From NCBI GenBank assembly GCA_012845835.1, contig JABAKD010000002.1:17917629-17981628 (forward strand): a stretch of 64,000 bases of DNA, in the 5' to 3' direction. The position numbers were made by a program, and so were the translations under genes. The notes beneath the pieces were generated by a model. The model saw only the letters and a program-made list of their open reading frames with translations. It was not told the DNA's origin and did no database searches. The stretch is from Undaria pinnatifida (Eukaryota > Sar > Phaeophyceae > Laminariales > Alariaceae). Position 1 is the stretch's first letter; each line of letters begins with the position of its first letter. Below are positions 1 through 64,000 of the stretch, one piece after another.

Positions 1-2399
1 TGGGTGGCATTTTTGGGATAAGTGATTTGTTGCTCTCCTTCAAGATGGGCGTGAATCTTAGTTACCGCAGGGTATCTGTCCACCATATGGTAACCTAATA
101 GTCTCCACGTCGCCTCTGCGGCTGAAATATACCTCGTTTTTCTATATTGTTCAACTTCTGAGGTAATGCCCTGTATCCTTGCTCGAATAAACGCGTCCCC
201 TTTGTGACAATATTTGAACACGTATTTAACGCATGATGTTGCGGTGACGACATCAACACAAATGTGGCAGTCAAACATCATGAGCAACATGGGGTTGTAC
301 GGCACCACCCACTCGTTTCCTATCCTAACACTTTTCCATTGGTTGTTTACTCTCATTCTTATGGTCGGGTTGTCACCGTTCTTCCTCCGAGTATATTCTG
401 CCCGTCCAGTTTTGTCGTTGACGGTTGCAACGCTTCTGAATGGTTGCGGAAAGTACTTGTTACAACACTTTTTGTTCGTGTGACGGTTTACTTGCATGCA
501 TGGAGCACTCATGTTTCCAACTGCCCCACACGGCTTGTGTATCATGTATTTGAGTACCTTTTCACGTAGTTTTCCTCCTGCTATGTTTTCGTCAGGCAGC
601 TGAGCCCACACCCATTTGTCCATTTCGTTTAGGGCATCAGGGCCTGCATTTTTGAAGGTCATGAGAATGTGAGCGTGAGGGTACCCCCTCTTTTGGAATT
701 CCGTCACCGCTAAATGGCTGTCGTAAGCGCCAAAAATTTTGCCAGACTTTAAAACCTTCATAATTTCTTTCATCTTCAATTTGAAAACACGACAACATAG
801 ATCAGGACGATCATAAGCACTTTGTCCTGGCAGCAAATTTTCTTGCACCTCTTTCCAATCCGCATTGAAAGTTACGGTGATGAACAAATGCGGTCTTCCT
901 CGCCTGTTCACGATGCATAGAGCGTCTTCTGTATCACTTTTACGCTTGGCAGGTGAGCCAGGGTGAGAAGCAGGAAGCAATTTACCGGGTTGTTCATGAG
1001 GTTGGGCGTCTTGAATGGACCGGTTGGAAGCAAGCCTATGCTGCATGTCACTATTTTCGACGAAATTCAAACGCTCTTCTTCCATTCTGCTCAAAGAATC
1101 ACAGACCCATTCCTGAGCGATTCGGCAGTTAATCTTAAATATCGGCTCCGAAAGAATACGCTGCCTACAGTAGAAGGGAAACGTTACGGCTTCGGTGTTT
1201 GACCGGTTCATTGTTTTAGATTTGAACGGCGGGTTCTCTTTGTAGTTACCCTTACTCCAACCTGCTTCTCCATGCAAAAACAGCAGGGGGAACTGTAGCG
1301 TTTCATATGCAGAGCTCCAAAGCGGCAGGAAGCGTGGTTTGTTATCTGGGCTGTTCCTTGGATAGGTGATAACTGCTCGCGGCGCATCATTTTGATTCCC
1401 TGAGGTAAACACTAAAGCTGCTATTTCATTTGCACTCGGATTCTCGCCCAACACTGGTCCATCATTAACTCTGCTAACTTCACTGAACTCTATAAAAGGC
1501 GCACTGGACTCTGACGCTGATGTGTTTAATATTGTGTCTACGGCAGACCTGTATTCTCGAGCCCACCTAATCTCGCTGTTCACGTGGGATCTTAGAGTGC
1601 CTGCAATCCGTGAATCTAAATGTTGTGAGGAGGTTGTCTGTGCGAATTCGGAATCGAATATGTAAAACCTGGCACTGTTGTTAACATTTTGGTTTTGATA
1701 CTTCTCCTGTAAGTCGAAAATTCTATGGTATGCTTTACCATGGAGAGTAAGCATTGTCGGTGGTTTTCCTTGAGTCCACGATCGGTTTTCTATGCCTCCT
1801 GCTCCCAAAGCTGTGAAACTAAATAACCCGTTATATGCCCTTTGTGATTCGCGAAAACGTGCGGTTTGGAAGAGCGATAACAATGTTTGTGGAATAGGTT
1901 TAAGCCGGTGAATGGCAGATCTCCCACGGTTACAACAGTTATAGGACCCAGACCGTTCCTCTTTCCATAGCACAGACCCACAGTGTTGGCACGTATAGTT
2001 ACTTTCATGTAGCAAGCACGGGTATTTTAGTTCGTACGCCTCAAGTGGATACTCAAAGTTGGTGGAATTAAAGGCTTGCACACCAAGTCTTTCTTCTGAA
2101 CCTTCCATGGAATTGGCAGCGGCAACGTCTCTAGGGTCGGGTCTTCGAGGGATGCGGTTTCTCATTCGATTAAAATGTTGAACAACGACGTCAGTCTCTG
2201 ATTCAGAATCGCTGTCCAGGTTGTTACTGCGGAGATCACGTTCCATGTTATTAGTGTTCTGCGTTCGAGTTTCGTTTTGAAGGGTACGTCGTGAGCGCCG
2301 CCCCGCTAAAATGCACGCGCGCCTACGCCTGCGCTCGCGGGCAATTTCAGCACGACGGGTATTTCGTTGCGAGCGAGTACATCGCTGATCGGTTGACAT
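1..2399 (-). CDS. Helitron Rep/helicase, N-terminal part (runs off left edge)
   Basis: An uninterrupted frame of 799 codons runs from the ATG at 2399 to the window edge; an in-frame TAA lies just upstream at 2406-2408. The Arg-rich N-terminus is followed by a zinc-binding pattern near residues 122-149 (CQHCG, then a WKEE block and a CC pair), as in eukaryotic Helitron transposases. The rolling-circle nuclease core is present: HAH at residues 575-577 (bases 669-677), and the tyrosine motif YVFKYCHKG with Tyr726 and Tyr730. The PIF1-like helicase half would lie left of the window. In Helitrons this protein nicks and rejoins one DNA strand during rolling-circle transposition. No stop or frameshift is visible, so the copy may be intact and recent. 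The family call rests on motif recognition and is strong; activity cannot be judged. Confidence 0.9.
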   Translation of the reverse strand, partial: MSTDQRCTRSQRNTRRAEIARERRRRRACILAGRRSRRTLQNETRTQNTNNMERDLRSNNLDSDSESETDVVVQHFNRMRNRIPRRPDPRDVAAANSMEGSEERLGVQAFNSTNFEYPLEAYELKYPCLLHESNYTCQHCGSVLWKEERSGSYNCCNRGRSAIHRLKPIPQTLLSLFQTARFRESQRAYNGLFSFTALGAGGIENRSWTQGKPPTMLTLHGKAYHRIFDLQEKYQNQNVNNSARFYIFDSEFAQTTSSQHLDSRIAGTLRSHVNSEIRWAREYRSAVDTILNTSASESSAPFIEFSEVSRVNDGPVLGENPSANEIAALVFTSGNQNDAPRAVITYPRNSPDNKPRFLPLWSSAYETLQFPLLFLHGEAGWSKGNYKENPPFKSKTMNRSNTEAVTFPFYCRQRILSEPIFKINCRIAQEWVCDSLSRMEEERLNFVENSDMQHRLASNRSIQDAQPHEQPGKLLPASHPGSPAKRKSDTEDALCIVNRRGRPHLFITVTFNADWKEVQENLLPGQSAYDRPDLCCRVFKLKMKEIMKVLKSGKIFGAYDSHLAVTEFQKRGYPHAHILMTFKNAGPDALNEMDKWVWAQLPDENIAGGKLREKVLKYMIHKPCGAVGNMSAPCMQVNRHTNKKCCNKYFPQPFRSVATVNDKTGRAEYTRRKNGDNPTIRMRVNNQWKSVRIGNEWVVPYNPMLLMMFDCHICVDVVTATSCVKYVFKYCHKGDAFIRARIQGITSEVEQYRKTRYISAAEATWRLLGYHMVDRYPAVTKIHAHLEGEQQITYPKNAT

Positions 2400-2476
2400 G
2401 GAAGGTTAAAGTTTCAAGTTCGCGTTCAGATAAAAGGTTTAGGGGAGCGCTTTGCCCGGTTGATCTTGAGCTCACC

Positions 2477-4465
<1,989 letters not shown>

Positions 4466-6182
4466 GTCTACTGCGAGGGGAGCGGCTGCTGTGTTGAATT
4501 GTGTGCGTGTGCGCGTGTTCGCGTCGGGCGGGTGTGCTGAGGCGACTAAAACGAAGTTTGGTCGAAGTTTTGGTAAAGATCCAGAACCCACAGCAGCAGC
4601 AGCTACACCCCAGCTTCGTTGAGCGGCATCGTTGAGGTTGCGCTTGCTCTCGTTACCCGCGATCGACCTACTACGTGAAAGCTGCGCGTGCAACAAACCT
4701 CACCAGAGGTGAAATAGACGGTATACGTTCGGCTTTGGAGGGTGTGCGTGCCCATCCCCTCTCTGTGCTGACAACACACAACCTCAACGCCAATACTCCG
4801 CAAAACGGGACTGTCACTTTTTTGCGATCGGAAGCAAATGAAAGTGCAGGTTTGCTGCCGAAAGACGAAAGACGTCGGTTCTGCGGGGTTCGGCGCGCTT
4901 TTCACGACGCTGATTCCAACCCAGCAGGGACAATCGAGACCGCACGCAACGAGCCATTCTGTTCGCTAGGCCACCAGGTGCCGCATTGCGAAGGCGCGAG
5001 CCTGGCCGTGCGTCTGGGAGCGCGCTATGAGGGCGCGAAGTTAACGTACTGTTTTCAGAGGGGGTCGAATTTCCCCGCTGCGCTGTGAGCGACCCAGTCC
5101 TGAAGATCCCGATTCCCGTAATATTAGTTACCTCTATAGTCTATTATAATAGTCTAGACTATCATGAAAATAAAAATAAAAAGATACACTCCAGCTGTGA
5201 GATCGAAGATTTCGTCGAAACTCATATTTGCAAGCTGTGTGTGATACTCCGATCGCGCGTATTACGGGTTGGGTGTTGTGTGGGCGTGTAGGCCTGGGTT
5301 TGAACAAGTCTTTAAAAAGGGAGCGGGCCCGGGGACGGGGGTGGGGGGGGCGGGCGGGCGGGCGGGGCAACTCAATCTGCGCGCGGAAACCAAAAATCCT
5401 AGAAGGGGACAAAGGTGACGGTGGTTGCGAAAGGAATGCATCAGTTGATCATGTATATCCTGTAAGTTGTACAGCCTGTGAGGAGAGAGGGCATAGCAGA
5501 TAGTGTTCGAAGGGGTGGGGGCGTTTGGGGGCTGCGGATATATAATATGGTGATGGTTGGCGCGACCAGCGACCAGCGAGCGAAAACAGCACAGAAACGT
5601 AACCATTCCGCCGTTTCAAGCTTCAGCCAATAAGCAACAACAGCAAAGAAGACCGTCCGATCATCCATCAAGAAAATTATTTTGAATCGGAACATTCATT
5701 TACTTGCATCTCGCATCACCCTTGACGACATCATCACAACTCACTCCAACCAGACGTGGGACCTTCCGTTCAAACTTTGAAAAACTCTTCTTCCAGAAAA
5801 GGGCGGGCTGCACTTGCAAAGCTATAGCTACGCAGGAGCAGCTAGCACCAGCAGCTGCAGCGGATAGAGCGTTCGCCTCTACCACGAGAACTCGCTCGCC
5901 CCAGGACTCAGACCGCCGTTCTCGCCAGGTTTCGGTGCAAGCAAAAGTGCGGTCTAATAAACATTGCAGCCACAGCAGCAGCAGCACCAGCACCAGCCAT
6001 CGTAGAACAGAGCTTTGGACTACTTTTCCTTCTTGTATTACGTAGTCTAGACTATACAGGCATCTTGAGTTTTTGGCGTGCCATCCCATTCAACAGTAAA
6101 ACACTATCATTTTCTGTATAATTTTCGGGCAAGGCGGCTCGATCGCGCGGGCGGCAGGCGATCTGAGAGCTATCGAGGGATC
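4466..6182. promoter_or_regulatory. Divergent spacer between the Cys-rich gene and the phosphate transporter
   Basis: This 1.7 kb spacer separates two head-to-head start codons, so it must hold both promoters. I see no recognisable gene. It contains a copy of the dispersed 80-base repeat (5190-5258), a G-rich stretch at 5320-5367, and two copies of the palindrome TAGTCTAGACTA (5150-5161 and 6043-6054). Short open frames on both strands show no coding signature. Confidence 0.45.
5190..5258 (+). repeat. Dispersed short repeat R2, copy A
   Basis: Shares the blocks CAGCTGTGAG and ACTCATATTTGCAAGCTG(T)GTGTGATAC with five other copies in the window. It lies upstream of the transporter gene. Confidence 0.75.
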
Positions 6183-9100
6183 ATGAAGTATGGGAAGCAG
6201 CTCCAGACCAACGCCTACGCGCCATGGATGGACAAGTATCTGGTGAGATTTGGGGTCTGTCGCGGCGCGCTTTCGCTGAGGGGTGGGCGGGGTGCGATGC
6301 CGGGAGTTGGTTGCCGTGTCCTCGCGATGATGTCTGCTGGGAAGTTGTTTTACACCAGCACTACCCACTGATCTTGCTCGTGACTATAGCATGATAGCTC
6401 AAAAGGTAGACTAGTGCTATAAACCGGGAAACCAACAAAAAATATGTCCTCGAGTTCGCCGATTGCATCTCGCCGACTTCGTAACAGGGATCTCCGGGGC
6501 TCTGCCCTCGCCACGTACTACAACAGCAGTGGTAGTATTCAGGAACACGCTATCATAACCACTCATAAAATGTCCCCATTGCGCACGCTCGAAAAGAACA
6601 ACTCCGTGAGAAGCCGGCGAAAATCGAACCCACGACACACCCCACCCCCCTCGCCACACCGACAACCAACAGAAGTAACAAAGAGGGTGTCTATGTGGTA
6701 GATGGGCGGGGTTAGATGCAGCGACAGAACAACTCACCCTTTCGCTTCCAACGTGCTTAGATACCTAGGAGCATATATACTTCTGCTGCTGCTGCTGCCG
6801 CTGCTGCTGTGCGAGTGTAGTGAAATGTGTCGTTGGGCGTGGGCCAGCATCGTACATATATGCATACTCGTATAAATTCGTGGGGACTTTTTTTTGCGCA
6901 CAAGTTGACTTCCGGAAAACGCGAAAGCGCAACATTCGATGAAAAATCGACGAGCAGTGGGATTGCTGAACCCTATGCGCGATGAAAAATTCAGGCAAGA
7001 ACCGGGGGGAAGAAGGGACGACACCTGTGACCACGGCTTGTCCAGAATCTGGAAAGTAGAAGTGCGAAAAAAATAAAATAAAATGAAATACCTGGTCTGC
7101 AGGGAGGAAGAACCATCATGTTTGTTCGGGAGTCCGCTGACGCTCCCTTTTTTTTTTTTTTTTGCACACTTTCACTTTCCAGCTTCTGGACAAGCCGTGG
7201 TCACAGGTGTCATCCCTTCTCCCCGTTTCTTGCCTTCAATTTTTATCGCGCATAGGGTTCAGCAATCCCACTGCTCGTCGATTTTTCGCCGAGTGTTGCT
7301 GACTTACCCTCTCGCGCTTTCCGCAAGTCAATTTGTCCACAAGAAAAAGTCCCAACGACTTTATACGAGTATGCACTCGGCGGGGCTCGAACTCACGAAA
7401 CTGACCTATACCAGGTTCGGGGATAACCTGATACGCCACCGGGGCGACCGGTCTCGCTCTACGAGTATGACTCCTGCGTGTGGTCTGGGGTTTGAATCGC
7501 TCTCTGAAAAAGAGTACAGCAGTACAACGGGTTAAATGCAGCAGGTGGGATGGTTCTGTGTGTGTTTCTGTGCACCTGGAACTATTGCCATACGTATCCG
7601 GTACAGCATTATACCACATCATCATGCGTCGTTGTCTTCTACATACTGCTGTTGTCGTACCTGTACGCTCTACCGTGGTTCAGGTGCCATTTAATTCGAT
7701 TGGGCTTAGGTCAGCCAATTTCGCCCGTACTCGGCTCCGAGGCATACGCAGCAGCAGTACATGCTGAACGAAAGACCGAGCTGACGTGAACTAAGCGTGT
7801 CTGATTTGGCAGTCTACATCTAGTCTACAAGTACACATAAAAACCAAATTGTGTCTGTTTAAAATTCCAGCAGCGATTTTGGTTGCGCACAATAGCCGTG
7901 CTGGCTGTAAAGAGCGCTTTAGACTATCAGTAGAAGTTTTTATATATTTAAATTGAAAAACGTCAGCTGTGAGTACGACCGATTGAATGGTTGAAACTCA
8001 ACTTTGCAAGCTGCGTGGTATCTAAAAAAGTACAGCATCAGTTGTCGACGCATAGTCAACTGAAGGTTGACCTTTTAAGCACTGCACCCCCGATATGGGG
8101 ACAGAACAGTTGGATTTAGACTAGGATAGTTTTAGGAGTTGGAAATGAGTTAAGGGGGATCGCCCGCAATAATAGCGTCCTCACAAGTTGGTAGTGGGTA
8201 GGTTACACCTACTGGGATGTACTCCGGAGTACACGAGAGCGTATCAATGTGTCCCAATTATTTTTGAGATGCGATAAATGTGCTCCCGGGGTGATATTGG
8301 TGAACAACGCCCCCAGAGGTGTAATGGAGTGTTCTCCGTAGAAGGATAGTTATTAGATTCGACGTGAAACTATGTCATGGTTGAGGTGATACCACGTGAC
8401 ATTTGGTGTCACATTCACGCCAAGGCCATCATAGATGGGCGATGATGTAGGTGACAATGATGGGACAAGCAGGACGCCCCTCATCTCACTACCCTGCCCT
8501 ACGCTGCGCTACCCTTCAGCCCTGATATGTCTGTCTTTTAGTATTCTACATGGGGAAATAATGCATAAAAGCTTTGAGTCTATCCAGCTAGCCATGAGGA
8601 TAGACCAACCAAAGACACCGGAACCCATGAGGGGCACGCTTCTCAACACCGACCAACCACGCATGCCCCACTCGGAGTACCATCACACCTGGCGTCGTCG
8701 GCAGGAGGCACTCTAGCCTCAAGAATTGGGGGTACGTTTGGCTGATATGTCCCGGCTGTATTATTAAGCATACTACCACGCGCGATGACGGCGAACCAAG
8801 GTTACTACTGCTGTTGTTGTGGTTGTTGTTGTTCTCACATTAACTCGCATAATCAAGTCCGTGGTCACAGGACAGGCTCCAGTCACTCTGGAGCTGAGGA
8901 ATACCCTGGGGAAAAACACAAACAACCCAAAGGTGGTAGACGCATACCTGGTATATCACAGCTGACGCAATTCATGCCTCCACCAGAAACATACCACAGT
9001 GAAATCGAGAGTCAGCCTACGATGCGCCAGATCCATACTGGTGCATATGCCTCACTACTCCCGACTAAAAAAACGACTACTGGTATACCGCTTGCCACCC

Positions 9101-12100
9101 AAGAAAGACCACCACGTATACGTATATATATATTACACGTAGTATCTATCACTACGCATACGCACGACAGACGCAAGTCAATTGGAAAAAAGAAACAAAG
9201 ACCATCTTTAGAACTGCCTGGGGGTTGTCTTTCGTTGTAATTTTCTCAGTAATCTTGATGTCTCAGAGGAATATTTGGAGGCACATTCGGCTATAGTGCC
9301 GCCGGAAGTATCAAATCATGCTAATGCCACGCACGATAACAGCGACCCTAGGATACTAGACCTACCTAAGGACTTCTACAGCATCTATTGCCGCTGTGGG
9401 TGCAGCAGTTTTTTTTCCGTCGGCCATCGCTCCTGGCTCGATGTACAGACGTGATCGTGTTCTCAACAATCTTGAAATCTTAGAAGGCGAAGCTTTTAGA
9501 GGCACGCTGGGTGAAAGCGCCCCCGGAAACACTAAGCATGCTACCACGCGCGATGACGGAGACCATAGGATACTAGTAGTTGCGTCTGAGGGTTGCCTCC
9601 TCATGGTTTGCCGCTGGGGGGGGGGTAGTGCACGTCAGTCATCCCTCGTCGCCCGATACGCAGACGTGGTCGTGTCCCCCAAAATATTACCTCAGAATAG
9701 TTTTTGGGGACACCTTTAGGCTTCCGCGTCCCCGGAAATATACCACGCGCAATGCCAACGAACAGCAGGATGCTACGCGTAGACCTGCCGGAGTTTTGTC
9801 TGTCGCGGCGAGTGCCGAGGTTCTGGCGGTCACCGCCCCTCCCGAAGTGTGTAGTCAGATGTGCTTGCCTTCTCGGTAGTCGTCATCTTTGCTAAAAGAC
9901 AGACAAGATTGCGAGCTATTTGGCATAACACGAGTTTTTTTTTCTTCATCTAGAGACCCCACAAGGCAGCAACGCGGTACGTCCATGGGTCAGGTGTGCG
10001 CGAAGTTCGTGATGGGCGCCATACGTTTTGTACATGGACAATCATAAGGAAGGGCTAGTCCCCTGGAGCCGCTGTCATGGCGCTCGGTAGCAGGTTTCAT
10101 GTTTGCGCGGGCCCTTTTGCCTGTTGTAAAGGTAGTGTGCCTCCAAAAAAGGCTCTGAGACACGCATACTATTAAAAAAATGACCACGTTTGTATGTCGG
10201 GCTAGGTTCGATGACCGACGGAACTAGTGCACGTACAGCTGCCGTAGATGCCGCGACAGCCCGCAGGCGATTCTAGTATCCTAGGGATGCCGTCATCGCG
10301 TGTGGTAGCGTGCTTCCACTTTCAAGGCTAATGTGCCCAATTTTTGGGGCGCATCAAGCATAAAACCTCCGGGGGCGTCGTTAGCTAATGTGCCCCCGGG
10401 GACACATTCGTCACTTCCAGCTTATTTTTCTTCTCCCCATGTCCCACACATGTGCTCGTAGAGGTGTTTTGCCGACATTCCGACCGCACTGAATTGCTGT
10501 CACGCTTTTCTTATCGCCTTAGGCTGTGCTTCCTACCTTGCCACTTCTACACTGACTGCGCAGTATACCGGTACGGGTACTAGGTGTGCGATACCGACAT
10601 GCTACGAGGTGTGCGTCTGTATCAATACCAGAAGAGTTGCTCGAACGAAACCGTTCGCGGAAAAATAATCTAGAAGAAAGTGATGGCCGTTTGCGAAATA
10701 CAATGGTATGTTGACCTAGCGTCCCCGCTACGCTTGACTACGCCCGATCGTGTGTACACGTGTACACGCGCACACCGCATGTGGCGGTCCCCTGTTGATG
10801 GCATTGATCTATTCCCCTGCGGCTGTCGCTGGATGGGTGCTGCGATTCTATTTTCCCGGTGGGAATGCCTTCTTTTGATGCGAAATCCCCTTCCCCCTTT
10901 CCCCCCCCCCTCCCTTTGATGTGCATCCCCCCGCCGCCTCCTTTTGATGTAAACCTCCCTCCCCCCTCCCTTCCTTCGCCCTTGCAGGCGTACGGCAAGA
11001 TCAAGCGGATGCTGAAGCGTTATCATTTCGTCAAGATGCAGCGAGATCAGGGGGAGGAGGACGCGGAGATCAAGTTTGCGAAACAAGAAGGCATGTTGGT
11101 CTTGGGGGTCGCGAGTGCATCCAACCCTCTCATCAGTCGAGCGCGTGCCACCACGGTAGCAGCAGCAACGCAACACGTAGAAAACTGCAGCAAGAGTATT
11201 GTTTGCGTACCCCAACTTGTACTTCTCACGCCCCTCCCGGGCAATCGCGTCACCCGAGACCATCGTCATGGCATCTAAAACGGCTGCGGGAGAGAGAAGC
11301 AGATACAGAGAGCCATGGCGGCAGTGTTGGCACGCCCTGCTTTGCCACACCAATACCCCCCCCCCCCCCCCCCCCCATGACGGCGAAAGGTGGCACCGCC
11401 GCCGCTCGTCTCCCTACGGCTAATCCCGCTTGTTCATTCGCAGGACGCGGGCGCGACAAGTCTCGGCTGCTAACGCTTAGCATACTGAAAAAACAGTGCA
11501 CTGCACGTTTCCTCCTGTTTTAGGTTTAGCTTTTTCCCTGTCCTCCATTCGCGCTACGTAGCGGTGGCCGCTGTCACTCTTTGGCCTCCCTCCTCCCACC
11601 CCTATCCTCATCCCCATCCCCTCCACCTCCACCCCCACCCCCGCCCCTGCACCCACATCCACACTAACCCTCATCCTTACCCATACCCCTACATCAACAT
11701 GCCCACGCCCGCCCCCACCTACCTCCCCCCCCACCCCCGCTCCGCCCTGACACGAACGCACACACGCCTGTCTTTTTCTGTCGGGGCTCACCGCGCGACA
11801 ATTCTTGTTTTTTTGTTGTCGTACGCGTTCCGCTGCGCTTTTTTCCGCAGCCGCCTTAGCAGCAGAAGCGCTATTGCCTTTGCCTTCGCCGGACACAGAA
11901 AAGACGCCTCTGAACTCGAAGCAGCAGGGGACGTCACCGCCTCTGACCGTGACGACGTTGACAGGGAGGGGTGCGGGGACGGGGACAGGGGCGGGATCGG
12001 ATTCATCCGAAGAGGCCGGGCCTCCGGCGGGCTCGTCCTGGCCCACAGAGAAGATAGCAGACGAGCATGCCGAGGTGAGGTTTCGACGAGATATGCAGGC

Positions 12101-15100
12101 GGGGGGAGCGCGGGGGGGGAGGGGGGGGGGGTGTACTCAGTTTGTGCGTGGCCGTAGTCTCAAGACCATAGCTATTAGACCATAGCACCCCTACAATGCC
12201 GAGACGGAGCACGTCCAGTTTAACCGACCAGGCAGACATAGCTTGCACCAAGCGCGAAGCGCCGTGAGGTGTTCGGCGAGTCGCGTGAAGGGTGAGCTGC
12301 ATCTTACCAAGAACCGCCTGTGAGGCAGACTTCGGCAAATCGGCACATTGGAGCGGGAAGGGTGGGGGGGGGGGGGGGGCGAGTGAAGGGCGAGGGGGGA
12401 GTGGAGGGTGGGCTAGGGGGGGATGGAGGGCGGGGGATGGGAAGGAGGGGGGGCGGGGGCGGGGGGAAACAGAGGGGGTGGAGCGGGGGGGTGGTGAGAA
12501 TCGCTTGAGCTATGCCGTTCGATGGGTAGGGAAAGGGGCCGAGGCTGTGCTCAGTGAACGAGAAGGAGAGAGTTAGTAGTCGTGACAGGTTGGCGTCGAG
12601 CGGGCGAAAAAGGCGCTGGGTAACGTGGCTGAAGGAGGTTAGGCGCGAGGGGGGAGGGGAAGGGGACTGCATGCGTATGCTTCTTGGTGTGTTGTTATCG
12701 CTCTACCTCGTTGGTTGTTGCTGTGCGTTTTGGTGTTTGGTGGCGGCTTCGATGCTTGTGTATTAGCAGCCTCTAGTGTGCGAGTCTGTGTCGGGCCTGT
12801 GTTTGTTGGTGTTGGAGGTGACAGTGGTAGCCTTTTTATCCTTTTGTCGTTGTTGGTGTCGCTGTTGATACTGTTGCTGTTTCTGATACTGATGTTTTCG
12901 TTGTTGTGGACGTTGTTGTTGTTGTGGTTGTTGTTGTTTCTTGTGTTTACCGCTGCTGCTGTTTCAGGGGTTTGTTATTGATGTTGTGGTGACTCTTCCT
13001 GCCGTTGTGTTTTTTTTGGAGGTTGCTGTTGTCGCTGTTGATGTCGGTTTTACCTGCATACTGCGAATTTGCTTCCACCTCCAACGCTCACCAGAGAACG
13101 CCTGGGTAAGCTCCACGCAGAAGCGCCGCAGCCGACGAGGTCGTTCTCTGCCCGAACGTATCGCGTTACCCCCCCCTTTGAGGGTCTATGGCCTTACGAC
13201 TACGACCGCGCATCATATAATTTACACTCCCCCCTTCCCTACTCTCGCGGTGTTCATCTTGATCGTGTTGGTTTGGGCCCACAGTTTGTACGGCTGAAGC
13301 GGCTTGAGAGCGCGGAGGTGGGAACATTCGCGGCTGTTGAATTCTTCGGCACGGTTGACGAGGAGTTGCGTAAGGTGAACTAATGCTGGGAGGGGGGGGA
13401 GAAGGGAGGGGGGGCGGGGAGGGGGGGGGGAAGAGAGCTATACTCGTTATAATGTATGACCGTCGTCTTAACATCATAGACGCGCGCATCACTGCAATGC
13501 CGGGACGGGGCTTGTCGGGTTGTCACCGACCAGGGGAAAATGTAGGGGAAGGAAGGCTAAGGGGTTTTTTCATCGTGATGCTGACGACACACGGCAGGGT
13601 GATCTTGAGGATCGGAAACGTCATCATCTGCGGTATACCGCTCGTCTGAAAAAATATGTAGACCAAGGTGCGGTACGGTCCGGTGCGCAACCGTTGATCA
13701 CGGCCATGCCATCTTCAGCGTCCTCATGGCCATCCTCATGATTGTCGTCGTCACCACGGTTATCATCATCGTTGTCACCTTTAAAAATTGTTGCCATCGT
13801 CATCGTTGTCATTCTCGTTCTTCTGGCCAGCACGATCAGCATCGTCGTCATCAACTGTCATCACAGTTATATTCATTTTTCAAGTAGTCAGCATCACCCC
13901 ATCGTACGGCGACCCCCTCGGCCTCCGCGCTTCTGTGACAGGTGGACCAGTTTTACAAAGGGAAGAACGCCGAGCTCGATCAGATCCTCCGAGGCTTTGA
14001 GGAAAGGTGGGTGACAACTGGGGCTGAACGATACATGTAATCGATTCTGTTTTTGCCCCGCGTGCTCCTGCTCTCTCGCCCAATGAGCGCCCCGAGTTTT
14101 GGGGATGTCTCTGTCAAGAGTAGAAACGATGATCCGCCTCGAAAGGGATGCGTCTTCAATGGTCAAATGACAAATGACAATGGCAAGCAACAAATGAGTA
14201 CGCCACCCCGCCCCCGCCCCCTCCCATCACGCTTGCTGACCCCTCCCCCCCCCCTCGCCCCGATTCACTTCCCCTTGGACCGTCCATGTTTTTCCCCTAA
14301 CCGCAATTGTTTTTCCTTGGCCGACGTTTTGTTTCCCTTGCCCGGCTTTGTTTTTTCTCTTCAACGCTTCCCTCTTTGCGGGCCGACCCCTGCTCTATTT
14401 GGCTCGGGTGAACCCTGGCACCATCCCCCCTTTTTCTTTGGAAAAAAAAAACGCCAGAGGGCACATGCTGAACTCCTGGGCGGTGCCGTCTGGCAACACC
14501 CTGGCACCACTGTTCGAAGCGTACACGGAGATAACGGCGCTGGGCAAGTTCGTCGAGATGAATGGGGAAGGTTTTCGCAAGATCGTGAAGAAGTACGACA
14601 AGGTCATGGGTACCGACTTCCTTGGCAGGCGAGGGGGGAGAGCGGGGGGTAGGGGTGGGGCGCATAGTTTTTTTTTCAAGTTTTCGAGAAGGAGGGGGGA
14701 GAGGGAATCACACAATCGTTAAAAAGTACGGCAAGACGTTGGCACGCGAGGTGTGCATTGTGCATTGCGCTGTAAGTTCTGAGGGTGACTGATGGCTAAC
14801 CTTGACGTCTTCCTTCCACCCACCCACCCACGCACCCACCCACTCACGCACCCACCCACGCACCCACCCACCCACGCACCCACCCACCCACGCACCCACC
14901 CACCCACGCACCCACCCACCCACCCCACCACCCACCCACTCAACCACCCACCCCACCCCACCCCACCCCTCTCCCAACGTTCTCGTCTCCCCGTCTCACA
15001 CGTACCCTTTACTCTTTATGGCCCGCCTCGTTGCTTGTTCTCCCTCTTTGCTGCCCCATCGCACGCGACACACGCGACATATACCTATGCATGTATGTAC

Positions 15101-18100
15101 CTATCTATATACCTGGGGTGTAACAGCTTTTTGGAGAAGCTTCAGGGGCACAAGTTTTACCAGTCCAAGGCTGCGGAGTCGCTGCTGGAGAGGGTGCAGG
15201 GTGAGGTGGAGGCGACGGTATAACTTACCCTTTATGACGCTCCATCGTTGACGGACAACTGCTTTCGAAGAGGACTAGCCCAAAAAATGCTTGATTGGGT
15301 TGGAGTTGGTGTTACGGTTGGTTAGGTTTGTATTGTGTACACAGCAATGACCTTCAACCGTTGTGTCGAGTAAGTCGCAAAGTGTCCTCGCAGGTGCTCT
15401 AGGTTCGTGCGGGGGTGGTGGTGGGTGCTGCATGTTTGTCCGCGTGTACGCGTGTGCTTTTTTCTCTTCCGTGCCATGCTTGATGATTTTTTGTTATTAA
15501 AAATATGTTAGATACGTCAGCTATTGAGTTTGATCAGTTTCAAGGGTCGATAACTCATATTTGCACGCTGCGTGATACACCGGCCGCCCGTTTCTACAGA
15601 TGTGGTATTCTTTGAAGATGTATGACTATTACTGTACGTGTTGCCGGAGTGAGCAGCGACGACTACTGGTATTAATAGTTAGTATCAACAACTGCCGTGG
15701 CAATGATGGTAACAATGATGCGTACATCATCCTAAGGTAGAGAGTTGTTACGATTCATAACATGCCAGTGTCAATAACAATACAGTAGGTGGTTCTATAT
15801 AGTGCGGGTCATATAGTGCGGGTGTCCGATATTGTGCGAGTGAAATCGTTTGGCACAATATAGACCCCTCTATAGTGGCCGGTTTTTATATAGTGCGGGT
15901 GCCCGGTATAGTGCGGGTAAATTTTCGTGACACATACCCGCACTATATAGGGCCACCTACTGTATGCTAAATGCTAAATCCATTCAATAACAAATAATGA
16001 TCAATAACATTCACGGTGGCAACGATACGTACATCACAAGATAGGTGGGTTACATCGAACCCGCAGTGGGGCGTAGCAAATACATCAGCACTGACTGTAG
16101 ATGACGTGATAAGAAAAACAGTGCTATTTACGGCTTGTTGTCTCGTGCTTGTGTAGTTTGTCTGTTTCTCTCTCTCGCTCTGAATATTTTGTCTCTTTCG
16201 CCACCTATGTACATTTTTATATCCTGCACACATTGTCCGTTCTCTCTGTGGATGACGTGATAAGAAAAACAGTGCTATGTACGGCTTGTTGTCTCGTGCT
16301 TGTGTAGTTTCTCTCTCTCTCTCGCTCTGATCGTTTTGTCTCTTTCGCCACCTATGTACATTTTTATATTCTGCACACGTTTTCCGTTCTCTCTGTGGAT
16401 GACGTGATGAGAAAAACAGTGATATGTACGGCTTGTTGTCTCGTGCTTGTGTAGTTTGTCTGTTTCTCTCTCGCTCTGAATATTCTGCCTCTTTCGTCAC
16501 CTATGTACATTTTTATACCCTGCACACATTGTCCGTTCTCTCTGCCTCTCTGTTTCTCTGTTCTGTGTTTCTCTACAGTAGCGTAGTAAGACATGCTACA
16601 ATAGTAGCGTAGTTACATATGATCTGTCCTCGACGCATGTCTACGTGTTATTGGATCCTGCCCTTCCCCAGAGTTCCCCTATTAGCCTCCTCCAGGGGGG
16701 GGGGGGGCGAGGGGGCTCTCTTCTTTCTCCTATGCAACCATGGCGTTGTCCACCCTCTCTTAAGAGCCTCGTGCTCCCTCTTTGCCTTGATGTCTATGTA
16801 TGCGCCTTACTGGCACTGCCCTTACAACTTAACGCCCCAAGTCTCTACGAAAAAGCGGGGGAATGGGGGGGGGGGGGGGGGGGGGGGGGCTTATCCTCCT
16901 TAAACAAGAGTTGCGATATTTACCCTCATCTGCTCCAACCGCCTCACCTCTGGCTCCCGCCTGGTCTGGCTGCATGCGCTGTGTGGCAGGGCTTGTGTCC
17001 CGCGACAAGCTTCTCGACATGAAGCGACACGCGCAGCTCGCGCACATGGACGCCTCAGACAAGTCCATCTTCCCAGCGATCAAGTTTACCCCACTCGCCG
17101 TTTCGCTGGTGGTGAGTCCAAAATACACCCGTGTAGAAAATATAGGGGGGGGGGTGGAGGAGGGAGGGGGGGGGGGGGGGGGTACTCATTCGTTGCTTGC
17201 CTTAGTCGTTTGACCATTCACCACGCATTTCTTCCGAGATGGAGCACCGAGCACCGGGAGGGGGTGAAGGGGGGATCGTGATATGTCGCTTTTGGACGTT
17301 TTTCCTGTGGTAGTGTTGTTGCTACTGCTGCGGGTGTTGTTGTTGTTGTTGCTGTTGTTGTTTTGCTGTCGTTGTTACTGTTGTGCTCTATGCAGATGTT
17401 CTTCGTAATACGGCTGTTGTTGCTGTGGTTGCTGCTGTTATGTTACTAATGAGATTGCTAAATGGCACCTCCTGTTGCTGTTGCTGTTGTGTTTTTGTGC
17501 AGCTGTTCTTGGCGATGTGGCTTTTCCCTCCGGACCTGGCCGGCAACGACCACGCTTCCAGGTGACAGTAGAGGTACCGGTTGGCGCTTGGGTGGGGTGG
17601 CGGTTCCTCGCTGCTATGCTCCGTGTTGTCGCCTTATCTCTACGCAGGGCGGGTTCTTTTTTCCCCTCCCCCCTGTTGCCGGCTATTGGATTGTCGGTAG
17701 TTGTAATGAAAAAATCTGCTTTACTAACACAGCGGGTGGGGGGTTGCGGTGTTTCTATAGTCGTTGACGAAGTGCGCATGGTGTACTGTTCTCGTGATTG
17801 CGGGACATTTGCAGGTGCTTAAGGATGCTAGTGTTTGTGACTACCCTCTGGGTAACCGAGGCCGTGCCTTACTTCGTCACGGCGCTGCTCATCCCCGTGC
17901 TTGTCGTGTTAATGGACATCATGGAGAACTCCGATGGAGGTGCGACGGGGCGGGAGAGGGAGGAGGAGGGGAGGAGGGCCGTGGACGGGGGAAGGGGTAC
18001 AATTCGTTGCGTGCCATAGTCAGTTGACCGCTGACCACGTACCTCTTTCGAGACGGAGCCGGTTCCGACTCCTAATGGGGGGGGCGGGGGGAGAGGTGTA

Positions 18101-21100
18101 GTCGTGCCATGCACGGCCGTAGCACTTAGGACCATAGATCATCTCATCCCTAGAAAGCCTGGGGGGTGGAGAAGGGCTCTTACCCGGTGCGTGTATGAAC
18201 GGTCGTGACTCGGTGTCCTTCACGTCGTCATCGTCGTCATAAAGCATTGTTAGTGTATTATTTTGCACAGCTTCCTCCCCCCCCCCCAGCGGCCCCACTT
18301 TCTCGTCTTCGACCTCCTGAAGAAGTGAGGCAGTTTTGTGGCCGCATGCCGCGTCGCTTCTAACCGCGTGTTTTTTTTTGTTTTAGGGGACAAGTCTCGG
18401 TCGAAGTCCGCCCACGTGGTGCTGTCTTACATGGTGGACCACACGACCATCCTCATCATGGGAGGGTACAGCATCAGCGCCGCCTTCTCAAGGTGAGAGG
18501 GGCTATCGCTTTTTCCCCTCCGCCACGCTTCTTCAGGGAGCTGGCCGTCCATGACCAAGTTGACCCATGTTTGAACAAGGGTTCCCACAGCAGTGTCCCC
18601 AACCACTCTGGACGGAAATGTAAGGACATTTGGGATAGTAGTATGACAACCCAACGTTTCTTACATTCCGTCCGGAGTGGCACATAGCACTCGCTACAGG
18701 CTGCGATGGTGCCCGCTAGAAAAATAATATGTTTCTTCCCATAGCCAGGTCGCGAAAAATGTCATCCCTCAAGTCTTATTTTTGGGATAAACGTTACCCG
18801 CCGGTCGTTCGGTTTTCAGTACTACCGTATATTGTTTCAAACAGTTTATCTTGTATCCCCCTGTTGCAACGGGATGAATCAGACATACCCACGACTCGGG
18901 AACGACCGAATTGAATTCAGGCTCGAACGCCTTTTGCATGATCAAAACTACTCGCGAAGCAGTTCATACAACAGCAGTTTTGCAGCTATATCCCCGTATT
19001 TCCGTTTTTCATTCGCGCGTAACGCGTCCCGGCTCCCCCCCCACCGCTGCCGCCGCCGCCGCTCCTTCGCCTTTCGCTCCCATCCTCGCCATGCGCCGCC
19101 GCGTCGCGCATTGTACCGCCGTACTGTTCCGGCGCATGCACGATGGGGGGTGGCATGGCTGACAGGTGCGAGATCGAGCTCAGGATCGCGGCTCTCCTGC
19201 AGAAACACCTCGGACACAGACCACGGCTCTTCATTCTTGGGATAATGTACCTCGGTGAGCGGCGTAACGCTATAGTTCCTGCTAACTTCCATTAGGCTCT
19301 TCTTGTGTACGTGAACCCCCTGCCGCCCCCATGGTTCGTAACCGTCTGCTGTCACGGTGCACCGTCCTTGTTTCGTAACCTCTTGGTTGTTATAGCGCTA
19401 CCCACTGAGCTACTTAGCCAGGTGTGTGACTGATTACCTCAGTAGTTAGTGCTGTGCATCCAACAAAGGAAACTTGTAACCAACAAAATATATGTTTTTC
19501 GAGGTGGTTGATTCAATCTCGCCGACGTCGTAGCAGGGATCTTCGGGGGCTCACCCCCCGCAACTCGCCACTGGACAAGCGTCTCGGAATACAACAAGCT
19601 TCGAGCCTTTTCCCCAATTATACCGAGATTCGAACCCGCGCACACCAGGCTCGGAAGCGGACAGTCTATCCAGCAGACCATTGACTCACGTGGTCACGTG
19701 ACCCGCGCACACCAAGCTCAGAAGCGGAGAGTCTATCCACTACCTGGTAGACCACTGACGCACGTGAACCCGCGCACACCAGGCTCAGAAGCAGTCTTTC
19801 CACTTGACCATTGAGTCACGTGAACCGGCGCACACCAGGCTCAGAAGCGGACAGTCTATCAACTAGACCACCGAGCCACGTGACTAAGTAGCTCAGTGGG
19901 TAGTGCTATATAACAAAGGATGTGTCGTGAGTTAGATTTTCGCCGGCTTGACATTTGCTATTTTCGAGCGTGCGCGCTGAAACTTTATTGGTGGTTATGG
20001 TAGCGTGTTCCTAAATACTACTACTTCTGCAGTACCTGGCGAGGGGAGAACCCCGGAGACGCCTTTTTCGAAGTCGGCGAGATTAGAATCAACAAACTCG
20101 AAAACGTGTTGTTTTGTTGGTTCGTATAGCACTACCCACTGAGCTACTGAACCACGTGACTGAGCATTTAGCTCGGTGGGTAGTGTTGTGTAACCAACAT
20201 AACCGTTTGCTGCCACGGCGCCACCCCATATTTCGTAACCGTTTTCTGCGACGATTCTTATGGTGGCGCGCGCTTTTCCGTCATCCTAATTCTGTTCAGG
20301 CAAGCTGTCGCCCCTTTCAACCTGCCCCTGCCCATATTTACATGTTTCTCTGCCTATCGACTAATCTACGCTCACTCTCGCCCCCCCTCCCCTTCCCGAG
20401 GTTGCGTTTCTGACTACCGACTAGTTCATCTGCGCGCTCGACTTTCACACCCGGAGCTTCTTCTCTTCCTCCTCGTCCTCCTCCTCCCCCTCCTCCGCCT
20501 CCTCCGCCTCCTCCGCCTCTTCCGCCTCCTCCTCCTCCTCCTGCTCCTCCTCCCCCTCCCTCTCGTCGTGTGTCGCATGCTTGACACACCTGGGTGCTGG
20601 TTGCGCGCCTCGCGTTGCCGCGTGTCTGCGGCTGGCGTTTAAATATGCGCCAAACCAGGCCTGGTGCTGTCCACCTTGATCAGCAACCACACGGCTCCGG
20701 TGCTTTGCGTGTCGATCCTGATGCCCATTATCCGAGACTTCGGCGTCGAGAGCAGGTGTGAGATTAAAGGACAGGGAGGCAAGAGTGGCATTTTCGCGTT
20801 CCTTGGGGAGGGGGGGGGAGGAGGATGGGGGGGGGGGTGTACTCAGTTTGTACATGGCCGTAGTCGTATGACCATAGAGCTTCGCATTCCTACTATGCCG
20901 GGACGGAGCACGTCGGGTTTTCACCAACCAGGCAGACATTGCTTGCACCAACCGCGAAGCGCCGTGAGGGGGATGGGGGGGGGTGTAATCAATTTGTGCA
21001 TGGGCGTAGTCGTATGACCATAGACCCTCGCATCCCTACTATGCCGGGACGGAGCTCGTCGAGCTTTCACCAACCAGGCAGACATTGCTTGCGCCAAGCA

Positions 21101-24100
21101 CGAAGCACCATGAGGTGTTGGGCGAGTTGCATGAAGGGTGAACTGCATCCTTCGAAGAACCGCTCGTGCCTACTTTCTTGCTTATGGATGAAAGCGCCTA
21201 TGATTTACTTTGTTTTCTGGTGTGGCCGCTCCAGAAACAGCAATGGATATTTACTATGTAACCGCCTCGTGGATGCCTTACTATATTCACACTACGTGAT
21301 GCAATCATTCCCCTTGTGCGGAGTTGGGGTTCTCCGCCCCGTACAATATGATCTAACTCGATAACCATAATGGTGACCGCCAAAAAGAAATGAAAAAAAA
21401 TCCTTGGTTGTCTAGCTCACGCAGTGATTGGTATGTTTTTTACAGCGTCTTTGCCAACCAACGCCAAGTATTGTATACTCCATATGTATTCTAGGGGGAT
21501 GGGAGGGGGTACTCATTTAATGTGCAGCCGTAGTCATATAACCATTGACCCTCACACCCTTACATGCCTGGACGGAGCACGTCGGGTTTTCACCCACCAG
21601 GCAATCACCGCGTGCGCCAAGCGCGAAGCTAGCGGAGAGGGGGGGGGAAAGGCGTCAGGGTGTGCGTCATGGCGTATACTTGGGCCGGTGGCCCTGATCT
21701 TGAGGACGTACGCCTTTTTATTATTTGACAAAAGTATAGCATCCCTGCTGGCCAAAGTCCGTAGTGGGGAGGGGGGAGAAGAGCCTGCGTAGTGCCTCAT
21801 GGATCTGAGTTACGTCTACGGAGGGAGAAAGAGAAAGAAGAAGGGCGAACATAGTAGATGGGATGAGCAAAAAAATCAAGAAGAGTATTAACTGCAACCC
21901 GGATCGAAGCGTAGTTCCTATTATTTGTGTGACGCACGCTACGGATATACAGCCTCGTTAGTCAGAATTGTGTATTTTAGTCGTAGTGTGCTATGTTGAT
22001 TTCCCTTAATCATGACGCCTATCGTTTTTTTCGTGGATGTGTTTGTGTCGTCGGAGGTGCAACTCCCAACGACCGACCGCCTTCTGTGCCTGCCTTGCTT
22101 CATGCCCATACCGTGGGTCAGCACTAAACCTCGATACCGACGTGGCAACCCTGACCATCTGACCATCTTGTTTTCGACGCACGTGTGACGCTTTTTGTTG
22201 GTGACGCTTTTCATTGCTGGCGGTGGTGGCGGTGGCGGTGGCGGTGGCGTTGACCGTGACGGTGATGGTGGCGGTGACGGTGGCGGCGGTGCAGGTTTGC
22301 AAAGACTCTGCTGCTGGGGCTGGCGTTCGCTTGCAACTTTGGGGGCATGGTCACGCCGATCTCGTCCATGCAAAACGTGGTTGCACGGCAGGCACTCGAG
22401 GCAAGAGTCGCGCGTAGCACGGCAGAGAGGATGTAGGGAAGCCGGGAGGGAAGAAAGCAGGGAGCAAGGGAGGGGGCAAACAGGGAGGGAGAGAGGGAGG
22501 GAGGGACGGGGGGAGGAGGGCGGGGGGGGGAAAGGGAGGGCAAGAAGAGGCTAAGAACAGAGGGAAGAAGAAAGGAAACCAGAGACATCTCGGATTTGCT
22601 GGTGTACCTCTCCTGTCGATATGTTCCTGCCCGCCATGATACTATCTGGATCTGGCGTTTTTGCTGCTCTTTCTGTCAATTCCCCTCTGAGCTGTCAAAA
22701 CCACCTCCGCGGGATATTTTCACAACACTGGCACATTCCTGCTCCGAGAGATACAGTTTCTCCTCTAGAACCCCGCCCCCTTCTTGCCCTACCCCGCCCC
22801 ACCCCCGCCCTTCACCCTCACCCACTCTCCCAACCTTAACTCCGCCCTCACCCCCACCCCCTTCCCCACCTCCACCCCCACCCCCACCATCACCCACACC
22901 CTCACCCATTCCCCCGATCCCAACCCACCCCCACAACCACCGCCCCAACCACCGCCCCAACCCCAGCCTCACCTCCACCCCCGCCCCTACCCCCAACCCC
23001 AGTCCCACCCCCTACCTCATCCCCACCACCCCTATCCCACCCTCCCCCCCACCCCCACCCCCGCCCAACCCCCTCCCCCATCCCCATCCCCACCCTCACC
23101 CACACCCCCGCCCCCAATCTCACAACAAGCCCCAAACCCCACCCCGACCACCACCACCTCAACCCCAACCTCAACCCCAGGCTCACGTCCATCCCCGCCT
23201 CCAATCCCACCCCCACCCGCACTCCAACACCCCACCGCACGCCCACCAACTCATCCCTAACCCCAAACCCAACTTGCAGAATGCTGGGCTGACAATAAGC
23301 TTCGGCATCTGGATAGCGGTGGGTCTCCCGTTCTGCGTGCTCGGCGTGTTCGTGGCTTGGTGCCTTCTGTGCATCATCGTCGACCCCACGGACGTCGAAC
23401 ACATCCCGATGATCGTGTACTCGAGGGGTGACGTTTTGTCGCGCAAGAACGTTTTCATCGTGTCCTTGACGCTGCTGACTATTTTTGGCTGGAGTACTAT
23501 TGGGGCGACGGAGGATTTCTTCGGGGACCTTGGCATTATCGCCCTCCTGTTTATCGTCGTTGCCTTCGGTTCGGGTATCCTCAGCGAGGCGAGAGTGGTT
23601 TTTTCGTTTTGTTTTTCGTTTTGTTTTTCGTTTGGGTTTGTATTTAATGTTGGGTTGGGTTGGGTTGGGTTGGGTTGGGCTGGATACGATTGGGTTGTGT
23701 TGGTTCATAGTGAAACTTGGCATTATCGCTCTTCTGTTGATCACCATCGCCTTCGATGCGGGCATCCTTGGCGAGGCGGGGCCGTTTTCCATGTTGGTTT
23801 TGGTTGTGGGTTATGATTTTTAGTTTGGATTTAATGTTGATTTTGGTTATGAGTTGGGTTTGGGGGTACCCCGGTATTTTCGCCCTCCTGTTCATCAGAA
23901 TCGCCTTTGGTTCGGGAATCCTTAGCGAGGCGAGGGGGGGGGGTGATTTTTGGTTCTAGTTTTGGCTTTGGCTCAAGTTAGAGGTGCATTTTGGTTTTGG
24001 TCTTGGTTTTGTTTCGTTTGGATTTATTTGGTTTTGGTTTTAATTTTGGTTTCGTTTTGTTTCGTTTGCCCCCCTCTCATCCCCCCCTTTTAATATTTTA

Positions 24101-26653
24101 TTCATGTGTCGTTTTCGTCGCATGCCTCCCGCCCTGCAGGTAGACTTCAACTCGTTCTCATGGCACACCCTGTTTCTTCTAGGCGGGGGAAACGTCCTCG
24201 GCAAAGCGATCGCCTCCAGCCAGCTACTCGACTACCTTGCCCACTGCATCGTACCTCTCTTACCCGAGGTATATGTGTATATTTGTGTGTTGTTCACGCT
24301 AAACTCATTTTTGTACCCACCGACATCCAGCAAATCCAGTGCTGATGCCCAGTGTTGATGCCCAGTGTTGATGCCCAGTGTTGATGCCGGTACTCCACCC
24401 TGTAGAGATGAAATACTCTGTGGTCATAAAAACTACCGGTACGAGACAAGAGGTGTACCTTGTAAATACCGAAAGGAGATTTGGCCATGCAATGCGAAAC
24501 ATAGTACAAGCCCCCCCCCTTCGAAATGTAGTTGGCTCCCTTTGAGATGTGGTTGACTTGAAATCCAGGGGGGGTGTCGCAAGTTGAACAATGAGAGGGG
24601 GAAAGATATAGAAAACTAAGAAGAAAAGTATGTATCCACCGCGCAAGTAACCCGGCAAGTAACACGGAGTATTCATAGCTACAACGAGGTCATAGTTCCA
24701 TATTGTGGCTGCTCGCTGTAAGTAGAAACTCGGGCAGCAGGAAGCTTGTAACTGTTGTCAAATTCTGTGCCTTGGTCGAAAAATTTGGAGAATCGTATAC
24801 GGTAGATGAACCTCGGCCGGTGGACCAAAAGAACTGGCACATTAGTTTCAGCTTTTTACCTCTCCGTACGAGTTTTATAGTGTCAGCGCGCAGAATGATT
24901 ATATTATGGACCGAACTCACCCTTGGCAAAACCTCAGGGGGCTCATATATCATCAAAGAGTAATAACGCGCGACCGGCCGGGATATCACGCAGCTTGCAA
25001 AGATGTGTATCGACCCTTGAACATATCGAACTCGCAGCTGACGTATTTTAAACATTTGAAAAGCAATAGACTTCGGCCGTCTCGACGAATAATCCCCCTT
25101 GGTTTTTGGCACCGACGAAATTATAAGTATGGGCATGCCCTCCCCGACGTCTGCGGCGGTAGAGGTAGGACTTTTAGGCGATTTTTTTAAATGAAATTTC
25201 AGGACTCTTTGAGACCAACTATTATGGAAAAAAAATGAGGCGATTATTTCTGCCTCGTATTTTTCGAGTTTTGGGGCTCCAGAAATAACTAGATGGTAAA
25301 TATAGGACCTCCATTATGGCTTTTAATTTGTAGAAAGTGGTTTTATTCTGAATTGGCAGGTCTTGTTTCTTTTTATATATGACACGTACACGCTGGGAGG
25401 TCTATCACCGGCGACGTTGGTTCACCACCACCTCTGCTGCTGCTGTTGCTGCTGCTGTGCTGCCTGGACGTTAAGCGTGCCCCCCCCCTTTCCCGTAAAC
25501 TCCCCCTCTCCGCATCGGTGGCATACTCACGGTTGGATTGCTTAACCGCGGTTGATCGGCCAGAAGAATGTATGCTGTACTGCGCTTCGGTCCCCCCCCC
25601 CCCCCCCCCCCTCCTCCAACCCCCCCCCTCACCCCCCAACCCACCCCTCACCCCTACCCCCACTCCCACCCCCACCCCCGTCCCCACCCCCGGTCCCACC
25701 CGAAGGTATATGGTCTTTAAGGATGATGGTCACGCATGATATGAGTGCACCCCGCCACACACACGCCTCCCTTCCCCCCCCTCCACATCCACCCTCGCCT
25801 CAATCCCTGCACCTTGTTTGTTTCCCTGTCCAGGACAATCGCTTCCTGCTTTTGGTTGAGGTGGTCTCGGTGACAATGTGTATCTCGACGTTCGTCAGCC
25901 ACACCGTGGCGGCCCTCATCCTCATGCCCATCATAGTCGAGGTGAGAAAGACCGAGCCACCTCGGGAGACAGGTGAAGGGCGGGGGGGGGGGGGCGTTGG
26001 TGCGGGTGGGATTTGGGGTGGGGGAGGGGAGGAGAGAGAGTGAGAGAGAGTGAGAGTATCCAGCAAAATTAACGTCATGTTTTTTAACCACGGGAAAGTT
26101 AAAACGCGCGCACCCAAGAGAGCCATTCCGACCATCAGCGCAGCATTTTCGAGTGTTATGTCCCGGAACATGATGGTAGCAGTACGACACGACGTGCTCC
26201 GTGCCGGCGTAGGGATGCGAAGGTCTGTGGCCGCCCTAAGTAATACGGACATGCATGACATGCCCCCCCCCCCCCCCCCCCCCGCTCCAACTCGATTTCA
26301 CACTATCCGCACGCTTCTTGTCGTGGTTCCTACCCATGTTCCCACCCTAACAGGTCGGGGTGAAGTGTGGAAACCCCGTTCTGCTTGGGATGGGGGCGGC
26401 GCTGGCCGTCTCTTCCGGGTGCGCGCTGCCGTTTTCGTCGTTCCCCAACGTGACTTCGCTGCTAGTCACGGACGACTACAACCGCAAGTACCTGGCGGTG
26501 CGAGATTTCGTGACGTCCGGCTTGCCCATGTCCTTGCTCTCGGTCGCGATGATCTGCACCCTCGGGTACGGGCTGATCGACTGGATCATGATGCCGCGGG
26601 TAATGATCTTGACCGATGATGATGGGGAGTTTGACGTCGATGCCGCTCGATGA
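6183..26653 (+). CDS. SPX-domain SLC13-family phosphate transporter, 18 exons
   Basis: Exons: 6183-6242, 10988-11090, 11851-12074, 13285-13374, 13942-14006, 14458-14628, 15127-15200, 16990-17111, 17503-17561, 17815-17939, 18387-18492, 19166-19254, 20659-20755, 22295-22400, 23280-23588, 24140-24268, 25834-25941, 26354-26653. Phases agree throughout; 778 residues. The SPX domain starts at Met1 (MKYGKQLQ) and ends about residue 262. A low-complexity loop (about 55-129) splits it, and the inositol-pyrophosphate-binding Lys helix (RKIVKKYDK, 221-229) is kept. The rest is a divalent-anion/Na+ symporter membrane domain with WVTEAVPYFVTALLIP, ISNHTAPVLC and, near the end, the paired VSHTVAALILMP. This matches PHO87/PHO90/PHO91-type low-affinity phosphate carriers of plasma or vacuolar membrane, in which SPX gates transport by phosphate status. 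Introns 2 and 6, and probably 14 and 15, use GC donors. A GT after residue 757 (MMPR) could instead lead to further exons. Confidence 0.9.
6390..6640 (+). repeat. tRNA-like dispersed repeat, intron 1 of the transporter gene
   Basis: Contains a box-A-like stretch (TAGCTCAAAAGGTAG near 6393) and the block TCTCGCCGACTTCGTAACAG followed by GGATCTCCGGGGCTC. The same block recurs near 19520 (plus) and, inverted, near 20050-20085. This is a mobile, Pol III-derived family, diverged between copies. Confidence 0.55.
6850..7087 (+). mobile_element. SINE-like element, 5'-truncated, with A-rich tail
   Basis: The body from about 6850 is repeated in inverse orientation at 7148-7375. Shared blocks include GCATACTCGTATAAA, CGACGAGCAGTGGGATTGCT, ACCTGTGACCACGGCTTGTC and the end of the body. 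It ends in an A-rich tail (about 7065-7087). The tRNA-like head of its partner is missing, which is the usual 5' truncation of target-primed insertion. Confidence 0.65.
7148..7475 (-). mobile_element. Full-length SINE-like element with tRNA-like head and poly(A) tail
   Basis: Read on the minus strand, the element starts with a tRNA-like head (about 7475-7370). The head holds a box A (TGGCGTATCAGG) and a box B (GAGTTCGAGCC). The body shared with 6850-7065 follows, and the element ends in a 16-base A tail (T-run 7148-7163 on plus). It lies tail-to-tail with its partner, about 60 bases apart, in intron 1 of the transporter gene. Confidence 0.7.
7962..8022 (+). repeat. Dispersed short repeat R2, copy B
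   Basis: GTCAGCTGTGAG, then AACTCAACTTTGCAAGCTGCG. Intron 1 of the transporter gene. Confidence 0.7.
8200..10420. repeat. Decayed repeat array in intron 1 of the transporter gene
   Basis: Related blocks recur near 8765, 9315, 9535 and 9735: a GCATGCTACCACGCGCGATG-like core, then ACGGCGACC and GGATACTAG. An inverted copy lies at about 10240-10330. Between them a GAGGCACATT...GCCCCCGGAA-like segment repeats at about 9275, 9500 and, inverted, 10330-10410. The copies differ enough that the array must be old. No coding capacity is evident. Confidence 0.55.
12130..12330 (+). repeat. Intronic repeat R1, copy 1 (intron 3 of the transporter gene)
   Basis: Begins right after a G-run with GTGTACTCAGTTTGTGCGTG, then GCCGTAGTC, ACCATAG, GCCGAGACGGAGCACGTC, GACCAGGCAGACATAGCTTG and AAGCGCGAAGCGCCGTGAGG. 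This is the longest copy together with 20985-21175. Confidence 0.75.
13430..13545 (+). repeat. Intronic repeat R1, copy 2 (intron 4)
   Basis: Follows a G-rich stretch. TATACTCGTTATAATGTATG, then GACCGTCGTCTTAAC, AATGCCGGGACGGGGCTTGT and CACCGACCAGG match the R1 order. Confidence 0.65.
14812..14976 (+). repeat. (CACC/CACGC)n tract near the 3' half of intron 6
   Basis: Tandem CACCCACC and CACGCACC units. It gives spurious Pro/Thr/His or Gly/Trp/Val frames only. Confidence 0.95.
15515..15590 (+). repeat. Dispersed short repeat R2, copy C
   Basis: CGTCAGCTATTGAGTTTGAT, then CAAGGGTCGATAACTCATAT and GCTGCGTGATACACCGGCCG. Closest to copy D on the other strand at 24970. Intron 7 of the transporter gene. 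Confidence 0.75.
15783..15962. mobile_element. MITE with TA target duplication (Tc1/mariner-like)
   Basis: A 180-base non-coding element. Its ends are inverted repeats of about 28 bases: CAGTAGGTGG then TATATAGTGCGGGT on the left, and the matching complement ending CCACCTACTG on the right. TA flanks both sides (15781-15782 and 15963-15964). Further inverted TATAGTGCGGGT-type words lie inside. TA duplications and CAGT ends are typical of Tc1/mariner/pogo-derived MITEs. It lies in intron 7 of the transporter gene. Confidence 0.85.
16100..16545 (+). repeat. Tandem array, three copies of a roughly 150-base unit
   Basis: Units start with GATGACGTGAT at 16100, 16251 and 16398 (spacings 151 and 147). 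Each contains AAACAGTG, GGCTTGTTGTCTCGTGCTTG, a TC-rich tract and CACCTATGTACATTTTTATA. The open frame on the minus strand is a by-product of the repetition. Intron 7 of the transporter gene. Confidence 0.9.
17185..17265 (+). repeat. Intronic repeat R1, copy 3 (intron 8)
   Basis: Immediately after a poly-G run: GTACTCATTCGTTGCTTGCC, TTAGTCGTTTGACCATTCAC and GAGATGGAGCAC. A shortened copy. Confidence 0.6.
17998..18160 (+). repeat. Intronic repeat R1, copies 4 and 5 (intron 10)
   Basis: Two shortened copies in a row, each next to a G-rich stretch: TACAATTCGTTGCGTGCCAT with GAGACGGAGCC, then GTCGTGCCATGCACGGCCGT with GGACCATAGATCATCTCATC. Confidence 0.6.
19380..19560 (+). repeat. tRNA-like repeat, intron 12
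   Basis: Contains an inverted pair of the box-A-like word (GCTACCCACTGAGCTAC near 19399; TACCTCAGTAGTTAGTGCT near 19436). The block TCTCGCCGACGTCGTAGCAG follows, shared with 6460 and, inverted, with 20050-20085. Confidence 0.55.
19625..19885 (-). repeat. Tandem array of four tRNA-like units of 60-70 bases
   Basis: Each unit on plus reads CCCGCGCACACCAGGCTC-like, then AGAAGCGGACAGTCTATCC, then a GACCATTGAGTCACGTG-like end. On the minus strand this is tRNA-like: TGGTCTAGTGGATAGACTG resembles a box A and D arm. The leftmost unit also keeps a box-B word (GGGTTCGAATCTC). I could not fold a convincing anticodon arm, so a functional tRNA is not claimed. Confidence 0.65.
19885..20200. repeat. Further tRNA-like repeat copies, intron 12
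   Basis: TAGCTCAGTGGGTAGTGCTA at 19888 (plus), an inverted copy with GCACTACCCACTGAGCTACT near 20130, and TAGCTCGGTGGGTAGTG near 20168 (plus). The TCTCGCCGAC block is present in inverse orientation near 20075. Same family as 6390 and 27515. Confidence 0.55.
20840..21175 (+). repeat. Intronic repeat R1, copies 6 and 7 in tandem (intron 13)
   Basis: Two copies in a row, each starting after a G-run with a GTGTACTCAGTTTGTACATG-like word. CGTAGTCGTATGACCATAGA, ATGCCGGGACGGAGC, TCACCAACCAGGCAGACATT and GCGAAGCGCCGTGAG follow. The second continues to about 21175, like the copy at 12130-12330. Confidence 0.8.
21490..21640 (+). repeat. Intronic repeat R1, copy 8 (intron 13)
   Basis: After GGGATGGGAGGG: GTACTCATTTAATGTGCAGC, CCGTAGTCATATAACCATTG, GCCTGGACGGAGCACGTCGG and CACCCACCAGGCAATCACCG. 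A third R1 copy in the same intron. Confidence 0.75.
22780..23270 (+). repeat. Cytosine-rich (CCCCAC)-like tract in intron 14
   Basis: About 490 bases of CCCCAC, CCCC(A/G)CC and related words directly before the acceptor of exon 15. Frames through it (Pro/His/Thr or Gly/Val) are spurious, although one is open into the true exon. Confidence 0.9.
23520..23945 (+). repeat. Threefold tandem duplication of the exon 15 / intron 15 junction
   Basis: The last 60 coding bases of exon 15 (GGCATTATCGCCCTCCTGTT through CTCAGCGAG) plus the intron start recur at about 23715-23785 and 23870-23940. The copies translate to variants of the same membrane segment: GIIALLFIVVAFGSGILSE, GIIALLLITIAFDAGILGE and GIFALLFIRIAFGSGILSE. 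Each ends in a GAG|GCG donor-like site. GTTTTG/GGGTTG-rich spacers were duplicated with them. Confidence 0.85.
24337..24388 (+). repeat. 13-base tandem repeat, four copies
   Basis: CAGTGTTGATGCC repeated four times (the first with one change), in intron 16 of the transporter gene. Confidence 0.95.
24970..25055 (-). repeat. Dispersed short repeat R2, copy D
   Basis: On the minus strand: TACGTCAGCTGCGAGTTCGA, TTCAAGGGTCGATACACATC and TTTGCAAGCTGCGTGATATC. Shares the CAAGGGTCGATA segment with copy C. Intron 16 of the transporter gene. Confidence 0.75.
26155..26265 (-). repeat. Intronic repeat R1, copy 9, inverted (intron 17)
   Basis: On the minus strand, just after the complement of the poly-C run at about 26263-26283: CATGTCCGTATTACTTAGGG, GCATCCCTACGCCGGCACGG and AGCACGTCGTG. 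Confidence 0.6.
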
Positions 26654-26764
26654 CGTGCCCACTTATTTTACGGGGACGCATTTCAGCGCCGCCCCCGCCC
26701 CCTACCCCCTACCTTCCCTCCCCCTCTCCCTTCTCCCCCTACCATCCTCCCCCCCCCCGCCCAA

Positions 26765-26890
26765 TTCTCGCTCGGTGCAAGGGACGTCTGTCTGGTCCGC
26801 GAAAACCGGACATTCTCCGTCGCGGCATCGTAGGGACGCGAGGATCTATTGGCTTAACACGGCGATGCGTGATAATGAGTACACTCCCCC
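26765..26890 (-). repeat. Intronic repeat R1, copy 10, inverted, just 3' of the transporter stop
   Basis: On the minus strand: GTGTACTCATTATCACGCAT, GCGTCCCTACGATGCCGCGA, CGGAGAATGTCCGGTTTTCG and GACCAGACAGACGTCCCTTG. The only copy outside the coding span, about 110 bases past the stop codon, so perhaps in the 3' UTR. Confidence 0.7.
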
Positions 26891-28971
26891 TCCCCGCCTC
26901 GTTCTCTCCCATCCCCCCTCCTTGGAGGGGGCGGGGGATCGAGTCCTGGGAGCGAGCTGCGTTCCTTATTTTTTTCCATTCGTTTTGGCCATGGGTGACG
27001 CCTCTTACGTAAAACGTTGCTTGCTTGTGAGCGAGGGCGGGTGTGTGACGGGACTCGTTGTTTTGCTGGTGCTTGACCCAGAGCGCGCTATGTACGATCC
27101 ATGCATGGCAAAAGAGAAAATGTTTCGTTTGTTTTTCTGGTGTTTTTGCGGGATATATATGTCTGTTTTGTTTGTTTTTATGGTGTTTTTGCGGGATATA
27201 TATATTGTATGCGTGTCCCAACGCCAATTAAGGAATACAATAATCGGATGTGTACTTAGACATTACCGGCTGTCAGATCTGTTGACCGGAGACCGTTTAA
27301 AAGGACCAGGCGGTGCGCGTAATGCGCAAATCGCCTTCCGTGGTATACTAATTCAAGGTGAACAGTGCCAAAAAACGTAGATATGCATTTCTACAGGAGT
27401 AAAAAGGAGAGGAGTTGAGGCGGAGAGAGAGGGGAAGGGTGTTGGTCAGATAGCGCTAGCCTGCGTAGTTGCGTGATTAAATAGGCTAAGTGAGCAGTAC
27501 ATCTGCCGTTTGCTTATATAGCACTACCCGCTAGCCTACATAGCCACGTAAATTTAATATGATATTTACCGGGGACCATAGCCATCGGGACCTACGATAA
27601 ACGCTTGAACCTATATTTTCCTCAAATTTTACTAGCCATATCTGGTCTTGATTATCAGGGATTTTCGCGGGTCATGACTCGGCTGGCGTGTCGGGTCAGG
27701 AGGTTCTCGGAACCTTGCAGGTCCGAGTCTGGTTGGGTCGCGAGGTGTTCAAAATCTCAAGGGCTGGGTCGGTTCGGGCTGGGTCAGGAGGTGATCAGCA
27801 CTCCCGGGCGGGGTCGGGTCGGGTCAACCTGACTCGATCCGACCCGCGGGAAGCGGTCCGGCCCGTGAGAAGCCTGGCTGATTTCTAAGTTCCACCGTAA
27901 TACCACTCTGTCCGTAAACGTAAGCACCGTTTCGTAATACTATTTATATGCATAGTGTGCTTGGAGTTCCGGACAGATTCGTAGTGGCTAGCGCTTTTTA
28001 ACCATCAAGGGAACCGGGGGGGCGGGGGCGGGGGACGGTTGGCTGAAGGATCCTTGGCTTTGAAGGCGTTTAAGCGCGCGTTCAATCGCTATTACTGCGG
28101 CTGCAGTTTCTTCCTCGCCGCGTACTCAGAGTAGCGAAGCCGAGGGGTTTCAAATCGATGGCATGACCCAGGCATTGGATGGGGAGGGGTCATTTTGGAG
28201 TTTTGTTTTTGTTGTCGTGGCGCGGGCTCACTCGCGCGAGTGACCTTCCTGTTCCTTCGCGGTGTTGACGCTTCCTTGCTGTTTTATTTTTTGCGATATG
28301 AATCCGCGGACGGAAAGATTTGCTGCGCTGCGCCAAGATAAATCACCTGAAGAGTGTTTTGTCCCGTGAGGTACAGTCACGCATGCGAGTCGTGGAAACC
28401 CGGATGTGAAAATGGGGTTATATCATAACATCCCCCCTGGTACGGTAGCCTTGCTCGCGCGGACGTGAATTTCGAGTTCGCGGCGATTGTGTAAACTGTG
28501 AGTGTCTGGTAAGTGGTGAAGCGGGTAACCACTGCATGCCGCGGCCAGCTCATGTGCTCGCTGTGAGAGGACCGTTCATATGCAGTTGCGTGTTGTATTT
28601 AGTGTTGCAGGTCGCGTGCGTTTTGTTTCTCCCTGGTGTTGGGGAGGTGTCGTGCGGCAAGCAATCGGTAGGATAGTAGGATAGGCAGTGTGGTGAGTGA
28701 ACTTGTATTTTTTGTTTTACCCTTCCGCCGGAGGTTTTATAAGAAAACTACGTACGTTGGCGGGTGTGTGTTTTGTTGTTGCGATTGTCTGTTCCGAGGC
28801 AGCGTGACTTGCGCGCATGTGGAGTGACATGCGATTTCCCACCTCTGCTTGTATATCCCGCGCTTTTTGTCGAGCGTGCTTGTGTTGAGGTATGGACGCG
28901 ATGGCGGTTGGGGAGGTTACGGATTCTCCGTGGTAGATTGGCTTTAAGGTATCGGGAAATTTGTGATGGCT

Positions 28972-29340
28972 TCACTGAGTAAACGTATTGCTTCTAAAGC
29001 GCAGAGGTGTTGCTCTGCACGCGGGGCCCAGCGACGCTTCTAAGGTTACTCCGGACTCCTGGCTCGTACATGTGAAGAGTGGTTGTGGTCTTCGTTCAAG
29101 CTCATCCCGTAAAAAATCAACGAAGTCGCAAAGGTCATCATCCTTGGCACGCATACATATCATGCCGCACAATGCGCGGGTTTCTCCGCTGGGCGGGCAG
29201 CGGGGGTGCGCCCCGCCCCGCTCCTGGCCGCCGTCGTTTTCCTGTTGAAAGCTACGAGCACATTGGAGCGGGGCGGGGCTCCGCTCCCCGCCGCCTTCGT
29301 CGCCTGCTGAAAGCTGCGAGGAGTACAGAGTATAGAGCAA
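28972..29340 (-). other. Open frame of 122 codons, uncertain
   Basis: This frame has a non-repetitive C-terminal half (around AKDDDLCDFVDFLRDELE). I recognise no family, see no splice context and place little weight on it. The GC-rich part at 29190-29310 contains two imperfect copies of a GGAGCGGGGCGGGG-type word. It may be a transposon remnant or chance. Confidence 0.2.
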
Positions 29341-29499
29341 GTAGTACTGCTATTTCTGCTGTTGTGCTCTGTACTCGGACTGGGAGTACTGGCTGTAGTG
29401 CTAGTTCTTCTGACGGCGGCGGACGTGTGATGATATTTTTCATTATTGTTATTGTTTTTTAGAACCAGTTCCTGGTACGAAAATTAATTGTCAACACCT

Positions 29500-30980
29500 C
29501 GGATAATGTAACACTCCGGCAACACTTAGCTACGTTATGAAGCCTAACACGACGGATTCGCAACGTCCTACCATAGTGTTAGCACTCGAGGAGCAACCGA
29601 GCGGTTGCTCGCTTGACAAGATAACATAGCGTTAAATGTGCCTACACGAACGTTATAGCGCAGTAGTACCGTGACGGTGCTTCTGGATCGCGTCGGCTCT
29701 GTTTCGGTAACATAGTGTTGCGCTGTGATCAGGGTGCGTGTACGAACATCGTAACACAATGTTAGGATTCGCCCAGAATCGCAAGTTGTCAACATAATAT
29801 GCACAAGATCACTTCCTCCCGATTCGCTAACATGCTATCATATGTTAGATTAAGCTCTAGACACAAACACATTAACGTAAGGCTAATGGGGATTGTCGTG
29901 ATATCCATAACACTAACGTTATTCGAACCTTAGTCCACCCCCCCCCTCATTCTTCCGTAGGGTCGGATAAAGCGAAAGTTTGCGTAAGTTATGTAAGTGA
30001 CAGCCTGGACTGGTCGCGTAGTAACACACTCCGTTAGGATGCTATCTAAATAATTCCGAGGGACTTCTTGATACGTTATGTTACCACGTTACCAGCATTA
30101 AATACCTGACTGTAACGACCGTCAACGTCCCGTTACTATGTCGTTACCTCGAAAGAAAACCCGACATAATAGTATGGTACAGTACGACTGTGTTACGGGT
30201 GGAGCTAAAACTATTATAACATAATGCTACGATGGTATCGTTGTCGTCTCTTAGCGATCTAACATGTACTACTAGGGTTAGACTAAAAGTGGCATCTCGG
30301 GGTTCCATTACGTTTTCGTTTTCCTGATTCTGAAGGAGACCGCCATGGATCCCAAGGATATTTTGCTTGAGACCGGGGACGGAGGGGTTTCCAACAATGT
30401 CGGAGGCGTTGTCCTTCCGGGAAATTTTTTATCCCCTGTTTTGGGTTTTCATCTGCGGAAGTCGTTTTGGGGGAGGGCGAGGGGGGGGTGATATCGTATC
30501 CTCCCCGGGTATGCAATATGTTAGCGTCATATGGGGCATATACGTTATCCGTCTAACGTGTGTTAATACAGCAACCATTAATAATAAGCATTCCGCTTAC
30601 ACCGAAACATTGCGTTACGGCCTACTCGCTGCCGACCCTGTTCCACGGCTGGACGTGTAGTGTGTCACAACTAACTTTGTGCACGGGCGAAGACAACACT
30701 ATCATAGTAACACTATCATAGTAACATAACGTTATCGATAAATTGGTCATGTACGATATCCGTCTAACGCGTGTTAAGCTAGCAACCAGGAATCCCGCTA
30801 ATAACACCGTAAAATTGTACGTTCACGCCACGGGCAGCAGATCCTACCGCTGCGGTAACATTACACTGCTGCTGCCAATACTGATGCAACATAACACTCT
30901 GACCAATTGATAATCGATCTATACCGGCGATGACGTTCAACGATCTACTGCCGATGGCGTAACGTAGAAATCGCAACAAC
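29500..30980. repeat. TAAC/GTTA-dense region
   Basis: Words such as TAACG, GTTAC, TAACA and CGTTA occur every few tens of bases on both strands over about 1.5 kb. One pair of related segments is visible: ATCCGTCTAACGTGTGTTAA at about 30548 and ATCCGTCTAACGCGTGTTAA at about 30759, each followed by a GCAACCA word. It looks like a decayed satellite or mobile-element cluster. The insert at 30290-30510 differs in composition. Confidence 0.5.
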
Positions 30981-33285
30981 TAAAAAAAGGATACCTGGTA
31001 ACTTTTTCCCCACCCGCCGGAGGATTTTTTTTTAAAAGCGAATTTTAGCTCCGAGTTTTTTCCCCAATTCCGAGTACTTGATCCCTAACTCCAAGTAGTG
31101 CATGTCCCCGCAAAAATGAGCGTGCTCTTCGAAATAGAAGGGGTTGTTACTGGGAGTTGTGTATACGAATTAGAGCAAGTAAGTCGATAAGTAAGGTATG
31201 ACTCTCCTTGCAGCTCCTTGATTGCTAAGGGGCACTATGGGACGGACCCTAACTACTGCTACCGTAATTCGCCCACAGATCTGATGTTACTATAGGAGAC
31301 TCGAATCAAAGTGCTCTTGATTTTTCTTCCTGGAAAATCGTATCTCTGGCAACAGAAAGGACCGAGATTTTTTTCTCAATCTTAGAGTATAGTCTAATAA
31401 TAACGCCTCCACACAATATATAGGGGGGGGCCGGGGATACCACCATAGCACAAGGGGTTGGAGGGTGATGATGTGTGCGCTGTTGGCGCGAATATTTTCT
31501 AACCGCCACGCCGTTACGAGGTGCGGGGCGTGCTGGGGGCGCCGCACGGGTTCGATGGTGTAGCGTGTTGATGTATTTTCCAGGCGGAGTTATCTGGCTG
31601 TACTGCAGTGCCATTGACAATGGACTGATTTTCCCTAGGTGTTCCAACTAACTTTTCAAGTTTGGGTGGTGGTACAATACTGTGGCTGGGAAATATGGCG
31701 CTACTTGGTGGCCAATGTCTGCGCCAAGAATAAACGGTACAAATTGCAACATTTGTTAGCGATGATGCATTTTGTGATTTTCCAGTGGGAGAGACTTTTT
31801 ACATAGATGTTGCCAGGGTATCAACAGAATTGCCGTGGCTTAAGTTCCAGTTGCTCCCGTGCTGGCAATGATGATTTCCGCGTGCTCTGAATGAGTCGCA
31901 GTTGTTACTATACTGAGACTCGCGACAAAGGGGAATTTCATTATGGCCGGTGGGCCGATTGTGCAATGAAGGGTGAAGACGATCATCAAGACAGTGACGA
32001 CAACGGTGACCATGATGGTGACGGTGATGATCGTCGTGATCGCGATAAAGATCATGATGACCATGACCATGGCGATGTGATTGACAAAAACGATTCTGAC
32101 GAAGAGGACAAGGAGAAGGATTATGACAAGGACAACCGTTTTGATGCTTCTTCGGAAGTGCATGGGCGGGGGGGGGGGGCGGGGGGGCGGGGGTTGGCCC
32201 TGGTGGCTTGAGGGGGTAGAGCCAGGACGACATGGACGCACACCTAGTATTCGTGGTTGTTGGTTGTTGGATTCATTTTTTTCCAAGACTTAACTTTTAG
32301 TGGTCTGGATTTTCGTTTTTCTTGTCACCTTTTTCATTGTTGACACTAACGCTGCGCATTGTCGGACGGAAAACCAAAACAAAAATATTAACAGTGACAG
32401 GAATCGTTCTACGCTAGCCCTTTCCTAACTGTTCTTTAACGAAACCGCCGTTTTTGAAACCAGCTTCCGGCCGTACGGTGTCCCATTGCCACCCCAACGC
32501 CACCGTCCCATAGTCCTTTGAAAGCAAGAAAATACAGGGAAATTATTGTTTCCACGGCATCCTTCCTCGTGTCGAGCAGCGATGAAACGCTCGTTGAACA
32601 TAATCTCGCTGTTTTTGGGGGGGGCGGCTATATCGTAGAATCAGTCGAAGATGAGGAGCGGCGGCAAAGCACCCAGAAGAGTCACTCACTGCATCCCACC
32701 CGAAGTTGTCCCCTCTTTTTGCATCTCTCCTGTCGGTGTCAAACCGCCCCGAAAACAGCATGTGTATTCCGCCGACAACCCGCGCCTTCAGGCGATATTT
32801 CCGACAAAACCAAAACGTAATCACGATTTCCTTATTTCACAATCTCAAAAAAGCGCGGTGCGCTCTTCACGCGGCGCGCCTCTTCATCGGCTTTGCGGTC
32901 GACGTAGCAAATCAAACCGCAGGGTAAGCTCAAATCAGCAACAACCGGTGTGCTTCCAAGTATAGCTGAGTGACAAGCATACCGTCGGGATGTCGCACAA
33001 AAGCCGTATAGAGACAAATGTCGACGGTACGAGACGTGCGATATGGTTATGAAGTCGACTGAGAGTTCGCAGAGAGAACAGGGATGTTTTCCCCCCGGGA
33101 TGGGTTTAACGGGTGGGTTCTCATGGTTGAAGCGCGGGGGGAGAACATGTAGACACGGAGTTGAACACAGAAGAACAGATGTACCCAAGGCATAAAATAA
33201 AGTGAGCTCATCGGGACCTCCCGACCAACATACACACCTCTTGAGTTCATGAGTATTTGATTTCAAAATTGTGTATATCGCGGAC

Positions 33286-36200
33286 TTAGCAACGCCGCTT
33301 AAGCCCCCCCACGAGAAGAAGCGCTTCCTGAAGAGCGGCGGACAGAACCTCGGGGTGGTCTTCCACGCGCCCTGCTCCGTCGCCGGGCAGACGATCTAAC
33401 GCACGACCCACGACCTTGCGCGCGTACCCCCCATACGCGACACCGCCTACTCCGTCTCTGCCACCGTTCCATGGGTCCTGCTGCTGCTGCTGTCCCTGTG
33501 GTTTCTGCTGATGTTGCTGCTGCTGGTTCTCCTAGCGCAAGTAGGGACGGGATCACCATAACACGCAGAAGAAAAACGGGCAACGGGGGATAACGTGAGC
33601 GGTACTCGGTGGAGACCTCGTTGCGAATCTCGGGAAGGTCTGCACCCGAACATTCAAGACAAGAAAAACATTCAGTTACAGCTGGCTTGGACCTCGCGTG
33701 TATGATTGTGCAGGCACCCATTGCAACATCGACGCCTGGACAGGTTTACCGGCGGGCAGGAAGTTTCATTTTCCCGTGAAACAGCTAACGCGCGGCGCCG
33801 GCAAGGGTGGTGGCGACAACGGTGTGGCGGCGGCGGTGGTTGCGCCCTTCTGACACACGTATAAGCGGCACCGTTTATTCCCTTGAGAAGCGCACTCATG
33901 TGTTCGGGGACAGGCGACATGCACTTGTCTAGCATGATTTTGCACGATACGCCTGTGTAACATGTTGTAGCCGGTGAGTTTGAGAAGAAAAAAAGAACAC
34001 ATGCAGGAGCGATGGACGCTTGCTCGCCTGGTGATAGTTTCCGATGAGCCCGAGCTCGAGCAGCTTGGGAGCGGTGCGATCGTTCGTGCCCCCGGCCAGT
34101 TGGACGAAGTGTTGTCCATCTCCGAAGGGCACGGCTTTGGGCGATACGCATAGAGGTGCCACCAGGATTCCAACCAAGAACGACAGGTGAAGGGCAGAAG
34201 AAAAACAAAGAGATGAAAGGAAGGGGAATTCAGAAAAAACGGGGTGAAAGGAAGAAACACACAAAAATGAACAAAAACACGTGTGATACGTACAGAAATA
34301 TAAATAGAAAGAAGGCGCCGCCATGTGAACGTGTCCATGATTTTCAGTATCATGTTCATTGGAGAGAAAAGAAAGCACGGAAAAGAAAACCTGGTGATAG
34401 GGATATGTAACGAAAGTACCAACGTGAGAGTATTCGCGCACGGAAAGCGACAAAAAAACGCCTGCGAAGGTGAAGAAAGAAGTCAATTCGAATTTGGCCC
34501 AAGGAAGGACAAATGGACTAAACACAGCAATACGCGGCACGAGTAAGGCATGCATGCCACTCACAGTGCCTTGACACTTCATGTTGCTAGTAGAAAACGA
34601 GCGAGGATAACGCGGGAACCGGTTGTGCAAACATGACCCTGAACAAACACACGTTAATTCCAGAAGACGCAACTCTCTCCGCGCGGAGACACGCAACACC
34701 GGCACCGGCTTCTAAGCGCAAATATCACAACCGCGCTGGAACGTAAGCCCGGAAAAATGAAGCAAGCACCGCACACCATCTTGCGCACCTAAGCTGGTCC
34801 ACCTGCTCCCACCCACCACCCACTCACACTTCCCAAGAAAAACAGTCGAAACCGTGACAAACACACACGGAAACGCCAATTTTCAATGAAATGACCCTCG
34901 TTCGTCTACCTTCCGTGGCCAGGACCTTCTGCGCCAGGCGCACGCAAGCCGTAGTAGCACCCCTGCCCGTGTCGCCGCTCATCGGACGCCCATCCGTCTA
35001 TCAAACCGCGCAGGAAGTAGTCGTGAACAGGCGGAGGGGAGGGGGGGGGGGGGGGGGGGGGGGGGGGCATGTGGGGTTATGCCTTGTCTGGGTTGATCTG
35101 GCCTGCTGACAATGCAGGAAATCGGAGGGTAGGGAAGGAGTGCTTATGTAAGCGCCGTGGCAAAAAAGAGAGGGAGAGAGAGGGAGTGGAAGGGAGAGGG
35201 GGGGGGAGGAATGGAGGCAAGTATGGCGAGAAGGAGGGAGGGATGAAGGGGGGAAGGAGGGAGAGGGAGGGAGGGAGAGAGGGAGGGAGGGAGGGAGGGA
35301 GGGAGGGAGGGAGGGAGGGAGGGAGGGAGGGAGGGAGGGAGGGAGGGAGGGAGGGAAGGAGGGAGGGAGGGAGGGAGGGGGGTGGGGGGAGGGGCCGTCG
35401 ACGATAAGGAGCACGCCAGAGGGGCCACGAGTGCGCCAGAAGTGGTCGATGCACAAGTAGAAATCCTTGAACTAGAAGCAGTTGGTGCGCAAAATGGGCC
35501 CGTCACTGTATCGCATGCATATCGATAACCAACCATCGTCCGAAAAACACGTCGAATGGAAAATATCGACGCTCTCGGCTATCACACAAGGGCGCAGATA
35601 GCTGGCGAGTCTCCCTTACCCAATCGATGCGTTAGAAAGCTCTACTCAAGCAACATGTTGGAAATCTCTACCCGACCAATTCATTACAGAAAACACCGGC
35701 AGCCAGTCCTCCCTTTCGCAAAACCCTTCACCTGCCACACGTTGAGAGCGCGGGCCGGGGTCGCCTCGATCGTGTCATCGCCCGCCGCGCCTTGCAATTC
35801 CGATCTCCCGTCCCCCACGGCCCCCACCTCCGCCTCAACCGTCCCGCCTATCGGTATGTTCATGACAGCGTTCATGGCCGCGACGGTTAGGCCCGTATCG
35901 TCGCCCAGGTCCGGAAAGCTGACCGCTACTAGCTTGAGGGACCCAGCCGCGGCATCAGCGACCGAATTCTCCCAGAGGTCGCGGAAGTGCGCCAGGTCTC
36001 CCTGCCAGCGCGTGGAAACAGAGCATGTCCCCCGGCACCGTCGGAAACAGTTGCATCCGGCAGGAGCCAACGTCGTCCGTAGCAGTGGCGGCAGCATCGC
36101 CGGTGCCAGCGGCGGCGGCGGCGGCGGCGGCAGCGGTGACAGCAGCGGCGACAGCAGCGGCGACAGTGGAATGAGGTCCATGGCAAGGCGCACACTCTCT

Positions 36201-39200
36201 TTCTGTCGATTCGATCCAACGTCAGGGAGCCCAACTCCCTCTTAATACTGTCGGCCATCCAGATAGTCAATTTGTAACCAGAGATTCAGCGCCGGAAAGG
36301 GAGATCGGCTGCCGTCGGGAGTACAGAGCAACTCGGTGCCCATCGCCCAGACGGGTAACACGACGGTCTCCAGCTTCGAACGCGCCGCTTTCTCTGCGCG
36401 AACTATCGCAGCACCTCCCCAACACAAAATCGCGGGTAAGCATCTTTAGCTCTATACCACGCCCGGTTCTTAGGGTTATCACCTACCCGAGACCGGTTCT
36501 TATTGCGACCTCCGGAGACCGGTTAATATGGCGCCATCCAATTTCTTGCGATTAATTATCTGTCAGTCCCCCCCGCGCGCCCGCGATATACAACCCGGCC
36601 ACTGTACTTCGATTTTCCCGGGAGCTGAGGGTGGGGGAGGGAGGGGGGGGTCACCTTGGTGTGTATTTCAACGGCATCCACCTTCTCCAGCAACTCCCGA
36701 ATCACTTCCGGGGATCGCATGTACTTCTCGGACCTAATAATTCCCGGAGGACACACGGTGATGCACCTTCCGCACCCGTAGCATCTTGGCCCCAACACGC
36801 CTCCGCTGGAAATAAGAAAAAGTGAGCAACAAATTAAAAAGAGAGCACTATCTCTGAAAAGGTGTGGGGGGGGGGGTAAGGGAATAATGTCAAGGACCGA
36901 GATCGCCCACGCCCATGGTAAACTGGTCCTGTTGAGCAGCTTCCAGGGGAGTCGTTGCCTTGTATCTTCAAAAGAGGAACGCATACGTAAAAACGCACGG
37001 CCGGAGTATCACGCAGCTTGCAAAGATGCGTACCGACCATTTGATTGATCAAGCTCACAGCTGAAGTGTTTGAAATGATTTCAATAAAGAACATGAAAGC
37101 TCTGCTTGCGAGCATTTGGGGGCCGCCAAGAAACGAAAGGGTAAAGTAGAGCATGCATGCGAAGAGCTATGACCGACGTATGCATATCCACACATAGCAC
37201 GAGGGGTGGGGAGATGAACCGTGACCAATGCGGGCTGTTCGGCGTGCGTGCGTGTGTCGAAGAAATCCGCGTGCGCGGGTCGTGGCGGGGCGAAGGCGTG
37301 AAGGCAGCGGTACATACATCCGGGACACCGTGAACAACCTGCCTCCTGGGCTTTTGAACTCTTCACCGAAAACAAAATGCAAGCACAACATAAAAAAAAA
37401 GCAGGCGAGACCAAATTTTATCACCACGAAACGAAAGGAAACCGCGCGTTTTCAGTTGTTGTTTTTTTCTCTTTTTAAACAAAAACACGGGCTGTAAAGC
37501 AACAGCGGTGCCAGTCAACCCCCCCCCCCCCCCGCCGCCCCATGCTCGCCCCCGACCGTCACCTTTCAATACCAGCGGAGAAAAAAAACAAAAACCGAGC
37601 ATCACCTCCCAATAAAAACACTGAAAAAACCAAGTACCCAGCACTGGTGCCCAGGAATGCCGCGACCATGGTAGCCCTCTGCGCAGGCGGTGCGGGCGAG
37701 TCCGGAAACACCACAGCGTCGGCGGGGCAGACCATTTCGCACGGCCGTGGGCAATCTACGACGAGGGAAGAAGAAACGCAGACGGGAAGTGTGTGGGTCG
37801 ATAGGCGCTGGGGTTTAGCGCCCGGACAAGAGCGTAGGTTGTAGCATGTTGGTACGGAACCGACGGAATCGTACGTTCGTTGTTGTTATGTGTTTCCCCC
37901 CCCCCCATAACGTGGTCACCTAAACAACACTAAGTACACATACTTCGAAGTATCGCCTGAATAGGATGTGGTGATGCAACTCCGGATACAGATAGTTCGA
38001 TCGTCCTCTTCACAGACCTGCTTCTTCGTACAATATGCGAAAGGGCCCACAGCGGCACACACCGCCCAACCGTAGCAAGCAGAGGAACCTTTCCAGCACG
38101 AACGCCGGCAGAGGGAGCAAGCACCCTCTCGCCGGGTCGACATCAACGACTACGCCAACACCATCATGGTCGTCGACCACCACTGCCCGTCTCGCGCCCG
38201 TCTCGCACACGGTGTGTCCGCGCGTGTGTTGTTCACACTAAACCATCATGTCCACACCTCGACAGCCAGCGCACCCCGTGCCCCGTGCCGGTTCTCCGTC
38301 TTATCAACAGGGAGACAAGAAAGCGTCTTATCACATGCGCGCCTCTCTCACCGCTCGGGCAGAGGGAAGCATCGAACGCGGCCTTCCTAAAGTGAGGGTC
38401 TTCTTCGTCATCGTTCACGCTCATCATCAACCATGGTGCCCGCACCGGCGCCCCTATCGCTTCGCCCACGCCTTGAGCCGCTAGGACACCGTCCCTGCCA
38501 CGAAAGAGAAGACGCCAAGTGAGGCAAGGATATGAGCGGGGCCCACAAAAAGTGTACCACCCCACACCCTGCATGCCGCACGCCTACCAACCAGACGGAG
38601 ACATGGAAACAAATTTCAGGGTTCCCCTCGGTTGGAACATCGCGCTGGTGGGTATATACAACCGTCGTCAACTATGTGTGCGCTAGCGCAGGTCATAAAG
38701 ATCAAAACTACAAAAAAAACGGGGGTTTTCGGTCGGACGGTGTCGGATCTTCGGCCTCACCCAGCTCGGAAAAAGGGGCCCCTACATTGTAAGCGGCCGT
38801 ACAAATTAGCAATTCGCTTCGCTTGTGACAGATGGGGATGGGGATGACGGCGCGAACAGCGGCAAGCCATCTCCAGCAATAGGGGGGTCACGGGCGGCAC
38901 CTACGACGAACCCAGAATTGTTCGAACGAGAGGGCGTTGTGAGATGTCGTGAAATCGCACCCTTGCCACACCAGAAAGCGCGCTTTTTCGAGCAACGTAA
39001 CTCGCCGCACCATCACCCGCTGGAGGCGATCAGCATTAGCGACTATATACCACACGAGGCACGATGGAATGTAATGAAAAATGCACAAATTTACATATGC
39101 TTATGGAAGAGTAGAATGCACCTGGCCGCCTCGATGACAGCTTCCTCCGCCGCGACGTCGATGCAGTCCGCGCCCGCCAAGGTGTACACGAGCGCCAGAT

Positions 39201-41514
39201 TGCGAACCGCGGGAAGGTCCTACCCGAGCGGCGAGGCGTTCATTACACACGGTGGCGGTGGCGGCGGCGGTGGGGCGGGCATGGGCGTTGCTTGCGCATA
39301 CCGTATCTTATCTGGAATTGCCGATTGAGCGTCGGGACTTACAGTAGTAGGACGTACGAGTACACGATATTATGAATTCCGGTATATCAGAATGTAGGAC
39401 ATTCTACCACACGAGAAAGAGCTACAAGAAACAACAGCGTTATCGGAAGTTTAGGGCGTGCTACGGGTAGCGTACGAGTGCGAGTATTGGAGTACTGTTC
39501 CACTAGCGGTACTCTATTGCACTGCAAGGCGCTGATGCACAACGATTTGCTCGGAGGGCATCTGCCCGAATGAGTCTCTCGGCGTCCACCACTGCGGGGG
39601 TAGGTAGCGCCGAGCTCTGTGCCGAGCTAATGGTTACTTCTCGCCGTACTCTGCACCCCTTGCACGCCCTCCGTCGAACGAACGGCTCGGTGCATGCCTA
39701 TGATGATGATCATGGTGATGGTCTACAGCATGGTGGCTCTATTATGGTACTGCGCACAGACAACGCATACAACCGCGCCTATAATCGGCGATACAATACG
39801 CAAGGTGACGCACCCTCCAGGGCGAACTCTACGCGGTTTTTCTCGCTGACGTTGAGAGCGCAAAACGGTGAGCGATGCGCCTATTGGAAATATCTCGACG
39901 AGATGACCACCATATTCGTTGCCTGGGGCCCATTTATTTGCTTTTTTTTCTCCATCCCATTTATTATCCTCGCACTACTTACTCTCCTCGCGCTCTCTCC
40001 CGGTAGAAACTCTATTCCGGGGTCACATGGCGGGCCCTCCTCCCCCCTCCCCACGCCGGTACGTGCCTACATTTTTTTAATCGCGAGAATAATTCAGCAT
40101 TGTTTTCTTCCCTCGCCGACTCGCGTTTGGGGCCCATGTACAGCGACAAAACAAAGTATAAACGCGTTCATATCATGGTGCGAGCATGCAGCACACCGCA
40201 GCAGTGCAAGCTGTGCGCGTGCATGTCTTGCAGGTAGCACTTGGCATCGGGGTTTGACAGCAAGATCGTCATCGCCTGAACTCGTAAGCAGCCCCGGTTT
40301 GCTGCGTGTGGAGGATGCTGCAATCGTCAGTTTTATTCGCCAATATGTTTTCCTCTTGAAGCCCCAAAACCCCTTCATGATAGAACTTTCACTTTCACCG
40401 TCGTTTTGGGGGACAAACTACTTGGAAGTAGTGTGGGAAAAGGGTTTCGGTACAAGTAGTGTCTGGAGAAGAGCGTCTCGAACAATCCTCTCAGGGGGGT
40501 GTTATCTTGGTTTTAGTATTCGTGCGGCCATTTTGTGGTGACGTTTTTTTGGAGCGTTCTGAAAAGCTGACAGTCCCGAACGGAATACCAGTGTAAAGCT
40601 ACTACTATTAATATTAATACTTGTCATGTGGATACCATGTCCCCGAACCAACACGCCTAGGGAAAATGTCGAAACCCCTTCGACCTTCCAGACATCGTTT
40701 CTTGAAGGCTCGCTTGGGGAACATGGGAGATTTTTCATGTCTAGAACACGCCACGGAGCCTTCCCCTCCTCGTCCCGCTGACGGATCCTCCGCGGCGGAT
40801 ACACCGACTAGCGGATTCCCCACAGCAGTGGGACTTTGGAAGGCCCCACTGGATTGTTCCTTGTACCAGAGAGCTGAGGGAGCACTGACAACTGCTCGCC
40901 CACCGCTCTCTCTCACTTCCTTACACTGGTGCTTCTTGCACCTCTGGGACTTATTCTCATCCTCTCCTGTCTCTCCCTCTGTCAACGGCCTGCTGTATCA
41001 GCCCGTGTTGTCACACACTCCGCCGTCGTAGTTCAACAGTGAGAACACTTTGCTTACGCAGAGAGAAGTGGGATCACGACCGACCAACGGATTCGACTAC
41101 GAATCTTGGTAATATTAGACTAATAGTAATGTGTACGTGTCATACCTCAAACGATGCGCCGCAGATGAGCTTGAACCAGTCTCCTCTTCTGAGCGACTCC
41201 GCCGGAGACGAACATCGATACCACTCAGAGGGAGCGAAAGGGAGAACGGCGCTCTTCCATTCCTCGGTTAGAGCAGAGCTCACGACCACGTCGAGGACGG
41301 TGCTCGCACGTTTCCTACTGCTACGGCCTATACGTCGAGCTGGGCGAGTGCTCGTACTGGAATATAATGCTGGGTTGGTATCCGGCTGAAGCCTCAATCG
41401 CGACCCATCGCACGGTGGGTGCGGGACGAAAGCGAGGTAGAGGCCGGGGAGGTACGCAGCAGCTGTTGCTATGAAACAACACCACGGACGTGAGCGGGGG
41501 TATCTGACAAGCAT
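33286..41514 (-). CDS. LdpA-like 4Fe-4S protein with plastid presequence, nine exons
   Basis: Exons on minus: 41514-41146, 39219-39122, 38494-38352, 37755-37638, 36805-36655, 36001-35732, 34997-34910, 34134-34028, 33531-33286; phases agree; 529 residues. The LdpA core begins at SLRRGDWFKLICGAS (about 107-121) and continues through LALVYTLAGADCIDVAAEEA. Two cluster motifs follow: Cys201/205/209/213 (CxxxCxxxCxxxCP) and Cys251/254/257/261 (CYGCGRCITVCP). Later come VDAVEIHTK, DGRPMSGDTG, FVQLAGGTN and GGVAYGGYARK. In cyanobacteria LdpA senses redox state and adjusts the circadian period. The N-terminus has a hydrophobic signal peptide followed by Phe29, as in stramenopile plastid proteins; the frame is also open to an ATG at 41880. 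Intron 8 has a GC donor. A Gln-rich insert (451-465) is unusual. Plastid location is inferred. Confidence 0.85.
35210..35395. repeat. (GGGA)n tract, intron 6 of the LdpA homologue
   Basis: GGGA tetramer array on plus, preceded by a run of about 28 G at 35040-35067. On the coding (minus) strand this is a C/T-rich tract before the acceptor of exon 7. Confidence 0.95.
36994..37070 (-). repeat. Dispersed short repeat R2, copy E
   Basis: On the minus strand: CAGCTGTGAGCTTGATCAAT, then CATCTTTGCAAGCTGCGTGA and TACTCCGGCCG. Intron 4 of the LdpA homologue. Confidence 0.75.
39570..40541 (+). other. 323-codon open frame opposite intron 1 of the LdpA homologue
   Basis: An ATG-started frame with one strongly hydrophobic stretch (FICFFFSIPFIILALLTLLA, about 122-141). 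It lies entirely inside LdpA intron 1 on the other strand. The length is notable for this composition and the frame is not simple-sequence. I recognise no family and see no homology-like motif. It could be a nested gene, an old insertion or chance. Confidence 0.25.
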
Positions 41515-42014
41515 CTGCGTGTTTTTGTTCAATGCCGGACCCATCCTCCCTGTTGTCGGTGTGTGCGGTGTGTCTTCGTCAAACATGTACCCCGCAACCT
41601 GAATGAAAAATTCTGAAAAGTTATCTTTAGCAAACCCTTTGAAAAAAAACTGCTGAAATCCACCCATGCCGTCTCCCATAGAATCCACCTGCCCGTCAGT
41701 CTCGCTTGCTAGAGGCCAGAGCTGCATGTCCACTTTAGCCGTGTTGATGCATTTTGGGATAAGGCGCTTGGGAACACAGATTTTCTCAGGGAATGGTACT
41801 TGTTGTTTCGCACTAGGATAATCACTGCGCAGCCCAGCTGCTTCCAACCAGAGCACGAACACTCCACTCACAGCAGTCATACCTATACCCTAAACGATAC
41901 TAGAACGTTGCGTAGCTTTTGCCAAATCGCCATCTCCTGCTATCAACGAAGCTCTTCTTCTGGGATAATAGCACCTGGTGCAGCGTACAGCAGTAGCTCT
42001 CCAGTGAGCGCAGC
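41515..42014. promoter_or_regulatory. Divergent spacer between the LdpA homologue and the ANK-FHA-G-patch gene
   Basis: Only 500 bases (134 if LdpA starts at 41880) separate the two start codons, so the promoters must be shared or overlapping. No clear TATA box or repeat is seen. Confidence 0.55.
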
Positions 42015-44966
42015 ATGGAGGACGGAGAGATAAACGATGGCTTCCTTGGCGTGGAAGAGATGGAAAACAGGAAGGCTCTCGCTGACGCCCACGGAGAGGG
42101 GGGGGGCGGCATGTCCTGGGTGGAGGCTGTGATTCTCGGTGCCGGCCAGGTGACGGCCGTCGACGCAGCAGCTACGAAGGACGTCGACATCGAGCAGCAG
42201 CCAGAAGGCAGTCTCGCGGTGGGTGATTGTCTGTCTGCCTGCAGTGCAGCCAACATCGCAGTAGCATGTGATCACATGATATGGTACGAAACTGATTATT
42301 TAGAAAACGTTATATGTGCAACAGCAGCATGCCGGTATAGCAGTGCATCGGAGCTTGCCCGGAAGGCCGCTGCTGGTATAACCTGCAACCTGCAACACAA
42401 AGTTGAGTCAAGAGATACAGCAGTAGAACAAAAGCAGAAAATAATAGAACAAAACGAGAGCGGATAACGGCTTTTTCGGCCTGTTTTGAACAAAAAAACA
42501 ACCATAATTTCTGTGCAACATTAACCATAGCCTTGAACGGAGTAGTACGTCGCAACAGGCAGTACGAGCAGTATAACAAAAGAAAAATGAACGTTTTTCT
42601 GTGCTGTGCACCAGTATGCTGCTAACCGACGCGGTTACTGGTGTTGAAGTTTGGCATTGAGTTGCCCTTAGTAAATAAAATGTCAGTTTTTACAATATAA
42701 CGGGACGTTAGTATGTAGTAGGATGTTAAACCTGGTACCTTATACTTGGTATAATAGTAAGGAAGGAAGCTTGTCCTTAACCCTCTCTTCGTTCCCATCC
42801 CTATGTTTTTCCGTTTCCGTACCCGTACTCTTGTCCTTATCCGTATCCGTATCCTTATCCTTATCCTTATCCTTATCCTTATTCTTAGCGTTATCCTTAT
42901 CCTTATCCTTATCCTTAACCCTCTCTTCGTTATTACCCCTATATTTTATCCGTATCCGTACTCGTACTCTTTTCCTTGTCCTTATCCTTGTCCTTTTGCT
43001 TAGCGTTATCCTTGTCCTTATCCTCGTCCTTAACCCTCTCTTGGTTCTTATCCTTATATTTTGTCCTTGTCCTTGCCCTTGTCCTTGTCCTTAGCATTAT
43101 CCTTATCCGTATCCTTATATATGTCCTTGTCCTCATCCTTATCATTGTCATTGTCCTTACCCTTATCCTTATCCTTATCCTTATCCTTATCCGTATCCTT
43201 ATCTGTATGCTTGCCCTTATCCTCATCCGTGTCCTCATTCTTGTCTTTACCCTTTTCGTCCTCCTCATCCTTGCCCTTTCCCTCCTCCTCGTTCTCCTCC
43301 GTCTCTCCCCCTCCCCCCATCTCCCCCCCTCCCCTCTCCTCCCCGCACCCCCTCCCCCCCCAGGAAACCCACCGCGAGCCGCCCCCACCCGGGACCGCCG
43401 GCGACCTCCCCCCTCCATCTGCCGCCGTCACCGCCCGCCGCGAAGCCGCCCTAGTCCACCGCGTAACAGGCCTCCTCCGAGAGGGAGACGCGCCCGAGGC
43501 GCTGCTAACTTTACTAGCGGAGGCTGAGAACGACGGAGTCGATGTCGCGAGGTGGTTAGGGCTGGGACGATCGTCGATTGGAGGACGCACTCCCCTCATG
43601 GAGGCCGCGAAACAGGGGCGAACGGCTTGCTGCGCAGCGCTCGCTGACGCCGCTCGCGCCGCGGGGGGAGGAGGGGGGCTAAACGCTTGGAATGAGAGGG
43701 GGAGATATTCGGCGCTGCATTATGCTTGTTACGAAGGGGCTACCGGTGAGGGCGTTATTGTTGTTGTTGTTTTTTTTGTGGTGGGGTCGGTTGAATGCGG
43801 CAGTAGTTGCTGCCTGTCTGATGGCACTCGCCGCTAAAGATTGAGCTGCTCATGATGAGCTTTTTTACCCACCCAACCCCACCCAACCCCGCCCGCTACC
43901 ACCCTCCCTCCCTCCCTCCCTCCCGCTCTCTCTCGTCCCCCGCGCTTCACCCGCGTCACCTGTAGTCGCTGTCATCGTGACTTGTTTCACCTCACCCAAC
44001 CCCACCCCACCCCACCCGTCCCGACCCCGCCTGCTGATCCCCACCTACCATCGTCGTCGCCGTTGCGTTTGATTTGGTTGGATTGGATTTGGTCAACAGG
44101 AGCGGCGTTAGAGCTACTGGTCCGCGGGGCCGACCCCCGCCTCCGGAACCGAGAGGGGGAGACCGCGCTGCAGGCTGCTCTGGCGAACGGGCAGACGGAG
44201 TGCGCGGAGCTGGTGCGCGACTTTCTGCGTCGGCCGACCTTCGAGCCTGAGACGCAAAGCGGCACCGCTGACGTAGGAGAAGGGGGTAACACAGGAATGG
44301 AAACAGTAGAGGGAGGGAGAGGGGTGATGGGGGAAAGAGGAAGAGGCGGTGGATGTGGGGGGGAAGGAGGAACAGGGGAGGGGGGGAGGGGAGGAGGGGG
44401 AGGAGGAAAAGGAGGGGGGGGTGGGGGAGGGGGAGGGGAGGAGGGGGGTAGAGGAGGAGGAGCTGGAGTAGGAGGAGAAGAGGCAGCGGGAGGAGTAGGA
44501 AGAGGAAGCGTGCGGCTCGGCGCGGTCGGAGCGTCAGCTCCCGAAGTCTGCCGTGCTAACACGGTGTTCTGCCTCGGCCGAAAGCGCCGCCGCATCGGGG
44601 CCGGAGTCCGGCACGGCAGGGGGCTCGGAGTCGGCGTCGGCACAGCGGCGGCGGAGGTCGGGCTAGGCGCGCGGCGCGGCGCACGGCTCCACGCGACCAA
44701 CCCTTGCTCTGGAACGCCGATGGAGGCGTACGTGCTGTGGTCGATAGCCAACGGGGAAGACCCGTTTCACGGAGAAGGGGGGGGGCAGGATGAGGACGAT
44801 GATTCGGACGAAAATGAAGAGGGAGAGGATGGCGGTAAGGGCGCCTCTGCCGTCTGGCTGGATTATTATGTCCAGATGTACCACGAGAGGTGAGGCACGA
44901 GCGGGCTTGGGTGTCACCGCCGTTGAGAGGCGTCCCTATCCCTTTAGCTGCCTGCCTGCCTGTCTA

Positions 44967-45038
<72 letters not shown>

Positions 45039-48000
45039 GCTGGCTGGCTGGCTGGCTGTCTGTATGTCTGTCTGTCCGTCTCTGTTTGTCTGTCTGTCTT
45101 CTGACTGTCTTTCTGTCTTTCTGTTTTTCGTCTGTGTCTGTCTTTGTCTAACCGTCTGTCTGTCTACGTGTCTGTCTCTTTGTCTATCTATTTGTCTGTC
45201 AAACCAAAAACTAACACAGTAACAAACACACAATAAAGAAGCACGTCCTCCCTCCCCCCCCCCCTCCCCCTTTCCGCCGCACGCGCTTTTCACCCAAACA
45301 ACGAAACACAGCCTCCGCCGGTGGCGCAATCGGCATATGTCTCAAACGCGAAGCACAGCAGGAGCAGCAGCCACCATTACCAAAGCGAGAGCAGCAAACG
45401 AAAGCCACGGCGAGGATAGCAGACCAGTAGCGACAGCAGCGGCAGCAGCAGCCAAAGCAAAAGCAGCGGCGGCAGTCAAGGCGGCAGCGGCGAAGGCAGC
45501 GGAGATAGCCGAGATGGACGCGGCGGCCGATGTTGCTTCTCGCGAGGAAAGCACGTACACGCTCGTGGTTAAGCAGAGCAAGGCTCTGGCGCCGGGCAGA
45601 CGGTTCGAGATCGTTTGTGGGAGCGACGTGGTCATCGGGCGGAGCCAACACCTCGCCGGAATCGTGGTCAAAGATGAGATGGTGAGGTGCCCCTTCCCGT
45701 CCCCCCCTGTTCTGTTACTCTACTCGTTCTGCTACAAATTATGTACGGCGGCGAGCTACTTGAACGGCGTTCACCCAAATGCAATGTCCGATGCCTCCCC
45801 CCCCTTCCCACCCCATGCCCGCCTCCCAAAGGTTGGAGGTGCCTCTGTTAGGCGTAGGAACGGTTCTCCGTCTCGTTCGGGATTCGTGGCCAATGGCCAA
45901 ATGACGAAGGCAGGCAATGATAGGGTACCCCCCCCCCCCCCTCTGGTATCGCCCCCGCCCCACGGCCTGCCCGTTATCCTCCTTGGGTGCAGGTCAGCAA
46001 GTCTCACCTAAGGATCGTGAATACTGCGGAGTCGGGCTTCCGCGTGAGCGACCTCGGGAGCAAGCACGGGGCCGTGATCACTAAGCCTGCTCCGACCAGC
46101 AACTCTGCCAATACTGTCACGGGCACCACCGCCGGACGGGCACCACCCACGGGGGTCGGAAGCGCGGCAGCCGCGTTGGCGGCGGGGACGGGTGGAGCAG
46201 AACGAGGACGGGGAGAGGGGGGGGAGGGAGAAGATGGGGGAGGAGGGTGGAGCAGAAGAGGAGGAGGAAGAGGAGGAGGAGGAGAAGGAGAAGGGTGGGG
46301 CGGGAGAGGAGGAGGAGGAGCAGGAGGAAGGGCGGGGGTGGGGGTGCGGACTAGACCCGAGGGGCTGGGAGGGAAAGACCCGCCGGTTACGAGCAACACC
46401 GGAGGCGCCTCGACGACGCCGACGCCGCCACCGCCGAAACAAAAATTCTTCCCGATCCCCATCCCTCGAGAGCCAGAGTGGGTGGCGGGGGCGCACGGGG
46501 ACCGCATTTCCCTCGGTAAGACTATCTTCGTGTTGGAGCGTGAAGGGGGACCGGAGCCGACCGAGCAAAGGCGTCGGAGGCCGGCGTCAGAGGCGGGGTC
46601 GAGGGCGGGAGCTGTAGCTGCAGCCGCAGCGGCAGCGACAGCGGCGGCAGAGGCGGTGGCGGCGGCGGACGCGGCGGCTGCAGTGGATGCAGCGGGGGTG
46701 GGGGCGCGGGCGGGGGCGGGGGTGAGGGCGACGAACCCGAGACCCGCGCGAGCGAAGAAAGCCCCCGCCATTATCTCGAAAGGGTTCACTGCCAACCCGA
46801 ATCTGGTGAGCTGTGGTTGTTGCCGAGGGATCGGGGCGTGTGAATGCGGCCTCTAGTTAGGGGGCGGGGGAGCGGTGGGGTGGGCGGGTGGTGGCCGTTT
46901 TTTGTAGTGTGTCTGTCTCTTCAGCTCTCATACATTGGGTATGACGTACATGCGGCGTGCGGAGTGTTTACACGCCACCGCAAGAATATTGGAAGATTGT
47001 TGCGAGGTTTTGTTGTAGGTTCGTTTCATCATCGGCTCGGCCCCTTACCATCGCTTTCGGTAAAATCAACTACCCTGTTTATGATGACGTATGTGTCCCG
47101 GCTTACGCACACCCACAAGTAGCCTGGTTTGTGGCGAAAGGCCTCTTCTGTACGAGGTATTATAGGTGTTTTCGCTCCTTTCCTTGTCCCCCACGACTGT
47201 CAACAAGAACAAACACAGCAGCAGCAGCGCCTCTACCAACGACTAAATCAAACCAAAAGCCGCGCGATCGCGAATGTACTTATTTTTACTACTGCAAGCA
47301 GTCGTTCACTGATATAATCATTGACCTACCCCCCCTCCCTTCCCCTCCCCTCCTCTCCACTCACCTCAGCTCCCTTCCCCTCTCCCACCCCCCCTCCTAG
47401 ATGGACGCGATTCGATCGGCCGAGGAGATGGAACGGGAGCGGAAGCGCACAGTGGCAGCGTCGAAGGCGGCAGCGGCGGCGGCGGCGGAATACCTCGTAG
47501 GCAGGAAAAGGTATACACTCAACGGACACTACAACGAAACAAAGGAAAACATGAAATATAAACTAAACGAATCCAAACCAAACCAAACCAAACCAAACTA
47601 AGCCGCTTGGATGACGTCCGATCTGACCCTCTGGCGAGAGCCGGGAAAGGAGGCGGGGGAGGGAAGGGAGTCTGCTGTGAGCTGGACCGAAGTGATAGCT
47701 CAACTTTCCTTTGGCGTCTTACTTAAGGCGCGTACTGAGTCATGCCACACTAGGGGTGCAGCAGATTCTAAAATTTTTCTGAGCTCTTAATATGAGGAGC
47801 TCAATATCTCGTCCGACGTATTACTTCGAAGACATTCTTTCGCGCAAGTCCGTCCAATATTGATATCCGCGAAATAGTCCTAAAACAAGCATGCTCGTAA
47901 AATGTATCATACTAGCCGATAGTTTCACGTTTCAGGCGCTCAACCGGTCAGGTACGTTTTAAGTCAATCCAACAACTGCAACCCCTACCTCACCGTGGGA

Positions 48001-49479
48001 TGACTCTGCTGGGGAAATTATCTTGGCAAGATATCGGAAATTGACCGATTATTTTCAGCGTACAACATTGCTTCGCCCCGATGATGCGTTTCCACTCCCC
48101 CGTTTTTTTGTGGTGTTTGCGAGAGCGAACGGGGCGATGTTTCTTGAACGAAGCGCTGAGAAGTCCCGGCGCCGCTAACCGCAAATCTCGCGCGCGGCGG
48201 CGCCGGCGGTGCACCTGGTATCACCTACAACGGGAGAGGGGGGGGCGAGCATGCGCAGCATCCGGCAGGGTGAATCGTGAAATTTGTTGGTGCTGGTGTT
48301 CGGGGTTTTCAAGTGCTTGCAAGCGATACCCCACCCTCGCCTGGTTGAAGAACGTTCGTTCATACACCGTGGAATTTATCAACATATCACACGCCGCATG
48401 CAACGTACCCGCACATGAATATTTTTTTGTTTTTACCCCCTGCCCATACCCTTACCCCCCCCCCCTCCTCCTCCCCCCCGACCCCTTATCTTCCCCCCCT
48501 CCTTCCCTGGAACCCAAGGACTCGTTCCGGTACCACCATCGTTGCACCGGCCTCATCAGGGCGATGGCCAGCGTCGATTGATCCTCGAACCGATCTTCGG
48601 ACCGTTCCTGGTGAGGGTGCTTCCGCTGTTCCGTCGGCAAGGTCGCCTGGAACGGTGGCGGCAGCAGCAGTCCCAGCATCGACGGCGGGGCAGCAGGCGC
48701 CCCTTGACGGCGCAGCGGCGGGATATCATGATTACGATGATGATGATCATCATGCCTCGGCGGTGGAAAACCGCGGTAACTTTGAGCATGTGTCAAAGGG
48801 AAGCATGCTCTTGAGGCGGATGGGCTGGACAGAGGGGCAGGGCTTGGGACGTCGCTCCGACGGGAAGCTTCAGCCGATGCAGGCGAGAGGGGCGTGTTTT
48901 TGTCTGTGTGTTGGTGTTGGTGGGGTATTGGATGGGTGTGGGGGGGGGATAGTGACGGTGGTGATAGACGTTGGTGGCTTTGTTGTTGTTGGCGGTGGTG
49001 GTGGTAGTGGTGGTGGTGGTGGTGGTGTTGGCGTTGGCGATGGTGTTGGTATTGTCTCTGTCGTTGCCGTCGTTGCTATTTTTGCTATCGCCGTAATCAT
49101 TACCAGTGTTGTCACGTTCATCCTTAATATTTATGTTTATTCTGTCATCGCAAGGTCGCTTCTTGCCCCCCCCCCCCCCCCCCCCCAGCCGCAAGCACTA
49201 ACCCCTGCCCCCCCTCGCTGTCCGACCACGCCTCAGGTGGAACGCCGAGGAGAACGCGCTGGGCTCGGGGCGGCGTCTGCGGCCGTCAGTAACAGCCCCT
49301 TCACCATAGGCACTGATGGCCGCATCACCAAGTGGGAGCAGATGCGCCGGAGATTCGCGGAGGTCCCGTCTGCGGGCCAGGGGTTTAGGGAGATGGGGCG
49401 GCGCGCCAGCGGGGCGGGAGTTAGGTGGCTAAAGGGGGCGGTGGAGGGGGGCGGGGGAGGAGAAGGGGCGACGAGCTGA
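42015..49479 (+). CDS. Ankyrin-FHA-G-patch protein (AGGF1-like), eight exons
   Basis: Exons: 42015-42149, 43364-43745, 44100-44889, 45312-45681, 45993-46805, 47401-47510, 48519-48882, 49237-49479; phases agree; 1068 residues. About three ankyrin repeats (118-205) contain GRTPLMEAAKQG, SALHYACYEG and GETALQAALANG. Gly-rich and acidic linkers and an Ala/Lys-rich helix follow. An FHA domain (about 520-595) is split by intron 4, with VIGR and then VSKSHLRI and DLGSKHG. HGDRISLGKTIFVLE follows, as in AGGF1. A G-patch (about 953-1000) reads SMLLRRMGWTEGQGLG and continues RGERAGLG after a GC-donor intron. FHA plus G-patch is the AGGF1 plan, tied to RNA and spliceosome work; FHA binds phosphothreonine. 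The N-terminal ankyrins are an addition and no OCRE repeat is seen. Exon 1 is the least certain part. Confidence 0.8.
42830..43300 (+). repeat. (CCTTAT/CCTTGT)n hexamer array in intron 1 of the ANK-FHA gene
   Basis: Degenerate tandem hexamers over about 470 bases, with a higher-order period: TTAGCGTTATCC and TTAACCCTCTCTTCG-type words recur three times or more. Frames through it are Leu/Ser or Lys/Asp repeats and not coding. Confidence 0.9.
44953..45200 (+). repeat. (CTGT)n tetramer array in intron 3 of the ANK-FHA gene
   Basis: Runs of TGTC units interrupted by GGCT units and T-rich variants. It lies between the GTGAGG donor at 44890 and the acceptor at 45311. Confidence 0.95.
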
Positions 49480-52400
49480 GAAGGAGGGGAGGGGGGGAGG
49501 GGGAGAGCGGGGAAAAGGGGGATCGAAGGAGGGAAGGCGGGGGAGGAGGGAGTTGTATAGGAGATTTTGCGTCATGCGGTGTTATTACATATAATTCCTG
49601 CGGTTTGCGGTGGCGCGGTGGTTTGAAGCGATTTTATTTTTTTATTGTACACGCAGGGGATGCTTTTTTTATAATGTTTGTTTAATGTTCTGTTTGTCTC
49701 AGGGGAGTGATGTGTTTTTTTGCCTCAACGCTCTGGGTTTTTGGTGTAGTTGGGAGGGCAAATGACGGCGTTTTTATCCGGGGGGGGCGGGAGGGGAAGA
49801 GGTTGTGCTTATACAGCTGCCATTGGTGGGTCCAGCCGCTCGGGCGTAAACTGGCATATTTTCAGAACAGAAGCGCGGTGATAACACTCGCGTTTTTGGG
49901 TGAGCACAGAGGCGTTCGATGGGTTGTTGCTGGCTGGAGCTTTTTTAGCGGAAGTAGCGGTTTGCCTGATTTCCTCATTGCGTCCACGGACGTTGACAAT
50001 GAGATGGGCGGGGAAGCCGATCCTGATCGTTGTGGCGGCTAGGAGGGGAAAGGGGAGGGGGTCGGACGCTGGTCATAATGTTGGTGGCGATGATGAGCGT
50101 GCTGAGGGTACCCATGTTTGTGGTGATGATGAATGACACTGACCAGGATGCTGACGGTGATGGTGATGATCGTGATGTTGACGATGATATGGTGACAAGA
50201 TCATGATGGAGCTTGACGGGTGATGATCTTGGTGATCATGATGTTGGCCGTGATGGTCATAATGATTTTGACGGTGATGATCATGATGATAATGAGATCG
50301 TGATGATGATCACTATCATGGAGATGAATGATAGCGATCACGGGGGCCGAAGTCTTGGTCGCGTTGCGTGGTGGACGGAGTCGCCGATCGGTTTGCATTT
50401 ACGCGACAGCGGTGCGTTTTTTGTTTTTGCTTTTTTTACGTGTCGTTTTCGTCAGCCTTATGACGGAAAATAGCAGCGTCGTACAGGTATCCTTTTTCGG
50501 TTTGGGAGTGTTGTCGCGTATCTTGCCGAGCGAGTGCCAGAGGTCGCTTCACGATCCGTGCTCTTTTCATAAACCGGCTCAGGGTCTACGGGCGCGAACG
50601 AATGCGTATTTATGGGTCATGACATACAAACTCCCATTGTTTTCCCGGCATAGTCCATAGGTAGGTGCGTACTGCAAAGTGCTGCTGCTGTGCTTGTCTC
50701 GGTAGCGTGTAAGATATGCTGTATATATATCTATGTGCGTCGCGGCGGGTACGATAGCATATTTTAAGGAAGACAGCCGAAACGGTGGACTTGAGAGCAC
50801 CAAACGAGTGCGTGTTGTAATGTGATTCCCTGCTTTCTGCTGGTCGAGGCTGGAATGAGTTGAGTGTAAAACCTCTGTAGGCATGTTCATGTGCGTCGCC
50901 GCAGGTACGGCAGTATTTTTTTTTTAAGAAGGCAGGAAGCCGAGAGGGCGTTCTTGAGGACGTGCGGTACGATAGTATTTTTTAAGGAAAAATTCGACAG
51001 GGCGTTCTTTCAAGGGCGTGCGGATCTCATGTGCATTGCTCTAAGATGGCTTCGGCTTCACGCTCATATTTTTTTCTTGTTACTGATCCTCGAGCGGATG
51101 GAGGAAACAAAAGCCATAAGAGCTCAGCACACTTGCACGTATTTGTCGTCGTGTCAATTCAACTCGGACTCTGATTCAACGATGTTGGCCCCCTGCTATG
51201 AATGCCTTCGGGACATGAAGAGCGAAAAATGACGGGAAAAAACTGACGACTACAGCATCGACCACACGAGCGAGCCTGGTTCGCTAGGGTAAGGGAGGTG
51301 TCGGCGCGTGCCCCGGTGGAGGTATTAAGCTACACCCTTTTTTGGCCAAAGCGTTTTCTGAATGACGGAGCTCCTGATTCCAAAATCGTCGGAATTTGGT
51401 TTTGCATTTTTAGATATTCTTCGTTGTTTTTGCCTAGGCCATGGGATGGTTGATCGGGTAGCAGTTTCATTTTCCCACCAGAGATCAAAGGTTTCGTACG
51501 TGGTAATCAGACATGGCACTTCCAGTTCCCTGTATTCTGCTGTACCCACCTTGCTTTTGTGCTACCCGACGCCGTATCCTTCTCTCTCCCAAAATGGCAG
51601 CTCACCCCAACCAACTCGCTCTCTATCGTACTAGCTAATAAACACGTCTTCCAAATAAAATTAAGATCTATTTCCCGCTCCACAAACCCCAGATTACCTT
51701 TGTTCAACCTTGCACCTTTTGACACATACTACGATAGAGGTTCACCCGTCATTTTCCAAGGCTCTTGACCTATTGAGGGGCTCAATACTATCAATAGCAT
51801 GCCTCGCCCGAAAAACGATTTTGGGGGAAAAAAACCAAAAGAGTGCAATCCGATGAAGAGATCCGTCGCCTTGGTATACAAGGGTGACGATTTTGAAAAA
51901 TAAGAACGCCATTTCGGCCATTTTGGGGCCAAGGAGGGTTAAGAAGCCCCGTCATTCAGAAGAAAAAAATAGCCGTAAGAGTGCTGCCTCTCTTTGTAAA
52001 ACGCGTCACCTTTGGGGAGAGGTGTACAGCTCAAGCGAGGAAGCAGCAGCCTCAGAAAAAGAATCGGTTCACCTGTACCGTGCTACTAATAGTACGCATC
52101 TGGTCCCAAACCGCAATGTAACGAGCAGCACGGTGATACTCGTGCCTCTCCACGTTCTTCCGAGACGCTTGATAGCATCGATAGAGGCGCATTTTTCACG
52201 TCGCGATGCCTGGGCCTCAAAGGGTGAAGAGTACGTAGTTGGGCGGCGACGTAAAAGCCACCTGGCTAATTGAAAAACGCCACACGTCGAGCCACAAATG
52301 CGCGAGTCAAACACAAAACACGCAATCAGACACCGGGTTAGGGGCACACATCGTGGGCTTGGTCTCCCCCCCCCTCATGCTCTGCAGTGCAGCGGCAGCT

Positions 52401-53117
52401 TGCTTTTTCTACACGCGTGCACAGGATAAGACGAAAGGTTCAGAGAGGTGAGGCGGTGTAAAGCTTCTGTTTAGGTTAACGCAAGACTGTTTCACTGGAG
52501 GGTAAAACGGCGGTTGATTCTAAAACCAATCCTTTTTCTAAGCTACGTATATATGCTACCTGTAGTTTGACGATAGATCACGCGAACGAACGACGATCGC
52601 GCTTGCTTCTTATCTATGGTATGCATGCCCCCCACTGCCTGTAACGATAGACCACGCAAACGAAAGACGGCCACGCCTGCTACGTATTCAGGGGTACCCT
52701 CTTCCCTATTATACCTTACCCTCCCCCCACGCCGGCGCCTTCGTACACATCGGCGAAAAGGTCTTCATACATAAATAGCGAAACACCAGATCTCCCGAGA
52801 GCAATTTCCGCCAAGACACGCATCACGCGCACGCCACCCGCCGACCCCCACCTCCGCTCCCGCTTCCACCCCCGCCCTCCCCTCTGCCTACTCTTCCCCA
52901 CCGCCAACCCTATCCTCATCTTCATCTCCACCTCCGTCCCCACCCACCCCAATCGCTCTGCAAACACCGCATAACAGGCGCGTACACAAGGACCTCTCAT
53001 CCGTGATGACCACAAAAAACAAGACACAATGGCCACGGAAAAACAAGATGCCATGGTGACTAAAAAACAAGAAAAATATCAAAACGTCTCCGCGTCACAC
53101 GGTGCCGCCCAAAAGCG
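49480..53117. other. Convergent spacer without a recognised gene
   Basis: This 3.6 kb lies between the ends of the ANK-FHA gene and the kinase fusion gene. It holds a GAT/GTGAT-rich tract (50050-50340). Three diverged copies of a roughly 100-base segment starting GTGCGTCGC lie at about 50735, 50893 and, shortened, 50960. AT-richer sequence follows at 51300-52000. Short frames (for example 51362-51634, 51884-52273 and 52347-52069 minus) show no family signature. Confidence 0.55.
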
Positions 53118-56100
53118 TCACCGCCACGATGATGGCGAAGTGTGGCAGTGGACGCACTTCCACCCCCCTTCCCGCATCTCCCACACCCTCGTCTCCTGCA
53201 CCATGCCGGTACCACTAGCACTAACACTAACACTACCACCACCGTTACCACTAGCGCCGCTGCTGGCACTGCTGCTAGCGCTGCCGTCGTCGCCGTGTGC
53301 GCGCCCTGGGCCCCTCTGCGGTCGTTCGCATGAGGTCACCGCCGCCCCACCGTTTAACATACGCACGGTTGATCTCGGCAGGGGCACGCCTCCGGGGGAA
53401 GGTGTTCCAGAAGAAGGCGATGTTTTACTGGTGCCGCTGTTTTTGCTGCTCCCGGTGGTGGTGGTGGTGGCGGTAGTGGAGGTGTCGGTGGAGATAGCGG
53501 TGAGATCCTCCCCGATAATTTCGGTCATGTCTGACGTACACATCTGTGGGTACGCAAAAAATGAGAGGCGGAAACGCGCGGGGAAGGGCGAGAAGAGCAA
53601 ATACGTTGAGCTGCAGTATAGGTCCCTCTATAGTGCTGATTGCCCGCAATATTGCCTTTGAAATCGCTTAGCACAGATGGGAACAATCAGTAGTGGCAGC
53701 ATGTGGGGTAGTGCCGGTTACCGCTATAATGCCGGTATTTCCCTCTATAGTGCACATACCGGCACTATAGAGGGACCATATTGGGGTATCGTGTTGGTAA
53801 ACCCTTGACTTGTGGTGGCACACGTTTGTACGACAACAGGCTGCCTTCTTCGCGACAGAAAGCGAGTTGATTGTGCAATGCGTGCAACGATTGGAGGAAC
53901 AAACTCGTACACAATCTCGCCGCACGTTTCATTTATCCCAGAGCCAAAAACAGATAGCCGCATACTCGCGCGTGCGCAGTGACTTCGCATCACCTAGTCG
54001 TGTATGGGGCTCAAAGCCCATCATCCCATAGAGAGCACAGCGGCGACCCGGACAACGAGGCGACGAGACGACGTCATTGGATTAGCTCGGCCGAAAGGCT
54101 ACAACTAGGGAGAAGACCTCGTTTTGTGCCAAATACACCGGCTGGAGGATTAATCCACCCATCACCGATAAGGGTGCGCAACCTGCGCCGGCAACCAGAC
54201 AATGTATCCAACCATTGAGAACAACCAACCCACTAATAAACATTTTGGCCAGTCAAACTAGCCAACTATCCCTGACCAACCGATCAAAACAAACCACCAC
54301 CGAAACAACCGACACAACAATAATGTCAAACAGTCTTAACAAATGGCCAACCTCGTTATACTAACCAACTCATCAAGCCAACCAGTCAACCAGCCAGTCA
54401 ACCAACCAACCAATCAATCAACTAAGTAACCAAGAAACGAACGTGCAACCCAACCTACAAAACCCACCAACCAACCAACCATAGTTATTTCCGACCCCAT
54501 TCCGATCCCAAACTCCGATATACACATGCCTGATTATCTGTACGTACAACAACCCGCGATTCGCCGGGTACTTCATCGTACGGAGGTCGTAGCTTCGTCT
54601 ACAGGCAAATCTATATTTTCGTGGCTTTACAGTTCACGCAACCAACAAACTGACCCACCAAGCACCCAAGCATCCGACCAACGAACTAAACAACCACTAA
54701 ACCCACCCAACAAGACCCACCCAACCAATCAACAAACCAGCCGAGTTTAATTGACACGACACATACGTGGAAGTGTGGTTAGCTCACGCTTCAGGTATGC
54801 CCATTCGCCGGAGGACTAAACAACAATCACAAGTTAACCTCAACCAACCAACTAACCAACGTGCGCCCACCTCAGCGTACGCCTCCATGTCGCCCGTAGA
54901 GATCGCCTCCGCCGCCATTTGGTGCGCGTCCAAGACCTCCTTCTCGTGCGCCGGCTTGAGCCCCAACAGCACGTCCTGGAAGACAGAGCGCACGTCTTGG
55001 TTGCCGTCCACGCGGGCAACCATGCCCTCGCGCTCGAACACATCAACAACCTGCCAAGGCAGAAAAAAAAAGCGGAAGAGAAAAAAACAAAAACACGAAA
55101 GCAGTGCGTACCATTGTTCAATTCGATCGGGTGTATACGGAGTGCGTTGAATGTATACTATGATACGTGGTGAGGCTTTATAGGGCCCTGTCTACAATAT
55201 AAGTTCATGTCATGTGATCGTAGGTTTAGGAGTTTTCAGAAGCTTCCCCGGGTATTCTTTGGGCTTACGCATATATGATACCATGGTTAGCGCCAAAACA
55301 ACTGTGCGACTTCAACATCGCAACGGACAGCCTGACACAAAAACAGGTCACAAATATATTCCACTTGGTAATACAGTAAACTGTTGTAGCAGCGCGTACC
55401 CGTTATGGTGAAAAGCAGTTGGAATTAGACTAGCAAAAATAAGCAGGCGTTGGAAGGGTTACGGGTGCCGATGGAAGATGTCGCAACGCATCTCGCAAAA
55501 AATACCACTGCTCGTAGACTACTCGTAAACAAAAACACAAAACACACACACCCTACGAAACCTGAGCGCCAAGGCCAACATCGCAGCGCAGCGCAACCGA
55601 CCACCTTCCCTAGGGAAAGCGTAAGCATAGCACGTATTTACTCATGTCCACCGGATGAAGGCAAACGTACCGGGGGAAGGAAGGGACGGCACCTGTACCC
55701 CACCGTTTGTCCAGAAGGCCGTCGATGGTAAAAACACCCACGAGTCGAGCCGGGAAAAAAAAACAACGATTCTTTTTTCTCGATGTTAACCCCCTCAGAA
55801 CGCACCCACAACTTGGAATTAAAGTGGAGAAAAAAATGTAGTGTCACAAAATTAGTTGGTAACAATAAACCAGTACACACCTCAATTTGGCAGCATGAGT
55901 AAAGCTAAACACACCCTTGTAATTCTCAGACGAAAAAATGTGACCAGGAATAAAGGGGCAGGGTCACTGACCGGAAGGGTTGTTTCGACGAACGTGTCCA
56001 AACGCCTGTTCGCGGTTGCCAAGTTGTCGTCCGTTCGCCCGCTGCTCAACCCCCTCGACAGCAGCCGCTCTCTAAGCACGTCTGCGGGGCAGTCCAAGAA

Positions 56101-57879
56101 CAAAACGCGCCGCACGTCTGCAACTTCTCTCATCAAGGAGTCCCAGCCCTGTATCCGCAGCAGGACCGGCAGCACCACCACAGCAGGAGGTGAAGCAGCA
56201 GCAGCAGCAGCAGCAGATGCATTTTAAGAGAGTGACGATAGTAAGAGAAAGGGCGAGGGAGGGAGGGGGGGCGAAGGCGGAGGCGGCGGTGGGGGGGGGG
56301 GGGGAGGGGGAGTGGGCCGGGGGGGGAGGGGGAGGGGGGGCATTGAGTCTGGGGTTGTTTGGGGGAAGGGGGGGGGGAGGGGGGGGATGGTGATGATTAA
56401 ATCGTGCCGAAACAGAGTGTGTGCAATGGCGGAAGGTGTATGGATGTGTGTTGAATTGCATGCATGACGCTCCGCCGGCACGCGCGGAATAAAACACAAG
56501 AGCACCAGCGCCAGCACCAGCACCAGCACCAGCACCAGCACCAGCACCAGCACCACCAGCACCACCAACACCACCAACACCAACACCGCCGCCGCCGGTC
56601 CGGTACCACCATATATACCAACACCACCAACAAGAACAAGAACAAGAACTTCACATTCAACAACGTTTCCGTTTTGAGCTTCTTCATGTTCGTTTTCATG
56701 GTTGTTCTTGTGTCATCTCTTGCCTGGAGGTTGTCCGCGTTCCGCGGAAAACCGTCGATAAGGAACCTTGAGGCAGGGCCACACTTTTCCATCGCCGTCT
56801 TCAACAAGCCAAGGCTGATTGCCACTGGGACGATGCGGCCGTCACGGATGTATTCGTCGATGAGCTGGCCATTACTAGAACCGCTCTCACGCTCCTCCCG
56901 CAGCAGCTCCCCCGCGGACAGGTGAACGTAGCTGGTTCGTTTCGGCGTGTTTTTCGAGGCAACACGCAAAGCCCGTCGCAACAAAACGGGGACGGGTTGG
57001 GCGAAGGGGGGTGGCGGGAGGAGGGAGAAGAGGGGGTGCGCGCGCGTGCGGGGGGGGGGGGGGGGGGTAGCCCGGGTGTCCGTTTAACGTTTTTTTTCCC
57101 GGTACATGCTGTGTACGCGACGGAGGTGTCGGAGGTCGATGCCATGCGGCTGGCGTTATGGTTTCGCTTTCGCAACAACACAGCACCACCACACGATATA
57201 CGACACCACACCAAACCACACCACACCAAACCACACCACACCCATGCCACACCGGCAACACAAAAACAGTGCACGCACACGCCGGCCATGAGGTCTCTCA
57301 CCCATACTCCTTCGCAAGCCTCTCGCACTGCGTTCCTTTCCCCGAGCCCGGCCCTCCAAGCACAAAGATGACGGGCGACAGCCTTCCCTCCACAGCAGCA
57401 CCACCACCAACAACAGTAGGAGTGGCAGCAGCAGCACCGCCAACGTCAGCAGCAGCAGCACCACCCGAAAGCGCTACGGACGGCGCGTGGTAAGACCAAC
57501 CGCGCTTCCCAGTCCACCTGCCCGACCTCGGCGGCGACCCTGAGCCCCGCGGGGTCTCTGCTGCGGTGCCTCGAGGAGACGACAGCAGCGCTGCGGCAAT
57601 GATAGCTGTAGTTGTTGCACCCCGAGGAGAGCGGCGGAGCCAGGGAGAGACGGTGCGGCGTTCGCCACCGCATAATGATACGGCGGCAGCGGTGGCGGGA
57701 TCTAGCTTGTTGCCACCGCCACGGGGTTGCTGCTGCTGTAGTAGCGCTGTGCCCGAGAGGAAGCAGCAGGGAGAGCCGGTGTAGGGGGTGGTCCTGGCTG
57801 CTGCTATTGCTGCTGCTGCTCGCTGGGAAAGTTGCAGCAGGGAAAGGCCGGACCTGTGAGTTAGCGGCGAAGGCAGCAT
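53118..57879 (-). CDS. UMP/CMP-type kinase fused to a CaMKII-association-like domain, five exons
   Basis: Exons on minus: 57879-57302, 56931-56724, 56148-55972, 55050-54871, 53543-53118; phases agree; 522 residues. An Ala/Ser/Arg-rich leader of about 165 residues suggests an organelle presequence. The kinase has the P-loop GGPGSGKGT (175-183), [13 protein letters not shown] (from 194), FLIDGFPRN (249-257) and [11 protein letters not shown] (294-304). This is the UMP/CMP and short adenylate kinase pattern that transfers phosphate from ATP to a nucleoside monophosphate. Exons 4-5 add [12 protein letters not shown], then [23 protein letters not shown] and a short tail, the plan of the CaMKII-association/SnoaL-like fold. 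A Ser/Thr/Gly/Pro-rich stretch replaces the middle of that fold. Intron 2 has a GC donor (CAG|GCAAGA). Kinase confidence is high, second domain moderate. Confidence 0.85.
53614..53783. mobile_element. Second MITE, pogo/mariner-like
   Basis: A 170-base element bounded by imperfect inverted repeats: CAGTATAGGTCCCTCTATAG on the left and, on the right, the complement of CAATATGGTCCCTCTATAGT. An inner palindrome (CCCTCTATAGTGC / GCACTATAGAGGG) sits at the right end. Words resemble the MITE at 15783 (CTATATAGTGCGGG). No clear target duplication is seen. Intron 4 of the kinase gene. Confidence 0.7.
54230..54480. repeat. CCAAC-rich stretch in intron 4 of the kinase gene
   Basis: Many CCAAC, CAACCA and ACCAACC words, similar again at 54640-54740 and 54835-54860. 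Simple-sequence drift; no coding capacity. Confidence 0.7.
56280..56395. repeat. G-rich tract in intron 2 of the kinase gene
   Basis: Poly-G with GGA and GGGGA words on plus, hence a C-rich tract on the coding strand between the donor at 56723 and the acceptor at 56149. A CAGCAC repeat (56502-56587) lies in the same intron. Confidence 0.9.
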
Positions 57880-58733
57880 ATAGAGGGAGGGCGTTAAACT
57901 TAAGGAGGTTGGTGTGCGTGGCGCAAGGGTGGGAGGGGGCAGGTTAGCTGGAAGTGCCCAGATATTAGCATCATCTTATCATGGGCTCTCGTTCTACAAG
58001 GTTTGGAGAGCAGCAATGACCCTCCTGCTGCTGTGCAACCTTCTTCCTGGTCATTTTAAACTGTATGCGTTGTTGTTGAAGCATCTGATATCAAGTTAGC
58101 AAGCACCGCTTAGGTTATCAGCTTCTTACGTCTTAGACATGCAGCTGACGAAGGACAGCAGCGTCCCGGCCGCACTGTACGCGTGCATTCGGCTGGTCTC
58201 CTTGCGGATTGAGGGAAGCGTGAGATTGAACAGCGTGCGGCTTTCGTGAAAAATAAGGATTTCCATTGCTAGGGAAGCTTTGTTCAGTAGGGTTGCAACT
58301 AACCACCCAAAATCCTGTTTTATTCCGGGAAATCTTGGCCTTCCGAGCTTCTTTATCTGGAGCGCTACGCTCTGGGGGGTTCACGTGTCACCTCCTGTGC
58401 CTCATGGCACAATGAGGAAGGCTTCTTATGCTGCGGTGGCGGTTAGGCTAAAACGCAGGCACATATCGTGTCGCACAAAACTGCGAAACCGGGTGTCCGA
58501 GGAGCTGTGTCCGGGAGTCGATCAAACCCCGGGAGCTCGGTCATAATTATGCGAACCGGCACGTATTTCGCCGACCGGTCCAGTAACGCCAACATGGCCC
58601 CCTCGAGCGTTTTTTTCTTGAATTGTTTTTCTAGGCGTCGCGCCTCTCGCACAAACTATCTCGCACTCTTGCCAAGTGAGCTCAGTCTGAATCGTGTACG
58701 AGGTTCGTGTACAGTAGAAGAAGAAGCTTCACG
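57880..58733. promoter_or_regulatory. Divergent spacer between the kinase fusion and the secreted-protein gene
   Basis: 855 bases between head-to-head start codons. No clear TATA box. It also contains two minus-strand open segments listed separately; if those are exons, the promoter arrangement is more complex. Confidence 0.45.
58126..58266 (-). other. Possible short minus-strand exon or 46-residue ORF
   Basis: ATG at 58266, TAA at 58126-58128. The translation (MEILIFHESRTLFNLTLPSI...) is well mixed and not simple-sequence. A second minus-strand open segment upstream (about 58645-58443, around LDRSAKYVPVRIIMTELPGF) could be its 5' exon, but I found no convincing splice pair and recognise no family. 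It may be a small gene or chance. Confidence 0.25.
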
Positions 58734-61700
58734 ATGGCGCGTTCGTCATTCTTCGTCGGTATCGCCTGCTTGTGTTTCGCCTCCGCTCACGGCCAGAGCA
58801 GCAACTGGGGGACTGGGGAACGCGGCGGGCCCGAGGAGCGTCCGGCCCCCCCTTCGGCTTCGACCAACACGGACGAAGAAGCTCCGTTCGTGGGTATCAC
58901 GAACCTCCGAACCGCATGCGGTGATGCTACCGAGGTGGGCTGCATGGAGAAGCTCAAGAAGCTGGAAAAGCTCGACTCCGACCCGTATATCACAGGTGAG
59001 CTACTCGCTGTGTGATGCACAGCGCGGTTGCTTAGGTTTTGGCTCGTCGTGCAATGGGCGGGATTTCGCAGGAAATGTTGTATGCTACTGGTGCATGATA
59101 CCTTGGTGCCTGGTATATGCGTGTTATTGTATGATTGTATGTGTCTCAGTAAATGCGTATGTTTGGGTTCGGGGAAAGGAGGACTATCCTGGGTAAAAAC
59201 AGAGATCGAACATGCACGTTCACGAAAATCGCGAGGGTATCCGCCATCCTGTGAGGCCTACGATAACGCAGAACGGTAGCATACGACGGGAGGCCCGACA
59301 CGGCCAGAGTTAACGGTGAGCGGGCAGAAGGAGACCGTGAAAATGACCGGGACAACTGTTATAGAAAAACGCAAATACATGCACAAGATCGCATGTTGTA
59401 CAGATATGCATAATATGTGTCTAGAAATGTAGACTAGACTATGCATAAGATGTGTCGTTTAGAAATGTACCCCCTTGGGCAGGTCGATGCGGCGCAACCC
59501 CACCTGTGAGTCTAAATCCGTCCTTTGCTGCGTGGCCGCTCATAGCGTTGCCCGCGTGCATGCGCGTGTAAGCGGTAAGAAATAACAGACAGGCTGCCGT
59601 GCATTCGATGCCGTACCTGGTAGAGCTCTATTCGAGGAAAGGGGTGGCCCGTGAACGGTACGATTGCCTGCACCCTCGGATAGAACAGGCTTATCAGCGA
59701 ATTTACGGTTTCATGTGAGCTATATGGGTCGCCGTACGAGTAGCTTCACCCATTCGTACGTAGCATCACCGATATTATGCTCGGCATACGCATATGATGC
59801 GCATACACCTAGTACGGAGGGCATGCATTAACTTACAGTTGCATACCTCATCAGCACGAAGAGCTATTAGACTAATAGGGAAGTATATATGTCGCCCAGG
59901 CGATGGTCATCGGTGGTTTAGGTTGCGTGTGGGTCGTTGGACGTGTTGATTTCGAAAACAGATATCCCCGGGAAACGCTACGCGTACTCATCCGGCTCTT
60001 ACAGTTATGCCATGCGGACGTTGGTGTATCATGTAGCAAGGTGCAACATTATGACGTGCTGTGATTTCCTGTGCACTCTTGAGACAAGTGTGTCGCTGCT
60101 GCGTCGTCTTTGCGCTAGAGATAATTCCCGCACACGATGTCTCCATCGCCCTCCAACTGAATCTATCATACGGTCTGAATGCCTCCTCATCTCGGGTGAC
60201 GCTATGAGGGATTGCCGGAGCATTGCGTTCGGTCCCTCTGCACAAGCGTTTGCCCCGAACCGTAACCAACTCCGGTAACTGACTGTTACATTTTCGTATT
60301 CTTCCACTTTTGTTTCCACTTTTATTGAGCTGAGTATGATATTGTATGAATGCCCAATTATTCAGGCGACTCCACGAGATAATCGCCGCACCGTCGCGGT
60401 CGGCGCCTCTTCGTGGGCGTTTTAGTTCGAACCGTTACCAACCTCCGTAACTGAATCTCACATTTTTGCCAATTTTTGGCGCCCCGTGTCTCTGATGTCC
60501 CGTCTTCTCGCGTGATTCCCAAGTTATGGACTTCGAAATCGGGACACTGGACTGCAAATCTTTGGATAAGGCCGAGAAGGCTAAAAAGCTGCAGTTCCAG
60601 CTCACCACGTCGGAGGTGTGTTTATCGTTCTAGATTGAGTATTATTGCTGCTGTGCCTACTGCTTTGACTTGGTTTGTGTTACTTTTTCCTGGGGCATTC
60701 TGCCACTCCCGTGTTGTTCTCGACGTTTTTTGTGACCACTGACTTGGGGTTGGCGATGAGTTAATTCGAGCACGGCAACAACAGGACATCATCCAGTAAG
60801 AAATAAGAAAAAGGGTTTGCTATTGATAGCCGGGCTGAACTGCACTTCTTACTTCGTGAAACGAAAAAAACACGCCTGCTGTGAGTTCTCCCCATCGGTC
60901 GGTACTCAACTTTGCGAGATGCGTGATACATCGGTCGGGAAATTACCGCGTGTTGAGCTCTGCTTCAAGTCGATTTTTTTCCTAACACTCGTGCTTTCTT
61001 GAATTCCTGTAAATCTCAGTCTGCTTTGCTTAGCACCTGTTTTCTTAGCAGGTGAACTGTGCCGTAAGTTGGCGGTATTGGTGGGTCGTGACCACACTAT
61101 CCGACTACGTAACGCTAGAGTACGTAATGCTACTGTTCAATGTAGGGGACAACTGGTTGCGTTGTTGAAAGAACACAATCGACGCTCACGGGAGGGGGTC
61201 GTTTGACGGGCGAACGCTCTCTTATTTGAACGTGTATGACACGTAAATGGTTCGGGTCAATTTTAGGGTGCGATCGGACTTTGTTCAAGGACCACTGTTG
61301 CTGACAGTGACTCTCGAGGTTTGCGCTACTAACAGCTTACTCCATGTAATTATGCGATACATGAGGTGTGAGGCGCTTCGTCGCCACTATGTTGAACATA
61401 AATCTGGTCGGGCTCTCCAGCTCAGCTACCGGGATGCGAATCATTATATCCTATTTTGTGACAGCGGGCAAAATTTCAGGAAGATGACCCAGCTTGATAA
61501 TATCATCGCCATCATCATTTTTTCAATCATCTAGGTCAATGCAATTTAAATCTACATCCACATTACTCTCCCTTTCTTTTTCACTTCGGACAGGCGGTGG
61601 AAGCCACCCTGAAGCACTACACGGTCTCTCCTGCCGACGCCTTCAGCGACAAGATCGAACGTAAGGTAAGAAGGCGTTTCTTCGTTGTCCCCTCGATCGC

Positions 61701-63989
61701 TGAAGACGCAGAGCGCATGTCGACCTGCCAAAACCCAGTTCCCCTCCCTGCTGCTGCTGTACGCGTGGGTTAGACAACAACCACCCTTTCTTCGATAACG
61801 TATCGCTTTCGCACGCGTGGACATTTTTCTTCGTTGCTCCTTCACTGTAGACAAAGAAACAGAACGCATAGACGCACACCGTTACTGAGTAAGACTCATG
61901 TGTGGACAACGTTTTTTTCGTCGGCCCGTTGAGATTCGTTGAGCAGAGCCAGCTACGCGGTAAAGTTTTGGCTAGACGAAAGACGGATCCCAATATTTTG
62001 GGTTGCTCCGCAGTTGCAGGGCCCCTTCGGTGACCTTCAAAACAGCAACTTCTACCGTAAGCATGCCTTTAGTCTAACCCCGGAACATCGCATGCTTCCC
62101 CCCCACCTTGTCCGGCTAAGATCTGGACGGGGGTGATCAACGGGGACAAAGACTACAAAGGTATCCCGCGGTCGATCTCCATGGCGTGGGGCGGCTGCGA
62201 CCCCGATGTGAGTGGCCATGCGGCACAGCCAAGACCTTGGCAGTCCTGTGGCGGCGTCGAGGAACCGACGGAACGGTAGTGCCATAGGGAATCAAGTCAC
62301 GAGCACGTAGTGAAAAAAAAAAAGAAGTTTTTTTGTGTTTAATTACGGGTATGAAATTGTTTCGTTATCTTTTAAATAAGTCCCAGTTGTTTTTTTAGTC
62401 TCTCCCTTTTTTCCAACCTTCTGTGTTGGAGGTGTTTTCCGATCGTCCTCATATTTTGGAGGTACTCGACCGCAGTCGCTACTGTCGAGAACAATCAGGC
62501 GTATGAGGGTCGGTATGTTTTTCCCCCACCTCTCTGTGTTGGCGGCAATTAGGGCGCATAACTCGGTGACGGGTGTAACCGATTTTTTTCGGTCTCTTCA
62601 CGGGAGAAGATCTATGTATACTCTACCCAAATGGTTTCGAGGAAACGTGTAAGCCCAAACCGATTCACGGTCTAGGTAAAAAGCGAACAATATTTGATAA
62701 CAACGAAAATTCTAGTTCTGCAGAGGGAGTTATTTTGGTCTAGTCTGATGGAGTAGTCCCGTGTGTGAGCCATAAAGGGTTTTTGGACTAAAAAAGGTAC
62801 TGTACCTCTGTCGCAGCTCGCGTCTTGACCGACTGCAGTGAGTACTAAAGGAGTGCCTTCTGCAGCCCTCTTGTATTTCGCACCGCTGTCGTCGCGCGCA
62901 CGAGTGCTGTAGAAGCGGATGCATCGCTGCACCTCCGACTAACCGTGGCCACGGCGAAAGGGAAGCAGCCGAAGAAGTATACCCCCAACAACCGATCATG
63001 CGACGTCCTTGGTATAGAGGGGGATTTTTCCTTCGGCTCCCCGTCGAAGAACAACGCGGCTTGCCTGAGATGTATCATTGCTTTATGAACCCATGCCAGC
63101 ACACAGAACGCCACTCTTCCTGTTGCAAAGAGTTAAAAGTTTCGAAGTTGGTTGCAACAACGTGTATCCAGTCACTCCCTCGAGCTTCAATTTTATAACT
63201 CGTCGCTGCGTTGTTGTTTGTCACAAGTGTTGGCGATGTTACTTTACGTCATACACGTGTGCTGCTTGTTGTTCTTGTGTCTAGAGCTTGCTCTTCTTTC
63301 GGTAAGCTGTAAAAACTGGATTTGATTTTCTGTACATTTACCGAGATCTGACGAGTAATCTTTTTCATCCCTTGTGCTCCGCGACCACCGCATACGTGTC
63401 TGCCTGCTCCGACCGACAGCTTTTTACGATGAGGGTGATCACACCCGCCTTCGATGGAACCACGAAATCGACGACGACCATCCCTTGCATGGAAAGTGCG
63501 GACAAGAACGAAGTCTGCATTATTCAGGTTCGTACTGCCCCAACAATGTAGTTGTCACTACTGTTGTCACTGGTAGAGTGGTAAACGAGGCAAGAGTGCC
63601 TCGTGCACAGCACAGCAAACAGACAAACAGACAGGTAGAGTAGTTAAACAATGGAAGACTGTCACGCACTCCGCTGAGACCAGATTTTTTTTTGCCATCG
63701 TGCAGGGAAAAAAAGGGACTCGGTCGCTTCGCTCCCTCGTTCTTGGTTTCTTATCATTCGATGTAGCAAAATTTGAACGGTGTGATGTGGCAGCGGACAC
63801 ACGCGGGCATCACGACGATAACGTACTCGGGTGCCGCCCCGACGCTTGCTCTGTTACGATTGCCGCAAACCGTGTGTAGCAGCGTGCACACATGTTGTCA
63901 GTAACACGATAATGAAATATGTCTGTTATTTCAGGAATGGCCCCACCAATTGCTATCCTACGATGCCCACAAACCGAACGTGTGTAAAG
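58734..63989 (+). CDS. Predicted secreted protein, unknown family, six exons seen (runs off right edge)
   Basis: Exons: 58734-58995, 60524-60615, 61594-61665, 62121-62207, 63420-63527 and 63935-63989, which ends at a GTAACA donor near the window edge. Phases agree; 225 residues are seen. The protein begins with a signal peptide (MARSSFFVGIACLCFASAHG), then a low-complexity linker and the segments GDATEVGCMEKLKKLEKL, MDFEIGTLDC, AVEATLKHYTVSPADAF, IWTGVINGDKDYKGIP and AWGGCDPD. Spaced cysteines suggest disulfides, which fits an extracellular or cell-wall location. I do not recognise the family. An in-frame ATG at 58707 would add nine residues and spoil the signal peptide, so 58734 is preferred. 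Confidence 0.65.
60256..60467 (+). repeat. Direct duplication of about 40 bases
   Basis: CGAACCGTAACCAACTCCGG with TAACTGACTGTTACATTTT at 60256-60293 recurs with few changes at 60427-60467, in intron 1 of the secreted-protein gene just upstream of exon 2. Confidence 0.8.
60873..60940 (+). repeat. Dispersed short repeat R2, copy F
   Basis: GCTGTGAG, then GGTCGGTACTCAACTTTGCG and GATGCGTGATACATCGGTCG. Intron 2 of the secreted-protein gene. Confidence 0.7.
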
Positions 63990-64000
63990 GTAACAGGTAG

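What the first reader, a model, noticed from the sequence alone, without database searches (positions are those of the whole stretch)
33286..41514. Nuclear, apparently plastid-targeted LdpA homologue
Seen: nine exons joined in phase give a protein with two complete 4Fe-4S motifs and the blocks GDWFKLICGAS, LAGADCIDVAA, DGRPMSGD and GGYARK. Known: LdpA in cyanobacteria carries two Fe-S clusters and couples redox/light state to the Kai clock. Inference: an algal lineage that has no Kai clock kept this protein and sends it to the plastid, so it may serve a redox or light-signalling role unrelated to KaiABC. The signal-peptide-plus-Phe N-terminus supports import.
Basis: partly seen in the sequence, partly recalled or inferred. 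Interest (0 to 1): 0.75.

Follow-up and report, generated by a model that had tools for sequence, protein, structure and literature searches.

The report
Brown-alga relative of cyanobacterial LdpA
A brown alga's nuclear genome carries a well-preserved, probably chloroplast-targeted copy of a cyanobacterial iron-sulphur protein known for adjusting the bacterial clock, although searches found no core part of that clock in the alga, which suggests that the protein has an older and more general job.

Summary
A nine-exon minus-strand gene (33286-41514) encodes a 511-aa LdpA: LdpA_C 6e-43, LdpA Fe-S domain 6e-16, all eight cluster cysteines. It gives the only LdpA_C matches in a 511-Mb genome with a brown-algal signature. 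In trees it falls with LdpA of photosynthetic-type cyanobacteria on a long branch: old plastid descent fits, contamination does not. The N-terminus resembles a stramenopile plastid presequence; start codon and localisation are untested. KaiB, KaiC-type ATPase and NdhN gave no match in this genome.

The 14 such loci read keep the cysteine motifs, and 4 of them the same downstream ATPase gene. A cyanobacterial LdpA is predicted to be a phosphate-binding-type TIM barrel with the Fe-S module after strand 3. Positions shared across the family cluster at the barrel's catalytic face; the alga keeps 39 of 40.

Best reading: a plastid Fe-S barrel protein, probably a redox-linked enzyme or ligand-gated sensor, whose ancestral task was not clock input. 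Family identity is secure; location and function are inference.

The parts
41146..41514 (-). Exon 1: putative signal plus transit peptide (about residues 1-105) and first barrel strand, ...GDWFKLICGASFE; donor gag|gtatga
39122..39219 (-). Exon 2: DLPAVRNLALVYTLAGADCIDVAAEEAVIEAA (barrel helix 1 and strand 2)
38352..38494 (-). Exon 3: strand 3 (APWLMMSVNDD) to the first cysteine of cluster motif 1 (DASLCPS)
37638..37755 (-). Exon 4: rest of cluster motif 1 (DCPRPCEMVCP) and a 17-residue insertion against the Nodularia protein
36655..36805 (-). Exon 5: cluster motif 2 (CYGCGRCITVCP) and strand 4 (VDAVEIHTK)
35732..36001 (-). Exon 6: strand 5 (LKLVAVSFPD), a 34-residue insertion against the Nodularia protein, then ALNVWQ
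   Evidence: the insertion could hide a further intron
34910..34997 (-). Exon 7: TDGRPMSGD block (strand 6) and helix
34028..34134 (-). Exon 8: VQLAGGTN block (strand 7, predicted phosphate-binding loop); GC donor cag|gcgagc
33286..33477 (-). Exon 9: GVAYGGYARK block (strand 8), C-terminal helices and TAA stop

Best explanation
The locus is an intact nuclear gene, with no second copy seen, for an LdpA-family protein in a brown alga. It descends from the cyanobacterial ancestor of plastids and its product is probably carried back into the plastid by a bipartite N-terminal presequence. Shown: family, gene structure, preservation of all eight cluster cysteines and of 39 of 40 positions shared by photosynthetic-type and photosystem-less LdpA-like proteins. 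Inferred mechanism: LdpA is a phosphate-binding-type (beta/alpha)8 barrel with two [4Fe-4S] clusters inserted in the loop after strand 3, on the face where such barrels bind substrate. The clusters would pass electrons to, or read the redox state of, a ligand held in a strictly conserved pocket (Lys of strand 1, Asp of strand 2, Glu/His of strand 4, Asp-Gly of strand 6, GGTN after strand 7, G-x3-R after strand 8). That activity predates both photosynthesis and the Kai clock; period control in Synechococcus elongatus would be a later use of it. In the alga it acts in the stroma without Kai and without NDH-1.
Against: The NCBI equivalog score for 'circadian clock protein LdpA' is not reached (357.5 against 450 bits). 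Start codon, presequence and expression are unproven; upstream in-frame ATGs exist. An AU test does not reject the alga on the branch toward the photosystem-less group (p 0.494), so its exact place is unresolved. Three genomes with Photo_RC go against a universal LdpA: G169 and G249 have no LdpA_C match and G227 only a weak one (3.8e-9). All 139 genomes with Photo_RC or strong LdpA_C also have a KaiB match, so within photosynthetic cyanobacteria this sample does not separate LdpA from the clock. The fold was predicted for a cyanobacterial relative with a narrow alignment (29 sequences, mean pLDDT 79, Fe-S region about 49-67), and Foldseek's own best rows, pyruvate kinases, have TM-scores near 0.4. 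Conserved loops in a barrel may be structural, and the sequences are not independent. No red-algal or other algal sequence could be compared.
Confidence: 0.6

Rival explanations
1. Plastid redox or light sensor: the two clusters read plastoquinone or stromal redox state and alter the stability of partner proteins, as proposed for LdpA with CikA and KaiA in Synechococcus elongatus, but with plastid partners.
For: Review passages state that LdpA senses plastoquinone redox state through its cluster and modulates CikA abundance (PMC13421787; PMC6378743). All cluster cysteines are kept in the alga.
Against: KaiB and KaiC-type ATPase give no match in the own genome; CikA was not searched. LdpA_C matches in 152 of 156 genomes without Photo_RC cannot all read photosynthetic plastoquinone. 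The conserved barrel face is more than a bare sensor needs.
Confidence: 0.3
2. Partner of the neighbouring SpoIIIAA-like ATPase (called Ycf45 here from recall): LdpA gives redox control to this ATPase, and both were kept in the alga.
For: Downstream on the same strand in 66 of 85 loci, also in 4 of 14 photosystem-less loci; ATPase identified as SpoIIIAA/AAA-like; two own-genome loci each match it with two collinear stretches.
Confidence: 0.2
3. Helper of NDH-1 (ndhN neighbour) or of photosystem assembly.
For: ndhN lies upstream of ldpA on the same strand in 10 of 85 loci (NdhN).
Against: NdhN gives no match in the own genome, and LdpA_C occurs in 152 of 156 genomes without Photo_RC.
Confidence: 0.06
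4. Cyanobacterial or other bacterial contamination of the assembly.
For: The relatives found are nearly all cyanobacterial, but no eukaryote collection was searchable.
Against: Eight introns, position inside a contig of over 17.9 Mb, 54% best identity.
Confidence: 0.01
5. A decaying relic without function.
For: Long branch (1.72); two insertions.
Against: No stop or frame break in nine exons; 39 of 40 shared positions kept.
Confidence: 0.03

Closest known systems
LdpA (light-dependent period A) of cyanobacteria; Pfam PF25160 + PF12617, NCBIfam NF045992
   Same: Whole domain order, two four-cysteine motifs, all diagnostic blocks; 54% best identity over 329 tree columns.
   Different: Nuclear, eight introns, about 105-residue N-terminal extension, insertions of 17 and 34 residues, below NCBI's equivalog cut-off, and no KaiB or KaiC-type match in the genome.
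   Same: 40 shared positions, cysteines of both Fe-S motifs, same downstream ATPase gene in 4 of 14 loci.
   Different: 27-32% identity to the alga; shorter; different cysteine spacing in the first motif.
DUF561 / Ycf23 (PF04481; the name Ycf23 for it is recalled)
   Same: Matches in 10 of 13 photosystem-less LdpA-like proteins; where the place was shown, near the N-terminus (L113) or in the C-terminal half (L111). Likely the same barrel.
   Different: No Fe-S insertion, by recall; the algal LdpA itself shows no DUF561 match at E 0.01. The own genome has a separate split DUF561 gene.
Phosphate-binding TIM barrels (indole-glycerol-phosphate synthase, TrpA, PdxJ, MfnB)
   Different: 8-14% identity in the named rows; no Fe-S module, by recall.

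Membership tests
LdpA family (PF25160 + PF12617) | C-terminal LdpA_C domain over its curated cut-off | tested here: met
   146.9 bits against 22.2
LdpA family (PF25160 + PF12617) | LdpA Fe-S domain with two four-cysteine motifs | tested here: met
   58.5 bits against 27.6; both motifs found by pattern
LdpA family (PF25160 + PF12617) | N-terminal KLICGAS / AGADCIDVAA blocks | tested here: met
   alignment
LdpA family (PF25160 + PF12617) | Two [4Fe-4S] clusters actually bound | not testable with these tools
   needs purified protein (EPR, Mossbauer)
Functional equivalog 'circadian clock protein LdpA' (NF045992) | Score over NCBI's equivalog cut-off (450 bits) | tested here: not met
   357.5 bits, E 7.5e-107: not filed as a clock equivalog
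Functional equivalog 'circadian clock protein LdpA' (NF045992) | A Kai clock to act on in the same organism | tested here: not met
   KaiB 0 matches, KaiC-type ATPase PF06745 0 matches of 12 candidates; a gene cut by introns could be missed; KaiA not searched
Plastid-targeted stramenopile protein | Signal peptide, Phe at the cleavage site, basic hydroxylated transit region | tested here: inconclusive
   features present from ATG 41514; no trained predictor, start unsure
DUF561 / Ycf23 | PF04481 match over cut-off | tested here: not met
   no match at E 0.01 for the algal protein; 10 of 13 photosystem-less LdpA-like proteins match at that level, L113 over the cut-off (22.5 against 21.6 bits)
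Phosphate-binding TIM barrel | (beta/alpha)8 barrel with phosphate loops at strands 7-8 | tested here: inconclusive

The most novel reading that the evidence does not exclude
LdpA is not at root a clock protein. It is an ancient Fe-S TIM-barrel enzyme, derived from a DUF561/Ycf23-type barrel, that was already in the common ancestor of photosynthetic and non-photosynthetic Cyanobacteriota, was recruited to tune the Kai clock in some cyanobacteria, and was carried through plastid endosymbiosis into brown algae, where it still does its original chemistry with no clock present.
Probability: 0.42. Interest if true: 0.75.

Novelty: new member of a known kind. Interest (0 to 1): 0.52.

Why it matters
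LdpA is described in print as a clock-input protein present only in Cyanobacteria in an analysis of 11,264 genomes (PMC5520375, passages), and how it controls CikA is listed as unresolved (PMC13421787, passages). A eukaryotic, probably plastid copy in a genome without KaiB or KaiC matches, together with LdpA_C in 145 of 148 sampled relatives without Photo_RC and KaiB matches, separates the protein's basic activity from the clock. It gives a concrete, testable pocket and a clock-free organism in which to look for it. On novelty: the listings (15 papers; none; 9; 4), and (10 of 10,954 shown, none with ldpA), showed no title or abstract opening on a eukaryotic LdpA; I looked at ldpA passages in four of these papers and not at the rest. 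The library holds open-licence PMC papers only, and protein databases such as UniProt could not be searched, so algal entries may already exist there.

Tried and rejected
Candidate exons seen around 40240 and 39840 in the long first intron were left out: cyanobacterial LdpA has no residues between the parts coded by exons 1 and 2. NDH-1 link: considered because ndhN is an upstream neighbour in 10 of 85 loci, weakened by no NdhN match in the own genome. Phage route: no LdpA relative in viral contigs (2 stretches matched a pattern, none confirmed). PDB by sequence: the 60 rows shown match at or around the Fe-S part only. Foldseek's 50 rows shown are pyruvate kinases with TM near 0.4; taken as general barrel similarity. 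Paper searches that led nowhere; 278 papers hold ycf45 or ldpA, ranked with both-term papers first, and the first 25 each hold one term only; 12 papers, all with ycf23, none with DUF561. PMC2765969 (brown-algal plastid genomes): the terms ldpA, ycf45, ycf23 and ycf27 do not occur in the text held.

Selections before counts: of 74 cyanobacterial loci, 72 passed length and motif (L050, L068 dropped), 33 remained after thinning at 88% identity and 29 of these went into A1. Loci were thinned to every sixth for the neighbourhood count (12 of 75), giving 85 loci with those of later calls, at most 83 genomes (L080/L081 and L099/L150 are pairs). L078-L081 were left out of the tree; no row fell under its length limit. 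L121, L122 and L150 were left out of the second tree. One search shows 25 of the 40 loci fetched. A2 holds 13 of the 14 photosystem-less proteins (L116 left out); A3 12 of 66 ATPases. The AU test went against a clean placing and is reported. An earlier count, 149 of 153, left out genomes with strong LdpA_C and so was partly circular; the counts given, 152 of 156 and 145 of 148, are the recount.
Full report
What is there. The window lies in a 511,146,479-base, 68-contig genome, on contig C26 at 17,917,629-17,981,628. On its minus strand, between 41514 and 33286, nine exons can be joined in one frame into a 511-residue protein without an internal stop. Seven introns are GT-AG and one is GC-AG. 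The protein has the LdpA Fe-S domain (5.8e-16) and the LdpA C-terminal domain (6.3e-43) of Pfam, and scores 7.5e-107 against NCBI's LdpA model, though at 357.5 bits it stays under that model's equivalog cut-off of 450. Both four-cysteine motifs are complete. An unguided scan of the whole genome with LdpA_C finds two exons of this gene and nothing else, so no second copy was seen.

Which organism. The genome holds very many EsV-1-7 cysteine motifs: 2161 candidates, of which 150 were scored and all 150 matched, with none in 14 control genomes. That this family is greatly expanded in brown algae is recalled, so 'brown alga' is an inference. KaiB and the KaiC-type ATPase family have no match in this genome; NdhN of NDH-1 has none either. 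These scans work exon by exon and could miss a much-split gene. KaiA and CikA were not searched.

Origin. A scan of genome contigs with a 228-residue typed query returned 75 loci; 74 carry cyanobacterial titles and one, a Myxococcales contig, matched weakly (9e-5) and its genome had no LdpA_C match. In a tree of 82 rows the algal protein falls with 67 photosynthetic-type rows and apart from 14 rows of a divergent group (100/99 support for the split), unresolved within them, on an end branch of 1.72; its best identity is 54% over 329 columns. In another alignment it is 39-51% identical to the 67 and 27-32% to the 14. With three rows left out, a test did not reject placing it on the branch toward the divergent group (p 0.494). 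This fits old plastid descent and not recent contamination, but no red-algal sequences were available.

Targeting. From the ATG at 41514 the protein starts MLVRYPRSRPWCCFIATAAAYLPGLYLAFVPHPP: a hydrophobic core (mean Kyte-Doolittle 1.94 over CCFIATAAAYL) and a Phe directly after LYLA; the 50 residues from that Phe hold 9 basic, 3 acidic and 11 Ser/Thr. By recalled rules this is what a stramenopile plastid presequence looks like. The frame stays open upstream to a stop at 41892 with six more ATGs, so the start is not settled.

A wider family than the clock. In 292 sampled genomes of the phylum around Calothrix PCC 7103 (G001), 286 have an LdpA_C match, in two score classes; 136 match Photo_RC, the photosystem reaction-centre family; 144 have a KaiB match, 141 over the cut-off. 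Of the 156 genomes without Photo_RC, 152 have LdpA_C; of the 148 with neither Photo_RC nor KaiB, 145 do (lists typed). Five of the 153 genomes without Photo_RC and without strong LdpA_C have KaiB, two of them strongly (G017, G100), and three genomes with strong LdpA_C and KaiB lack Photo_RC (G120, G163, G187). Against a universal LdpA, G169 and G249 have Photo_RC and no LdpA_C match, and G227 only a weak one. All 139 genomes with Photo_RC or strong LdpA_C have a KaiB match, so the separation from the clock rests on the photosystem-less genomes and the alga. KaiB-like domains also occur in SasA (recalled), so a KaiB match need not be a clock. Fourteen of their loci were read: all 14 proteins keep the second motif's four cysteines and three aligned cysteines of the first; 11 show two CxxCxxxC motifs by pattern, and three have a wider first motif. 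In print, LdpA was reported as only present in Cyanobacteria (PMC5520375, passages); two Melainabacteria genome papers mention RpaA, RpaB and NblS, and the term ldpA does not occur in their text (PMC3787301; PMC4040986; passages).

Gene order. In 66 of 85 loci an ATPase gene lies downstream of ldpA on the same strand (49 after a gap, 47 of these within 301 bases; 17 with overlapping ORF ends), including 4 of the 14 photosystem-less loci; ndhN lies upstream in 10 of 85. Some loci are short, so these are lower bounds. Pfam and NCBIfam call the ATPase SpoIIIAA/AAA-like; the name Ycf45 is my recall, and the word occurs in plastid-genome papers (listing) and in a list of cyanobacteria-derived genes of protists (PMC3087521, passages). 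In the own genome two loci on C26 match it with two collinear stretches each (E 3e-5 to 4e-4); a third, on C57, appeared with one query only (0.009).

Mechanism. The most likely reading is a ligand-binding or catalytic barrel whose two clusters sit by its mouth, giving a redox-linked enzyme or a redox switch gated by a small phosphorylated ligand. The clock effect known from Synechococcus elongatus (short period without LdpA, effect on CikA; review passages) would be one use of it. The original LdpA papers were not seen (one not held). In the alga it would act in the stroma. Shown: sequence, gene structure, conservation, distribution, gene order. Inferred: targeting, cluster binding, ligand, chemistry.

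Verdict. The finding is real and the family call right. As a member it is ordinary LdpA; what is unusual is its presence in a eukaryote without a detected Kai clock and what the wider family shows about its age.

Noticed in passing
G000:C2:13908477-13915546 (-): A separate split nuclear gene for DUF561/Ycf23 in the same genome (three matches over the cut-off, best E 1.6e-23): the likely barrel cousin of LdpA.
   Followed up: partly
G000:C26:5649434-5652071 (-) and C26:5899410-5903132 (+): Two loci about 250 kb apart matching the SpoIIIAA-like ATPase that neighbours ldpA in cyanobacteria, two collinear stretches each.
   Followed up: partly
window 3-2405 (-): Helitron-like helicase N-terminal domain (PF14214, 1.5e-38), a transposable element at the window edge.
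   Followed up: no
window 56400-57083 (-): Adenylate-kinase match in one open frame (PF00406, 6.4e-17).
   Followed up: no
window 48349-49476 (+): G-patch domain match (PF01585, 3.9e-8).
   Followed up: no
window 43859-44890 (+): Weak ankyrin-repeat match (PF13637, 9.9e-5).
   Followed up: no
window 35030-35400: Long poly-G and GGGA-type simple repeats inside the intron between exons 6 and 7 of the LdpA gene.
   Followed up: no
G017 and G100: Two genomes without Photo_RC and with low-scoring LdpA_C that have a strong KaiB match (4.2e-13, 7.1e-12), unlike nearly all of their group.
   Followed up: no
G120, G163, G187: Three genomes with strong LdpA_C and KaiB but no Photo_RC match: incomplete assemblies or cyanobacteria that lost photosystem II.
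   Followed up: no
G169 and G249: Two genomes with Photo_RC and KaiB but no LdpA_C match: gaps in the assembly or real losses that would make natural LdpA-free tests.
   Followed up: no
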